Shown: positions 1-46,002 of the stretch, piece after piece
How positions within the stretch are numbered: the stretch's first letter is position 1
Layout: each line of letters starts with the position of its first letter
DNA from: Acidobacteriota bacterium
GTDB lineage: Bacteria; Acidobacteriota; Terriglobia; Terriglobales; SCQP01
Direction of reading: 5' to 3'
DNA: 46,002 nucleotides
Assembly: GCA_004299485.1 (NCBI GenBank)
Contig: SCQP01000015.1
Span: 1-46,002 of the forward strand
Translations under genes and position numbers: made by a program
Notes under the pieces: model-generated
The model's database searches: none
Seen by the model: the letters and a program-made list of their open reading frames with translations, nothing else
Told to the model about the DNA's origin: nothing

Positions 1-1
1 C

Positions 2-2224
2 AGCGGCCGTGCTCTGCCCGGGAGCAAAGCACGACACAGCGAGCGAAAGCCAGCGTCCCCGCTAGGGGTGGCGAGCCACCCGCGCGATCTCGAAGGCACA
101 ATCTCCCTGCACCGCGACGGGTATGCCTTCGTCACGCCCGATCCAGCGTTGCCCTCCGGGGCCGATGTTTTTATCCCGCCACCGTTCGTAGCGGGAGCGA
201 TGCCCGGCGATCGCGTCCGCGTCCGCGTGCGGCCCGGCAGTCGCGCCGACCGGCTCGAAGGTCAGGTCGTCAACATCCTGCAGCGGGCACATACGTCCGT
301 GGTCGGCATCTTTCACCGCGATGTGCGCGGCGACTACGTCCAGCCGCTCGATGCGCGCTTGCGCGAGCGCATCCGCATATCGTCCGAAGGCCAGGCGAAG
401 CCTGGCAAGCCCTCGCGCCACCGCGTCATCGGTGACCAGTCCCGCGCGCACACTTCCGGCGACCTCGACGGCATGGTGGTCGATGTCGAGCTTACGCGCT
501 TCGCCACCGGCGTCGCGCCCGCGCAGGGTCGCATCCTCGAAGTCCTCGGCCGCCGCGACGATTTCGGCGTCGACGTCGAGATCATCATCCGCAAGCATTA
601 CCTGCCCCACCGCTTCAGCGAGTCCGCGCTGGCGGAGGCGGCGGCGATTCCCGCCGCCATCGCGGAAGCGGTCCTGCTCGACCGCCGTGATTTCCGTTCC
701 TTGCCCATCGTCACTATCGACGGCGAGTCGGCCCGCGATTTCGACGACGCCGTCCTCGTCCGTCCCCTCGCCGGCGGCCACTTCGAGCTGCAAGTGCACA
801 TCGCCGACGTCGCCCATTACGTCCAGCCCGGCTCCGCCATCGACGAAGATGCCCGCCAGCGCGGCACCTCCGTCTACTTCCCGGACCGCGCCGTGCCCAT
901 GCTGCCGCTCGAGCTCTCGACCAACCTCTGCAGTCTGCGGCCGCACGAAGACCGGCTGACCATGTCCTGCCTCATGGAAATTGACGCCGAGGGCAAGATC
1001 GTCAGCCATGAGCTCATGCCCGGCGTCATCCGCTCCGCCGCCCGCATGACCTATACCCAGGTCAACGCCATCCTCGAAGGCGACACCGCGCTGCGCCACG
1101 AGTTCGCGCCCCTGGTTGCAGGCTTCGAGGCCATGGCCGCGCTGCAGAAAGTGCTCTATGCCGCCCGCATGCGCCGCGGCTCCATCGACTTCGATCTGCC
1201 CGAACCCGAAATCGCTTTTGACGAGTTCGGCCTGATGCGCTCCATCGTCAAATCCGAGCGCAACATCGCCCATCGCCTCATCGAAGAGTTCATGCTCGCC
1301 GCCGCCGAAACCGTCGCCCGCCATCTGCGTGCCGCAGGCGCAGGCCGGGCTGGGGACCCCGGGGCCCCCAACCCGGCCGAGCCTCAAGCGGGTGGCGTGG
1401 CGCAGCCACGCCAGGCCCCGCGCCAATCAATCGTCGAGTCGGTTTACCGCATTCACGAGCAGCCGGAGTTGAAAAAGGTCCTCGATTTCGAGCAAACCGC
1501 CGCCGCCTTCGGCTATTCGCTTGGCCTGGGGCCACTCCCCGTAAAGCAAATGCGGGTAGGCGGCCGTAGCGTGTCGATTCCACAGGAAGGCAAGTTCCGC
1601 ATCTCGCCGCGCCATTACCAGCGCCTGGCCGAAAAAGTCGCCGGCAAGCCCGAGGAGCGCATTCTGTCGTTTCTCATGCTGCGTTCGCTCAAGCAGGCCC
1701 GCTACTCCGCCAACAACGCCGGTCACTTCGCCCTCGCCACCGATTGCTATACTCATTTCACCTCGCCCATCCGCCGCTACCCCGACCTGATGGTCCACCG
1801 CATCCTCAAGTCCCTGCTGGCCAGCGAGCAACCGCCTCCCGACCTCCGTTCGCGTGAATCTCTGGAACCAAAGTGCCGCCGCTGCAGCGAGCAGGAACGC
1901 GAAGCCGATGATGCCGAACGCGAACTGATGGACTGGAAAAAAGTCCGCTTCATGGAGCAGCGCCTCGGCGACGAGTTCCCTGCCCTCATCCTGCACGCCA
2001 ACCGCGACGGCTTTTTCGTCGAGCTGGAAGATCAGTTCATCGAGGGCCTCGTCCCCGCCAGCGCTCTCGATGACGACCGCTACTATTTCCGCAGCGCCAC
2101 CCAGGAGTGGATCGGCGAGCGCTCCCGCCGCCGCTACCGCCTGGGTGCTCGCCTCACCGTCCGCGTCGACCGTATCGACCCGGTCCGCATGCAGATCCAC
2201 TTCGCCCCCGTCCCGGCGCCATGA
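2..2224 (+). CDS. rnr: Ribonuclease R (5' end probably outside the window)
   Basis: 3'-to-5' processive exoribonuclease of the RNB/RNase II family, which degrades structured RNA. The first start codon inside the window is GTG at 68, but the frame stays open to the left edge. The cold-shock domain begins almost at once (GTISLHRDGYAFV), whereas the family usually has an N-terminal helix-turn-helix before it, so the true start is probably upstream. Numbering from 68: cold-shock domains at about 8-150, then the RNB domain with the acidic catalytic motif DGESARDFDDAV near residue 218, then a C-terminal S1 domain at about 640-712. Residues about 426-453 (rich in G, A, P and Q) interrupt the RNB domain between VARHLRAAG and VYRIHEQPE, which are adjacent in normal relatives. 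They are encoded by a dispersed hairpin repeat. The reading frame is intact, so the enzyme is probably functional. Confidence 0.93.
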   Translation, partial: SGRALPGSKARHSERKPASPLGVASHPRDLEGTISLHRDGYAFVTPDPALPSGADVFIPPPFVAGAMPGDRVRVRVRPGSRADRLEGQVVNILQRAHTSVVGIFHRDVRGDYVQPLDARLRERIRISSEGQAKPGKPSRHRVIGDQSRAHTSGDLDGMVVDVELTRFATGVAPAQGRILEVLGRRDDFGVDVEIIIRKHYLPHRFSESALAEAAAIPAAIAEAVLLDRRDFRSLPIVTIDGESARDFDDAVLVRPLAGGHFELQVHIADVAHYVQPGSAIDEDARQRGTSVYFPDRAVPMLPLELSTNLCSLRPHEDRLTMSCLMEIDAEGKIVSHELMPGVIRSAARMTYTQVNAILEGDTALRHEFAPLVAGFEAMAALQKVLYAARMRRGSIDFDLPEPEIAFDEFGLMRSIVKSERNIAHRLIEEFMLAAAETVARHLRAAGAGRAGDPGAPNPAEPQAGGVAQPRQAPRQSIVESVYRIHEQPELKKVLDFEQTAAAFGYSLGLGPLPVKQMRVGGRSVSIPQEGKFRISPRHYQRLAEKVAGKPEERILSFLMLRSLKQARYSANNAGHFALATDCYTHFTSPIRRYPDLMVHRILKSLLASEQPPPDLRSRESLEPKCRRCSEQEREADDAERELMDWKKVRFMEQRLGDEFPALILHANRDGFFVELEDQFIEGLVPASALDDDRYYFRSATQEWIGERSRRRYRLGARLTVRVDRIDPVRMQIHFAPVPAP
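1343..1424 (+). repeat. Dispersed double-hairpin repeat, copy A (inside rnr)
   Basis: Two consecutive hairpins lie inside the rnr coding sequence. The first has GGCCGGGCTGGGG (1343-1355) facing CCCCAACCCGGCC (1366-1378), with one mismatch. The second is GGCGTGGC (1394-1401), loop GCA, GCCACGCC (1405-1412). They are joined by an AAGCGGGTGGCG core, and the element ends in GGCCCCGCGCC. The same order of parts recurs at 32541-32621 and at 44556-44637. The insertion is a multiple of three in effect and adds about 28 residues to RNase R. Confidence 0.8.
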
Positions 2225-2230
2225 GGTCCG

Positions 2231-2264
2231 CCCAGCGCGGGCCGCGCGGCGCACCCGCGCTGGG
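2231..2264. repeat. Perfect 11-bp inverted repeat after rnr
   Basis: CCCAGCGCGGG at 2231-2241 faces CCCGCGCTGGG at 2254-2264, and the 12-nt loop itself contains the palindrome CCGCGCGG. It starts six bases after the rnr stop codon. It could act as an RNA 3'-end stabiliser or a weak terminator, but no T-tract follows. Confidence 0.55.
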
Positions 2265-2306
2265 TGCCCGCGATCAATGAATTCCACCGCCTGCTATATT
2301 CTCATC

Positions 2307-3317
2307 ATGAGCACCCCAGTTTCCCCCTCTTTGCCCGGCCCCACCCCCGAGCGCATCTACGCCTGCATGATGGCCTTCCAGCGCAGCACTGCCCTGAAGG
2401 CTGCGATTGACCTTAACCTGTTTTCAACCCTTGCAGCCGCTCCGCGCACCGCGGCGCAGGCCGCGCAGCAGCTCCGCCTCCCCGAGCGTGGCGTTCGCAT
2501 ACTCTGCGACTTCTTGTGCATCGAAGGCCTCCTGGTCAAAGATGCCGCTCGCTACCGCCTGGCGGAGGACGCGGCCCTGTTCCTCGATCGCCAATCCCCC
2601 GCGTATTTGGGCGGCGTGGCCGAGTTCCTGCTTGCGCCGGAGCAGATGCATGCTTTCCAGGAGCTTGCCGCCGCGGTGCGGAATGGCGGCGCACCCGGCA
2701 CCGGACCCGTCGCCGACTATCCGCACTGGATCACCTTCGCCCGCGCCATGGGCCCCTTCATGGCCATGCAGGCAGAAATGCTGGCGGAACGGTTCGGTCC
2801 CGTGCATGGCCGTATTCTCGACATCGCTGCCAGCCATGGACTGTTTGGGATCGCTTTCGCCCGCCGCTCCGCGCAGGCCGAGGTGACAGCTCTCGACGCC
2901 GGGCCGGTACTGGAGGTGGTGGCCCGTGACAATGCTGCCAAGGCAGGGGTCGCCGCGCGTTATCATCTGCTGCCCGGCGATGCTTTTACCACCCCGCTCG
3001 GCGACGGCTACGAGCTCACGCTGCTCTGCAACTTTTTACACCACTTCGCGCCCGCTACAATTGTGCCCTTTCTGCGCCGTGTGCATGCGGCGCTGAAGCC
3101 GGGCGGTCGCGTAGTTACCCTTGAGTTCGTGCCCAACCCCGACCGTATTTCTCCCCCTTTCTCTGCAAGTTTCAGCCTCACGATGCTGGCCGAAACCGCC
3201 GAAGGCGACGCCTACACCTTCGCTGAATTCGAGCAAATGTTCCGCGAGGCCGGCTTCGCTTCGCTGGAACAACATCCGCTGCCCACGCCCCAGACGGCGC
3301 TGCTCGCACGCGCATGA
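2307..3317 (+). CDS. SAM-dependent O-methyltransferase-like protein
   Basis: 336-residue methyltransferase of the plant/bacterial O-methyltransferase type. An N-terminal winged-helix dimerisation domain (about residues 10-95, with AIDLNLFSTLA and an AAQAAQQLRLPERGVRILCDFL helix-turn-helix pattern) precedes a Rossmann domain. SAM-binding motif I is ILDIAASHGLFGIAFA; the later motifs are LLCNFLHHF and LKPGGRVVTLEFVP. The substrate cannot be read from sequence. The ATG at 2307 is chosen because the dimerisation domain starts just after it; it lies 8 nt after a TATATT that could be a -10 element, so the message may be leaderless. The stop overlaps the start of the molybdate-binding protein (ATGA), which implies translational coupling with the mod transporter. 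That is an unusual partnership with no obvious metabolic reason. Confidence 0.8.
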   Translation: MSTPVSPSLPGPTPERIYACMMAFQRSTALKAAIDLNLFSTLAAAPRTAAQAAQQLRLPERGVRILCDFLCIEGLLVKDAARYRLAEDAALFLDRQSPAYLGGVAEFLLAPEQMHAFQELAAAVRNGGAPGTGPVADYPHWITFARAMGPFMAMQAEMLAERFGPVHGRILDIAASHGLFGIAFARRSAQAEVTALDAGPVLEVVARDNAAKAGVAARYHLLPGDAFTTPLGDGYELTLLCNFLHHFAPATIVPFLRRVHAALKPGGRVVTLEFVPNPDRISPPFSASFSLTMLAETAEGDAYTFAEFEQMFREAGFASLEQHPLPTPQTALLARA

Positions 3318-4093
3318 TTGTAAGCGTCGCCTACGCGGGCTCGATGGCCGCGGTAATGGAAGGCCCCCTGAAGCAGGCGGCGCGGCAACAGGGTTGGGAG
3401 CTGCGCGGCCGTGCCGAAGGCGCGACCGCGCTCGCCGAGCTGATCGTCGGCGGCGCGCTGTCGCCCGACGTTTTTATCAGCATTACGCCCGGGCCCATGC
3501 AGCGCGTCGAAAAGGCCGGCAAAGCCGGCCATCTGATTCCGTTTGCACGCACAGAAATGGCGTTCGCGTACGCGCCACGCGGACGCTGGGCGCGGCCCCT
3601 CCGCCACGAGCCCTGGTGGCGGGTGATGCAAGCGCCTGGCTTCCGCCTCGGCCGTTCCGATCCCCGTACCGATCCGCAGGGCCGCAACGTCATCTACACA
3701 TGCCTGCTCGCCGAAACCTGGTATCGCCAGCCCGGCCTGGCGCACCGCATTCTTGGGCCATGGCTCAACCCCAAGCAGATCTTCTCCGAAAGCACGCTGG
3801 AGGCGCGGGTGCAGGGTGGGCAGCTTGACGCCGCCGCCGCTTACGGCTTTCAGCCCGCCGACTACGGCCTGGCGGCGCTCACGCTGCCGGCGTCCATCAG
3901 CCTCGGCTCGCCTCCATCTGCCAGACTGGAGTTGAGCTTTGGCATGCATCGCTACCATCCGGAGCCACTCGTTTTTTACGCCGCCGCGCTGACCGCCGCG
4001 CCCCATCCCGAAGCCGCGCGTGCCTTCGTCGCCTGGCTCGCTCAGCCTGAGGCGCAAACGATTTTGCATAAGGCAGGCTACGGCCATGTCTAG
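3314..4093 (+). CDS. modA: Molybdate/tungstate-binding protein of the ModA/WtpA type, no visible signal peptide
   Basis: 259-residue type II periplasmic-binding fold. It opens directly with the first beta strand and ligand loop (VSVAYAGSM, matching the AGSL motif of WtpA-like tungstate/molybdate binders), followed by DVFISITPGPM and a typical C-terminal half ending WLAQPEAQTILHKAGYGHV. It is the first gene of a modABC set, with the permease start overlapping its stop by 8 nt, so substrate capture for that ABC transporter is the natural role. The oddity is the N-terminus: no hydrophobic signal sequence or lipobox precedes the mature fold. In-frame codons upstream of the ATG encode polar and charged residues within the previous gene, not an export signal. 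Either the protein is cytoplasmic, or export uses an unrecognised route, or the gene has lost its signal. Confidence 0.75.
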   Translation: MIVSVAYAGSMAAVMEGPLKQAARQQGWELRGRAEGATALAELIVGGALSPDVFISITPGPMQRVEKAGKAGHLIPFARTEMAFAYAPRGRWARPLRHEPWWRVMQAPGFRLGRSDPRTDPQGRNVIYTCLLAETWYRQPGLAHRILGPWLNPKQIFSESTLEARVQGGQLDAAAAYGFQPADYGLAALTLPASISLGSPPSARLELSFGMHRYHPEPLVFYAAALTAAPHPEAARAFVAWLAQPEAQTILHKAGYGHV

Positions 4094-4886
4094 TGTCCCA
4101 GCGCTCGCCTGGTCTCCCGCCAAGGCCCCAAGAGGCTGGAAGCGCTGGGCCGCCGTCGTCTTTGCGATCCTGCTTCTTTATCCCTTCAGCGGCCTCGCCG
4201 CCCACGTTGGCCCCTGGCAATGGAGCGGCGGCGCCGGCGCCGATGCGCTCGCTTCGGTGCGCGTCTCGCTGGTGCTCACCGCCATCGCGATGGTGATCGT
4301 GGTCGCTATCGGCACGCCGCTGGCGCTCTATATCCGCCGCGTGGCGCGCTGGGAACGGCTGGCCTGGCAAGCCGTGCTGCTGCTCTCGATGCTGCTGCCC
4401 GCGCTCGCCCTGGGCATTTTGCTCACGCTCTCGCTCCGGCCCGAAGGCGCCGTGGGCGGCGTGCTCTGGCGCTTGGGCATGGTCACCACCAACAGCGGCT
4501 TCGCCTTCGTGCTGACGCAGGTCTACGTCAGCATCGGCTACTACGTGCTGGCCGCAGTCGCCGCTCTAGACGCCGTGCCCGCGGGCATCGAAGAGCAGGC
4601 GGCCCTGCTCGGGCTGCGGCCACGCCAGGTCTTCGCGCGCGTCACGCTGCCGCTGGCGCTTTCCGGTCTGGTGGTGGCGCTCAGCCTGGCCTGGGCGCGC
4701 GCCATCGGCGAATTCGGCGCAGTCGTGGTCACGGCGTATTATCCGGCCGGCATGCCGGTGCAACTCTGGATCGACTTGCAAAGCCGCGGCCTCAGCGCAG
4801 TCCTGCCGCTGCTGCTCATCTTTTTGCTGGTAGCACTCCCGTTGCCGGTGGCGGCGCATTTAGCGGCGAGGCGGCGTCATGCTTGA
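4086..4886 (+). CDS. modB: Molybdate ABC transporter permease ModB
   Basis: 266-residue integral membrane permease with about six membrane helices. The cytoplasmic coupling motif is EEQAALLGLRPRQVFARVTLPLA, the EAA loop typical of ModB/CysT-like permeases, and a later AWARAIGEFGAVVV segment is highly typical of molybdate and sulfate permeases. The ATG at 4086 overlaps the binding-protein stop by 8 nt. Longer in-frame starts would lie inside the previous gene and add no membrane segment. It lies in one operon with the binding protein and the ATPase, whose start overlaps this gene's end by 8 nt. Confidence 0.9.
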   Translation: MSSVPALAWSPAKAPRGWKRWAAVVFAILLLYPFSGLAAHVGPWQWSGGAGADALASVRVSLVLTAIAMVIVVAIGTPLALYIRRVARWERLAWQAVLLLSMLLPALALGILLTLSLRPEGAVGGVLWRLGMVTTNSGFAFVLTQVYVSIGYYVLAAVAALDAVPAGIEEQAALLGLRPRQVFARVTLPLALSGLVVALSLAWARAIGEFGAVVVTAYYPAGMPVQLWIDLQSRGLSAVLPLLLIFLLVALPLPVAAHLAARRRHA

Positions 4887-5595
4887 GGTCGCCATCCGCA
4901 AGCAGCGCCGCGACCTCAGCGTTGCCGCCGAGTTCGCGCTCCCTGAGGGTGCCTCATTGGGCCTGTTCGGACCTTCGGGTGCGGGCAAGAGCACCGTCCT
5001 CAACTGTATTGCCGGCCTCGAGCCGCCCGACGCCGGAAGCATTACACTCGACGGCGAGACCTGGTTTCCGCCGCCGCTCGCGGTCCATCGCCGCCGCGTC
5101 GGCTATCTGTCTCAGCAGCCCTGCCTGTTTCCGCACTTGACCGTCGCCGCTAACGTCACCTTTGCTGGCGGCGCCAGCTCGGCCTGGCTGGACGAGCTGC
5201 GCGCGCGCCTTGCGCTCGATACCTGTTGGGACGCATCGGTGCACAAGCTCTCCGGCGGCCAGGCTCGCCGCGTCGCCCTGGCGCGCATGCTGCTCCGCCG
5301 CCCGCCACTAGTCTTGCTCGACGAGCCCTTCGCCGGCCTCGATCGCGCCAACGTGCGCGCCATGCTCGAGGCCCTTCAGGCCTGGCGCGCCGCCATCGGC
5401 TTCACCCTCATCGCCGTCGATCACCAACCTGATGTGCTGGAGCAAATGACCGGCGCCGTGATCTGGATGGATCAGGGCCGCGCCTCCGCCCCACAAACCT
5501 GGCAGAGTCTGCGGAGCAACTCAGAGCCTTCACTCCAGGCGCTCCTCGAGCCCCTTCAACCGCCGATTCGGACCATTGCGCGATCAGGCTTGTGA
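4879..5595 (+). CDS. modC: Molybdate ABC transporter ATPase ModC, short form
   Basis: 238-residue ABC ATPase that energises molybdate import. Walker A is GPSGAGKST (about residues 31-39), the Q-loop is YLSQQPCLFPHLTV, the signature is LSGGQARRVALARML, Walker B is LVLLDEPFAGLD, and the switch histidine is in IAVDHQ. It ends soon after the nucleotide-binding domain, so it lacks the C-terminal molybdate-binding TOBE/MOP domain of classical ModC (about 350 residues) and probably cannot sense molybdate itself. Its last 40 nt overlap, tail to tail, the 3' end of the convergent mobA-moaA gene. Confidence 0.88.
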   Translation: MLEVAIRKQRRDLSVAAEFALPEGASLGLFGPSGAGKSTVLNCIAGLEPPDAGSITLDGETWFPPPLAVHRRRVGYLSQQPCLFPHLTVAANVTFAGGASSAWLDELRARLALDTCWDASVHKLSGGQARRVALARMLLRRPPLVLLDEPFAGLDRANVRAMLEALQAWRAAIGFTLIAVDHQPDVLEQMTGAVIWMDQGRASAPQTWQSLRSNSEPSLQALLEPLQPPIRTIARSGL

Positions 5596-7085
5596 AAGCC
5601 GGGCTCGCCGATATGATGGCGTTCTTCTTTTAGCAGCACCGCCCGCCGGATGAGGTCGGTGAGCGCAGCCTCGTCGCCCGCTTCGAGCGCCGGCCGCAAA
5701 TCCCATTCGCGCAGTGAAAACAGGCACGTCCGCAGTTGCCCGTCAGCGGTCACGCGCACGCGGCTGCACTGATTACAGAAAGGCGACGACACCGGCGCGA
5801 TGATGCCGATCTCGCCCGGTGCGCCGTCCGCGAAACGGAAGCGGCGCGCGGTCTCGCTCCAGCGCGGCGCAATGGCTTCGAGCGGAAATACGCGCTCGAT
5901 GCGCTCGCGCAGCTCGGCGATCGGTACCACGCGCTCGCGGCTCCAAAGCTCGCCCTGTTCCAAAGGCATGAATTCGATGAAGCGCAGCGCGATCGCGCGT
6001 TCGCGGGCGAAGGCGGCAAAGTCTTCAATCTCGTCGTCATTCACCCCGCGCACCAGCACCACATTGACCTTCAGCGGCGCTAGGCCCACGTCGGCAGCAG
6101 CCCGGATGGCCGCCAGCACATGCGGCAGCCCACCGGACACCCGCGTAATGCGCGCCGCCTTGGCCGTCTGCAGGCTGTCGAGGCTCACAGTCACCCGGTT
6201 CAGCCCGGCCGCGTGCAGCGCCTCCGCCTTAGGCGCCAGCAGATGGCCGTTGGTCGTGAGCGCAGTTTCGATGCCGCCCATTGCCGACAGAAACTGCACG
6301 AACTCGACCAGTCCCGCCCGCAGCAGCGGCTCGCCGCCCGTCAGTCGGATCTTGCGGATGCCCAGCCCGACAAAGACCTTCGCCAGCCGCTCCAGTTGCG
6401 GCCACGGCAAAGGTTCCGTGGCCGTGTGGCCGGGATCGCCATAGCGGCAGTAAACGCAGCGATAGTTGCAGCTCTCGGTCACCGATAGCCGCAGATCGGT
6501 AATGGCGCGGCCAAAACTGTCATACAGCCCGCCACGCAAATGCTGGTAATCGGCAGGCGTGTTGAGGTTGTCAAACAGCCGCGTGCCGAAGCGGGCAAGC
6601 TCGGCCGGCGCCAGGCATTGCTGCGGCGCTTGCGCCAGAATACCCGCGAGCGACGGCACCGGACCCGATCCCACCGCCGTGAGCCACGGCAGCAGCGCGC
6701 GTGTGTAGACCGCGCACAGCGGTTGATGTTCGGGCCAACTCCAGCCGTCACGGGCTTCGCTCCTCGCCATCAGATAGCGCAGAAACTCCGGCGTGACGTG
6801 CGGCAGATCGCACGCCAGCACCAGCACACGCGGCTGCCAGGCAAGTGCCGCCAGAATTCCGCCCACCGGACCCGAGCCGGTTACTGCGTCATCCAATCGC
6901 ACCGTGCCCGCAACCTCGGGCAGCTCCATGCCCGCAGGCGCAACTACGGCCACGGCCGTGGCTCCAGCCCCGCGCGCCAACGCCACCATGTGCGCCAGCA
7001 GCGGTTGCCCCTGCCAGTCGAGCCAAGGCTTGGCGCGCCCCATGCGCCGGCTGGCGCCCCCGGCCAGAATGGCCACCGGCATCAT
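5556..7085 (-). CDS. mobA-moaA: Fused MobA-MoaA: molybdopterin guanylyltransferase + GTP 3',8-cyclase
   Basis: 509-residue fusion joining the first and last steps of Mo-bis-MGD biosynthesis. Residues 1 to about 185 are MobA: the nucleotide-binding LAGGASRRMGRAKP motif, ACDLPHVTP, and the family's usual terminal NLNTPADY. Residues about 190-509 are MoaA: radical-SAM cysteines C206, C210 and C213 (CNYRCVYC), LTGGEPLLR, and a second Fe-S cluster site CNQC...C near the end. The chain finishes with RIGG, the conserved double-glycine tail MoaA needs for activity, so the 3' end is correct even though it overlaps modC. The start overlaps the moeA stop (ATGA). A second Met directly follows the first and is an equally good start. 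Confidence 0.93.
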   Translation of the reverse strand: MMPVAILAGGASRRMGRAKPWLDWQGQPLLAHMVALARGAGATAVAVVAPAGMELPEVAGTVRLDDAVTGSGPVGGILAALAWQPRVLVLACDLPHVTPEFLRYLMARSEARDGWSWPEHQPLCAVYTRALLPWLTAVGSGPVPSLAGILAQAPQQCLAPAELARFGTRLFDNLNTPADYQHLRGGLYDSFGRAITDLRLSVTESCNYRCVYCRYGDPGHTATEPLPWPQLERLAKVFVGLGIRKIRLTGGEPLLRAGLVEFVQFLSAMGGIETALTTNGHLLAPKAEALHAAGLNRVTVSLDSLQTAKAARITRVSGGLPHVLAAIRAAADVGLAPLKVNVVLVRGVNDDEIEDFAAFARERAIALRFIEFMPLEQGELWSRERVVPIAELRERIERVFPLEAIAPRWSETARRFRFADGAPGEIGIIAPVSSPFCNQCSRVRVTADGQLRTCLFSLREWDLRPALEAGDEAALTDLIRRAVLLKEERHHIGEPGFHKPDRAMVRIGG

Positions 7086-8362
7086 AGCAACACCACTCCT
7101 ACCGTCGCGCCCGAGGGCAGAACCGTCACGCCGGGAGAAATATGCACAAAGGCGTCGGCCGCCGCCGCTGCAGCGAGATCGGCCGAGCCGTGGTAGCGCA
7201 CATCCACCGTTTCTACGCGCAATCGGTTAGCGCGCAGCCGCACCGGCCGGAACGAATCGAGCTGCAGCGGCTTGCCGGCATAATCAAAGCCCATAGCCGC
7301 GGAGACCGTCACCGGCGTGATCGCATCGGCATCCAGGCCGGCGAGCAGTTCGAACGCGGGGCGGACGAGCAGTGCGCAGGAAAGCATCGCGCCCAGCGGA
7401 TTGCCGGGCAGGCCAAAGTAGAGCCGCCCGCCCAGTTCGCCGAACAACACCGGCCGTCCGGGCCGCACCCGCACCGCGTCGAACGCCAGCCGCACGCCGA
7501 TGCTATCGAGCAGCGGCGCCACCAGGTCGGCGGAGCCGACCGACGCCCCGCCCGCAAACACGATCACATCGGCCCCGAGCGTCAGCGCCTCTTGCAGCGC
7601 CGCCTCCAGCGCCGCGGCTTCGTCGCGCACCAGGCGTTCGTACACCACCTCGGCGCCATAGCGCCGGCACTGCGCCTGCAACATGGGACCATTCGAGTTG
7701 CGGATCTGCGCCGCACCCGGCTGCGCCGTTGCCGCGACCAGTTCATCGCCCGAGGCGATGATGGCCACGCGCGGCGGCTGGAACACGACCAGCTCCGTCA
7801 CCCCGGCGCTGGCGGCGGCGGCGATCATCGCCGGCGTCACGCGCCGCCCGGCCGCGGCCACGACCGCGCCTGCCGGGCTGTCGCTGCCCACCTTGGCGAT
7901 GTTGTCGCCTTTATGCTCGCCCGCATTCACCACAATGCGGCCATCGCTGTCGATTTGGGTGTGCTCGATCATGACCACGGTATCGAGCTCCGCAGGTACC
8001 GCTGCGCCGGTCATAATGGCGACGCATCCGCCTGACCCGGCGCGTGGCGCCTCGCCGCTTCCCGCGCGCACTTCCCCCACGCAGCGCAGCGGCGCGCCGA
8101 GGTCGGCCGCGCGCAACGCATAACCATCGCGCATCGCGCGTCGGAATGGCGGCCAGGGGCGGTCGCTCTGCACCGGCTCCGCCAGCACCGGCGCCGCCGG
8201 CAACGGCACTTGCGCGAGCGGCCGCCGCGGCCAGTCGCGCTGCCGCCGCACCGCGGCGGCGGTATCGATCACCCGCTGGCGCGCCGTCCCGAGGCCGCAC
8301 TCCTGCGCTGGCGGATGCTGATGGAACGCGGTTTGCGGCTCTGGGTGAGATAATCGAGTCAT
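7082..8362 (-). CDS. moeA: Molybdopterin molybdotransferase MoeA
   Basis: 426-residue MoeA, which inserts molybdate into adenylylated molybdopterin. Features in order: PPFRRAMRDGYALRA (the RSAMDGYA-like motif of domains 1 and 2), IMTGAAVP, VAIIASGDELV, IVFAGGASVGSADLV (the Mog-like active-site loop), GLPGNPLGAML, then a C-terminal barrel. It leads the short minus-strand operon moeA, mobA-moaA. Its ATG (8360-8362) is separated by one base from the GTG of the divergent moaC gene, so the two promoters must overlap or lie inside the opposite gene. Confidence 0.93.
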   Translation of the reverse strand: MTRLSHPEPQTAFHQHPPAQECGLGTARQRVIDTAAAVRRQRDWPRRPLAQVPLPAAPVLAEPVQSDRPWPPFRRAMRDGYALRAADLGAPLRCVGEVRAGSGEAPRAGSGGCVAIMTGAAVPAELDTVVMIEHTQIDSDGRIVVNAGEHKGDNIAKVGSDSPAGAVVAAAGRRVTPAMIAAAASAGVTELVVFQPPRVAIIASGDELVAATAQPGAAQIRNSNGPMLQAQCRRYGAEVVYERLVRDEAAALEAALQEALTLGADVIVFAGGASVGSADLVAPLLDSIGVRLAFDAVRVRPGRPVLFGELGGRLYFGLPGNPLGAMLSCALLVRPAFELLAGLDADAITPVTVSAAMGFDYAGKPLQLDSFRPVRLRANRLRVETVDVRYHGSADLAAAAAADAFVHISPGVTVLPSGATVGVVLL

Positions 8363-8389
8363 CGTGCCGCTGCCTAAGCCTCAATTATC
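8349..8389. promoter_or_regulatory. Face-to-face -10-like elements for moeA and moaC
   Basis: GATAAT at 8349-8354 (plus strand) lies 9 nt before the moaC GTG at 8364. ATTATC at 8384-8389 is GATAAT on the minus strand, preceded there by TGC (an extended -10 pattern), and would start the moeA message near 8377. No clear -35 was found for either. If both are used, the two messages overlap by roughly 15-20 nt. Confidence 0.35.
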
Positions 8390-8846
8390 GCACTTGCATC
8401 CGCGCGGCGGCGTGCGCATGGTCACCGTTACCGGCAAGCCCGCGACGGCACGGGTCGCCGGCGCGAGCGCGCGCGTGCACCTGCCGCCCGCCATGCTGCG
8501 CACCCTGCGGCGCGGCGCCGGCGCCAAAGGCGAGGTGCTCGAAATCGCGCGCATCGCCGGTATCCAGGCGGCGAAACGCACGGGGGAACTGATTCCTCTC
8601 TGCCATCCGCTGCCCCTGACCGGCATCGAGATGGACGCCCGCTATATACGGGACGGGATCGAATTGCGCAGCACCGTCGCCACCACGGCCCCGACCGGCG
8701 TCGAGATGGAAGCGCTGACCGCGGTCAGCGTGGCCGCGCTCACCGTCTACGACATGGCCAAGGCGCTCGGCCACGAGATCACCTTCGACGTCCGCCTCGA
8801 GCACAAATCCGGCGGCCGCTCCGGAAGCTGGAAGCGGGGAGCCTAG
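8364..8846 (+). CDS. moaC: Cyclic pyranopterin monophosphate synthase MoaC
   Basis: 160-residue MoaC, acting after MoaA to make cyclic pyranopterin monophosphate. Family landmarks: an N-terminal LSHLHPRGGVRMVTVTGKP, then GIQAAKRTGELIPLCHPLPLTG, and TGVEMEALTAVSVAALTVYDMAKA, which contains the active-site region. The GTG at 8364 is the only usable start: an in-frame TGA sits at 8346-8348, and the conserved domain begins within nine residues. There is no room for a ribosome-binding site if transcription starts near 8360, so it may be leaderless. Confidence 0.92.
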   Translation: MPLPKPQLSHLHPRGGVRMVTVTGKPATARVAGASARVHLPPAMLRTLRRGAGAKGEVLEIARIAGIQAAKRTGELIPLCHPLPLTGIEMDARYIRDGIELRSTVATTAPTGVEMEALTAVSVAALTVYDMAKALGHEITFDVRLEHKSGGRSGSWKRGA

Positions 8847-8849
8847 CCG

Positions 8850-9455
8850 GTGCCCCGTCCACCCAGGTTCCATTTTCCCTCTCCCTCGCCCAATCCCTCG
8901 CCCGGCGCGGCCGAGGGGGAGCCGACCAGCGGGAGGCGTCGGGGCGAAGCCCCGGCTACAGGCGGCGCGAGCCGCCGCCGACGCGCAATCGTAATTACCG
9001 TCAGCGATCGCAGCGCCCGCGGGGAGCGCGCCGACGCCAGTGGCCCGCGCGTGGCCGCGCTGCTCACCGCACACGGCTTTGAAGTCGTAGCCACGGTCAT
9101 CGTGCCCGACAACCGGCGGCAGATCGTGGCTGCGCTGCGGGCGGCGGCGCGTGCCGCCGCGCTGGTGGTCACCACCGGCGGTACTGGCTGCGCGCCCCGC
9201 GACATCACGCCCGAGGCCACTGCGCAGGTCATCGAGCGCGCCGCGCCCGGCCTGGCCGAGGCCATGCGCGCCGCCGGTGCGCACAAACAGCCGCGCGCGT
9301 GGCTGAGCCGCGGCATCGCCGGCCTCTACGGCCGTAGCCTCATTCTGAATTTGCCCGGCAGCCCGGCTGGTGCGGCCGAAAGCCTCGAGGCCATCATCGA
9401 GATCCTGCCGCATGCAATTGACAACGCCGCTGCTGCCGATCACAAGGAGGCCTAG
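8850..9455 (+). CDS. mog: Molybdopterin adenylyltransferase (Mog/MoaB family) with repeat-derived N-terminal extension
   Basis: 201-residue MogA/MoaB-like protein that adenylylates molybdopterin before metal insertion. The catalytic domain starts near residue 45 (AIVITVSDRSARGE) and includes VVTTGGTGCAPRDITPEAT and LILNLPGSPAGA. The GTG at 8850 follows moaC by 3 nt. Between this GTG and the catalytic domain there is no other ATG, GTG or TTG in frame, so the Pro/Ser/Gly/Arg-rich extension of about 44 residues must be translated unless an unusual start such as ATC or ATT is used. The extension is encoded by hairpin-forming sequence related to the dispersed repeat family. Confidence 0.88.
   Translation: MPRPPRFHFPSPSPNPSPGAAEGEPTSGRRRGEAPATGGASRRRRAIVITVSDRSARGERADASGPRVAALLTAHGFEVVATVIVPDNRRQIVAALRAAARAAALVVTTGGTGCAPRDITPEATAQVIERAAPGLAEAMRAAGAHKQPRAWLSRGIAGLYGRSLILNLPGSPAGAAESLEAIIEILPHAIDNAAAADHKEA
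8882..8977 (+). repeat. Hairpin-rich repeat-like segment in mog (possible relative of the dispersed element)
   Basis: An imperfect CTCCCTCG/CGAGGGGGAG arm pair (8882-8889 and 8911-8920), then AGCGGGAGGCG, then hairpin CGGGGC-GAA-GCCCCG near 8940-8954, then GGCGGC-GCGA-GCCGCC near 8961-8976. The order of arm pair, AGCGGGNGGCG core and tight hairpin with a 3-nt loop matches copies A-C, but the arm sequences differ. Confidence 0.5.
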
Positions 9456-9458
9456 GCG

Positions 9459-10190
9459 ATGCGGGTGAAGGTGCTGCTGTTTGCCGCGCTCGCCGAACAA
9501 TATGGCGCGCGCCAGCTCGCGCTCGACCTGCCTTCCGGCGCCGCTGCGGGTGCGGTGTGGGAAATGCTGCGGCGCGATCATCCGCAATGGGGCGAAATCG
9601 GCCACGCGGTTCTGCTCGCGGTCAACGGCGAGTTTCAGCCCGCGACGGCGCCGCTCACCGCCGGCGACACCGTGGCGCTGCTGCCGCCCATGTCGGGAGG
9701 ATCGTCGGGAGGAAGCGGCACCAGCCACACCGCCCTCGTGCGCGGTCCCTTGCCGCCGCCGCCCGCCTGGGTCGATGCGGGCATCGGCGCCACGGTGCGC
9801 TTCGACGGCATCGCGCGCGATCACACGCCCGCCGCGCCCGGCAAACAGGTGCTCCGGCTCGAATACGAAGCCTATGAGGAGATGGCGGCTGCACGTCTGG
9901 CCGCGATTGCCGACGAGGCCACCGAGCGCTGGGGCCTGCGCGGCCTCGAGATGGTCCATCGCCTCGGCAGCGTGCCCGTGGGCGAAGCCAGCGTGCGCGT
10001 GATCACCGCCGCGGCTCATCGCGCTGCCGCCTTTGACGCCTGCCGCTTCGCTATCGACACCCTCAAACGCTCAGTTCCGATCTGGAAGAAAGAATTCTTT
10101 GCCGACGGCAGTCACTGGGCGGACGGTGACTTCCCCGCCGGCCCCGCGGGCCCGGTGGACAACGCCTCGCGCGGCGCCCACAAGGGGTAG
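9459..10190 (+). CDS. moaD-moaE: Fused MoaD-MoaE molybdopterin synthase
   Basis: 243-residue fusion of the two molybdopterin synthase subunits. Residues 1-81 form a ubiquitin-like MoaD ending in the functional di-glycine (PPMSGG, G80-G81). A flexible SSGGSGTSHT linker leads to MoaE at about residues 95-225 (GATVRFDGIARDH, LEYEAYEEMA, VHRLGSVPVGEASV, PIWKKEFFADGSHW). MoaD must carry a free C-terminal glycine thiocarboxylate, so the fusion should need cleavage after G81, as reported for mycobacterial MoaX. AAGGAGG lies about 6 nt upstream of the ATG. Its last 79 nt overlap, tail to tail, the HPP-family gene. No moeB/thiF-type activator is present in the window. Confidence 0.92.
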   Translation: MRVKVLLFAALAEQYGARQLALDLPSGAAAGAVWEMLRRDHPQWGEIGHAVLLAVNGEFQPATAPLTAGDTVALLPPMSGGSSGGSGTSHTALVRGPLPPPPAWVDAGIGATVRFDGIARDHTPAAPGKQVLRLEYEAYEEMAAARLAAIADEATERWGLRGLEMVHRLGSVPVGEASVRVITAAAHRAAAFDACRFAIDTLKRSVPIWKKEFFADGSHWADGDFPAGPAGPVDNASRGAHKG

Positions 10191-10798
10191 TCCAGCCCCG
10201 CGAGGCGATTGATCACAATCGCTTGCAGCGTCAGCGCGGCCACCGCCAGCTCAATCACGAGAAGATAAAATGGCCGTGTCACGATGCCCAGCGACACGAT
10301 GAGCGTGGTGGCGCCCGCGGGCGGATGCGCCGCCTTGAGCAGAATCATCAGCGCGCCCGTCAGCGCCAGCGAGAGCGAAGCCGCCAGCAAACGGTGAAAG
10401 CCCATCACCTGCGTCGCCGGCGGCGCATGCGTGAGGCCAAACACGACCAGAGTGAAATAGCCGCAGGCGATGCCGATGGCATGGCCGTAGATGGTGTTGC
10501 GGGGCGAAGCGGTCGGGGAGTCCGGCGTGAAGAAGAACAGAAACGCGGTGGGACCGAGTGACGGAAAAATATCGGGCGTATGCATCAGCATGCCCACCAA
10601 CGCCATGATCCCCAGGCTGAGGAAACCGTTGATGAACACGAACGCGGCCCAGATGGGTCGCGCTGGAAAACGGCCTAACAGCGACGTCAGCCGCAGCCGG
10701 CGCAACAGAACCGGCACCACCGCCGGCTCCAGCAGCCGCAGCCGCCCGGCATCAGAGGCGCGGCGCTTAGCCGCCAAGCAATTCCTGCTCCAGGGCAA
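10112..10798 (-). CDS. HPP-family integral membrane protein, last gene of the nar cluster
   Basis: Up to 228 residues with about five membrane helices. It is assigned to the HPP family from the diagnostic AAHPPAGATTLIVSLG segment and the FPSLGPTAFLFFFTPDSPTASPRN loop. HPP proteins of cyanobacteria and chloroplasts have been described as nitrite transporters. This is the final gene of a nitrate-reductase cluster with no narK-type carrier in view, so nitrite or nitrate movement is a reasonable but unproven role. The ATG at 10798 overlaps the hemerythrin gene by 32 nt. In-frame GTG codons at 10720 and 10717 are also possible and would start nearer the first conserved segment. The 3' end overlaps moaD-moaE by 79 nt. 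Confidence 0.8.
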   Translation of the reverse strand: MPWSRNCLAAKRRASDAGRLRLLEPAVVPVLLRRLRLTSLLGRFPARPIWAAFVFINGFLSLGIMALVGMLMHTPDIFPSLGPTAFLFFFTPDSPTASPRNTIYGHAIGIACGYFTLVVFGLTHAPPATQVMGFHRLLAASLSLALTGALMILLKAAHPPAGATTLIVSLGIVTRPFYLLVIELAVAALTLQAIVINRLAGLDYPLWAPREALSTGPAGPAGKSPSAQ

Positions 10799-11282
10799 TG
10801 GCGCGGGGAAACAGCGCGGTGTCTTCCAGTTCGATGTGAACTTTCATGTCCTCGTCGAAGGCCTTGAGGGCGTCGTAGAGCGCGCGCACCTCTTCCGCCG
10901 CCTCTGCCGGGGCAACAAATCCGCCGGTTTCGTCGCGCATCTGCGCCAAAAGCTTTTCCGCCTCGCCATGCTCCATCACCATCATGCGGATGGGATTGCC
11001 AACGCTGCCGAAGGCGGGCTGCGGCGGCGGCGTATGCTCGCGCTGCGCCACCGCGAACTTGGCGATCAGCGGGAACAGCATCATCTCTTCTTTGGCCAGA
11101 TGCTGTGACAACGCCTGGCACAGCGTCGCAAAGCCAGAGGTCAGTTTCGCTCCGCCGCCGCTCCCGGCGGTGACGAACATGGCCTGCATCCGGACCATTT
11201 CCTTGCGGCAATAGGCATGGTGGGTGCTGACGATGTGGGTCATCAGCTCTGGCAGCGGTGCATTTTTCCAATCGGTTGTCAT
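10767..11282 (-). CDS. Hemerythrin-domain protein, RIC-like but lacking the ScdA N-domain
   Basis: 171-residue four-helix di-iron protein. Ligand motifs expected of a hemerythrin/RIC domain are visible: HIVSTHHAYCRKE, HLAKEEMMLFP, VMEHGEAEKLLAQM and HIELEDTALFPRA. It resembles the C-terminal half of RIC/YtfE proteins but has no DYCC-type N-terminal domain, unlike the second di-iron protein of this island at 23701-24441. The start overlaps the cytochrome b stop (ATGA), so it is made with the nar/bc genes. Likely roles are binding or removing NO, or repairing Fe-S centres damaged during nitrate respiration. The exact reaction is not established by sequence. Confidence 0.83.
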   Translation of the reverse strand: MTTDWKNAPLPELMTHIVSTHHAYCRKEMVRMQAMFVTAGSGGGAKLTSGFATLCQALSQHLAKEEMMLFPLIAKFAVAQREHTPPPQPAFGSVGNPIRMMVMEHGEAEKLLAQMRDETGGFVAPAEAAEEVRALYDALKAFDEDMKVHIELEDTALFPRAIALEQELLGG

Positions 11283-12760
11283 GGTTGATTCCCCGCGGCA
11301 GCAGTAGCAGGCGCCCTCGCCGAGGGTGGCAGTTTGTGGCGCGAAAGCAGGAAAGCCAGTACGCTCTGCAAATCCTGTTGCGAGATATTGCCGTTGTAGG
11401 ACGGCATGTTGGTGGCCCCGCTGAAGATGCGGGTGGTGATCTGCTCGGCAGTCAGCCGGTCGCCGACGTCGCTCAGGTTCGGTCCGCGCACGCCGCCGTA
11501 GCCGTCGATGGTGTGGCAGAACTCGCAGCCCTTGTCGTAAAACACTTTGGCGCCCGCCGCTTCCGGCCCGGTGGCCGTGCCCACCACCGACACCGGCAGC
11601 GGCTTGGCATTAAAGCGCGGCGACCAGGGAGCGATGGCGCCGAGGTGGCTGAAGTAGGCGATGGTAATGACAATGCCGGCGACGATGACAATGGACCAGG
11701 GCCGGTGAATGAGGCTGCGCTCGCCCCGGCTGCCGGCAAAGGGCAGCGCAAACAACAGCCCGAAGAAGATCAGCGGCGCCAGTATGATGACGTAGTTTTC
11801 CGTCCAGCGCGGAATCACCGACAGCAGCGCGTAGTACCAGAGCAAGTACCAATCTGGCCGGGGCGAAGCGCCCATCAGCGTTGGGTCGGGCGCCTGGCCG
11901 ATTTTTTCCGGACCCAGCGTCATTGCCAGCCCAAAAATGATGGCGATGACGATGAAGCCAAAGACGGCGTCGCGCCAGGCGGCGTCGGGGAAGAAGGGCT
12001 CGCCGTCGCGCGCCAGTAACCCCTTGTACCAGACGCGGTAGGTGCGCGGGTCCACCGGCCGGCCAGTCTTGGGCGGCTCGGAAATGCCGTTGTGGACCAC
12101 CAGGTACAGGTGCAGCCCCAGAACCAAAAAGATCAGTACCGGGATGAAAAATACATGTAACGCGAAGAAGCGGCTGAGCGTGGCTCCGCCCGCGGTGTCG
12201 CCGCCCAGCACCAGGTGCCCGAACCAGTTGCCGATGAACGGTGACCGGCCCGCCTGCTCGGCCCCCACCACCGCCGACCAGAAGCCGTTCTGGTCCCAGC
12301 GCAGCAGTTGGCCGGTGAAGGCCATGCCCAGCACCAGGATCAGCAGCACCACCCCCGAGAGCCAGTTCATCTGGCGCGGGTACTTGTACGACGCCATCAG
12401 ATACACGCGGATGGCGTGAATCCCGATCAGCACCACCATCGCCGAGGCGCCCCAGTAATGAATGCCGCGTACGATGTGACCGAACGTCGAGCTGGAAATG
12501 AACAGCAGCGTCTGATAGGCCTGGCCGCTCGAGGCCACGTAAGAACTGGAGAGCGCGATGCCGGTGACGATCTGCACCAGGAAGACGAACAGCGTCGCGC
12601 TGCCCAGCACATACAGCCAGGCGGATTTTTTGGCGCGCGGCACGCGGTGGAACAGCAGCGGGTGCAGCATCGCCGAGGTGCCGGTGAGATCGTCGAACCA
12701 CAGCCAGGCGCGTTTCCAGGCGGGAGGTCGATCGCTCGGTTTGTCGGTCAGCGGGCTCAT
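11279..12760 (-). CDS. Cytochrome b of a Rieske/cytochrome b complex with fused C-terminal cytochrome c domain
   Basis: 493-residue membrane protein. The N-terminal cytochrome b6-like part has four helices whose paired histidines bind two hemes b (HYWGASAMVVLIGIHAIRVY; LHVFFIPVLIFLVLGLHLYLV). The Qo-site motif appears as PDWY (usual PEWY) in SPRPDWYLLWYYALL, followed by subunit-IV-like helices. Residues about 395-475 add a cytochrome c domain with one heme site, CEFCH (412-416), and a distal Met in NMPSY. The fusion would carry electrons from the Rieske protein out of the complex. The ATG at 12760 is chosen because upstream in-frame sequence is Arg-rich and lies inside the Rieske gene; the gap after the Rieske stop is 8 nt. 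Confidence 0.9.
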   Translation of the reverse strand: MSPLTDKPSDRPPAWKRAWLWFDDLTGTSAMLHPLLFHRVPRAKKSAWLYVLGSATLFVFLVQIVTGIALSSSYVASSGQAYQTLLFISSSTFGHIVRGIHYWGASAMVVLIGIHAIRVYLMASYKYPRQMNWLSGVVLLILVLGMAFTGQLLRWDQNGFWSAVVGAEQAGRSPFIGNWFGHLVLGGDTAGGATLSRFFALHVFFIPVLIFLVLGLHLYLVVHNGISEPPKTGRPVDPRTYRVWYKGLLARDGEPFFPDAAWRDAVFGFIVIAIIFGLAMTLGPEKIGQAPDPTLMGASPRPDWYLLWYYALLSVIPRWTENYVIILAPLIFFGLLFALPFAGSRGERSLIHRPWSIVIVAGIVITIAYFSHLGAIAPWSPRFNAKPLPVSVVGTATGPEAAGAKVFYDKGCEFCHTIDGYGGVRGPNLSDVGDRLTAEQITTRIFSGATNMPSYNGNISQQDLQSVLAFLLSRHKLPPSARAPATAAAGNQP

Positions 12761-12768
12761 GGGTTCGG

Positions 12769-13311
12769 CTAGGTGATCGGCAACGGACTGGTTAAAATTT
12801 GCACGCGGCCGTCGGCGACGCGCACGGGATAGCGGCTGAGGGGGCGTGGCGGCGGACCGGAGGCGACGGTGCCGTTGGCGTAGAACACGCCGCCGTGGCA
12901 GGGGCACATGAACAGGTTGGCGTCGGGCAGCCAGCGGATGGGACAGCCGAGGTGCGTGCAGTCCACCGAGAAGGCGATGAACTCGTTCTCTGTTTCGTGG
13001 CGCAGCCAGGCGGCGGTGTTCGCGGTTACGCCCGACCAGGGCAGCGGCGAGGGGTCCTCAAATTTGACCAGGATCGTGCTGCCCTGCGGAAACTGCTCCA
13101 CCCCGCCGACATCGCGCCAGAGCTTGGTGGGCTTGCGCAGGCCCAGTAAAAAGGCCACGCTGGGCACGCCAATCAGCGCCGCGCCCAGCGCCCCCAGCCC
13201 CAGCGACAGCCGCGTCAGAAACTTGCGGCGTGAGGGGCTCAGGCACCCTTCGCAGGGCGCGTCGGGATCGGGCGCCGGCGCCGACGGCTGCGGATTGTCC
13301 AGATCACTCAT
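12769..13311 (-). CDS. Rieske [2Fe-2S] protein
   Basis: 180-residue Rieske subunit of a quinol-cytochrome c oxidoreductase. A twin-arginine signal/anchor (SRRKFLTRLSLGLGALGAAL, about residues 28-50) is followed by the cluster domain: CTHLGC (C118, H120, C123) and CPCHGG (C136, C138, H139), which supply the four ligands and the stabilising disulfide. CEGC near residue 20 in the cytoplasmic tail is unexplained. The start overlaps the narI end by 8 nt, coupling it to the nitrate reductase genes. Confidence 0.93.
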   Translation of the reverse strand: MSDLDNPQPSAPAPDPDAPCEGCLSPSRRKFLTRLSLGLGALGAALIGVPSVAFLLGLRKPTKLWRDVGGVEQFPQGSTILVKFEDPSPLPWSGVTANTAAWLRHETENEFIAFSVDCTHLGCPIRWLPDANLFMCPCHGGVFYANGTVASGPPPRPLSRYPVRVADGRVQILTSPLPIT

Positions 13312-14002
13312 TCTTGCCTCGCGAAAGTTGCTGTTTAGGACCTCGGTACCAAATTACCCGCTGATACGGGCGCCAGAGGTAATGCACCGGCATCTTGATG
13401 AGGTGTACCAGACGGCTGAAGGGAAACAGCAGAACCAGGATGAAGCCCAGCACGAAATGAATCTGGATGAACGCCGGCAAACTGGCGACGGTGGCGGTTT
13501 CCGGATGCAGCCGCGCCAGCGACCAGAACCAGGGCACCGCCGTATGCACGTACCACAGCCCGCCCCAGCGGTTGAACAGCGCCACGCCGATGCCGGTCAG
13601 CACCTGGACCAGTAACAGCGCCAGAATTAGGCCGTCCATGCGCGAGGTCACATAGCGCGCCAGCTTGGCATAGCCGGTGCGGCGGATGATAAGGATGACG
13701 ATGCCCACCAGCGCCATAAACGACAGCGCAATACCGGTGCACTCGATGATCATCCGCCGGATGGGCGCGCCCAGCAGCGCCGTGGTCACGCCCGGGAAAA
13801 TCGCCGCCAGCAGATGCACCAGCAAAATGATACCGATACCGTAATGCCAGGGCACCGAGCCCCAGTACAGCTTCCGGTTCTCCAGCAGTTGCGATGACAG
13901 GCTCGAGTAGGAGTACGGCTGCTTGTAAAACCGGTAGGCGCCCACGCCAAACGCCAGCGCCAGCGCCACGTAAGGCAGCGCGACGTAGAAAAACTCGTTC
14001 AT
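13304..14002 (-). CDS. narI: Respiratory nitrate reductase gamma subunit NarI
   Basis: 232-residue di-heme cytochrome b that oxidises quinol and passes electrons to NarH. It has five membrane helices. Candidate heme ligands are paired histidines in PWHYGIGIILLVHLL and in IQIHFVLGF...SRLVHLIKMPVHYLWRP. The ATG at 14002 overlaps the narJ stop (ATGA) and begins directly at the first helix (NEFFYVALPYV); an upstream in-frame ATG lies deep inside narJ. It is slightly longer than the Escherichia coli protein. Confidence 0.92.
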   Translation of the reverse strand: MNEFFYVALPYVALALAFGVGAYRFYKQPYSYSSLSSQLLENRKLYWGSVPWHYGIGIILLVHLLAAIFPGVTTALLGAPIRRMIIECTGIALSFMALVGIVILIIRRTGYAKLARYVTSRMDGLILALLLVQVLTGIGVALFNRWGGLWYVHTAVPWFWSLARLHPETATVASLPAFIQIHFVLGFILVLLFPFSRLVHLIKMPVHYLWRPYQRVIWYRGPKQQLSRGKNE

Positions 14003-14520
14003 GCGGCCGCCTCGCCCAGGGGGTGGCTGGCCAGCAGCAGGTAGAGCGCCTGCAGCAGCGGCTGATAGATATGATCGGGCGGCACGCGTTGCGTCAGGGT
14101 GCGCAATCCCGGCAGCACGCAATAAGGCGCCAGATCCTGAATCTCCGCGTCCTCGGGCGAGCGCGCCAGCAGCCGCAGTAGCCAGCAGAGATGATCGGGC
14201 AGTTCCGTGCCCACATCCAGACCGGCTTTCTTCGCCGCCGCCGCCAGTTCAATCAGCAGGGCGCTGTGCTTGCCATGGTCTTCGCCAAACAGTTGATGGC
14301 CGAGGTTGAGGGTGCAATCGGGCTGCAAGTCAAAGGTGGCGGCGTAAATTTCTTCAAGCTGCGTCAGCGGCAGCGCCTGCGCCTGGCGTGCGAATTGCCC
14401 GACCAGGTCGCGCATCACCGGCGAGGCGTCAGGCCAGGCGTCAGGCGAGCATGCCGCTAGTCTGGCCGGGGTGGGATAGTCAAGCAGGTCGGCGAATTGC
14501 TCCAGGTTTTCCATGCTCAC
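13999..14520 (-). CDS. narJ: Nitrate reductase assembly chaperone NarJ
   Basis: 173-residue cytoplasmic helical chaperone of the NarJ/DmsD type, needed to load molybdenum cofactor into NarG before membrane attachment. It shows the family pattern YAATFDLQPDCTLNLGHQLFGEDHGKHSALL at about residues 59-90. It is shorter than the E. coli protein (about 236). It overlaps narH and narI by 4 nt on each side, as in a canonical narGHJI operon. Confidence 0.93.
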   Translation of the reverse strand: MSMENLEQFADLLDYPTPARLAACSPDAWPDASPVMRDLVGQFARQAQALPLTQLEEIYAATFDLQPDCTLNLGHQLFGEDHGKHSALLIELAAAAKKAGLDVGTELPDHLCWLLRLLARSPEDAEIQDLAPYCVLPGLRTLTQRVPPDHIYQPLLQALYLLLASHPLGEAAA

Positions 14521-16004
14521 ATGCCCCGCTTCGCGATCTGCACGAAGCCGGCGCCCTTATGCTCCTGGAAGTCCTGGGGATCGTCCAGCATCGCCACCGC
14601 CTGCTCGCGCATCATCGGCGGAATGACGTAACGCTCGTCGTCGTTGGCGATCGAGGTGAGGTGATAGATGCCGTCCACCTCTTCGCGTGAAACGCCGGCC
14701 TGCTGCCGCGCCACCGCGGCGCGCGTTTCGGTCACGTCGCCCACCGACTCGGCCCGCAGCGTCATGCGCACGGCGATCAGCTTGCGATAGATCTCCGCCA
14801 CCTTCTCCTCGTCGCCGGCGCTGAACAGGCTGGCCAGATACTTCAGCGGCAGCCGCGCCTTTTCGAGCGACGAGAACATGTCGCCGTTCATCTCGAAGCT
14901 GCCGTTGGGCACCGTCGCCAGCACCGGCAGCAGCGGTGGAATGTAGAACAGCATGGGCAGCGTGCGCCATTCGGGGTGATAGGGCAGCGCAATGTTCCAC
15001 TGCTTGATGTACTTGTAGGTCGGCGAGCGCTGCGCCGCATCGATCACAGCATCGGTGACACCGTTCGCCTTGGCGGCGGCGATGATCCCGGGGTCGTGTG
15101 GATCGAGAATCAGCGCCTTGTGCGCCTCCACCAGCTCATGGTCCGGGTGGCTGGCGGCATCGTGAATGCCGTCCGCGTCGTAGAGCACCACCCCCAGGTA
15201 GCGGATGCGGCCCGGGCAGGTGTGGAAGCAGGCCGGGGCAATACCGTCCTCCAGGCGCGGGTAGCAGAGAATGCACTTCTCCGCCTTGCCCGTCTCGTAG
15301 TTGAAATACATCTTCTTGTACGGGCAGCCGCTGATGCACATGCGCCAGCCCTGGCATTTCTCCTGGCTGACCAGCACGATGCCATCCTCGCCGCGCTTGT
15401 AAATGGCGCCCGTCGGGCAGGCGGCCACGCAACTGGGATTCAGGCAGTGATTGCAGATGCGCGGCAGGTAGAAGAACACCAGTTGGCGCAGATGGAAAAA
15501 TTCGTGCTGTTCTTCCGGCGTCAGCTTCTTCAGGTTGGGGTCATTGGCGGCGTAAATATCCGAGCCGCCCAGGTCATCATCCCAATTCGGCCCCGCTTCA
15601 ATGTCCATGTCGCGGCCGGTAAGCATCGAGATGGGCCGCGCCACCGGCTGCTCGGTCGATTGCGGCGCGTCGAACAGGTCGCTGTAGCGATAGGTCCAGG
15701 GCTCGTAGTAATCGTCCAGCTCCGGCAGCCGGGGGTTGTAGGCCAGATTCGCCAGCTCCGTCGGCCGCGCCGCCAGCTTGAGCTGCAGCTTGCCGTTGCG
15801 CACCTCCCAGCCGCCGCGATACAGCTCCTGGTCCTCATAGAGCGTGGGGTAGCCGGTGCCTGGCTTGGTCTCGACGTTGTTCCACCACATGTACTCCGTG
15901 CCCGGCCGGTCGGTCCATAAATTCTTACAGGCCAGACTGCACGTGTGGCACCCGATGCATTTATCCAGGTGAAACACCATCGACATTTGCGCTCTGACAT
16001 TCAT
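14517..16004 (-). CDS. narH: Respiratory nitrate reductase beta subunit NarH
   Basis: 495-residue electron-transfer subunit carrying three [4Fe-4S] and one [3Fe-4S] cluster. The four Cys groups are [11 protein letters not shown] (C16-C26), [36 protein letters not shown] (a Trp replaces one Cys, as in the [3Fe-4S] site of E. coli NarH), and [28 protein letters not shown]. It starts inside the narG stop overlap (4 nt) and overlaps narJ by 4 nt. It lies on the cytoplasmic side with NarG. Confidence 0.96.
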
Positions 16005-19000
16005 GACTTCACCGGGTCCATGGGGGGTTTGCCCTTGAGCTTGCGGACCAGCACATAGCTGTCGCGGTCACTCGCCGCCGGGCCGTAATCGTTGAAGCGG
16101 TAGGTATGCTGGCCGTAGCCGCCTACCATGAGCACCGGTTTCAGCCGCATGCGCGTGAGGCTGTTGGTGCCGCCGCCGCGATGTTTGCGCGTCGGCGACA
16201 AGGGAAAGCCTACAGTCCTCTCGGGCGCGTGATAGAAGATGCACAGGCCGCGCGGCAGCCGCGCGCTCACCACCGCCCGCGTAACGATGGCGCCATTGTC
16301 GTTGTAGGCTTCGATCCAGTCGTTGTCGAAGACGCCAATCGAGGCCGCATCCTCATGATTCAGCCAGAACGGCTCGATGCCGCGCGACAGCGTCAACATG
16401 CGCAGGTTTTCCGAGTAGGTGCTGTGGATGTGCCACTTGCCGTGGGGCGTGATATAGGCCAGCGTCAGCGCCGGTTCATTTTCCGGAGCCCGGCTGCTGG
16501 CCAGATTGAGGCTGTGTTCGAGGCTGATGGGCGGCTTGAACGTCGGTAGGGCTTCGCCAAAGGCGCGATAGCCTTCGTGGTCGAGATAATGGCTCTGCCG
16601 GCCGGTGAGCGTACGCCAGGGCACCAGGCGCTCCACGTTCTGCGCGAAGCCGGTATAAGCGCGGCCATCATTGGCGATGCCGCTCCAGCAAGGGCTGGTC
16701 AGCAGCCGGCAGGGCTGCTGTACTAAATCCTGGAACTGATAGCGGGTGGCGCGGCCGGGCTCGCCCAGATCCGCCAGCTTTTGGCCGGTCTCTTTCTCGC
16801 GCGCCAGAAAACCGCGATAGGCCACTTCGCCATTGGTCTCGGGCGCAAAGTACAGGACCATATTGGCCGCCTCCACCGGGTCCACCAGCGAGACATAGTC
16901 TTTGCCATCCCAGCTATATTTCGGCGCCGAGCGCGCGAACTCGTCGTACAGGTCGGCCACGGGCATGTGAATGCCGCGGTCCTCGACGCCGTCGCGCCGC
17001 AAGTTGGGACCGAGCGCGCAGAAATGATGCGCCAGGTTGGGGTAGTCGCGCTCCACCAGCTTGAAGCGCGGCATCGTCTTGCCGGGAATCGGCTCGCACT
17101 CGTCCGTCAGCCAGTCGCGCACCTCCGGCTGGGCGATCTCATCGGGCGTGTCGTGCAGCAGCGGCTCGGCCACAAGGTCCTCGACCGGCTCGGGGAAATG
17201 CGCTGGTGCCAGCGCGCTCACCTTCTCCGCCAGGCGGCGGAAAATCTCCCAGTCCGTCTTCGACTCCCAGCAGGGCGGCACCGCCGCGCCCAGTGGATGA
17301 ATGAAGGAGTGCAAATCGGTAGTGTTGAGATCGTTTTTCTCGTACCAGCTTGCCGCGGGCAGCACGATATCGGAGTAGAGCGCCGACGTGTCCATGCGGA
17401 AATTCAGGTCCACGACCAGATCCATCTTCCCCGTGGGCGCGATGTCTTTCCAGACGATGTCGCGCACCGTGCCTTCGGCGCGCTCCTCGGCGATGGCGCT
17501 GTCGCCCGTGCCCAGATAATGCCGCAGGAAGTACTCGTGCCCTTTGGCGCTGGTGTGAATCGCGTTCGCGCGCCAGATGAGCCACACCCGCGGCCAGTTC
17601 ACCGCCGAATCGGGCTCGCGCACGGCAAAGCGCAGCCGGCCCTGATGCAGCTCGCGCACGATCCAGTCCTGAATCTGCGCTGGCGTCTGAGCGCCTTCGG
17701 CGCGCGCCTGCAACACCAGCTCCAGCGGGTTTTTCGAGAACTGCGGGAAAAACGGCAGCCAGCCCGAACGCACCGCCCGCGCCTGCAAGTCCATGGTATG
17801 GCTGGCGGCAAACGGACCCTCCTGCGGCCCCGGTTCAGGAAACCCCTGCTCGTAGCGCCACTGATCGCTATGGACGTAATGAAACGACGGCCCGTTCTGC
17901 AGCCGCGGCGGCTTGACCCAGTCGAGCGCCATCGCCAGCGCCACCCAGGAGGCCATGGGCGCCAGCTTTTCCTGCCCGGTGTAATGGTTCAGCCCGCCGC
18001 CGTTCACCCCCACGCAGCCGCACAGCACCAGCGCGGTAATGCTGGCGCGATAGTGAACATTGGCGTGATACCAGTGGTTCGTGCCGGAGCCGATGATGAC
18101 GGTGCATTTGCCGTGGGTCTTTTCCGCGGTGACCGCAAACTCGCGCGCGAACTGCACGACTGTCTCCCGCCCGATGCCGGTGTACTGCTCCTGCCAGGCG
18201 GGCGTGTAGGGATTGTCGGCATTGTTATAGTCGGTGACCGCCGCTTCCCCGTCCAGGCCGCGCGCCACGCCGTGCTGCGCCATCAGCAGGTCGAGCACCG
18301 TGGTAACCGGAACTTCGCCCCTGGCGGTCTGCACGTAGCGCACCGGCACGGCGCGCTGCATGCGCCGTTCGCTGCCGTGCTCCACAAAGCTGACGGCCAG
18401 CGTTTTTGCCTGTGGCGCGAGCAGCGTCAGCTCGGGCGCGAGCGCTGCGCCGTCCTCGCCGTCTTTCATCTCCAGATTCCAGCGGCCCTTCTGCTGCTGC
18501 CAGCGATGCCCGACGGCGCCCTGCGGACTGCGCGGTTGGTTGCTGGTCTTATCCCACACCAGCAGCTTCCAGTCGCCGTTCTCCACGCCGGCGTAGCGCG
18601 CCAGGCGGCCCGCACGCAAAAACTTGCCCGGCCGGTAGCCGTCGAGCCCATCCGGCTCGAGCTCGACCAGAAACGGGGCGTCGGAAAAGCGCGACTGGTA
18701 ATCCTGAAAATAATCGACCTGCCGCTGGTGGTAGAACTCGGTGAGGATGACGTGGCTTACCGCCATCCAGAAAGCGGCATCCATGCCCGCATGCACCGGC
18801 ACCCACCAGTCGGCGAACTTCGACACCTGGCTGAAATCCGGCGACAGCACCACCAGCTTGGCGCCGTGGCCGCGCGCCTCCGCCACGAAGTGCACGTCGG
18901 GCGTGCGCGTCATGGACAAATTGCTGCCCACCACCACGATATATTTGCTGTTGAACCAATCGGCGCTTTCGGCCACGTCCGTCTTCTCGCCCCAGACCTC

Positions 19001-19636
19001 GGGCGAGGCGGGCGGAAAATCGGCGTACAGATCGTAAAAGCTGAGCATCACCCCGCCCAGCAGTTGCAGAAAGCGCGAACCCGCGGCGTAGCTGATCATC
19101 GACATCGCCGGAATCGGCGAAAAGCCAATGATGCGGTCCGGACCATATTCCCGGATGGTGTACAGCAGCGAAGCCGCGATGATCTCCAGGCATTCATCCC
19201 ACGTCCCGCGCCGGAAGCCGCCGCGCCCGCGCGCCTGCTGGATGGCGCTGCGCGCGCCCTCATCCCGCATCAGTGCCGCCCAGGCGTCGACCGGGTCGGC
19301 ATGCGCCGCCCGCACCGCGCGCCAGTGGTCGAGCAGCACGCCGCGCACGTAGGGATACTTCACCCGGATAGGACTGTAGATGTACCAGGAAAAACTGATG
19401 CCGCGCTGGCAGCCGCGCGGCTCATACCCCGGCAGCGATGGATCCAGCTTGGGATAATCGAGCGCCTGCGTCTCCCACGTCACCATGCCGTTTTTGACGA
19501 ACACATCCCAGGAGCAGCCGCCGGTGCAGTTGACGCCGTGGGTGCTGCGCACCACCTTGTCGTGCTGCCAGCGGTTGCGGTAGAACTCTTCCCAGCTCCG
19601 GAGCTTGGGGTTCACGAGGTCTTGTATCCAGCTCAT
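16001..19636 (-). CDS. narG: Respiratory nitrate reductase alpha subunit NarG
   Basis: 1211-residue catalytic subunit reducing nitrate to nitrite at Mo-bis-MGD. The FS0 [4Fe-4S] ligands are H33, C37, C41 and C76 ([14 protein letters not shown]). The aspartate expected to ligate molybdenum is D206 in [13 protein letters not shown], aligning with Asp222 of E. coli NarG. There is no twin-arginine signal, so it is predicted to face the cytoplasm, unlike exported archaeal-type or Nxr forms. Length is close to the usual ~1250. Overlaps of 4 nt with the upstream cytochrome c gene and with narH show one tightly coupled operon. Nitrite oxidoreductase was considered, but narJ/narI and the absence of an export signal favour nitrate reductase. 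Confidence 0.96.
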
Positions 19637-20220
19637 GCGCCTTCCTCTTCCCTGCCCTCCGCCGGAGGCGCGGCAAGGGGCGGCCGGCTCTTAAATTGTC
19701 GCCGCGCTTCCGCCACCAGATTGCGGCGCACGTTGAGCAGCCGGTTGCGGCCCGCGTAGCCGACGATCAGCATGAAGATGATGAACAGCAGCGCCGCCAG
19801 CGCAAACACCGGCAGCGTCGTCTCCCGTGAACTTTGGGTTGACGAGTACTGCAGGAACGCGGCCAGATCGGCGCGCTCCAGGGGCGTAAGCTGGTGCGCC
19901 TTGTAGAGCGGGTACATGGTGGGGAAATACAGCGTCGTCAGAATCGACTCGATCCCCTGGGTGCCCATGCGCCGATAGGCGGTGGTCAGGTCGGGGCCGA
20001 GCGTGCCGCCGTTGGGAAACGGCAGGCCAGCGGCGCTATGACAGGCGATACAGGCCGGACCGCCGCGCGCGAAACGGGTGTGGCCGGAAAACAGCGCCGC
20101 CCCTGCGGCAACCGAACCCGCCTGTACTTCAGCGGACGTGGCCTGCTGCGCCGCAAGCGCGCACGTCACCAGCAAAACCGCCAGGAGGGTGATCGCGGTA
20201 CGGCGTGCATCGCAGCCCAT
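19633..20220 (-). CDS. Membrane-anchored monoheme cytochrome c, first gene of the nar operon
   Basis: 195-residue cytochrome with an N-terminal signal sequence (about residues 7-24), one heme site CIACH (57-61), a likely distal Met in FPTMYPLY, and one C-terminal membrane helix ([21 protein letters not shown]) followed by a basic tail. Its position in front of narG recalls narC of Thermus nar operons, where a cytochrome c is part of the nitrate reductase; that parallel is an inference. The ATG at 20220 is chosen because it gives a clean signal peptide; another ATG lies 69 nt upstream. The 3' end overlaps narG by 4 nt. Confidence 0.85.
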
Positions 20221-20270
20221 CACTTGCGATGATACCGATGCGGGAAGCTGAAAGGCAACCGCGTAGTCCT

Positions 20271-20289
20271 GCTGCAACAGCGGTCGCAT
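20271..20289 (-). promoter_or_regulatory. Weak sigma-54-like element before the nar operon
   Basis: On the minus strand TGCGACC-N4-TTGCA resembles the sigma-54 consensus TGGCACG-N4-TTGCA. The -12 part is perfect, but the -24 part has TG rather than the near-invariant GG. It would start transcription about 40 nt before the cytochrome c ATG. The response regulator next door is of the sigma-54 type, which makes the site worth testing. Confidence 0.25.
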
Positions 20290-20299
20290 GTGGCCTGAT

Positions 20300-21754
20300 C
20301 TATTTTTCGCTCCCTCGCAGGCCATGCTTGCGCATCGCGTAACGCAGCGTGTCGCGGGTGATGTCCAGCAGCCGTGCCGCCTGACTCTGATTGCCATGCG
20401 CCGCGCCGAGCGCAGCGGCGACCAGCCGCTTTTCAATTTCGTCCATCGAAGTTCCTTCCGGCGGAATGTGCAGATCCGGCGCAAACCGCCCCGAAGGCAG
20501 CGGCTGCCAGGCGACCGCGCCGTTGCCTTGGGCCTGGCTCGCGCCCGGAAAAGCTGTGGCCAGCGCCGGCAGATGCGAGTTGGCCGCGAACGGCAGCGCC
20601 TCGGCGCGGATGAGCGGGCCATCTTCAAGAATCATCGCCCGCTGGATGGTGTTCTTGAGCTCGCGCACGTTGCCCGGCCAGGAATAGCCCAGCATGATCC
20701 TTTCGGCCTCCGGCGCCAGGCCCTCGACGCGCCGGTCAAAGCGGCGGTTGAACTGCTCGATGAAGAATTTGGCCAGGATGGGGATGTCCTGCGGCCGGTT
20801 CCGCAGCGGCGGAATGAAGATCGGCAGCACACTCAGCCGGTAGTAAAGATCCTGCCGGAAGCGGCCGGCATCGACTTCCGCCTGTAAATTGCGGTTCGAA
20901 GCCGCCACCACGCGCACATCGAGTGCAACGTCGCGCACTCCGCCCAGCCGCCGCAGCGTCTGCTCCTCGAGCGTGCGTAGCAGCTTGCTTTGCAGCGGTA
21001 GCGGCAGCTCGCCGATCTCGTCCAGAAAGAGCGTGCCGCCGTTGGCCGCCTCGAACAGGCCGCGCTTGGTGGTTTTGGCGTCAGTAAAGGCGCCTTTCTC
21101 ATGACCGAACAGTTCCGACTCAATCAGCGTTTCCGGAATCGCCGCGCAATTCACCGGCACAAACGGCCCCCCAGCGCGGCGGGACTCGCGATGAATCACC
21201 TGCGCCAGCAGATCCTTGCCCGTGCCGCTTTCCCCTTGCAGCAGCACCACCGTGCCGGCGCTGGCGGCGGCACGGTGCACGAATTGCATCATGGTCCGCA
21301 GCGCCGGCGAAGTACCCACCACCTCGGCTGCCGGCCGGGTGCGGCGCACCTGGTCCTGCAGCGCCTCCACCTGCTGACGAAGCTGGCCGGTTTCGAGCGC
21401 ATTGGCGATGGTGATTTTCAATTCATCAAAGTCGATGGGCTTCGACAGATAGTCAAACGCTCCCAGCCGCAGCGCCGTCTTCACGTCATCGAGCTTGGGA
21501 TCGGCGGTAATCAGAATGACCGCAGGCGGCTGCGCCCCGGTGCGCAGCTCCCGCAACAGGTCGACGCCATTGCCGTCCGGCAGCCGGATGTCGAGCAGCA
21601 CCAGATCGGGCACGCCCGTCTGGCAGAGCTGCCGCGCCTGCGCGCAGCTTTCCGCCGGCTGCGGCTCGTAGCCCCATTCGACGCACTTGCGCTCCAGCGC
21701 CCAGCGCAGCAGCCGCTCGTCGTCAACGATCAGGATTCGGGGTTTTGTCTCCAT
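20300..21754 (-). CDS. Sigma-54-dependent response regulator (NtrC family)
   Basis: 484-residue three-domain activator. The receiver domain has its phosphoacceptor at D55 ([11 protein letters not shown]). The AAA+ domain has Walker A GESGTGKD (174-181), the sigma-54 contact loop written GAFTDA (221-226), Walker [13 protein letters not shown] and an arginine-finger region [15 protein letters not shown] Fis-type helix-turn-helix ends the protein ([26 protein letters not shown]). It should be phosphorylated by the adjacent kinase, whose gene it overlaps by 32 nt, and would open sigma-54 promoters. Its place immediately upstream of the nar operon points to nitrate or NO/redox control. The ATG at 21754 is fixed by the start of the receiver domain. 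Confidence 0.93.
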
Positions 21755-23231
21755 AGGTAAGCGGCAGCCAGACGGTGAAGGTGCTGCCGCACTGGGGCTG
21801 ACTGCGGACGTCGATCCGGCCACCGTGCAGTTCCGCGATGCGCTGGCAGAGCGGCAGGCCGAGACCATTGCCCTGCGGGCCCTTGGTGGTGAAAAAGGGC
21901 CGAAAAATATTGGGGAGTTCGGCCGGAGCAATGCCGCGGCCGTTGTCGCGAACGCTAATGGACGCCATGCCGCCTTCGGCGGCGGTCGTCACGCTGACCG
22001 ATCCTGTGCCCCCGCTCCCGGTCGCCTGGACACCGTTGATCAGCAAATTCGTCACCAGGCGTTCGATCTGTTCCGCGTCATGGCGCACCGGCGGCAGGTT
22101 GCCGGGAGCCAGCATCAGGCGCGTGTGATGCTGGCAGGCCATGGGCGCGGCCAGCCGCACGGCGCGCTCGACCGCGGCATTCAAATCGCCCACCTCCATG
22201 GCGGGCGGCCGCGGCCGCGCATAATGCAGCAGGTCATCGACAATGTTGCGGATGCGCCCGACCTGCTGTACCACGTCGGCCATGACTTCCGGCTCGCTGC
22301 ACACCTCGCCCTGCAGGATTTCCAGCGCGGCCGCAATGCCGGCCAGCGGATTCTTGATTTCATGCGCCAGTCCGGCGGCAATTTCCCCCAGCGTGGCCAG
22401 ATGCCCGGCGCGCAGCAGTTCCAGTTGTTGCCGGTGATGCTCCTCCATCTCATGCTGCCGGCGGTCGCGGATGTCGCGTAGCGACTCGATCACCAGCGAG
22501 CGCGTGCCCAGGCGCAGATGGCTGAAGCGCACTTCGACGGGCAGCTCGCTGCCATCCGGCCGTGTGGCCGCCAGCTCGATGCCTTGCTCCGCCGGAGCAA
22601 ACACGGTCTGCTGCAAGGCCGCCTCGCGGTGCGCGCGATGCTGCTCGCGCAGCGGCGCCGCAATGCAGTCATCGGCGCTGCGGCCGGTCAGCGACTCGAC
22701 CGGCGCCTCCAGAATGGCGGCGACGTTGCGGTTGGCATGGATGATTTGGCCCGCGGCGTTGAGCACCAGGATGCCATCCGGCGCGCTGTCCATCAGCGCG
22801 CGAAAGCGCAGCTCGTTTTCCTGAAGCTGCACTTCGCGCCGCCGGTGCATGGTGATATCAGTGTTGGATTCCAGCATGCCCGCGGGCTGGCCGGAGCCGT
22901 CGCGGCGCAGCACCCAGCGGCTGCTGACAACCACCTCGGCGCCGGATTGACGTACCTGCTGCAGCTCGCCTTCCCAGTGCCCGGTTGCGAGCACCGCCGC
23001 TTCGATCTCCGCCAGCGGCTGCGGATACCGGCTCTGCAGCAGCACCGTGAGCTGCTTGCCCGCCGCCTCGCTGCGGGTCCAGCCGTACATGCGTTCCGCG
23101 CCCCGGTTCCAGTAGCGCACAATGCCACTCAGATCGCGCACCACCATGGCATCGCTGGTCAGATCCAGCAGCGCCGCCTGCTCGGCCAGCGCTTCCATAT
23201 CCTGGGCCGCCAGCTCTGGAGCTAGAGACAC
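21723..23231 (-). CDS. Soluble PAS-domain sensor histidine kinase (NtrB-like)
   Basis: 502 residues with two PAS domains (about 14-128 and 138-258), a dimerisation/phosphoacceptor domain with H290 in LAHEIKNPLAG, and a C-terminal ATPase domain (N-box NLLINGVQATG, G1 DNGRGI, G2 GNGLGLPLC). No membrane helix is visible, so the signal is intracellular: redox state, a small ligand or a metabolite. The PAS ligand cannot be deduced. The start is GTG at 23231 with AGGAGGG five nt upstream; that ribosome-binding site lies in the 3' arm of an inverted repeat. It is paired with the response regulator downstream. Confidence 0.92.
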   Translation of the reverse strand: MSLAPELAAQDMEALAEQAALLDLTSDAMVVRDLSGIVRYWNRGAERMYGWTRSEAAGKQLTVLLQSRYPQPLAEIEAAVLATGHWEGELQQVRQSGAEVVVSSRWVLRRDGSGQPAGMLESNTDITMHRRREVQLQENELRFRALMDSAPDGILVLNAAGQIIHANRNVAAILEAPVESLTGRSADDCIAAPLREQHRAHREAALQQTVFAPAEQGIELAATRPDGSELPVEVRFSHLRLGTRSLVIESLRDIRDRRQHEMEEHHRQQLELLRAGHLATLGEIAAGLAHEIKNPLAGIAAALEILQGEVCSEPEVMADVVQQVGRIRNIVDDLLHYARPRPPAMEVGDLNAAVERAVRLAAPMACQHHTRLMLAPGNLPPVRHDAEQIERLVTNLLINGVQATGSGGTGSVSVTTAAEGGMASISVRDNGRGIAPAELPNIFRPFFTTKGPQGNGLGLPLCQRIAELHGGRIDVRSQPQCGSTFTVWLPLTYGDKTPNPDR

Positions 23232-23234
23232 GAA

Positions 23235-23278
23235 TCCCTCCTGCCGCCATTATGGTCGAACTCCGGCAGCAGGAGGGA
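23235..23278 (-). promoter_or_regulatory. Inverted repeat that could sequester the kinase ribosome-binding site
   Basis: In the mRNA sense (minus strand) the 5' arm TCCCTCCTGCTGCCG (23278-23264) can pair with CGGCAGGAGGGA (23246-23235), apart from a 3-nt bulge. The 3' arm contains AGGAGGG, the ribosome-binding site of the GTG start at 23231. Loop about 17 nt. Confidence 0.45.
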
Positions 23279-23296
23279 GAGGCGTGGGTCGAGCGC

Positions 23297-23662
23297 CTAG
23301 CGGCTTTTGGTTATCTTCTCGACGTGGATGGTTTTGGAAGTGGGATTATAGGTCCCGTGGATCACGACCGGCTCGCCGGCGTAGGTGCGCGGCATAGTCT
23401 GGTTGTCAAGCTTGTAGGTGGTTTTAGTTTTGGCATTGTAGAGGACGAAATCACTGCCCGCCTTGACGCAGGCCAGGGTGCAGTCCTTGGGCGAATGCGT
23501 ATGGGTCGCCTCATAGCCGTTGGGCGCATGACCACCCATGGTGGCGCACATGCTGTCCATGATTTCACCGTGGAAATTACGCGCATGCGAGGCCGGGGTT
23601 TGCGCCAGGGCCACGCTGCAGCCGAGAAGCAGGAACAAAAATGCGAACAGAGAATTTTTCAT
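23297..23662 (-). CDS. Small exported Cys/His protein, conserved-hypothetical type
   Basis: 121-residue protein with a clear signal peptide (MKNSLFAFLFLLLGCSVALAQ, cleaved near residue 21). The mature part has MDSMCATMGGH, then a His-rich stretch (ATHTHSPKDC), CTLACVKAGSDFVLY, and a C-terminal beta-rich region (YKLDNQTMPRTYAGEPVVIHGTY). Three Cys and several His suggest a metal-binding or redox-sensitive periplasmic protein. I recognise the general pattern from exported acidobacterial proteins but cannot name a function. AAGGAAGG precedes the ATG. It lies between the RIC gene (38 nt upstream) and the histidine kinase, on the same strand. Confidence 0.8.
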   Translation of the reverse strand: MKNSLFAFLFLLLGCSVALAQTPASHARNFHGEIMDSMCATMGGHAPNGYEATHTHSPKDCTLACVKAGSDFVLYNAKTKTTYKLDNQTMPRTYAGEPVVIHGTYNPTSKTIHVEKITKSR

Positions 23663-23700
23663 AGCAACCTTCCTTTGCAGATCGCGTGGCGCCGGAGCTG

Positions 23701-24441
23701 TCAGGCAGAGGCGGCAAGCGCCTCGTCCGGCAGACTTTGTAGCACGCGCTGATATAACACATTGTTTTCCAGATGCATATGCCAGCGCAAGTCCTGAAGC
23801 AACTCCTGCAGCAAAGCGTGCAACACGAGTGCTTCCGGTTCCATATTATCCGATGCGGGAAAGGCGCCCGAGTTACGCTCCAGAGTGCGAATTTCAGCGG
23901 AAATCTGCTCATGCTCGCGCATCAGCGCGAGAAGCTGCAGGCGCAGTTCGCTTGCCGCGCGCGCCCGCTCCCATACCGATAGCGACTGCGTGACCGCGCT
24001 CTCCCAGCGGGCGATCGCGGCAAAGCCCGTCTCCTCCTCATGTTCCAGGTGCTCGCGCAGCAGCGCCGCAAAGCCGGCGAACTCAACGGTGAGCTGCCGG
24101 TAGCTGAGATAATGCGGGCCCGCGCTCACAGTGATCAGGCTGAGCTGCCGCTGAATGCGGGCGCACAATTGCTGCTCGAGGCGATGATGCCGGCTGGTCA
24201 CATAGCGCCCCAGGCGCGCTAGCGGCGCTTCCATCCAGTCGACCGAGCTCGCCGGACCTGTCGAGGAGCAGTGCTCCAAGCGCCAGAGCAGCCGCCCGAG
24301 ACCGATTTCCGCCTGCGCGCACGCCGCCGCCAGCGACAGGTTGCCCTCGCAGCAGTAGTCAATTCCACTCTTTTCCAGCAAGCGCGCGCTCTCGGGACTG
24401 AGCAGTGCGGCTTCACGGACCGTGGACAAACCGGTCAGCAT
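23701..24441 (-). CDS. ric: RIC/ScdA/YtfE-type di-iron iron-sulfur repair protein
   Basis: 246 residues. The N-terminal ScdA domain carries the adjacent cysteines C30-C31 in GIDYCCEGN. The C-terminal hemerythrin-like domain holds the di-iron site (TSRHHRLEQQL, LREHLEHEEETGF, LMREHEQISAEI, WHMHLENNVLYQRVL). The family repairs Fe-S clusters damaged by NO or oxidants and has been linked to NO chemistry. Presence beside nar genes and a two-component system fits nitrosative stress defence. The CCEG sequence is a small variant of the usual CCGG. Confidence 0.9.
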   Translation of the reverse strand: MLTGLSTVREAALLSPESARLLEKSGIDYCCEGNLSLAAACAQAEIGLGRLLWRLEHCSSTGPASSVDWMEAPLARLGRYVTSRHHRLEQQLCARIQRQLSLITVSAGPHYLSYRQLTVEFAGFAALLREHLEHEEETGFAAIARWESAVTQSLSVWERARAASELRLQLLALMREHEQISAEIRTLERNSGAFPASDNMEPEALVLHALLQELLQDLRWHMHLENNVLYQRVLQSLPDEALAASA

Positions 24442-24450
24442 GTTTCCATC

Positions 24451-24777
24451 CTATCCCGCTCGCCGCACCGGTGCCTGTGACTCCGGTCCTCCCAAGTGAG
24501 TGTTGGGCCAGCTCAGCACGTTTCCCCTACGCGCACGCGGCAATATCGGCAGCCGCCCGCTGCGCTGCATCCGCTGGGAATCATAGCGCCAGCTCCCCGC
24601 GCAATCGAAGCAGTGCTGCACGTCGTGCATCGGCCAGCTCAGATGCCGGTGCCAGCAGCGGTCGTGCACCAGTCCCGCTACGTGAAAGCGAACTTCCCGC
24701 ATCACGTCATCGACCGCATAGGCAAAGGCACTCCGCATCTGCTCGCGGTCGAAATGAAATGTCCTAACTTGCGTCAT
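24451..24777 (-). CDS. Small zinc-ribbon-like hypothetical protein (CWH...CXXC)
   Basis: 108 residues. The ATG at 24777 is preceded by a strong purine-rich site (GGAGGAGA), so it is preferred over an upstream in-frame ATG inside the stress-protein gene. The centre reads DRCWHRHLSWPMHD followed by HCFDCAGSWRYDSQRMQ; the Cys-Trp-His plus CXXC pattern could form a single zinc site. I recall similar small proteins (CWHRxLSxP ... CxxCG) as frequent in acidobacterial genomes, function unknown. It sits 9 nt before the RIC gene, so co-expression is likely. The C-terminal 35 residues are Arg/Pro-rich and look unstructured. Confidence 0.65.
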   Translation of the reverse strand: MTQVRTFHFDREQMRSAFAYAVDDVMREVRFHVAGLVHDRCWHRHLSWPMHDVQHCFDCAGSWRYDSQRMQRSGRLPILPRARRGNVLSWPNTHLGGPESQAPVRRAG

Positions 24778-24839
24778 TCTCCTCCCCTCCCAGCGGCGCG
24801 CGCCCGCGGGCGCCGCAATCGAAACCCATCGCTCGGCTC

Positions 24840-25733
24840 CTACTCGCGTACAGTGAGCACCGGGCACGGAGCATTGTGCAATACGGTGTAGGCATTAGCC
24901 CAGCCGGTATACACCGATAAGCGCGGCGGCCGGCGGGCGCCGAGCACGATTACGTCCGCCCCCACTTCGCCTGCCGCCTTGATGATTTCCGCAGCCGGCT
25001 CACCCGCCTTGACCAGGGGAACCGGCTCGCACCAGCTTTCTGCTACAGGCGGCACGAGCGCCCGCAATTGCCGCTCGGCGGTCTCAATCTCCCGCGCCGG
25101 CGGCGCCGTGTTGCCTCCGGGCGCGGCCAGCACGTGGAGCAGATACAAACGCGCCTGCAGCTCCTGCGCCAGTGAGAAGGCGAAGCCGTGGGCGCGGGCC
25201 GTGGCCGGTCCAAAATCGGCCGCGAACAGCAGCGTCTGCGGCCTGTGCGCCGGTTCCCCTGGTTGTGCGTTTGGCCCCAGCATCAGCACCGGGCAAGGCG
25301 CGGTGCGAAACACCGACTCCGCCGTCGAACCCAGTAGCACCTTGCCCAGACCGGTGCGGGCCGCGCTGGCCAGGACGACCAGATCGACCTTTTGCGCGGC
25401 AATCAACTCGTCGAGACCATCGTGAATTTCACCCGGATTCAGGTAGGTGGCGTGCAGCACGTCCTTCAGCTCGGGGCTGGCGTCAATCGCCGCCAGGCCG
25501 GCGCGGCCGTCTTCCCAGACTTTTTCCATCACCGGGCCGTAAACGTCCCAGGCCAGGGCATAGCTGGTGGGGCGGATGAAATAGGCGATGTGCAGCATGG
25601 CGCCGAGCTTGCGCGCCCACCTGGCGGCATAGCCCAGCGCGGCCTCGGAGCGCTGCGAGAAATCCGTCAGCACCAGAATGTTTCGGATCGCGACGCGCTG
25701 CATCGCGGCTTCCGGCTGTGTTGCAACTTTCAT
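24840..25733 (-). CDS. Tandem universal stress protein (two UspA domains)
   Basis: 297 residues forming two UspA-like folds: about 18-155 (RNILVLTDFSQRSEAAL ... LLGSTAESVFRTAPCPVLML, with the phosphate-binding G-S-T and PVL pattern) and about 165-297 (TLLFAADFGPATARA ... APCPVLTV). The first copy keeps the nucleotide-binding loop; the second appears degenerate (GARRPPRLSVYTGWAN). The ATG at 25733 is supported by AAGGAGAG directly upstream. A sigma-54 promoter lies about 50 nt before the start. It heads the minus-strand run of RIC, kinase and nar genes. Confidence 0.9.
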   Translation of the reverse strand: MKVATQPEAAMQRVAIRNILVLTDFSQRSEAALGYAARWARKLGAMLHIAYFIRPTSYALAWDVYGPVMEKVWEDGRAGLAAIDASPELKDVLHATYLNPGEIHDGLDELIAAQKVDLVVLASAARTGLGKVLLGSTAESVFRTAPCPVLMLGPNAQPGEPAHRPQTLLFAADFGPATARAHGFAFSLAQELQARLYLLHVLAAPGGNTAPPAREIETAERQLRALVPPVAESWCEPVPLVKAGEPAAEIIKAAGEVGADVIVLGARRPPRLSVYTGWANAYTVLHNAPCPVLTVRE

Positions 25734-25790
25734 CGGTAGCTCTCCTTTGACCCCACCGCGGGGCGCCGCTTGCTTCCTCCCGCTGAGAAG

Positions 25791-25810
25791 GTTGCAGTTT
25801 TGGGGCCAGT
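25791..25810 (-). promoter_or_regulatory. Sigma-54 promoter of the universal stress protein gene
   Basis: The minus strand reads ACTGGCCCCAAAACTGCAAC. Aligned to TGGCACG-N4-TTGCA it has TGGC at -24 and CTGCA at -12, and the GG and GC pairs are exactly ten bases apart. Predicted start near 25783, giving a leader of about 50 nt. The window encodes a sigma-54 activator a few kilobases downstream. Confidence 0.6.
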
Positions 25811-25842
25811 GCAAAATGCTGCGGTTTCAACGCTTTGCGCAG

Positions 25843-25894
25843 GCAGCCGCTGGGACAATTGCCCCAGATTGGGTGAAAGCCCGCAGTCGCTGGG
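25843..25894. promoter_or_regulatory. Paired upstream repeats, candidate enhancer sites for the sigma-54 activator
   Basis: GCAGCCGCTGGGA at 25843-25855 and GCAGTCGCTGGGA at 25883-25895 differ at one base and start exactly 40 bp apart, close to four helical turns. They lie about 35-90 bp upstream of the sigma-54 promoter, where activator sites are expected, and between two divergently transcribed units. Confidence 0.45.
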
Positions 25895-25930
25895 AGCAAC
25901 GCCACTCCCGCGTTCATCATCTCTGCCGTT

Positions 25931-26125
25931 GTGAGCCTGGTCACGGCACGCCGCGTCTTGTGGATCACCGCTGGTGGTTTGCTGGGACTGTGGGTGCTGC
26001 TGTTCTATTGGCTGCAATTGACGGGCAACTACTTCCATGTGTTTCTGGTGGCGGCGATTGCGGTCGCGCTCATGAACCTGGTAGCGCATTACTGGTCGCG
26101 GCCGGACCCGGAGGACCGGGCATGA
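25931..26125 (+). CDS. Small two-helix membrane protein (DUF5670/lmo0937-like)
   Basis: 64 residues with a GTG start. Two hydrophobic segments: RVLWITAGGLLGLWVLLFYWL and FHVFLVAAIAVALMNLVAHYW. The order of short hydrophobic helix, Gly/His turn (GNYFH) and second helix resembles the lmo0937/DUF5670 family of tiny membrane proteins, function unknown. The stop overlaps the next gene's start (ATGA). Confidence 0.6.
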   Translation: MSLVTARRVLWITAGGLLGLWVLLFYWLQLTGNYFHVFLVAAIAVALMNLVAHYWSRPDPEDRA

Positions 26126-26508
26126 GCGTGCGCACCCGCCTGGGACTGGCGATGATCGCCATGACCACCGCCATCTGGATTTCGGCCACTTCCGTGCGCC
26201 ATTGGGTTCCGGACCACGGCCTTGGCATCACGCTGCTGCTGCTGGCGCCGGTGATTGCCTGCGGCATGGCCGCCGTCGGCCTCGCCTTCGAGTTCCTCCA
26301 GGTCACGTGCCAGGGTGGGGAAATCGTGCATTGGTTCGCAATTGAGAAAGTAGCGCTGGTGTTCCAGATCGCCGGCCTGTTGCTGCTCAGCTACCGCGCC
26401 ATCTGGATGTTTTTCTCCTGGGACGGCCTGTTTTACTTTCCCGTCTGGCTGCTGCTCGCCTCTGCCGTCCTCTGCCGCTGGCGCCCGCGCTGGATTCCCT
26501 GTTCCTGA
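26122..26508 (+). CDS. Hypothetical membrane protein
   Basis: 128 residues with about four hydrophobic helices (LGLAMIAMTTAIWISAT; ITLLLLAPVIACGMAAVGLAF; VALVFQIAGLLLLSYRAIWMFF; FPVWLLLASAVLCRW). No family recognised. Coupled by ATGA to the tiny membrane protein upstream, so the two probably act together. Confidence 0.6.
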   Translation: MSVRTRLGLAMIAMTTAIWISATSVRHWVPDHGLGITLLLLAPVIACGMAAVGLAFEFLQVTCQGGEIVHWFAIEKVALVFQIAGLLLLSYRAIWMFFSWDGLFYFPVWLLLASAVLCRWRPRWIPCS

Positions 26509-26725
26509 GGGCAGCCTAGCCCGAGATCGTAAACGGTTTCGACCGAGTCGAATTTCTTCACCGGACAGTGACGTGGGCGCGGGACTCCAGAGAGCCTCCA
26601 CGGCAAAAAGCTTGCCTGGCACCCGAACTGACTTCTTCGCGGATGAACTGCTTCGCAGAATCAAATTCAGCCGTCCCCCGTAGTGGCTCAATACGGTTAG
26701 GGACTTGCACTTTGATGCGAAAATA

Positions 26726-26738
26726 TATAACTGTTATA
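26726..26738. promoter_or_regulatory. Palindromic operator candidate at the brnT start
   Basis: TATAAC-T-GTTATA is a perfect 6-bp palindrome with one central base, in an AT-rich patch ending just before the ATG at 26740. A -35-like TTGCAC lies at 26705-26710. The BrnA antitoxin is a ribbon-helix-helix repressor in known systems, so autoregulation here is expected. Confidence 0.5.
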
Positions 26739-26739
26739 C

Positions 26740-27255
26740 ATGCGCTTTCGCTTTGATCCCGTAAAGAGCACGACTCTGCGGGCAAATCCGAAGCGCGGCA
26801 TTGGCTTTGAGGAAGTACAGGTGCTGTTCGACGGCGACCACATTTTCGACCGTCGTTGTGATGCTCCCGAACAATGGCGCGCTATCGGGTGGGTAGCGGG
26901 CAAGTTGTATAGCGTGATCTACGAGATTCGCACGGACAGCGCTGGCGAGTTCTATCACTTGGTCACTTGTGGCCCGCAACCAAAGAGGAAAGGAGACAGT
27001 ATGCCGAAAGCATCTAAGCCAATCGATGCGGAAAGAATTGCAGAAATGGCTGATCGTGGAGAGGATATTTCCGCTCACTTCACAAACAACTTTACCGTCG
27101 TCCGGCGCGTGAATGTTGATTTCACCGCTCCTATGTTGCGTGAGCTGGACCGGGAAGCTGCGATGCTGAACGTCAGCCGCCAAGCCGTAATCAAGACTCT
27201 GCTCCGCGACGCTCTGGATCGCCGCCACCTGGCTGAACAGGACCGCCACCATTAA
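26740..27255 (+). CDS. brnT: BrnT toxin reading frame fused to BrnA by a frameshift
   Basis: A single 171-residue frame. Residues 1 to about 76 are a BrnT-type RelE-like RNase toxin (FRFDPVKSTTLRANPKRGIGFEEVQVLFDG ... YEIRTDSAGEFYHLVT). Just after this, the frame that would complete BrnT is the neighbouring one: from 26967 it reads LWPATKEERRQYAESI and stops at 27015-27017, exactly the usual BrnT ending overlapping the antitoxin start. So one base is missing near 26965, and the present frame instead runs GPQPKRKGDS straight into BrnA (from Met at 27001). The toxin has therefore lost its last helix and either is fused to its own antitoxin or is inactive. A sequencing or assembly error is the main alternative. 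The DNA is visibly AT-richer than its neighbours, suggesting horizontal acquisition. Confidence 0.75.
   Translation: MRFRFDPVKSTTLRANPKRGIGFEEVQVLFDGDHIFDRRCDAPEQWRAIGWVAGKLYSVIYEIRTDSAGEFYHLVTCGPQPKRKGDSMPKASKPIDAERIAEMADRGEDISAHFTNNFTVVRRVNVDFTAPMLRELDREAAMLNVSRQAVIKTLLRDALDRRHLAEQDRHH
27001..27255 (+). CDS. brnA: BrnA antitoxin (internal start)
   Basis: 84 residues. The N-terminal part (DAERIAEMADRGEDISAHF) is typical of BrnA; the C-terminal half is a ribbon-helix-helix DNA-binding fold (RRVNVDFTAPMLRELDREAAMLNVSRQAVIKTLLRDAL). AAAGGAG lies 6-12 nt before the ATG, so free antitoxin can still be made although the ATG is now in frame with the upstream toxin. It would neutralise BrnT and repress the operon. 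The convergent transporter gene ends 11 nt after its stop. Confidence 0.88.
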   Translation: MPKASKPIDAERIAEMADRGEDISAHFTNNFTVVRRVNVDFTAPMLRELDREAAMLNVSRQAVIKTLLRDALDRRHLAEQDRHH

Positions 27256-27266
27256 AAGTTCGGCGC

Positions 27267-27923
27267 TCATAGGCATTGCCGGTTCTTCTCAACGGCTGAC
27301 CGTGCCATCCCCGCTCCGCTACCGCCCGCACCCTGCGCCTGAGCCTCCTGCGCTGCGCGGCGCCACTCTCTCACGCCCAGAATCGCCAACGCCACCAGCC
27401 CTGCATACAGCACCGCGGTCGCCTGCAGACCTTTGTAGACATATTCACCGACGTAGATCACATCCACGGCAATCCAGAGCCACCAGTTGGCGATGTGCTT
27501 GCGCGCCGCCCACCACGTCGCCACCAGGCTATAGCTGGCGAGCGTTGCATCGAGCCAGGGCAGTGCCGCACCCACGCGCACCATCACTTGCGCCAGCACC
27601 ACCGCGCCCGCGGCGCCGGCCAGCAGTCCGCCGATCCTTCCGCGCTTGCCGAGCGGCACAACCGCAATTTCGCCGTCGTCACGGGCGCCGCGCCACCAGT
27701 GCCACCAGCCGTAGAGGGTGAAGACGACGAACAGCGCCTGCAGCAGCGCGTCAGAAAAAAGCCGGGCGCGGTAGAAGACCTCCAGATAAATGACGTCGGC
27801 AACCAGGACCACGGGCCAGCACAGCAAGCGGCGCTGGGTGGTGAGCCAGATGCCCAGCACGGTCGAGATCACGCCGGCCAGCTCCAGCCCATGAGTGCGC
27901 AAGTAGTCGAGGAGTGGCGTCAT
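27267..27923 (-). CDS. pnuT: PnuC/PnuT-family vitamin transporter, probable thiamine uptake
   Basis: 218-residue membrane protein of the nicotinamide riboside transporter fold: about seven helices, with YGWWHWWRGARDDGE in the middle and NWWLWIAVDVIYVGEYVYKGLQATAVLY in the last third. PnuC imports nicotinamide riboside, whereas PnuT homologues under thiamine control import thiamine. Here the operon starts with a TPP riboswitch, so thiamine (or a precursor) is the likely cargo, trapped afterwards by the kinase encoded just upstream. The ATG at 27923 overlaps the kinase stop (TAATG); an earlier ATG lies 24 nt upstream. Confidence 0.82.
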   Translation of the reverse strand: MTPLLDYLRTHGLELAGVISTVLGIWLTTQRRLLCWPVVLVADVIYLEVFYRARLFSDALLQALFVVFTLYGWWHWWRGARDDGEIAVVPLGKRGRIGGLLAGAAGAVVLAQVMVRVGAALPWLDATLASYSLVATWWAARKHIANWWLWIAVDVIYVGEYVYKGLQATAVLYAGLVALAILGVREWRRAAQEAQAQGAGGSGAGMARSAVEKNRQCL

Positions 27924-29044
27924 TAGTGGCTCCGTAAGTAGTCGCATAGCCGCCCGCCGGCCGCGCCCGCAAACCAGCGCGCGTGGCCCAGCAGCCAGCC
28001 TTCGTAGGCGAGGCGTGCTCGGCTTTCGCCGGGCAGGCGGAGAAAATAATCCGCCTCCGACAGCGCGACTTCGACATGGCAAAGCGCCATCATGGGCGCC
28101 AGCGCGGCCCTCTCCGCGCGCGTCAGAGGCCGGACCGACGCGTAGCCGCTCAGCAGCGCCTGGAGGTGATCGAAATGCACCGCAGGTTCGCGGGGCAACG
28201 AAAGCCACTCGACGATATTGCGCTCGATGGCGTGGGCCAGGCCATGTACCGCGTAGGTCTGGTCCGCCAGCCCGAAATCAATGATGGTGACGGGGTGCGC
28301 CTGGGCGCCGGCGCCGCTCCAGAACAGGTTTGAGGCGTGTAGGTCGTTGTGCGTCCACAGCGGTGTCAGGTGCGGCAGCAGAGGCTGCAGCTCGGCGTAG
28401 AACGGTTCGAGCAGCTTCAACGCCTCGGCAGCGCAACGCCGCACACCGGCATGATGCGCAAGCAAGGGGCGGGCGTCGAGATAAGCTTCCAGACCCGCTG
28501 CCGGATCGCCGCCGGCAAAAATGCTGCAGCTCGCGACCAGCGGCCGCGGCTTGCGCGGCGGCGCTGCAAATCCCGCCGCGGCCAGATGCAGCCGCGCCAG
28601 CGCTGCACCCGCCGCGTGAGCATGGTCCGCACTATTAAACGGCGTCCAGGAGAACGCGTCCCGGTACAGGTCCATGCCTGCAGCGCATTCCTGCACTTCG
28701 TAGGTCCACGGTCCGGCTTCCACCGCGGTTTCGCCATCGGCGTTGGCCAGCACGCGCGGCACCGGAGCGCCGTGTTCGTGCAGATAGGCGAGGAAGCGAT
28801 GCTCCTCGCCCAGTCCCTCGCAATCGCGGATGCTGCGCGCATGCCGCTTCACAAACACAGAACCATGCGTGCAGCGCACCACCGCCGCCGCCGAGAACGG
28901 CCGCGGGCTGGCGAAGGTAATTGCATCCGGCTCGCCAGCATCCGGATAGGCGGCCAGCAGCGGCCGCAGTTCCGCAATCGTGAGCGCAGGCCAGTCCGGC
29001 GCGACCAGCGATCCCTCCATTCCGTGGGCTAAAACGGGAGTCAT
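27923..29044 (-). CDS. APH/choline-kinase-fold phosphotransferase, candidate thiamine kinase
   Basis: 373 residues of the aminoglycoside-phosphotransferase (APH) superfamily. The N-lobe Lys is in GSVFVKRHAR, the catalytic loop is WTHNDLHASNLFWS (HxDxxxxN), and the metal-binding IIDFGLAD is the DFG equivalent. ThiK, the thiamine kinase of enterobacteria, belongs to the same superfamily. This gene sits between a TonB receptor and a PnuT transporter under a TPP riboswitch, so phosphorylation of imported thiamine to thiamine monophosphate is the natural hypothesis. Homoserine- or choline-type substrates cannot be excluded by sequence alone. It starts 2 nt after the receptor's stop codon. Confidence 0.8.
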   Translation of the reverse strand: MTPVLAHGMEGSLVAPDWPALTIAELRPLLAAYPDAGEPDAITFASPRPFSAAAVVRCTHGSVFVKRHARSIRDCEGLGEEHRFLAYLHEHGAPVPRVLANADGETAVEAGPWTYEVQECAAGMDLYRDAFSWTPFNSADHAHAAGAALARLHLAAAGFAAPPRKPRPLVASCSIFAGGDPAAGLEAYLDARPLLAHHAGVRRCAAEALKLLEPFYAELQPLLPHLTPLWTHNDLHASNLFWSGAGAQAHPVTIIDFGLADQTYAVHGLAHAIERNIVEWLSLPREPAVHFDHLQALLSGYASVRPLTRAERAALAPMMALCHVEVALSEADYFLRLPGESRARLAYEGWLLGHARWFAGAAGGRLCDYLRSH

Positions 29045-29046
29045 GG

Positions 29047-31338
29047 CTAAAAGTTGTAGTGCACCGAGGCTTTAATCCAGCGCGGCGCGCCCAGCCAGAG
29101 GAACGAATCTCCGTAATTCGTGCCGGTATCCGCCCAATATTTCTTGTTGGCGAGGTTTGACACCCAGACGCGAAACGTCGCGCGGCTTTCACCGCGCGGC
29201 GTATAGCTCACGCCGAGGTTGAAGAGCGCATAGCCCGGGACGGTCACCGCATCGTCGCGCAGCGCCGCTTTGGAACTCGTATAGCTCCAGCCCGGCAGCA
29301 CTTCCAGGCCTGCAAGCAGGCGCGACAGGCTCACCTCGGCAAAGACGGTCGTGCGAAAGCGGGGCACGTTGATTACCTGCCGGTCATTAAAGGCGGCGGT
29401 GCCGGTATCGTGCGCAACCGCGCTCGTCACCGCCGTGGACGACAGCAGCCGCAGCCAGTCCGCCGCCCGGCCTTGCGCGTTTAGCTCCAGGCCGTTGTGC
29501 GTTTCCCTTCCCTGCTGCTCGAAGTAAAGATTGCCCGCAGCCGCGGCCGCGGCTTTGGGATAAAAGAACGGCGCCTGCATATGGAATATATCGGCGCTCA
29601 GCAAGAGTCGCGATGCCGGCTGATACTTGGCGCCGATCTCGAATTGGCGCGTGAAATAGGGAGCCAGGAACTGGCTGGCGTTGGCGGCCCACCAGGGCGC
29701 CTGCGGACCGAGCGAAAGCGTAGCCGCATAGTTCGTGTAAAACATGAGGTTTTGGGCCGGACTCCAGGTAACTGCGTACTGAGGCAGCCAGACGGGTCGG
29801 TCGGTGAAAACCGGCGCGCAGGGGTTGGGCACGGGCGCCGTCGCCGCATCGAGATTGGCGGCGCTGGCGCAGGATGCCCAGGCGGAGAAGTTGTGGTCGC
29901 GGAGTGCATCGTAGCGTCCGCCGGCGATAACCTGCACGCCCCCGGGAAGCTGGACCCGGTCCTGCATGACCAGGGACGATTGCCGGCTGTCCTGCCACAA
30001 CCGCTCCGGACCGGCGCTCTGCACCGGCGTCTCGATGGGATAGGGCACGATGGGCTGGTAGATATTCTCCGAGCCGAGATAGGTGTAGACCGGCCCGTTC
30101 TGCACCACGCCGTCCGGCGAAACCGGACTGCTGCGGGAGGCAAAACCAGGCATGCGCACCGTGCGCACGAACAGCTCGCCGCCCGCGGTCACAAATTGCG
30201 TGATCGGACCGGTGCGCACGATGCCCGACGCCATGCCTTCGGTTTCGGCATCGACCCGACGCTCGTCGGGGTTGCGGTAATCGTAAACGTCGTAGCTTCC
30301 GTCGGGAGCAAAAAAGAACGCCGGCGACTGCGCGCACGCCGCCTCGTAGCCGCAACCGTAGGCGTAGATGACGTTGTCCTGAATCAGCGACTGGCTCAGA
30401 CTGGCGGCGGCCGATGCCGTCCAGTTGGGAGCCAGCGCCAGATTCAGGCGGAGGCTGGTATTGAAGGTGTCGTAGGTATTCGGCGGCGCCCACGTCTGCC
30501 TGCCCAGCATGGTTGCGGGCGAGAGGCGATGCAGATCGGGCAAAGTGGTGCCGCCCAGCAACTGGTAGCCGCTGCCGTCGGCTTCGGTTTTGCGCTGCGC
30601 CTCAAAATCGCCTTCCAGCGTGGCGCGCGGCGACAGCCGCCAGTCCAGCGCGAGCGCGCCCATGCGGCGCCAGCCGCCGGTGCCCTGCATATAGGTCTCG
30701 AGCCGCTCTTCGGCCAGGTTCACCCGCAGCCCGAACTGCTGCCGCCGGCCAAACAGGTGCCCAAAGTCCCCGGCCAGGTAGGCAGTGCCGAAGCCGTCGG
30801 TAGCCAGATCGACGGCGCCAATGTCGGCTGGCCGCTTGGTGACGTAATCGATCGTGCCTGCGCCTGCGGCCACGCCGTTCGCCACGCCTGCCAGGCCATG
30901 CAGAAAATCCACCTGCTGTTTGTTCTCCAGCGGCACATCCTGCTCGCCGGCGATGGTCATGCCATTGACGGCGAGGCCGGTGGCCAGATCGATCGGGTAA
31001 CCGCGAATCGTGTACACGCCGTAGTAGCCCACCGGCACGTAGTCATCGTTCACCGAAGCGTCGTTGGCGGCCAGATCCGAGAGCAGCCGCGCCTGCTGCC
31101 CGCTCAACACCGCGCGCGTCACCGCGGTGGCTGACAGCGGCGCCTTCTCGAGCGGCTGCGCGCCCAGTACGCCCGACGTGACCTTCGCGGGCAGGTAGTT
31201 GCCGTCGGCACGCGCCTTGACCGTAATCGAAATCGTGATCTTTTTGGCTTTGGTGCTGGTTGCGGTTTGCGCGCGGGCAGCAACCGCGAAACCGAGCAGC
31301 GCCGCCAAAACTGCGGCTTGCGAGCAGCGCGACATCAT
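29047..31338 (-). CDS. TonB-dependent outer-membrane receptor, probable thiamine uptake
   Basis: 763-residue outer-membrane receptor. A signal peptide (about residues 1-23, ending AVAARA), a plug domain at about 55-190 (VGYYGVYTIRGYPIDLATGLAVNGM ... GAGTIDYVTKRP) and a 22-strand barrel ending with the expected aromatic tail KASVHYNF. Barrel style resembles siderophore receptors, but control by a TPP riboswitch and co-transcription with a kinase and PnuT point to thiamine or a thiamine-related compound as ligand. GGAGGAG lies 8 nt before the ATG. No TonB/ExbBD genes are in the window. Confidence 0.92.
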   Translation of the reverse strand: MMSRCSQAAVLAALLGFAVAARAQTATSTKAKKITISITVKARADGNYLPAKVTSGVLGAQPLEKAPLSATAVTRAVLSGQQARLLSDLAANDASVNDDYVPVGYYGVYTIRGYPIDLATGLAVNGMTIAGEQDVPLENKQQVDFLHGLAGVANGVAAGAGTIDYVTKRPADIGAVDLATDGFGTAYLAGDFGHLFGRRQQFGLRVNLAEERLETYMQGTGGWRRMGALALDWRLSPRATLEGDFEAQRKTEADGSGYQLLGGTTLPDLHRLSPATMLGRQTWAPPNTYDTFNTSLRLNLALAPNWTASAAASLSQSLIQDNVIYAYGCGYEAACAQSPAFFFAPDGSYDVYDYRNPDERRVDAETEGMASGIVRTGPITQFVTAGGELFVRTVRMPGFASRSSPVSPDGVVQNGPVYTYLGSENIYQPIVPYPIETPVQSAGPERLWQDSRQSSLVMQDRVQLPGGVQVIAGGRYDALRDHNFSAWASCASAANLDAATAPVPNPCAPVFTDRPVWLPQYAVTWSPAQNLMFYTNYAATLSLGPQAPWWAANASQFLAPYFTRQFEIGAKYQPASRLLLSADIFHMQAPFFYPKAAAAAAGNLYFEQQGRETHNGLELNAQGRAADWLRLLSSTAVTSAVAHDTGTAAFNDRQVINVPRFRTTVFAEVSLSRLLAGLEVLPGWSYTSSKAALRDDAVTVPGYALFNLGVSYTPRGESRATFRVWVSNLANKKYWADTGTNYGDSFLWLGAPRWIKASVHYNF

Positions 31339-31399
31339 GGCCTGTCTCCTCCAGAAACCAGGAGCCTGGGCTCGGCAAGCTGAAAATGGCCTCTCGGTT

Positions 31400-31485
31400 A
31401 GCGAACGCTCCCCACGCCGGTATTATCCGGATCGGGTTCGAGGGTATCATCTCAGCCCCACGGCTCGGTGGAGCACCCCTGTTTC
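31400..31485 (-). ncRNA. TPP riboswitch (THI element)
   Basis: Read on the minus strand, the conserved core blocks appear in order: AGGGGTGCTC (P1/P2 start), GGGGCTGAGATGATACCC (P2-P3, the CTGAGA thi-box), GAACCCGATCCGG (P4 start) and ATAATACCGGCGTGGGGAGCG (P4/P5-P1 close). These match the thiamine-pyrophosphate aptamer. It lies 62 nt upstream of the TonB receptor ATG, whose GGAGGAG ribosome-binding site could be masked by an alternative fold. No T-tract terminator was seen, so translational control is more likely than transcription termination. Confidence 0.93.
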
Positions 31486-31494
31486 CTGTCTTCC

Positions 31495-31523
31495 ATTGAA
31501 GCACGTCGGCACGGCGTCTGCAA
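31495..31523 (-). promoter_or_regulatory. Sigma-70-type promoter for the thiamine operon
   Basis: On the minus strand TTGCAG (31523-31518), 17-bp spacer, TTCAAT (31500-31495). The transcript would begin about 10 nt before the riboswitch P1 helix, the right distance for a riboswitch leader. Confidence 0.45.
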
Positions 31524-31640
31524 ACAGGGCGGTTGGTGAGAGGTTGCGAGCGGCGGGTTGCGGGGTGACACAGCGCGAGGCCGCGGCGGAAACCGTGCGG
31601 CGGCAGGTTCAACGGGGCGCGTTCCTCAAAAATTGGGGGT

Positions 31641-31660
31641 CGCTTTGGTTAGCCAAAGCG
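31641..31660. repeat. Perfect inverted repeat CGCTTTGG-TTAG-CCAAAGCG
   Basis: Eight-base arms around a 4-nt loop, in the intergenic region between the thiamine operon and the vsr remnant. On the minus strand it is followed, after eight bases, by a run of T. It could be a terminator for something now lost, or an operator. The rest of 31524-31689 shows nothing else recognisable. Confidence 0.4.
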
Positions 31661-31689
31661 TCCTAAGTTTGCGCGTATTAATCGGGCGC

Positions 31690-31719
31690 TTGTGCTGCGG
31701 CACAGGACTTTTGTACAAT
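31690..31719 (+). promoter_or_regulatory. Sigma-70-type promoter before the vsr remnant
   Basis: TTGTGC (31690-31695), 18-bp spacer, TACAAT (31714-31719). The GTG of the vsr fragment lies 8 nt after the -10, so a message from here would be leaderless. Confidence 0.4.
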
Positions 31720-31727
31720 GCCGGGGC

Positions 31728-31913
31728 GTGGACACGATTTCCCAGGCTCGCCGGAGTGCGAATCTGTCGCGCATCCGATCGAGGAACACGGGCCCTGAGA
31801 TGACGGTGAGAAGGCTGCTACAGTTCCGCTACCGTTATAGACGCGAGCTTCGCGCCCGACCCGCTGACCCGCTGAATCGGCCAGCGCCGGCTCTCCCAAT
31901 AGCCAATAGCTAA
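31728..31913 (+). pseudogene. vsr: Truncated vsr (very-short-patch repair endonuclease) remnant
   Basis: From the GTG at 31728 the frame reads VDTISQARRSANLSRIRSRNTGPEM, then TVRRLLQFRYRYRREL. This is the recognisable N-terminal 40 residues of Vsr-type T:G mismatch endonucleases (DTVSP-x-RSxxMSRIRxxDTxPEM-xVRRxLHxxGYRYR). Homology then fades into a Pro/Arg tail and stops at 31911-31913; the catalytic domain with its Asp, His and zinc site is missing (full length about 140-150 residues). Vsr normally accompanies a cytosine methylase, of which there is no trace. A decayed fragment, not a functional gene. Confidence 0.7.
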
Positions 31914-31925
31914 TAGCTAATAGCT
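31898..31925 (+). repeat. Heptamer tandem repeat (AATAGCY x4) before actA
   Basis: Four perfect 7-bp units: AATAGCC then AATAGCT three times, overlapping the end of the vsr remnant and lying 67 bp before actA. One of five 7-8-bp tandem tracts found in and around the act-cco island. Confidence 0.85.
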
Positions 31926-31991
31926 CATCATCCAGCCCACCATCCCGCTCCGGCCAGCAACTCCGTACTCCGGTGCAGCAACTAAGCCCCT

Positions 31992-32498
31992 GTGTTCCGG
32001 CTGCGCGCATTGGCGGTAGTAGTGTCGCTGCTGTTCTGCGCCTTCCTGTGGGTCTACTTTTTGCAGGATTTACCCTACCGGGCGGCGCCGCAGCAGCCCA
32101 TTGATTTCAGCCACCAGATTCACTTCGAGCGCGGCATTCAGTGCGCCTTCTGCCATCTGGACGCGCCCCGCTCGACGTTTGCGGGCATACCCAGCGTGAT
32201 GAAATGCATGGGCTGCCACCGGGTGATCATTCCGCAGTATCCGCAGATTCAGAAGCTGCACGCCTACTGGCGGGAGCAGATTCCAATCCCCTGGAAGCGG
32301 GTGTACTGGCTGCCCGATTACGTCCGCTTCACTCATCAGCCCCATATCGCGGCCGGGATTCAATGCCAGGCCTGCCACGGCAGCGTGGGCAGCATGGACC
32401 GGGTGCGCGAGGTCACCGATTTCAATATGAACACCTGCATTACCTGTCACCGCGCCATGGCCGCCCGCACGGACTGCTTCGGCGCCTGCCACCACTGA
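31992..32498 (+). CDS. actA: ACIII subunit ActA, multiheme cytochrome c
   Basis: 168 residues. One N-terminal membrane anchor (about 6-24) precedes a periplasmic heme domain with four CXXCH sites: CAFCH, CMGCH, CQACH and CITCH. The C-terminus CFGACHH is a CX3CH sequence standing where ActA's fifth heme site is expected. ActA passes electrons out of alternative complex III, the quinol:cytochrome c oxidoreductase that replaces bc1. The start is GTG at 31992, with no clear ribosome-binding site. First gene of actABCDFE-cco. Other His residues (FSHQIHFERG, FTHQPHIAAG) supply distal ligands typical of this type. Confidence 0.9.
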   Translation: MFRLRALAVVVSLLFCAFLWVYFLQDLPYRAAPQQPIDFSHQIHFERGIQCAFCHLDAPRSTFAGIPSVMKCMGCHRVIIPQYPQIQKLHAYWREQIPIPWKRVYWLPDYVRFTHQPHIAAGIQCQACHGSVGSMDRVREVTDFNMNTCITCHRAMAARTDCFGACHH

Positions 32499-32658
32499 GA
32501 ACCCATATGAAAACCCCAGCCCTCTACATTCACCGCGCAGCGCCGGGTTGGGGCGCACGGGGTCCCCAACCCGGCGCGAGCACAAGCGGGCGGCGCGGCA
32601 TCGCCGCGCAGGGACCCGCGCCCGTAAACGCCGCTTGCCACCATTGAGACTCCCTATG
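32484..32658 (+). repeat. 26-bp imperfect direct repeat flanking hairpin element copy B
   Basis: 32484-32509 (end of actA through an ATATG) and 32633-32658 (just before and including the actB ATG) match at 21 of 26 positions. Each encodes a CHH-stop ending followed by a start-like ATG. Between them lie a 46-codon open frame (32507-32647) and the dispersed hairpin element. The arrangement suggests that the actA tail was duplicated when the element arrived. Confidence 0.55.
32541..32621 (+). repeat. Dispersed double-hairpin repeat, copy B (actA-actB spacer)
   Basis: First hairpin: CGCCGGGTTGGGG (32541-32553) with its perfect complement CCCCAACCCGGCG (32564-32576). Then the ACAAGCGGGCGGCG core. 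Second hairpin: GCGCGGC (32593-32599), loop ATC, GCCGCGC (32603-32609). Ends GACCCGCGCC. Same layout and spacing as copies A and C. As the only clearly noncoding copy it could affect actA/actB expression ratios by RNA folding. Confidence 0.8.
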
Positions 32659-35565
32659 GCCGGCGACCTCATCCAGATCGCACCACCGAATCGGCGCACG
32701 TTCCTCAAGACGCTGGGGGCGGCGGGCGCCGCAGCGTCGGTAACAGCGTGCGCGGTGCGGCCGCCAGAGCGGATTTTGCCGCTACTCGCGCCCGATCCGC
32801 GGGCGATTCCGGGCAAGCCGCAGATGTTCGCCTCCACCTGCCGCGAGTGCCCCGCGGGCTGCGGCATGGTGGTGCGGGTGAACACGGGGCGGCCCAGCAA
32901 GTGCGAGGGGAATCCGGATCATCCGGTGAACCGGGGCAAGCTCTGCCTGCGCGGACAGACGGCGGTGGAGGGCCTCTATAACCCCGACCGGTTCCGGCAG
33001 CCGATGCTGCGCGATGCGCACGGCCAACTGCGGCCCACCGATTGGCCAACCGCGCTCGCGCGCTTCGACGCGGAGTTGGCAAAGGTCCAAGCCGAAGGGC
33101 GTGGCGGCGATATCGTTTGGCTGGGACAGCTCGAAAGCGGCACGCTCGACGGCATCATCCGGGGGTGGCTGAAGCGGCAGGGGGCGCTGGGGCCGCTGTA
33201 CTACGAATACCTGTGCCCCGATGCGCTGCGCGCGGCAATGGCGATCAGTTACGGCAAGCCGGTGATTCCCCGCTACCACCTCGAGCGCGCGCGGTGTCTC
33301 GTCAGCTTTGGGGCGGAGTTTCTCGAGACCTGGCTCTCTAACGTCGAGTTTGCCGGCGATTTCGCCGCCATGCACAGCTTTGGGCATACGCCGACGCCGG
33401 CCCACTTCACCGCCGTGGGCCCGCGGCTGTCGCTCACCGCGGCCAATGCCGATCAGTGGTGGCCTGCCCAGCCGGGCAGCGAGCCGATCCTGGCGTGGGC
33501 GCTGGCGGGCGAAGTGGCGCGGCGGCTGGGCAAGCCGCTCCAGGGGCCGCAGGTGAGCCTGCCGGCGGCGGCGCATCAGAGCCGGGTCGATGCCGGGCTG
33601 ATTGCCGAGGCGGCGCTGCGGCTGGTCGATGCCCATCCGTCCTTGGTGCTGGGCACGGGCTATCAGACCGACAATCGCGGCGCAGTTTCCACCTGGCTGG
33701 CGGTGAACGCGCTCAACGACCTGTTGGGCAATACCGGAACTACGGTGATCCCCGACGAGCCGCACGCCCTGACCCTGTGCGCGACCCAGAAGCAGGTGCT
33801 CGATGTCTTCGCGCCCGGCAATAGGACGCGGCTGTTGCTGCTGCACCATGCCAACCCGGCCTTTCACCATCCGGTGATTCTTTCGGGGCTGTACCAGGTG
33901 CCTTTCAAGGTCAGCTTTGCGAGCTGGAGGGACGAGACCACGAAGTTCGCCGATCTGGTGCTGCCGGATCATCACTTTCTGGAAGCCTGGGGGGATTACG
34001 CTCCGCGCGGGGATGTGGCGGGGATGATCCAGCCGCAGCGGATTCCGCTGTATGAGACGCGGCAGACTGGCGACGTACTGCTGGGCGGCGAGGGCAAAAC
34101 GCACGCCGCGATCGAGGCGGCGTGGGCGGGGAAGCCGGGGGCGCTCACGTGGGATGCACGGCTGCGGAAGGGGGTTAGCGAGCCGGCGGCCGCGGCGGTC
34201 AGCTATCAGCCATCAGCCATCAGGCATCCGCCGGCGGGCGCAGAACTTGCCGCGAGGACAGAGTTTGACGGGACGGGCGAGTTCTATTTGGTTGTGTTTC
34301 CCAGCGTGCAGTTTTATGACGGGCGGCAGGCCAACCGCCAGTGGGCGCAGGAGATTGCCGAGCCCATGAGCAAGATCGCCTGGGACCCCTGGTGCGAGCT
34401 CCATCCCAAAACCGCCGCGCGCCTCGGGTTCAAGCCCAACGACGTCGTCCGCATCGTGTCGCCGCATGGAGCCGCGAATTTTTCGCTGTACGTCACCACC
34501 TGGATCCGCGAGGACTGCGTGGGCGTGATGCTGGGCCAGGGACACACCGACTTCGGCATGTTCGCCAATGGCGCGGGCGAATCGCCGCATCCGCTGCAAG
34601 GCGCGGATAGCACCGATGGCGTCTGGGCGCCGCAGACGGTGAAGGTCACGCTCGAGCACACCGGCCGGACGCGGGCGCTCGCCAACCTGCAGCCGGAGCG
34701 CAATCAGTTTGACAAAAACATTGCCCTGGCGGTGACGGTGGCCGAGGCCGAGAGCGCGGCGGCGCGGGAAACGGTGGGGCCCGACAGCTTTTACCACTTC
34801 CACCATCCCTACCTGAATCACCGCTGGGGCATGACGATTGATTTATCGAGCTGTATCGGCTGCAACGCCTGCCAGGCGGCCTGCTACGCCGAAAACAACA
34901 TCGCCGTCTGGGGACGCTCGGGCTGCCAGTCCCACCGGGAGATGACCTGGATCCGGGTGGAGCAGTATGAGGGCGAACAGGCGCACCCGGCGACGGAGAT
35001 CAATCCCGACATCCGCTTCATCCCCATGCCCTGTATGCAGTGCGGCAACGCGCCCTGCGAGTACGTCTGCCCGGTGTTTGCGGCGTACCACACCGATGAG
35101 GGGCTGAACGGCCAGGCCTACAACCGCTGCGTGGGCACGCGCTACTGCTCCAACAACTGCATTTACAAAGTCCGGCGCTTCAACTGGTTTACGCCTCAGT
35201 GGTCGGAGCCGCTGAACCAGCAGTTGAATCCCCTGGTGACGGTGCGGGCCAAAGGCGTAATGGAGAAGTGTACCTTCTGCGTGCAGCGCATTCAGTTGGT
35301 GGAGCTCGATGCGCGCACCAACCACACCGCCATCCGCGACGGTGATATTCAGACCGCCTGCCAGCAGACCTGCCCCACCAACGCCATCGTCTTCGGGGAC
35401 TTGCTCGACCCCGCCAGCCGGGTGTCGCAGCTGACGGCGCTCAACCGCAGCTACGGCATGTTCGCCGAGGAAAATACCTACCCCGCAGTCCATTACCAGA
35501 AGAAAACCAAATTCGTCCTCAACGCCCCCGGTGGCCAAAAGCCTTACGGGGACGGGCCCTCGTAA
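32656..35565 (+). CDS. actB: ACIII subunit ActB, molybdopterin-like/Fe-S fusion protein
   Basis: 969 residues. A twin-arginine-type signal (NRRTFLKTLGAAGAAAS) exports it. The N-terminal two thirds resemble molybdopterin oxidoreductases (STCRECPAGCGMVVRV ... CLRGQ), although ACIII ActB proteins are known to lack molybdenum. The C-terminal third is an iron-sulfur protein: CIGCNACQAACYAEN (about 732-746), CMQCGNAPCEYVCP (about 793), CVGTRYCSNNC (about 825) and CTFCVQR ... CQQTCPTNA (about 872-905). The ATG at 32656 is chosen because the signal follows directly; the longer frame runs through repeat B. At residues about 514-525 (SYQPSAIRHPP) the protein contains a heptamer-repeat insertion. Confidence 0.93.
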   Translation: MAGDLIQIAPPNRRTFLKTLGAAGAAASVTACAVRPPERILPLLAPDPRAIPGKPQMFASTCRECPAGCGMVVRVNTGRPSKCEGNPDHPVNRGKLCLRGQTAVEGLYNPDRFRQPMLRDAHGQLRPTDWPTALARFDAELAKVQAEGRGGDIVWLGQLESGTLDGIIRGWLKRQGALGPLYYEYLCPDALRAAMAISYGKPVIPRYHLERARCLVSFGAEFLETWLSNVEFAGDFAAMHSFGHTPTPAHFTAVGPRLSLTAANADQWWPAQPGSEPILAWALAGEVARRLGKPLQGPQVSLPAAAHQSRVDAGLIAEAALRLVDAHPSLVLGTGYQTDNRGAVSTWLAVNALNDLLGNTGTTVIPDEPHALTLCATQKQVLDVFAPGNRTRLLLLHHANPAFHHPVILSGLYQVPFKVSFASWRDETTKFADLVLPDHHFLEAWGDYAPRGDVAGMIQPQRIPLYETRQTGDVLLGGEGKTHAAIEAAWAGKPGALTWDARLRKGVSEPAAAAVSYQPSAIRHPPAGAELAARTEFDGTGEFYLVVFPSVQFYDGRQANRQWAQEIAEPMSKIAWDPWCELHPKTAARLGFKPNDVVRIVSPHGAANFSLYVTTWIREDCVGVMLGQGHTDFGMFANGAGESPHPLQGADSTDGVWAPQTVKVTLEHTGRTRALANLQPERNQFDKNIALAVTVAEAESAAARETVGPDSFYHFHHPYLNHRWGMTIDLSSCIGCNACQAACYAENNIAVWGRSGCQSHREMTWIRVEQYEGEQAHPATEINPDIRFIPMPCMQCGNAPCEYVCPVFAAYHTDEGLNGQAYNRCVGTRYCSNNCIYKVRRFNWFTPQWSEPLNQQLNPLVTVRAKGVMEKCTFCVQRIQLVELDARTNHTAIRDGDIQTACQQTCPTNAIVFGDLLDPASRVSQLTALNRSYGMFAEENTYPAVHYQKKTKFVLNAPGGQKPYGDGPS
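34204..34226 (+). repeat. Heptamer tandem repeat (YATCAGC) inside actB
   Basis: TATCAGC, CATCAGC, CATCAGG, then CA: three 7-bp units with CAG in phase, lying in the actB coding sequence. Because three heptamers make 21 bp, the reading frame is preserved and the units are read as SYQPSAIRHPP. Confidence 0.75.
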
Positions 35566-35570
35566 CTCCC

Positions 35571-36971
35571 ATGCTGACCTACGAAATCGAGCCGGCGAAA
35601 CACACTCTAGGCGAGGTCAGCCACACCATCCTGCGGCCGGTGCGGCACCCGCCCGGGCTGGGCTGGATGATCGGCACCGGCTTCTGCGGCCTGCTGGTGC
35701 TGATCGGTGGGGTGGCCTGGGGCTGGCAGATGTATCAGGGCATGGGGGTGAGCGGGCTGGCCTGGCCCGTGATGTGGGCCGTGTACATCACCTGCTTCGT
35801 CTTCTGGATCGGGATTGCGCACTCGGGCACGCTCATCAGTGCCATTTTGTATCTGTTCCGGGCGAAGTTCCGGCCCTCGTTCTCGCGCGCGTCGGAAGCG
35901 ATGACGATTTTCGCCATCGCCACCGCGGGCCTGTTTCCGATTCTCCATCTGGGACGGTCGTGGCGCTTTTACTGGGTCTTTCCCTACCCCAACAACCGCC
36001 ACGTCTGGGTGAATTTCCGCTCGCCCTTAGTCCTCGACATCTTCGCCATCTCCACCTACTTCACCGTTAGCCTGATTTTCTGGTACCTCGGCATGATTCC
36101 CGATTTTGCCGAGATCCGGGATCAGTCGATCGGCTGGCGGCGGACGATTTACGGGATTTTATCGCTGGGCTGGGTGGGGTCGCTGCGGCAGGTCAAGCCG
36201 TACCTGAAGCTCTACATTCTGCTGGCCGGGCTGGCGACGCCGCTGGTGTTGTCGGTGCACACCATGGTGTCGTGGGACTTCGCGCTGTCGCTGCTGCCGG
36301 GCTGGCATGAGGAGATCTTCCCCCCCTACTTCGTCGCCGGCGCCATCTTCAGCGGCCTGGCGATGGTGCTGACGCTCATCATTCCACTGCGGAGCTGGTT
36401 CCATCTCGAAGAGCACATCACCATCGACCACTGCGAGGCGCTGGCCAAGCTCATCATTCTGACCTCGAGCATCGTGGCCTTCTCCTACGCCAGCGAGTAC
36501 TTTGTGGCCTGGTACTCGGGCGACACCTACGAGAAGACCGCCTACTGGCTGCGGGCGTTCGGCCATTACTGGATTCCGTTCTGGATCATGAGCGTCTGCA
36601 ACGTGCTGTTCCCGCTGCTGTTTTTCTTCCGGCGGGTGCGGCGCAGCCTCGTGGGCCTGTTCCTCATCTCGATTCTGATCAACATCGGGATGTTTCTGGA
36701 GCGGCTGGTGTTGATCGTGACCACGCTGGCGTACAGCTTCGATCCCGGCTCGTGGGGCTTGTGGCATCTGCAATGGACCGAAGTCGCCATTGTGGCGGGC
36801 AGCTTCGGCTGGTTCCTGCTGCAGTTTTTGCTCTTCATTCAATTTGCGCCCTCGCTGCCGGTCGCCGAGGTCAAGCGCGATGTGATCGAAGGGCGGCGGA
36901 TGATCGAAGCCTTCAAGGGCGCGGGGCTGTGGCCCGAGACAGCCCAAGAGGAGGTGCTGCCCAGTGGCTGA
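35571..36971 (+). CDS. actC: ACIII subunit ActC, quinone-binding NrfD/PsrC-like membrane protein
   Basis: 466 residues with about ten membrane helices, the NrfD/PsrC fold. Landmarks: ILRPVRHPPGLGWMIGTG, FWIGIAHSGTLISAILYLFRAKFR (a conserved His for quinol/proton chemistry), LGRSWRFYWVFPYPN, and VLSVHTMVSWDFALSLLPGWHEEIFPPYFVAGAIFSG. ActC houses a quinol site and is proposed to couple to proton movement. It starts 5 nt after actB and overlaps actD by 8 nt. Confidence 0.94.
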   Translation: MLTYEIEPAKHTLGEVSHTILRPVRHPPGLGWMIGTGFCGLLVLIGGVAWGWQMYQGMGVSGLAWPVMWAVYITCFVFWIGIAHSGTLISAILYLFRAKFRPSFSRASEAMTIFAIATAGLFPILHLGRSWRFYWVFPYPNNRHVWVNFRSPLVLDIFAISTYFTVSLIFWYLGMIPDFAEIRDQSIGWRRTIYGILSLGWVGSLRQVKPYLKLYILLAGLATPLVLSVHTMVSWDFALSLLPGWHEEIFPPYFVAGAIFSGLAMVLTLIIPLRSWFHLEEHITIDHCEALAKLIILTSSIVAFSYASEYFVAWYSGDTYEKTAYWLRAFGHYWIPFWIMSVCNVLFPLLFFFRRVRRSLVGLFLISILINIGMFLERLVLIVTTLAYSFDPGSWGLWHLQWTEVAIVAGSFGWFLLQFLLFIQFAPSLPVAEVKRDVIEGRRMIEAFKGAGLWPETAQEEVLPSG

Positions 36972-37554
36972 TACGAGAACACTGCAACTGCCGTTCTGCG
37001 GCGTGGCGGGGTCGTTTGCTAACGAGCATCCCTGGCGGCGGGCACTGGCGCAGGCGCGCGACCAGGGCCTCGAGTTCGAGGCCTACTCGCCGTTTGCCGA
37101 CGAGGAGACGGTGCGCGAGCTGCGGCCGGGGGCGACCACTAGCGTCGTGCGGCTGTGGACGCTGCTGGGGGGCATCTTTGGCGGGGTCGTCGTCGCCTTC
37201 GCCATGGCGATCTGGATGTCGCGCAACTGGCCCTTGGTGGTGGGCGGCAAGCCGATTGTGAGCTGGCCGCCGTTCATCTGCATTTGCTTTGAAATGACGG
37301 TGCTGTACGCCGCCTTTGCATGCACGGGCGCGTGCTTCGTGAAGGGCCAGTTTCCGCACCTGACCCTGCCGGCCGCGTACCGACCCGAGTTCATGCACGA
37401 CCATTACGGTATTTTTCTGGCCTGCGCCCGCGAGGAGGCGGGGGAGTTGCGCAGCCGGCTCGAGCGCAGCGGAGCACAGAAAAGTTGGCTGGTCTTTAAC
37501 CCCGAACGCGGCCGCCTGGCCCTGCCCGTCGAATGGGGGGGAGCAGAAAAGTGA
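36964..37554 (+). CDS. actD: ACIII subunit ActD (DUF3341)
   Basis: 196 residues with a GTG start inside the actC end. N-terminal soluble part with FEAYSPFADEETVREL, two membrane helices (VRLWTLLGGIFGGVVVAFAMAIWMS; FICICFEMTVLYAAFACTGACF) and a C-terminal domain beginning HDHYGIFLAC. This is the DUF3341 ActD pattern, a structural membrane subunit without cofactors. The stop overlaps the actF GTG (GTGA). Confidence 0.92.
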   Translation: MADTRTLQLPFCGVAGSFANEHPWRRALAQARDQGLEFEAYSPFADEETVRELRPGATTSVVRLWTLLGGIFGGVVVAFAMAIWMSRNWPLVVGGKPIVSWPPFICICFEMTVLYAAFACTGACFVKGQFPHLTLPAAYRPEFMHDHYGIFLACAREEAGELRSRLERSGAQKSWLVFNPERGRLALPVEWGGAEK

Positions 37555-38774
37555 GCACCCAAACCTTCGTTGTACCGGCGCACATTGCCGAGCTGCGCGG
37601 CACGGCGCCGCGCCACATGTACGTCACGCTCTGGATCCTGCTGGGGATTGGAGTGCTCGCCTTCCTCTGGCTGCTGTTCACCAATCCACAGGCGCTGTGG
37701 CTGAGCTACCTGGGAGATTTCATCTTCTTTACCGGCATCGCGCAGGCGTGCGTGGTCTGGTCGGCGGTGACGCGGGGCTGCAATGCGCGCTGGGCGCGGC
37801 CGCTGCAGCGCATCGCCGAAGGCATGGCGGCGCCGCTCATCCTGAGCGCCGTGTTGTTCATTCCGCTGCTGTTCGAGCACAGGGTTCTGTATACGTGGTG
37901 GGACCATCCAGTGAAATTGCCCTGGCTGAACCACACCTGGCTGCTGACGCGCGACATCGGCATCTTCGTCTTTCTGGCGTGGCTGAGCTGGTACTTCTTC
38001 CTGGTCTCGACGCGGGCCGACCGGCGCAACGACTATGAGGCCCTCACCGCCAAGGGCAGCGCCGACGCCAAGCGGGCGCAGCGGCAGCTCAGCCGGCTCT
38101 GGGTGCTGCTGGCGTTCTGCTTCTGCTACCTGTACGGCGTGCTGGGCATGGACCTCAACGTCTCGCTCTACATCGGCTGGTACAACTACATCTACCCCTG
38201 GTTCTTCTTCATCTCGAGCTGGTACGCCGGCTGCGCCATGATGGAACTGCTGGCGGTGCTGTGGCGGCGGCGCTTCGGCCTGAAGGAGATCATCGACGCC
38301 GGCGTGCTCCACGACACCGGCCTGATCGCCTTCGCCTTCGCCATCTTCTGGGGCTATCAGTTCTGGGCGCAGTACATGGCGCTCTGGTACGCGAACCGCC
38401 AGGATGACATTCATATTCTGATCCGGCTGTCGCAGCAGCATCCCTGGGTGACGCTGTCGTGGGTGACGCTGACGCTGGCGTTTTTCCTGCCCTTCGGTTT
38501 CGGCCTGAGCCGCAGTTATAAGCGCCGGCCGGCGACGCTTGCCTATATCGCCTGCCTGTCGCTGGGCGGGATGTGGCTGCAGCAGAACCTGATGGTGGAT
38601 GTTTCGGTGTGGCAGCACGGCTTTCCACCGCTGATCAGCTCGGCGTTTTTGAGCTGCGGCTTCGCAGGTGCCTACGGCCTTTGCTACCTGTGGGCGATGA
38701 AGCGGGTACCGCTGTTCCCGGTGCGCGATCCCGTGATGCATGAGGCGCTCGTCTGGCATCCCGTGAGGCACTAA
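37551..38774 (+). CDS. actF: ACIII subunit ActF, second NrfD-like membrane subunit
   Basis: 407 residues with about ten membrane helices. It resembles ActC but is the shorter ActF type (FTGIAQACVVWSAVTRGCNARWARPLQRIAEG; GVLGMDLNVSLYIGWYNYIYPWFFFISSWYAGCAMM). The GTG at 37551 overlaps the actD stop and has a GGGGGGAG site about 8 nt upstream; an ATG 18 nt further upstream is possible but lies within that purine tract. The gene stands before actE, so the order is A-B-C-D-F-E rather than the more usual A-B-C-D-E-F. Confidence 0.9.
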   Translation: MSTQTFVVPAHIAELRGTAPRHMYVTLWILLGIGVLAFLWLLFTNPQALWLSYLGDFIFFTGIAQACVVWSAVTRGCNARWARPLQRIAEGMAAPLILSAVLFIPLLFEHRVLYTWWDHPVKLPWLNHTWLLTRDIGIFVFLAWLSWYFFLVSTRADRRNDYEALTAKGSADAKRAQRQLSRLWVLLAFCFCYLYGVLGMDLNVSLYIGWYNYIYPWFFFISSWYAGCAMMELLAVLWRRRFGLKEIIDAGVLHDTGLIAFAFAIFWGYQFWAQYMALWYANRQDDIHILIRLSQQHPWVTLSWVTLTLAFFLPFGFGLSRSYKRRPATLAYIACLSLGGMWLQQNLMVDVSVWQHGFPPLISSAFLSCGFAGAYGLCYLWAMKRVPLFPVRDPVMHEALVWHPVRH

Positions 38775-38777
38775 CCC

Positions 38778-39593
38778 ATGAACCCCCTGCGCCCATTTGA
38801 AGACGATCCCCAGGAGCAGCACCTGCGCCAGATTGGCTGGACCACGCTAGTGGCGCTGGCCATCGCCGCCGTGTTCGGGTGTTGGTGGCTCTACCAGGGA
38901 GTCGGCTTTTTTAAGGACGAGATGTCCTTCAACTACACCTATGGGCCGCGCAAGGCGCCGCGCATTCCACTGCCTGCCGGAACCGTGCCCCGCGACGGGA
39001 TGGGGTACGACAACGTGGACTTTGGCCTGCCGCCGCTGCGCGTGACCTACGCGCCCGCGCTGGGGGCGAAGCTGTATCACGACCAGTGCGAGTTCTGCCA
39101 TGCGGCCAGCGGCCGCGGCGATGCGCCCGCAGGCCTCGAGTACAACCCGGCGCCCCCGAATTTAAACCAGCTTGTTCCCCAGCGCACCAATGCCCAGCTT
39201 TTTGCGGCCATCAGCAACGGCATGGTCACCAATTCCGGCATGGCGACCACTCCCAGCCTGGGGCCGCGCTGGCATGAGTTCCGGCTCTATTTGAGCGAGG
39301 CGCAGCGCGATCAGCTTGTCGGCTATGTGCGCCAGCGCTATGGCTCCGGAATTCCGGAAGCGCCGTCGGCGACGACGATTCAGGAGCCGGCCTACCACAT
39401 CGTGGGCAATCCCCCGGCACGCCTGCGCGGCCAGGAGCAGGGCGCGTTTCCGTCGCGGCCGCGGATCGAGACGCCGGTGCCGAAGATCCCGAACGGGCCG
39501 TGGGTGGTGCTGCCGAACGGGCCGGTGAAGCCGAAGAACAAGAAGAAGGGGGCAGGGGCCAGAGGCCAGGGGGCAGGCGGAGGCGGACGATGA
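38778..39593 (+). CDS. actE: ACIII subunit ActE, monoheme cytochrome c
   Basis: 271 residues. N-terminal membrane anchor (about 20-42), then a cytochrome c domain with heme site CEFCH (104-108) and a distal Met in NGMVTNSGMATTP. A long Pro-rich region follows, with a very basic, glycine-rich tail (KKKGAGARGQGAGGGGR) encoded by a heptamer repeat. ActE with ActA forms the electron exit of ACIII. It starts 3 nt after actF; its stop overlaps the ccoN start (ATGA), tying ACIII and the oxidase into one transcript. Confidence 0.9.
   Translation: MNPLRPFEDDPQEQHLRQIGWTTLVALAIAAVFGCWWLYQGVGFFKDEMSFNYTYGPRKAPRIPLPAGTVPRDGMGYDNVDFGLPPLRVTYAPALGAKLYHDQCEFCHAASGRGDAPAGLEYNPAPPNLNQLVPQRTNAQLFAAISNGMVTNSGMATTPSLGPRWHEFRLYLSEAQRDQLVGYVRQRYGSGIPEAPSATTIQEPAYHIVGNPPARLRGQEQGAFPSRPRIETPVPKIPNGPWVVLPNGPVKPKNKKKGAGARGQGAGGGGR
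39549..39580 (+). repeat. G-rich heptamer tandem repeat at the actE 3' end
   Basis: CAG recurs exactly every seven bases at 39553, 39560, 39567 and 39574, giving units CAGGGGC, CAGAGGC, CAGGGGG and CAGGCGG. It encodes the GAGARGQGAGGGG tail of ActE and ends a few bases before the ccoN start codon. Confidence 0.75.
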
Positions 39594-41002
39594 ACAGGTT
39601 CAAATTTATAGACACCAGTCCGGGAGCCACGGCGCGGCGCTTCATTATGTCCGGCGCCTGGTGGTTTCTGACGGCAGTCGTGTATGGGCTGACGGCGGCG
39701 ACCGAACTGGTCTCGCCCGAGCTGGTGAAGACGCGCTATCTGTTGTTTCCCCGCATCCGGCCGATCCATGTGAACACCAACGTGTTCGGGTTCTTGTCGA
39801 TGCTGCTGATCGGGGCGATGCTGTACGCCCTCTGCCGCCTCTGCCGCACCGAACTCTACAGCGAGCGCCTGGGCAATTGGACCATGTGGCTCTGGAACTT
39901 GTCCGTGGTCCTGGGCATCTTCACCCTCGCCGCCGGCTACACGCAGTCACACGAATACGCCGAATATGTCTGGCCAATCGACCTGATCATTATGGCCTGC
40001 CTGCTGATGCTGACCTGGAACGTGCTGCAGACCCTGCGGCGGCGCAAACAGCATTTGATCTACGTCACCATGTGGTACCTGATCGGCGGCCTGGCGGCGA
40101 CCTGCATTGTCTATTTTCTCGGCAACGTGATGTGGAGGCCGAGCGGCGCGCTGTATGGCATGGTGGATGCGGAGTGGTCGTGGTTTTACGCGCACAACAT
40201 TTTCGGCACCTGGATCACGCCGCTGGCGCTGGGGCTGTGCTACTTCTGGATTCCGCGCGAGAGCGATCAGCCGCTCTACAGCCACACCCTCAGCCTGATC
40301 GGCTTCTGGCCCTACTTTGCTTTTTACCTGCAGGTGGGCACGCACCATCTGATTGAAGCGCCGGCGCCGGCCTGGCTGAAGTTTGTGGCCGAGATCAACA
40401 GCGTGGGCCTGCTCATTCCGGTCTTCGCCTTTCTGACCAACCAATGGATGACGTTGCGCGGCAAATGGTGGCGGATTCCCGACAGCGTGGTGCTGCGGTT
40501 CGTGTTTGCCGGAACGGTGTTCTACTTCTTCACCTCGGTGGAAGGGACACTGCTGTCGCTGCCATCGGTGCAGCGGATCACCCACTTCACCAACGTCGTG
40601 GTCGGCCACAGCCACCTCGGGCTGCTGGGTTTTGCGGGCTTCATCGCCTGCGGCGCCGGCTACGGCGCGCTGCGGGAGATGTACGGCGAGATTTGGAGCG
40701 AACGGCTGGCATCTCTGCAGTACTGGCTGATGCTCATTGGGATGGTGGGCTTCACGATTGTGCTCGACGACGCCGGCTTCATACAGGGCAACGCCTGGCG
40801 CAACGGCGAGGTGGTCTACCGGGTACTGCCGGAGATCATGAACGACTACATCATGCGCGCCATGCTGGGCTGCTTCATCGTCGTCGGCGCCGCCATTCAG
40901 CTCTATAACTACTGGCGCACGGTGCAACTGCACAAAGAGCGCAGCGCGCAGGAGCTGGCGCTGGCCAGCGACTACATCGAGCCCGCCATGGAGGCCCGTT
41001 AG
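39590..41002 (+). CDS. ccoN: cbb3-type cytochrome c oxidase catalytic subunit CcoN
   Basis: 470 residues with about twelve membrane helices. Metal ligands are in place: low-spin heme b His in RPIHVNTNVFGFLSM, a CuB His in WFYAHNIFG, the His pair THHLIEAPAPAW, and the heme b3/heme b histidines in GHSHLGLLGF. FYFFTSVEGTLLSLPSVQRITHFTN is the cbb3-specific helix before them. It reduces O2 to water with high affinity. The ATG at 39590 overlaps the actE stop; longer starts would lie in the actE repeat tail. Confidence 0.94.
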   Translation: MNRFKFIDTSPGATARRFIMSGAWWFLTAVVYGLTAATELVSPELVKTRYLLFPRIRPIHVNTNVFGFLSMLLIGAMLYALCRLCRTELYSERLGNWTMWLWNLSVVLGIFTLAAGYTQSHEYAEYVWPIDLIIMACLLMLTWNVLQTLRRRKQHLIYVTMWYLIGGLAATCIVYFLGNVMWRPSGALYGMVDAEWSWFYAHNIFGTWITPLALGLCYFWIPRESDQPLYSHTLSLIGFWPYFAFYLQVGTHHLIEAPAPAWLKFVAEINSVGLLIPVFAFLTNQWMTLRGKWWRIPDSVVLRFVFAGTVFYFFTSVEGTLLSLPSVQRITHFTNVVVGHSHLGLLGFAGFIACGAGYGALREMYGEIWSERLASLQYWLMLIGMVGFTIVLDDAGFIQGNAWRNGEVVYRVLPEIMNDYIMRAMLGCFIVVGAAIQLYNYWRTVQLHKERSAQELALASDYIEPAMEAR

Positions 41003-41004
41003 CA

Positions 41005-42069
41005 ATGGCGACGCCACGCACAGTTGCGCTGGGTATTGCCATTATCGCCACCTGCACGTCGTCGGTGGTGCTGTTTCTGCCGGCGATCACCGCACCCATC
41101 CACGGCAGCGCCACTTACCGGCCGCGCACCCCGCTCGAGAACGCAGGCCGCAGCCTCTATGTCGCCAACGGCTGTATCGGCTGCCACTCCCAATACATTC
41201 GGCCTAGCGACTGGACGTATACACATATGCGGGTTTCGCAGGCGGGCGATTACATCGAGGACAGCCCCCATCTGCTGGGCTCGGAGCGCACCGGTCCTGA
41301 CCTCGCGCAGGAGGGCGGCATGCACTCGGACGACTGGCATGTGGCGCATTTTACCGACCCGCGCTACACCCGGCCGGTTTCGATCATGCCCGATTTCGCC
41401 TTCTTGAACGATCAGCAGATGACCGAACTGATTGCCTTCATTCAGTCGCTGGGGGACAAGCTGGCCGATCAGCGCATGGCGCGGCAGCGCTACTGGAAGC
41501 AGAAACTCATCGCCGCCTACGCCAAGGGCGAAGACGACAACGTGCAGTACCTGAACGCGCACGTGCCGCCGCAATGGCGCGACATGCCCAATCCCTACCC
41601 ACCGACGCCGGAGGAGCTGGCGCGCGGAGAATTTGTGTATCAGCAGGAGTGTATCTACTGCCATGGCGAGGTGGGCGACGGCAACGGACCGGCGGCGCGC
41701 TACTTGCACCCGAAGCCCTTCAACTTCACGCTGCTGAAGCGGCAGCCCTGGTCGGGCGGCCTGCTCTATTACCAGATCATGAACGGGATTACGGGCAGCG
41801 CAATGCCCTTCTTTAAGGACGACCTGGAGTCGGCCAAGATCTGGGCGGTGTCGAATTACATTGCCGTCGAATTCATCGGCGAGCATATTGACTCGAACGC
41901 GGCCGACAGCGGCATTGACGCGGCGCTGGAGCCGGCGCGCAAGCCCGGCCTGACCATGCCGCCGTATGAAGGCCCGATTCCGCTGCCGACCGGGGTAACG
42001 ATCCAGAAGTTGTATCAGTGTTGCCCCCGCACCCAACCAAAGGAGCCGAAGACGCCGTGCTGCGGGTGA
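41005..42069 (+). CDS. ccoO: CcoO-CcoP-like fusion: diheme cytochrome c subunit of the cbb3 oxidase
   Basis: 354 residues. One N-terminal membrane helix, then a CcoO/FixO domain (RSLYVANGCIGCHSQYIRP, heme at 57-61, distal Met in VSIMPDFAFL). After a linker comes a second cytochrome c domain of CcoP type (GEFVYQQECIYCHGEVGDGNGPAA, heme at 216-220, Met in SAMPFF). Canonical cbb3 enzymes have separate CcoO and diheme CcoP; here two hemes sit in one chain. The C-terminus has paired cysteines (YQCCPRTQPKEPKTPCCG) of unknown role, possibly a metal-binding tail. It starts 2 nt after ccoN. Confidence 0.92.
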   Translation: MATPRTVALGIAIIATCTSSVVLFLPAITAPIHGSATYRPRTPLENAGRSLYVANGCIGCHSQYIRPSDWTYTHMRVSQAGDYIEDSPHLLGSERTGPDLAQEGGMHSDDWHVAHFTDPRYTRPVSIMPDFAFLNDQQMTELIAFIQSLGDKLADQRMARQRYWKQKLIAAYAKGEDDNVQYLNAHVPPQWRDMPNPYPPTPEELARGEFVYQQECIYCHGEVGDGNGPAARYLHPKPFNFTLLKRQPWSGGLLYYQIMNGITGSAMPFFKDDLESAKIWAVSNYIAVEFIGEHIDSNAADSGIDAALEPARKPGLTMPPYEGPIPLPTGVTIQKLYQCCPRTQPKEPKTPCCG

Positions 42070-42080
42070 GCAGGAGCTGT

Positions 42081-42172
42081 CAGTTTTCAGTTTTCAGTCA
42101 GGCGGTTGCGCCCTAAGGCGCACCCGGGGCGTCCAGAACAGAACTGAGAACTGAAAACTGAGAACTGAGAAC
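42081..42172 (+). repeat. Nested hairpin built from heptamer repeats between ccoO and ccoS
   Basis: Left arm CAGTTTTCAGTTTTCAGT (42081-42098) pairs along all 18 positions with 42143-42160, with one G-U. Right side consists of four heptamers (AACTGAG, AACTGAA, AACTGAG, AACTGAG) at 42142-42169. Inside the loop is another hairpin, TGCGCC-CTAA-GGCGCA (42107-42122). It fills the 107-bp gap before the next gene and stops just short of its ATG. Likely effects are an mRNA 3'-end barrier or partial terminator that lowers expression of the small downstream genes. Confidence 0.75.
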
Positions 42173-42176
42173 TTTC

Positions 42177-42434
42177 ATGACCTTACATCTTTGGCTGATT
42201 CTTTTCATTCTGTCGATGGGCGGGAGCGCCGAGGTGCTGGCGTGGGCGGTGCAGAATGGGCAGTTCCGCGATCTCAAGCGCGGCAATGTGATGCCGCTGC
42301 GGGCGGCAGGCGCGACGGCCGTGCCGGCGCGGCCGCGGCTGTGGCGAAAGCTGGCGCTGTGGTTGATCTTTGGACTGTTCGCACTCTATTTTTCAGACTT
42401 CCTCGTACGCCTGCTGCATCTGGCCTATGCGTGA
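42177..42434 (+). CDS. ccoS: CcoS-like oxidase assembly protein
   Basis: 85 residues. N-terminal membrane helix with AEVLAWAVQNGQFRDLKRGNVMPLR, matching the CcoS/FixS pattern (hydrophobic helix, then W-A-V-x-x-G-Q-F-x-D-L). A second C-terminal helix (LALWLIFGLFALYFSDFLVRLL) is extra compared with typical CcoS. CcoS is required for cofactor insertion into CcoN. The usual partners ccoG, ccoH and ccoI are not in the window. Confidence 0.7.
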   Translation: MTLHLWLILFILSMGGSAEVLAWAVQNGQFRDLKRGNVMPLRAAGATAVPARPRLWRKLALWLIFGLFALYFSDFLVRLLHLAYA

Positions 42435-42475
42435 GGACGGCAACGCAGCAGAGCTGACGGGCATCCAGTCAGGCG

Positions 42476-42754
42476 ATGGGCCAATTCAGCCATCTGATCA
42501 TCATCCAGCGCGGTGCGTTTGCGGTGCTGCTGGGTTTTGCCCTGGCGAGTTTCGTGTGCCTGATTTTTCTGAGCGGACGCGGGGAGCACGGCCACTATGA
42601 CGGCAAGGGGATCGAGCCGCTGCACGACTACGGCGGATGGCTCCAGGAAGGGAGTGGACGGGTTCCCATCTATTTGAAGATCTGGATTCTGGCCATCGTG
42701 GCCTGGGCGATCACGTTTACCGCGATTGTGATCCATCACGGGTACTGGTATTGA
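42476..42754 (+). CDS. Small two-helix membrane protein of the oxidase cluster
   Basis: 92 residues. First helix GAFAVLLGFALASFVCLIFL; then HYDGKGIEPLHDYGGWLQEGSGRVPIY; second helix LKIWILAIVAWAITFTAIVI. The arrangement of an acidic D-G-I-x-x-L-D motif, a Gly/Trp turn and a second helix is reminiscent of the membrane N-terminus of CcoP, which is otherwise missing here because the CcoP heme domain is fused to CcoO. A split CcoP anchor is a possible identity, not a firm one. Confidence 0.6.
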   Translation: MGQFSHLIIIQRGAFAVLLGFALASFVCLIFLSGRGEHGHYDGKGIEPLHDYGGWLQEGSGRVPIYLKIWILAIVAWAITFTAIVIHHGYWY

Positions 42755-42757
42755 GCC

Positions 42758-42985
42758 ATGGCGAAGAGACGGGATGACCGGCCCGCATACGACCAGGTGG
42801 GCCAAACCGCGGGAGAGTGGACGTTAATCCTTGGCCTGGGGTTGATGGCCATCGTCTGGGCGCTGATTGCCTTTGCCTCCATCGGGGGCGGCACGCGCAT
42901 CAATGCCAACTACAACCTTTTGCGCACGACTCCGGCGGCGCAGGCGTACAACACCCTCCATGAATTTCAGAGGCCACGGCGATGA
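42758..42985 (+). CDS. Small single-helix membrane protein, oxidase cluster
   Basis: 75 residues. A polar N-terminus, one hydrophobic helix (WTLILGLGLMAIVWALIAFASI) and a short periplasmic tail (GTRINANYNLLRTTPAAQAYNTLHEF). No family recognised. It lies 3 nt after the preceding small gene, and its stop overlaps the next ATG, so it is probably an accessory subunit of the same complex. Confidence 0.6.
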   Translation: MAKRRDDRPAYDQVGQTAGEWTLILGLGLMAIVWALIAFASIGGGTRINANYNLLRTTPAAQAYNTLHEFQRPRR

Positions 42986-43410
42986 GCAGCAACATACCTC
43001 CCATCCCTCCCCATCCATCGGATAACCCCGACGCTTCCACTCTCGATATGCTGCGCGGGCTGTTCATCGAGGCCGCCGCCTATGGACGCGACCTCGTGCA
43101 ACTCGCGATCGCGGAGCTGAAGGAACAGTCGCGCTCCATGAAGATGCTGATCGGCCTCGGAGCCACCGCCGGCCTGTTTCTGTTTTTTGCCTTCTGCTGG
43201 CTGAGCCTGGCGCTCGTAGGCGTGATCTCCTACGGCCTGAATAGCTGGCGCTGGGCGTTGCTGATTGTGGGCGTGGGCTACGCCATGATCGGACTGCTAC
43301 TGCTGATTCCAGTGGCGCAGGGTCTCAAGGGCGCGATCCCGACCATGGAGCACACGCGCCGGCGCATCGAAGAGGACACGAAGTACGTGAAGAATAAGCT
43401 CGCTGCGTAG
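42982..43410 (+). CDS. Phage-holin/YqjE-family (DUF1469-type) membrane protein
   Basis: 142 residues. An amphipathic N-terminal helix (TLDMLRGLFIEAAAYGRDLVQLAIAELKEQ) is followed by two membrane helices (MLIGLGATAGLFLFFAFCWLSLALVGVISYGL; WALLIVGVGYAMIGLLLLIPVAQGL) and a charged C-terminal helix. This is the pattern of the Phage_holin_3_6/YqjE family, which in most bacteria is chromosomal with unclear function. It starts in an ATGA overlap and is the last gene of the act-cco run. Confidence 0.75.
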   Translation: MSSNIPPIPPHPSDNPDASTLDMLRGLFIEAAAYGRDLVQLAIAELKEQSRSMKMLIGLGATAGLFLFFAFCWLSLALVGVISYGLNSWRWALLIVGVGYAMIGLLLLIPVAQGLKGAIPTMEHTRRRIEEDTKYVKNKLAA

Positions 43411-43429
43411 CTCCCCTCCGAGCCTTAAA

Positions 43430-43464
43430 ACTGAAATACTGATCTACTGAAATACTGAAATACT
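43430..43464 (+). repeat. Octamer tandem repeat (ACTGAAAT x4) after the oxidase cluster
   Basis: ACTGAAAT, ACTGATCT, ACTGAAAT, ACTGAAAT, ACT: four 8-bp units with CTG in phase, filling the 57-bp gap between the convergent YqjE-like and TlpA-like genes. Confidence 0.8.
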
Positions 43465-43467
43465 CCC

Positions 43468-44694
43468 CTACCGGCCTGCCAGCAGGCGCTGGACGAGTGC
43501 GGTGGTTTCTGCGATGAGCTGCGCGTGCGCCGCTCCCGTGGCCGGCCCAGCGAAGCCCGTGTCAATGGCTTTGACCAAGCCGTCGCGGCCGATGAAGAAC
43601 AGCGTCGGCCAGGAGTTCAGACCGGAGATGCCGGGGAGTTTTTGATCGAGCTGGTCGGGCATGCCGGCGAGCAGGACCGGATAGGGGATGGCGTAGTCGC
43701 GGATGAAAGCGCGCAGGCGTGTGGGATCCGCGAGTTGCGCGGCCTCCTCGAAGTCGAGATCGACGATCTCAAGGCCGCGGGCATGGAAGCGGTGGTAGAG
43801 CGACACCAGCATGGGGGCTTCGTCGTGGCAATTGGGGCACCAGCTTCCGCCCACCGTCACCAGCAGAACCTTGCCGCGGAAGCGGGCGTCGGTGCTGGAG
43901 ACGATGTGGCCGGCAAGGTCGGGAAAACGGAAGCGCAGGGGCTCGTCGGGGTGCTCCATGCGGGTGTGCTGGAGGGGGTCATCGACCGCGGGCTGCGGCG
44001 CCGCAGGCGTGGCGGCGACGCGATGGGCAATGTAGCGGCCGGCCTGGAGGGTGCCGTCGGGCAGCAGGCTGAGGGTGAGCGTGTTGGGGCCGTCGGCGTT
44101 GAAGTGGCTGAGGGTGAAGACGCCATCGTGAAAGCTGCCGTACAGCATGCCGGTGTCGCCATCGATGCGGAGAACGACGGCCTGGACGGCCGTTCCCTTC
44201 TGCTCGACCTGGAGCTTCCAGGCGGTTTCACCTTTGGGGCCACGCACGGCAATGCTCCAGTTGCCGGCGATGTCGGGAACCTGGCGCAGACGGAGCAACT
44301 CGGGCTTGGCGTAGCCGGCAAAGGTGCCCGTCAGAACGCCGTGCTCGACCGTCGCGGTGAGCGCGTTGGCGTAGTCGGGAAACTGAAGCTCCAGCGTGGT
44401 GCCGTTCAGGCTGCCGGAATAGGCGCGTGAGTGCTGCGGGCCATTGAGGAATGTGGCCTCGATGTGACTACCGGTTTGCGTGACTTGCAGAGTGACTGGG
44501 GTGGTAATGGCGCCGCGCTGGGCCGTGCCGACCCAGAGGCCGGTGAGCGACACCCGGCCGGGCTGGGGCTGCCGGGGCCCCCGGCCCGGCCGGATGTTAA
44601 GCGGGTGGCGGGGCGCAGCCGCGCCAGGCCCCGCGCCAGTCAACTGCGCCGGAAGGAGAACAGTTGCGAACAATAGAACCGAAAGGAGTCTCAT
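43468..44694 (-). CDS. Exported TlpA/ResA-like thioredoxin-fold protein
   Basis: 408 residues. A signal peptide (LLSVLLFATVLLPA) is followed at residues about 20-47 by a Pro/Arg/Gly segment encoded by the dispersed hairpin repeat. Two beta-rich repeats follow (LTGLWVGTAQRGAITTPVTLQVTQTG; IAGNWSIAVRGPKGETAWKLQVEQKG), then a thioredoxin domain from about residue 250 with the active site WCPNC (about 284-288) and WPTLFFIGRDG carrying the cis-proline. Likely a periplasmic thiol-disulfide reductant, possibly keeping heme-binding cysteines reduced during cytochrome c maturation, which would suit its many cytochrome neighbours. It is convergent to the oxidase genes. Confidence 0.85.
   Translation of the reverse strand: MRLLSVLLFATVLLPAQLTGAGPGAAAPRHPLNIRPGRGPRQPQPGRVSLTGLWVGTAQRGAITTPVTLQVTQTGSHIEATFLNGPQHSRAYSGSLNGTTLELQFPDYANALTATVEHGVLTGTFAGYAKPELLRLRQVPDIAGNWSIAVRGPKGETAWKLQVEQKGTAVQAVVLRIDGDTGMLYGSFHDGVFTLSHFNADGPNTLTLSLLPDGTLQAGRYIAHRVAATPAAPQPAVDDPLQHTRMEHPDEPLRFRFPDLAGHIVSSTDARFRGKVLLVTVGGSWCPNCHDEAPMLVSLYHRFHARGLEIVDLDFEEAAQLADPTRLRAFIRDYAIPYPVLLAGMPDQLDQKLPGISGLNSWPTLFFIGRDGLVKAIDTGFAGPATGAAHAQLIAETTALVQRLLAGR
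44556..44637 (+). repeat. Dispersed double-hairpin repeat, copy C (inside the TlpA-like gene)
   Basis: CGGCCGGGC ... GCCCGGCCG outer arms with a GGGG/CCCC inner part (44556-44594), the TTAAGCGGGTGGCG core, a GGCGGGGC-GCA-GCCGCGCC second hairpin with one mismatch, and the end AGGCCCCGCGCC. It runs antisense to the gene and encodes the linker just after its signal peptide, without breaking the frame. Confidence 0.8.
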
Positions 44695-44812
44695 GATTGC
44701 CTCGGAAGGGATAAAAGCCTATCGCAGAAGCGAGGGCAGGGCTCGGGCCGCAATCAGCAACAACAACAGCGCTGGAACGAGCGAATCATGAAACTACAGG
44801 ATACCATGGGGC

Positions 44813-45283
44813 ATGCACTCTTTCTGGCTGCTGTGCGCAATGGCGGCGGGACTGGCAGTGGCGCCCGCGGCAAAAACAAGAGCGAAGGTAAAACCGCAGC
44901 CAGCGCCGGCTGCGGCGGTGGTGATTCGCAAGCAGATGGCGGCGGAAGCGGCAGCCTGGAACCGGGGCAACATTGATGGCTTCATGGCGGCCTACTGGAA
45001 ATCCCCGGAGACCGAGTTCATTGGCGCCGGCGGCGTCACCAAAGGCTGGGAGACGGTGCGGGAACATTACCGCAAGAATTATCCCGACCGGGCCGCCATG
45101 GGCACGCTGACCTTCACGGATTTGCAGGTGACGCTACTGGGGCGGAGCTACGCCTACGTCGTCGGGCACTTTCACCTGGCGCGGGCCAACGATCATCCGC
45201 AAGGCATATTCACGCTGCTGTGGCGGAAGTTTCCGGAGGGCTGGCGCATCATCTCCGATCACACCACCGAGACCGGACACTAG
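44813..45283 (+). CDS. Exported SnoaL-like (NTF2-fold) protein
   Basis: 156 residues. An N-terminal signal sequence (SFWLLCAMAAGLAVAPAA) is followed by a SnoaL/DUF4440-type domain: AEAAAWNRGNIDGFMAAYWKSPETEFIGAGGVTKGWETVREHY, then YAYVVGHFHLARANDHPQGIFTLLWRKFPEGWRIISDHTT. NTF2-fold proteins of this type are small-ligand enzymes or binders; no catalytic residue can be named. The start at 44813 is preferred because it gives the signal peptide. Confidence 0.82.
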   Translation: MHSFWLLCAMAAGLAVAPAAKTRAKVKPQPAPAAAVVIRKQMAAEAAAWNRGNIDGFMAAYWKSPETEFIGAGGVTKGWETVREHYRKNYPDRAAMGTLTFTDLQVTLLGRSYAYVVGHFHLARANDHPQGIFTLLWRKFPEGWRIISDHTTETGH

Positions 45284-45285
45284 TC

Positions 45286-46002
45286 ATGGCGCACGTATTG
45301 GCCGACATGGCCTATGGGGAGCATCCCCGGCAAAAACTGGATTTGTTTTTGCCCGACAAGCCTTCGCCCCGATTGCTGGTCTTTGTCCATGCGGGCGCAT
45401 GGCAGGGCGGCGATAAAGAGCAGTACCATGCCCTGGGCGAGCTGCTCGCCGGCTTTGGCTATGCGGTGGCGCTGCCCAATCACCGACTGGCGCCGGAGTT
45501 TCCCTACCCGGCGGCGATTGAGGATGTGGCGGCGGCGACGGCCTGCGTGCTGCGCTTCAGCCCCGAGAGCGGCATTCAGAGCGACGGAATTTTGCTGGGC
45601 GGGCATTCCTCGGGCGGGCATTTGGCGGCGCTGCTGGCGGTGCATCCGCGCTATCAGCCCGAAGCCGATGTCGCCGGCGTAATTGCGATCAGCGGCGTCT
45701 ATGACCTGCCGCCGTATTTTGAGCTGGACGGCTACCTGGCGCCGGTGTTTGGACCCGAACATGCGGTGTGGGAAGACGCCTCGCCGCTGCGACATGTGGC
45801 GCCGGGCGCGCCGCCGTTTTTCCTTGCGTACGCCGAGCACGACTATCCCGGCGCGGCGCAACAGGCCGATTCCATGGCCGCGGCCCTCAAGCAGTGCGGC
45901 GGCCACGCCAACGTGACTATGGTCCCTGGCCGCAACCATGTCACCATCCTCACCGGCGTGCAGTCCATGTTCGACCCCCTCGCCGTCGGCCTCGCTATGT
46001 TT
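45286..46002 (+). CDS. Alpha/beta hydrolase (esterase/formamidase-like), 3' end outside window
   Basis: At least 239 residues, open to the right edge. The ATG at 45286 follows the previous stop by two bases. The nucleophile elbow is GGHSSGGHLAA, the oxyanion loop is VHAGAWQGGDKEQYH (the HGGxW-like position), the catalytic acid is in AEHDYPG, and the catalytic His in PGRNHVTIL. The hormone-sensitive-lipase/kynurenine-formamidase-like branch of the family fits, with SGVYDLPPYFELDGYL as the lid region. The substrate is unknown. Confidence 0.88.
   Translation, partial: MAHVLADMAYGEHPRQKLDLFLPDKPSPRLLVFVHAGAWQGGDKEQYHALGELLAGFGYAVALPNHRLAPEFPYPAAIEDVAAATACVLRFSPESGIQSDGILLGGHSSGGHLAALLAVHPRYQPEADVAGVIAISGVYDLPPYFELDGYLAPVFGPEHAVWEDASPLRHVAPGAPPFFLAYAEHDYPGAAQQADSMAAALKQCGGHANVTMVPGRNHVTILTGVQSMFDPLAVGLAMF

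Follow-up and report, generated by a model that had tools for sequence, protein, structure and literature searches.

A TPP-riboswitch operon of Acidobacteriota joins a TonB receptor and a PnuC/PnuT-family channel with a predicted thiamine kinase of the APH fold

The operon described here most likely encodes a thiamine capture-and-trap pathway repressed by thiamine pyrophosphate (TPP), for which we infer the substrates of the receptor, channel, and kinase, the product of the kinase, and the mode of switching. It lies in an acidobacterial DNA stretch of 46,002 nucleotides, the whole of which is called the window below. Its kinase, so far labelled a phosphotransferase, is very probably an unrecognized thiamine kinase as judged from its family and context, and it is found mainly in relatives that lack a key step of vitamin B1 synthesis. 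At low TPP, the riboswitch would keep the start of the receptor accessible, and the operon would be translated. Thiamine would cross the outer membrane through the TonB receptor and equilibrate over the inner membrane through the PnuT channel; phosphorylation by the APH-fold kinase would yield thiamine monophosphate (TMP), which could not leave the cell and which ThiL would turn into TPP. The general design of riboswitch, OMthi, PnuT, and kinase is known; what appears to be new is the class of kinase and where it occurs.

Organization of the operon

On the minus strand, the TPP riboswitch is followed by the TonB receptor, the kinase, and the channel in a tightly packed order. The aptamer (31392 to 31490, minus) matches RF00059 at full length (model positions 1 to 105) with 60.1 bits, above the curated gathering threshold of 54.3 (E 2e-9), and reaches 77.4 bits with a covariance model built from 18 acidobacterial TPP aptamers, its own included. 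It is the sole TPP riboswitch detected in the 3.30-Mb genome, and none was found near thiC of that genome. The OMthi-like TonB-dependent outer membrane receptor (29047 to 31338, minus; 763 residues) is recognized by PF00593 (9e-29), PF07715 (1.8e-6), and TIGR01783 (233 bits, cut-off 223.5), and a gap of 2 nucleotides separates its stop from the start of the APH-fold small-molecule kinase (27923 to 29044, minus; 373 residues; PF01636, the APH family, 4e-22), the predicted thiamine kinase. The stop of the kinase in turn overlaps the start of the PnuC/PnuT-family vitamin channel (27267 to 27923, minus; PF04973, 2.3e-45), a predicted thiamine facilitator, in the sequence TAATG at 27923; because of this overlap, the channel is most likely the protein of 218 residues from ATG 27923 and not the 313-residue GTG frame. 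All three frames are intact in the window. The sequence-only reading of this DNA had named the same four elements in the same order, which the family matches bear out, and it had placed the operon correctly except for the start of the channel.

The putative expression platform (31341 to 31364, minus) consists of an CUCCUGGUUUC arm opposite the Shine-Dalgarno stretch GGAGGAG (31352 to 31346), ahead of the receptor ATG. Its position matches that of a strong Shine-Dalgarno-sequestering hairpin in about 25 acidobacterial leaders, which is of the type CUCCUUUGUUUC...GAAACAAGGGGA, lies between the aptamer and the receptor ATG, and has the Shine-Dalgarno sequence as its 3' arm. In the alignment of this hairpin, 86% of the cells are paired versus 56 to 66% in slid controls; column shuffles were not clearly beaten, and the changes are mostly one-sided G-U, so the hairpin of the relatives appears as a conserved pairing, short of proof by covariation. 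The window leader keeps the 5' arm able to face GGAGGAG, forms a weaker hairpin than its relatives, and folds no better than shuffled sequence. From these leaders, TPP-stabilized sequestration of the ribosome site is the likely mechanism of switching.

Recurrence of the operon

Among 297 sampled genomes of the phylum, the kinase occurs in three (G000, G007, and G171), all of the same order, and in each of them the same operon is directly preceded by a TPP riboswitch. When 84,980 species genomes were scanned with the alignment of these three kinase sequences, 72 loci emerged: 37 acidobacterial (two of them G007 and G171 again), 21 proteobacterial (Pseudomonas, Xanthomonas, Rhodanobacter, Pseudoxanthomonas, Collimonas, Burkholderia, and sphingomonads), 1 from Paenibacillus, and 13 from Actinomycetota. 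PnuT adjoins the kinase at all 37 acidobacterial loci, and the receptor is present wherever a contig end does not cut. With the 18-aptamer covariance model, the order riboswitch-receptor-kinase-channel was found at 30/30 acidobacterial loci with intact upstream DNA, the seven loci without a riboswitch match being cut upstream or joined to unrelated sequence. At locus L075, the DNA upstream of the receptor resembles such an unrelated joined sequence. A PnuC-family gene lies near the kinase at 57 of the 58 Gram-negative loci, and the remaining one, which leaves 20/21 for the proteobacteria, is cut by a contig end. With the same three genes and the riboswitch in dozens of genomes, the arrangement goes far beyond what chance would give. 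As a test of its proposal, the sequence-only reading had asked in advance whether the kinase keeps company with TPP riboswitches and thiamine genes in other genomes, and it does.

The order riboswitch-receptor-kinase-channel is shared by Acidobacteria and sphingomonads; Rhodanobacter and its relatives have kinase-riboswitch-receptor-channel, Pseudomonas and Xanthomonas have kinase-receptor-channel without a riboswitch, and Burkholderiales combine the kinase, receptor, and channel in other orders. That one set of partners has been reshuffled repeatedly speaks for a common function more than for a neighborhood kept by descent. Distant homologues (33% identity) form a kinase-TonB-PnuC trio in another gene order on Acinetobacter plasmids. 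On a plasmid of Acinetobacter lwoffii (L163, 5992 to 10016), the trio is annotated as phosphotransferase, siderophore receptor, and nicotinamide riboside transporter.

Other homologues stand apart from this arrangement. Those of Nocardia and Streptacidiphilus (L093, L098, L100 to L109, and L111; 39 to 50% identity) are stand-alone genes with no receptor or channel neighbors, and that of Paenibacillus radicis (L076, 7916 to 12793) lies within an operon for an ABC transporter that includes two binding proteins of the NMT1/THI5 type, in a genome with thiamine pyrophosphokinase (TPK) and without ThiC. In two genomes of the window's order that have no kinase (G023 and G273; loci L114 and L115), the riboswitch does not stand ahead of this operon; the one in G023 (C28:49182-49309) is about 200 nucleotides upstream of a ThiC match (C28:49509-50762).

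Features of the kinase

The window kinase keeps K66, E81, HNDLHASN (232 to 239), and DFG (256 to 258), and K66, E81, D234, N239, D256, and G258 are invariant among 71 family sequences. An AlphaFold model based on 48 family members is of high confidence (pLDDT 94.7); its nearest solved fold is the homoserine kinase 2ppq (Z 26.2, rmsd 4.0, 305 aligned residues), followed by N-acetylhexosamine 1-kinase and choline kinases. The APH fold and the HxDxxxxN and DFG-type motifs place the protein in the APH/choline-kinase-like superfamily, but it shares only 22% identity with the ThrB-type homoserine kinase and 13% with N-acetylhexosamine 1-kinase. Identity as a ThrB homoserine kinase was rejected, the scores being 52 versus 271 and 32 versus 256 bits at the NCBIfam equivalog cut-offs.

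Like E. coli ThiK (YcfN), the window kinase carries APH-type catalytic motifs, and the same reaction, thiamine + ATP to TMP, is proposed for it. Unlike ThiK, it is about 100 residues longer, and it belongs to a TonB/PnuT operon, whereas E. coli thiK lies between lpoB and nagZ. Orthology of the two was rejected, since TIGR02721 and PRK10271 find E. coli ThiK and not the window kinase, and BLASTP gave no significant full-length similarity between them, with the catalytic loop alone aligning. In the open-access literature we found no assignment for this kinase family; the search covered open papers, which makes the novelty provisional, and an earlier prediction of this kinase may exist.

In the kinase tree, the window protein falls inside an acidobacterial clade (100/99), near or among sequences of another family, and the other genomes sampled from the same genus and family lack the kinase, which together suggest transfer. 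The base composition of the operon gave no signal of foreign origin (GC 65.9% versus 65.1%).

Thiamine pathway genes in kinase-bearing genomes

TPK (PF04263) is absent from 49 of the 50 kinase-bearing genomes; Paenibacillus alone has a match above the cut-off, and three Nocardia have partial matches below it. In the window genome, too, no TPK was found. ThiL is above the cut-off in 45/50, and proteins of the TMP-TENI family (ThiE/TenI) occur in all 50 (over the cut-off in 48). ThiC is missing in most acidobacterial carriers and also in Rhodanobacter and Pseudoxanthomonas. Within the window's order, 200 genomes were covered, of which 32 have the kinase and 167 have ThiC; ThiC is lacking in 28/32 carriers versus 5/168 non-carriers (Fisher p 6e-25, relatedness ignored), which leaves four ThiC-positive carriers (G000, G439, G443, and G485) and 163 non-carriers with ThiC. 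Three genera (g2, g175, and g186) each hold carriers as well as ThiC-positive non-carriers. The loss of ThiC means that most carriers in the order depend on external thiamine or 4-amino-5-hydroxymethyl-2-methylpyrimidine (HMP), and without TPK, external thiamine reaches TPP solely through a thiamine kinase and ThiL. The APH-fold kinase of the operon is the obvious candidate for that kinase step. Genome content thus answers the co-occurrence test in the same sense, most carriers having ThiL but no TPK and, in Acidobacteria, no ThiC either. The complete uptake route that had been proposed from the letters is supported by the co-occurrence of the kinase, riboswitch, and channel, but its last step needs ThiL, which in the window genome is encoded elsewhere, outside the operon.

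Counted against capture-and-trap are the ThiE/TenI-family genes kept by the carriers, with which a role in HMP salvage would be compatible, the TIGR01528 call on the channel (below), the lone Nocardia and Streptacidiphilus homologues, the riboswitch-less clusters of Pseudomonas and Xanthomonas, and, in the window genome, the presence of ThiC together with glycine at kinase residue 268 (28241 to 28243, minus; HDLA motif). That residue is aspartate in 70 of the 71 family sequences, the window being the only one with glycine, and this change in a genome that retains ThiC may reflect relaxed selection on the window copy or an assembly error. There is accordingly some chance, though a minor one, that the window's own kinase is impaired by D268G and that its operon is decaying in a thiamine prototroph, which would be compatible with thiamine phosphorylation by the family at large; the three intact frames and the preserved catalytic residues speak against it, and a single base change could equally be a sequencing or assembly error.

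It is improbable that the kinase acts instead on a thiamine precursor, HMP or hydroxyethylthiazole, and that the transporters carry that precursor. The acidobacterial carriers, mostly ThiC-less and yet keeping TMP-TENI family genes, do show the pattern of HMP auxotrophs, and the NMT1/THI5 family, among whose ABC transporter genes the Paenibacillus kinase sits, serves HMP as well as thiamine. However, ThiD is the usual source of HMP kinase activity, and since the carriers lack TPK, they would gain nothing from importing thiamine unless they had a thiamine kinase. Characterized PnuT proteins, moreover, carry thiamine (PMC5613172).

Still less probable is a thiamine pyrophosphokinase that would make TPP straight from thiamine. 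The kinase does hold the operon role that tnr3 has in Bacteroidetes (PMC5613172), but ThiL is retained by the carriers. APH-fold enzymes, furthermore, transfer a single gamma-phosphate. The least probable alternative is a nicotinamide riboside (NAD) salvage operon merely placed after a TPP riboswitch, as implied by the public annotation of the trio (phosphotransferase, siderophore receptor, and nicotinamide riboside transporter, the last being also the label in the plasmid records) and by the channel score above the cut-off of the NCBIfam equivalog TIGR01528 for nicotinamide riboside transporters; we reject it as the main reading because of the TPP riboswitch, which precedes the operon at all intact acidobacterial loci and also in Sphingomonadales, and the association with ThiC loss stands against it as well. 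No match of the window channel to any PnuT-specific model was reported, and the TPP-riboswitch context favors its identity as the thiamine-specific PnuT.

Comparison with known uptake systems and a second kinase

Thiamine uptake in Bacteroides thetaiotaomicron requires OMthi as well as PnuT, and the kinase gene paired with pnuT there is tnr3 (PMC5613172). The present operon resembles this OMthi-pnuT-tnr3 operon of Bacteroidetes in bringing together a TPP riboswitch, a TonB receptor, a PnuC-family channel, and a kinase for trapping, but differs in that its kinase is of the APH fold and presumably makes TMP for ThiL, that TPK is absent, and that the carriers are Acidobacteriota and Proteobacteria. 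With nicotinamide riboside uptake by PnuC and NadR, it shares the channel family and the logic of a facilitator plus a trapping kinase, whereas the TPP riboswitch control and the kinase fold are different. According to the title of Jaehme et al. 2018, PnuT works by facilitated diffusion.

In other acidobacterial families, the gene directly after the unit of TPP riboswitch, receptor, and PnuT encodes a NadR-type P-loop kinase (PF13521) that is non-homologous to the APH kinase. This holds for 8/8 loci with a detected PnuT (L116, L127, L130, L134, L135, L144, L150, and L153), which makes a kinase after the channel the rule in acidobacterial TPP-TonB-PnuT units and suggests the NadR-type enzyme as a second candidate thiamine kinase family. 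The APH-fold kinase, the NadR-type kinase, and tnr3 are thus three unrelated kinases in one operon role, a pattern expected if that role is the trapping of facilitator-borne thiamine. On balance, we lean toward the broader view that the operons for thiamine uptake in Acidobacteriota place behind PnuT, interchangeably, one of two unrelated and so far unassigned thiamine kinases (APH-fold or NadR-type P-loop), with a third (TPK) in Bacteroidetes, and that the APH family would be a second, non-ThiK class, through which alone thiamine would gain access to TPP synthesis in a large ThiC-less group of soil bacteria.

A thiamine kinase of this kind would assign to a widespread gene family, at present called phosphotransferase, a function that can be tested, correct the labels "siderophore receptor" and "nicotinamide riboside transporter" of its neighbors, and supply the missing thiamine-to-TMP step for many genomes without TPK and ThiC. 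Among Acidobacteriaceae, which are dominant in soil and peat but poorly cultured, it may also serve as a genomic marker for dependence on thiamine or HMP.

Other genes of the window

Next to the operon, a frame of 171 residues (26740 to 27255, plus) combines a weak BrnT-toxin-like N terminus (below the cut-off) with a ribbon-helix-helix C terminus and is possibly a fused toxin-antitoxin pair. Nitrate-reductase-type genes occupy 11279 to 19636 (minus), encoding a molybdopterin protein of 1211 residues, a nitrate reductase beta-type protein of 495 residues, and a cytochrome b protein whose C terminus carries a cytochrome c domain, and a MoeA gene is located at 7082 to 8362. Between 31992 and 36971 (plus), a 168-residue frame with several CxxCH heme motifs, a 1005-residue molybdopterin/4Fe-4S protein, and an NrfD-type membrane protein resemble an alternative complex III cluster.
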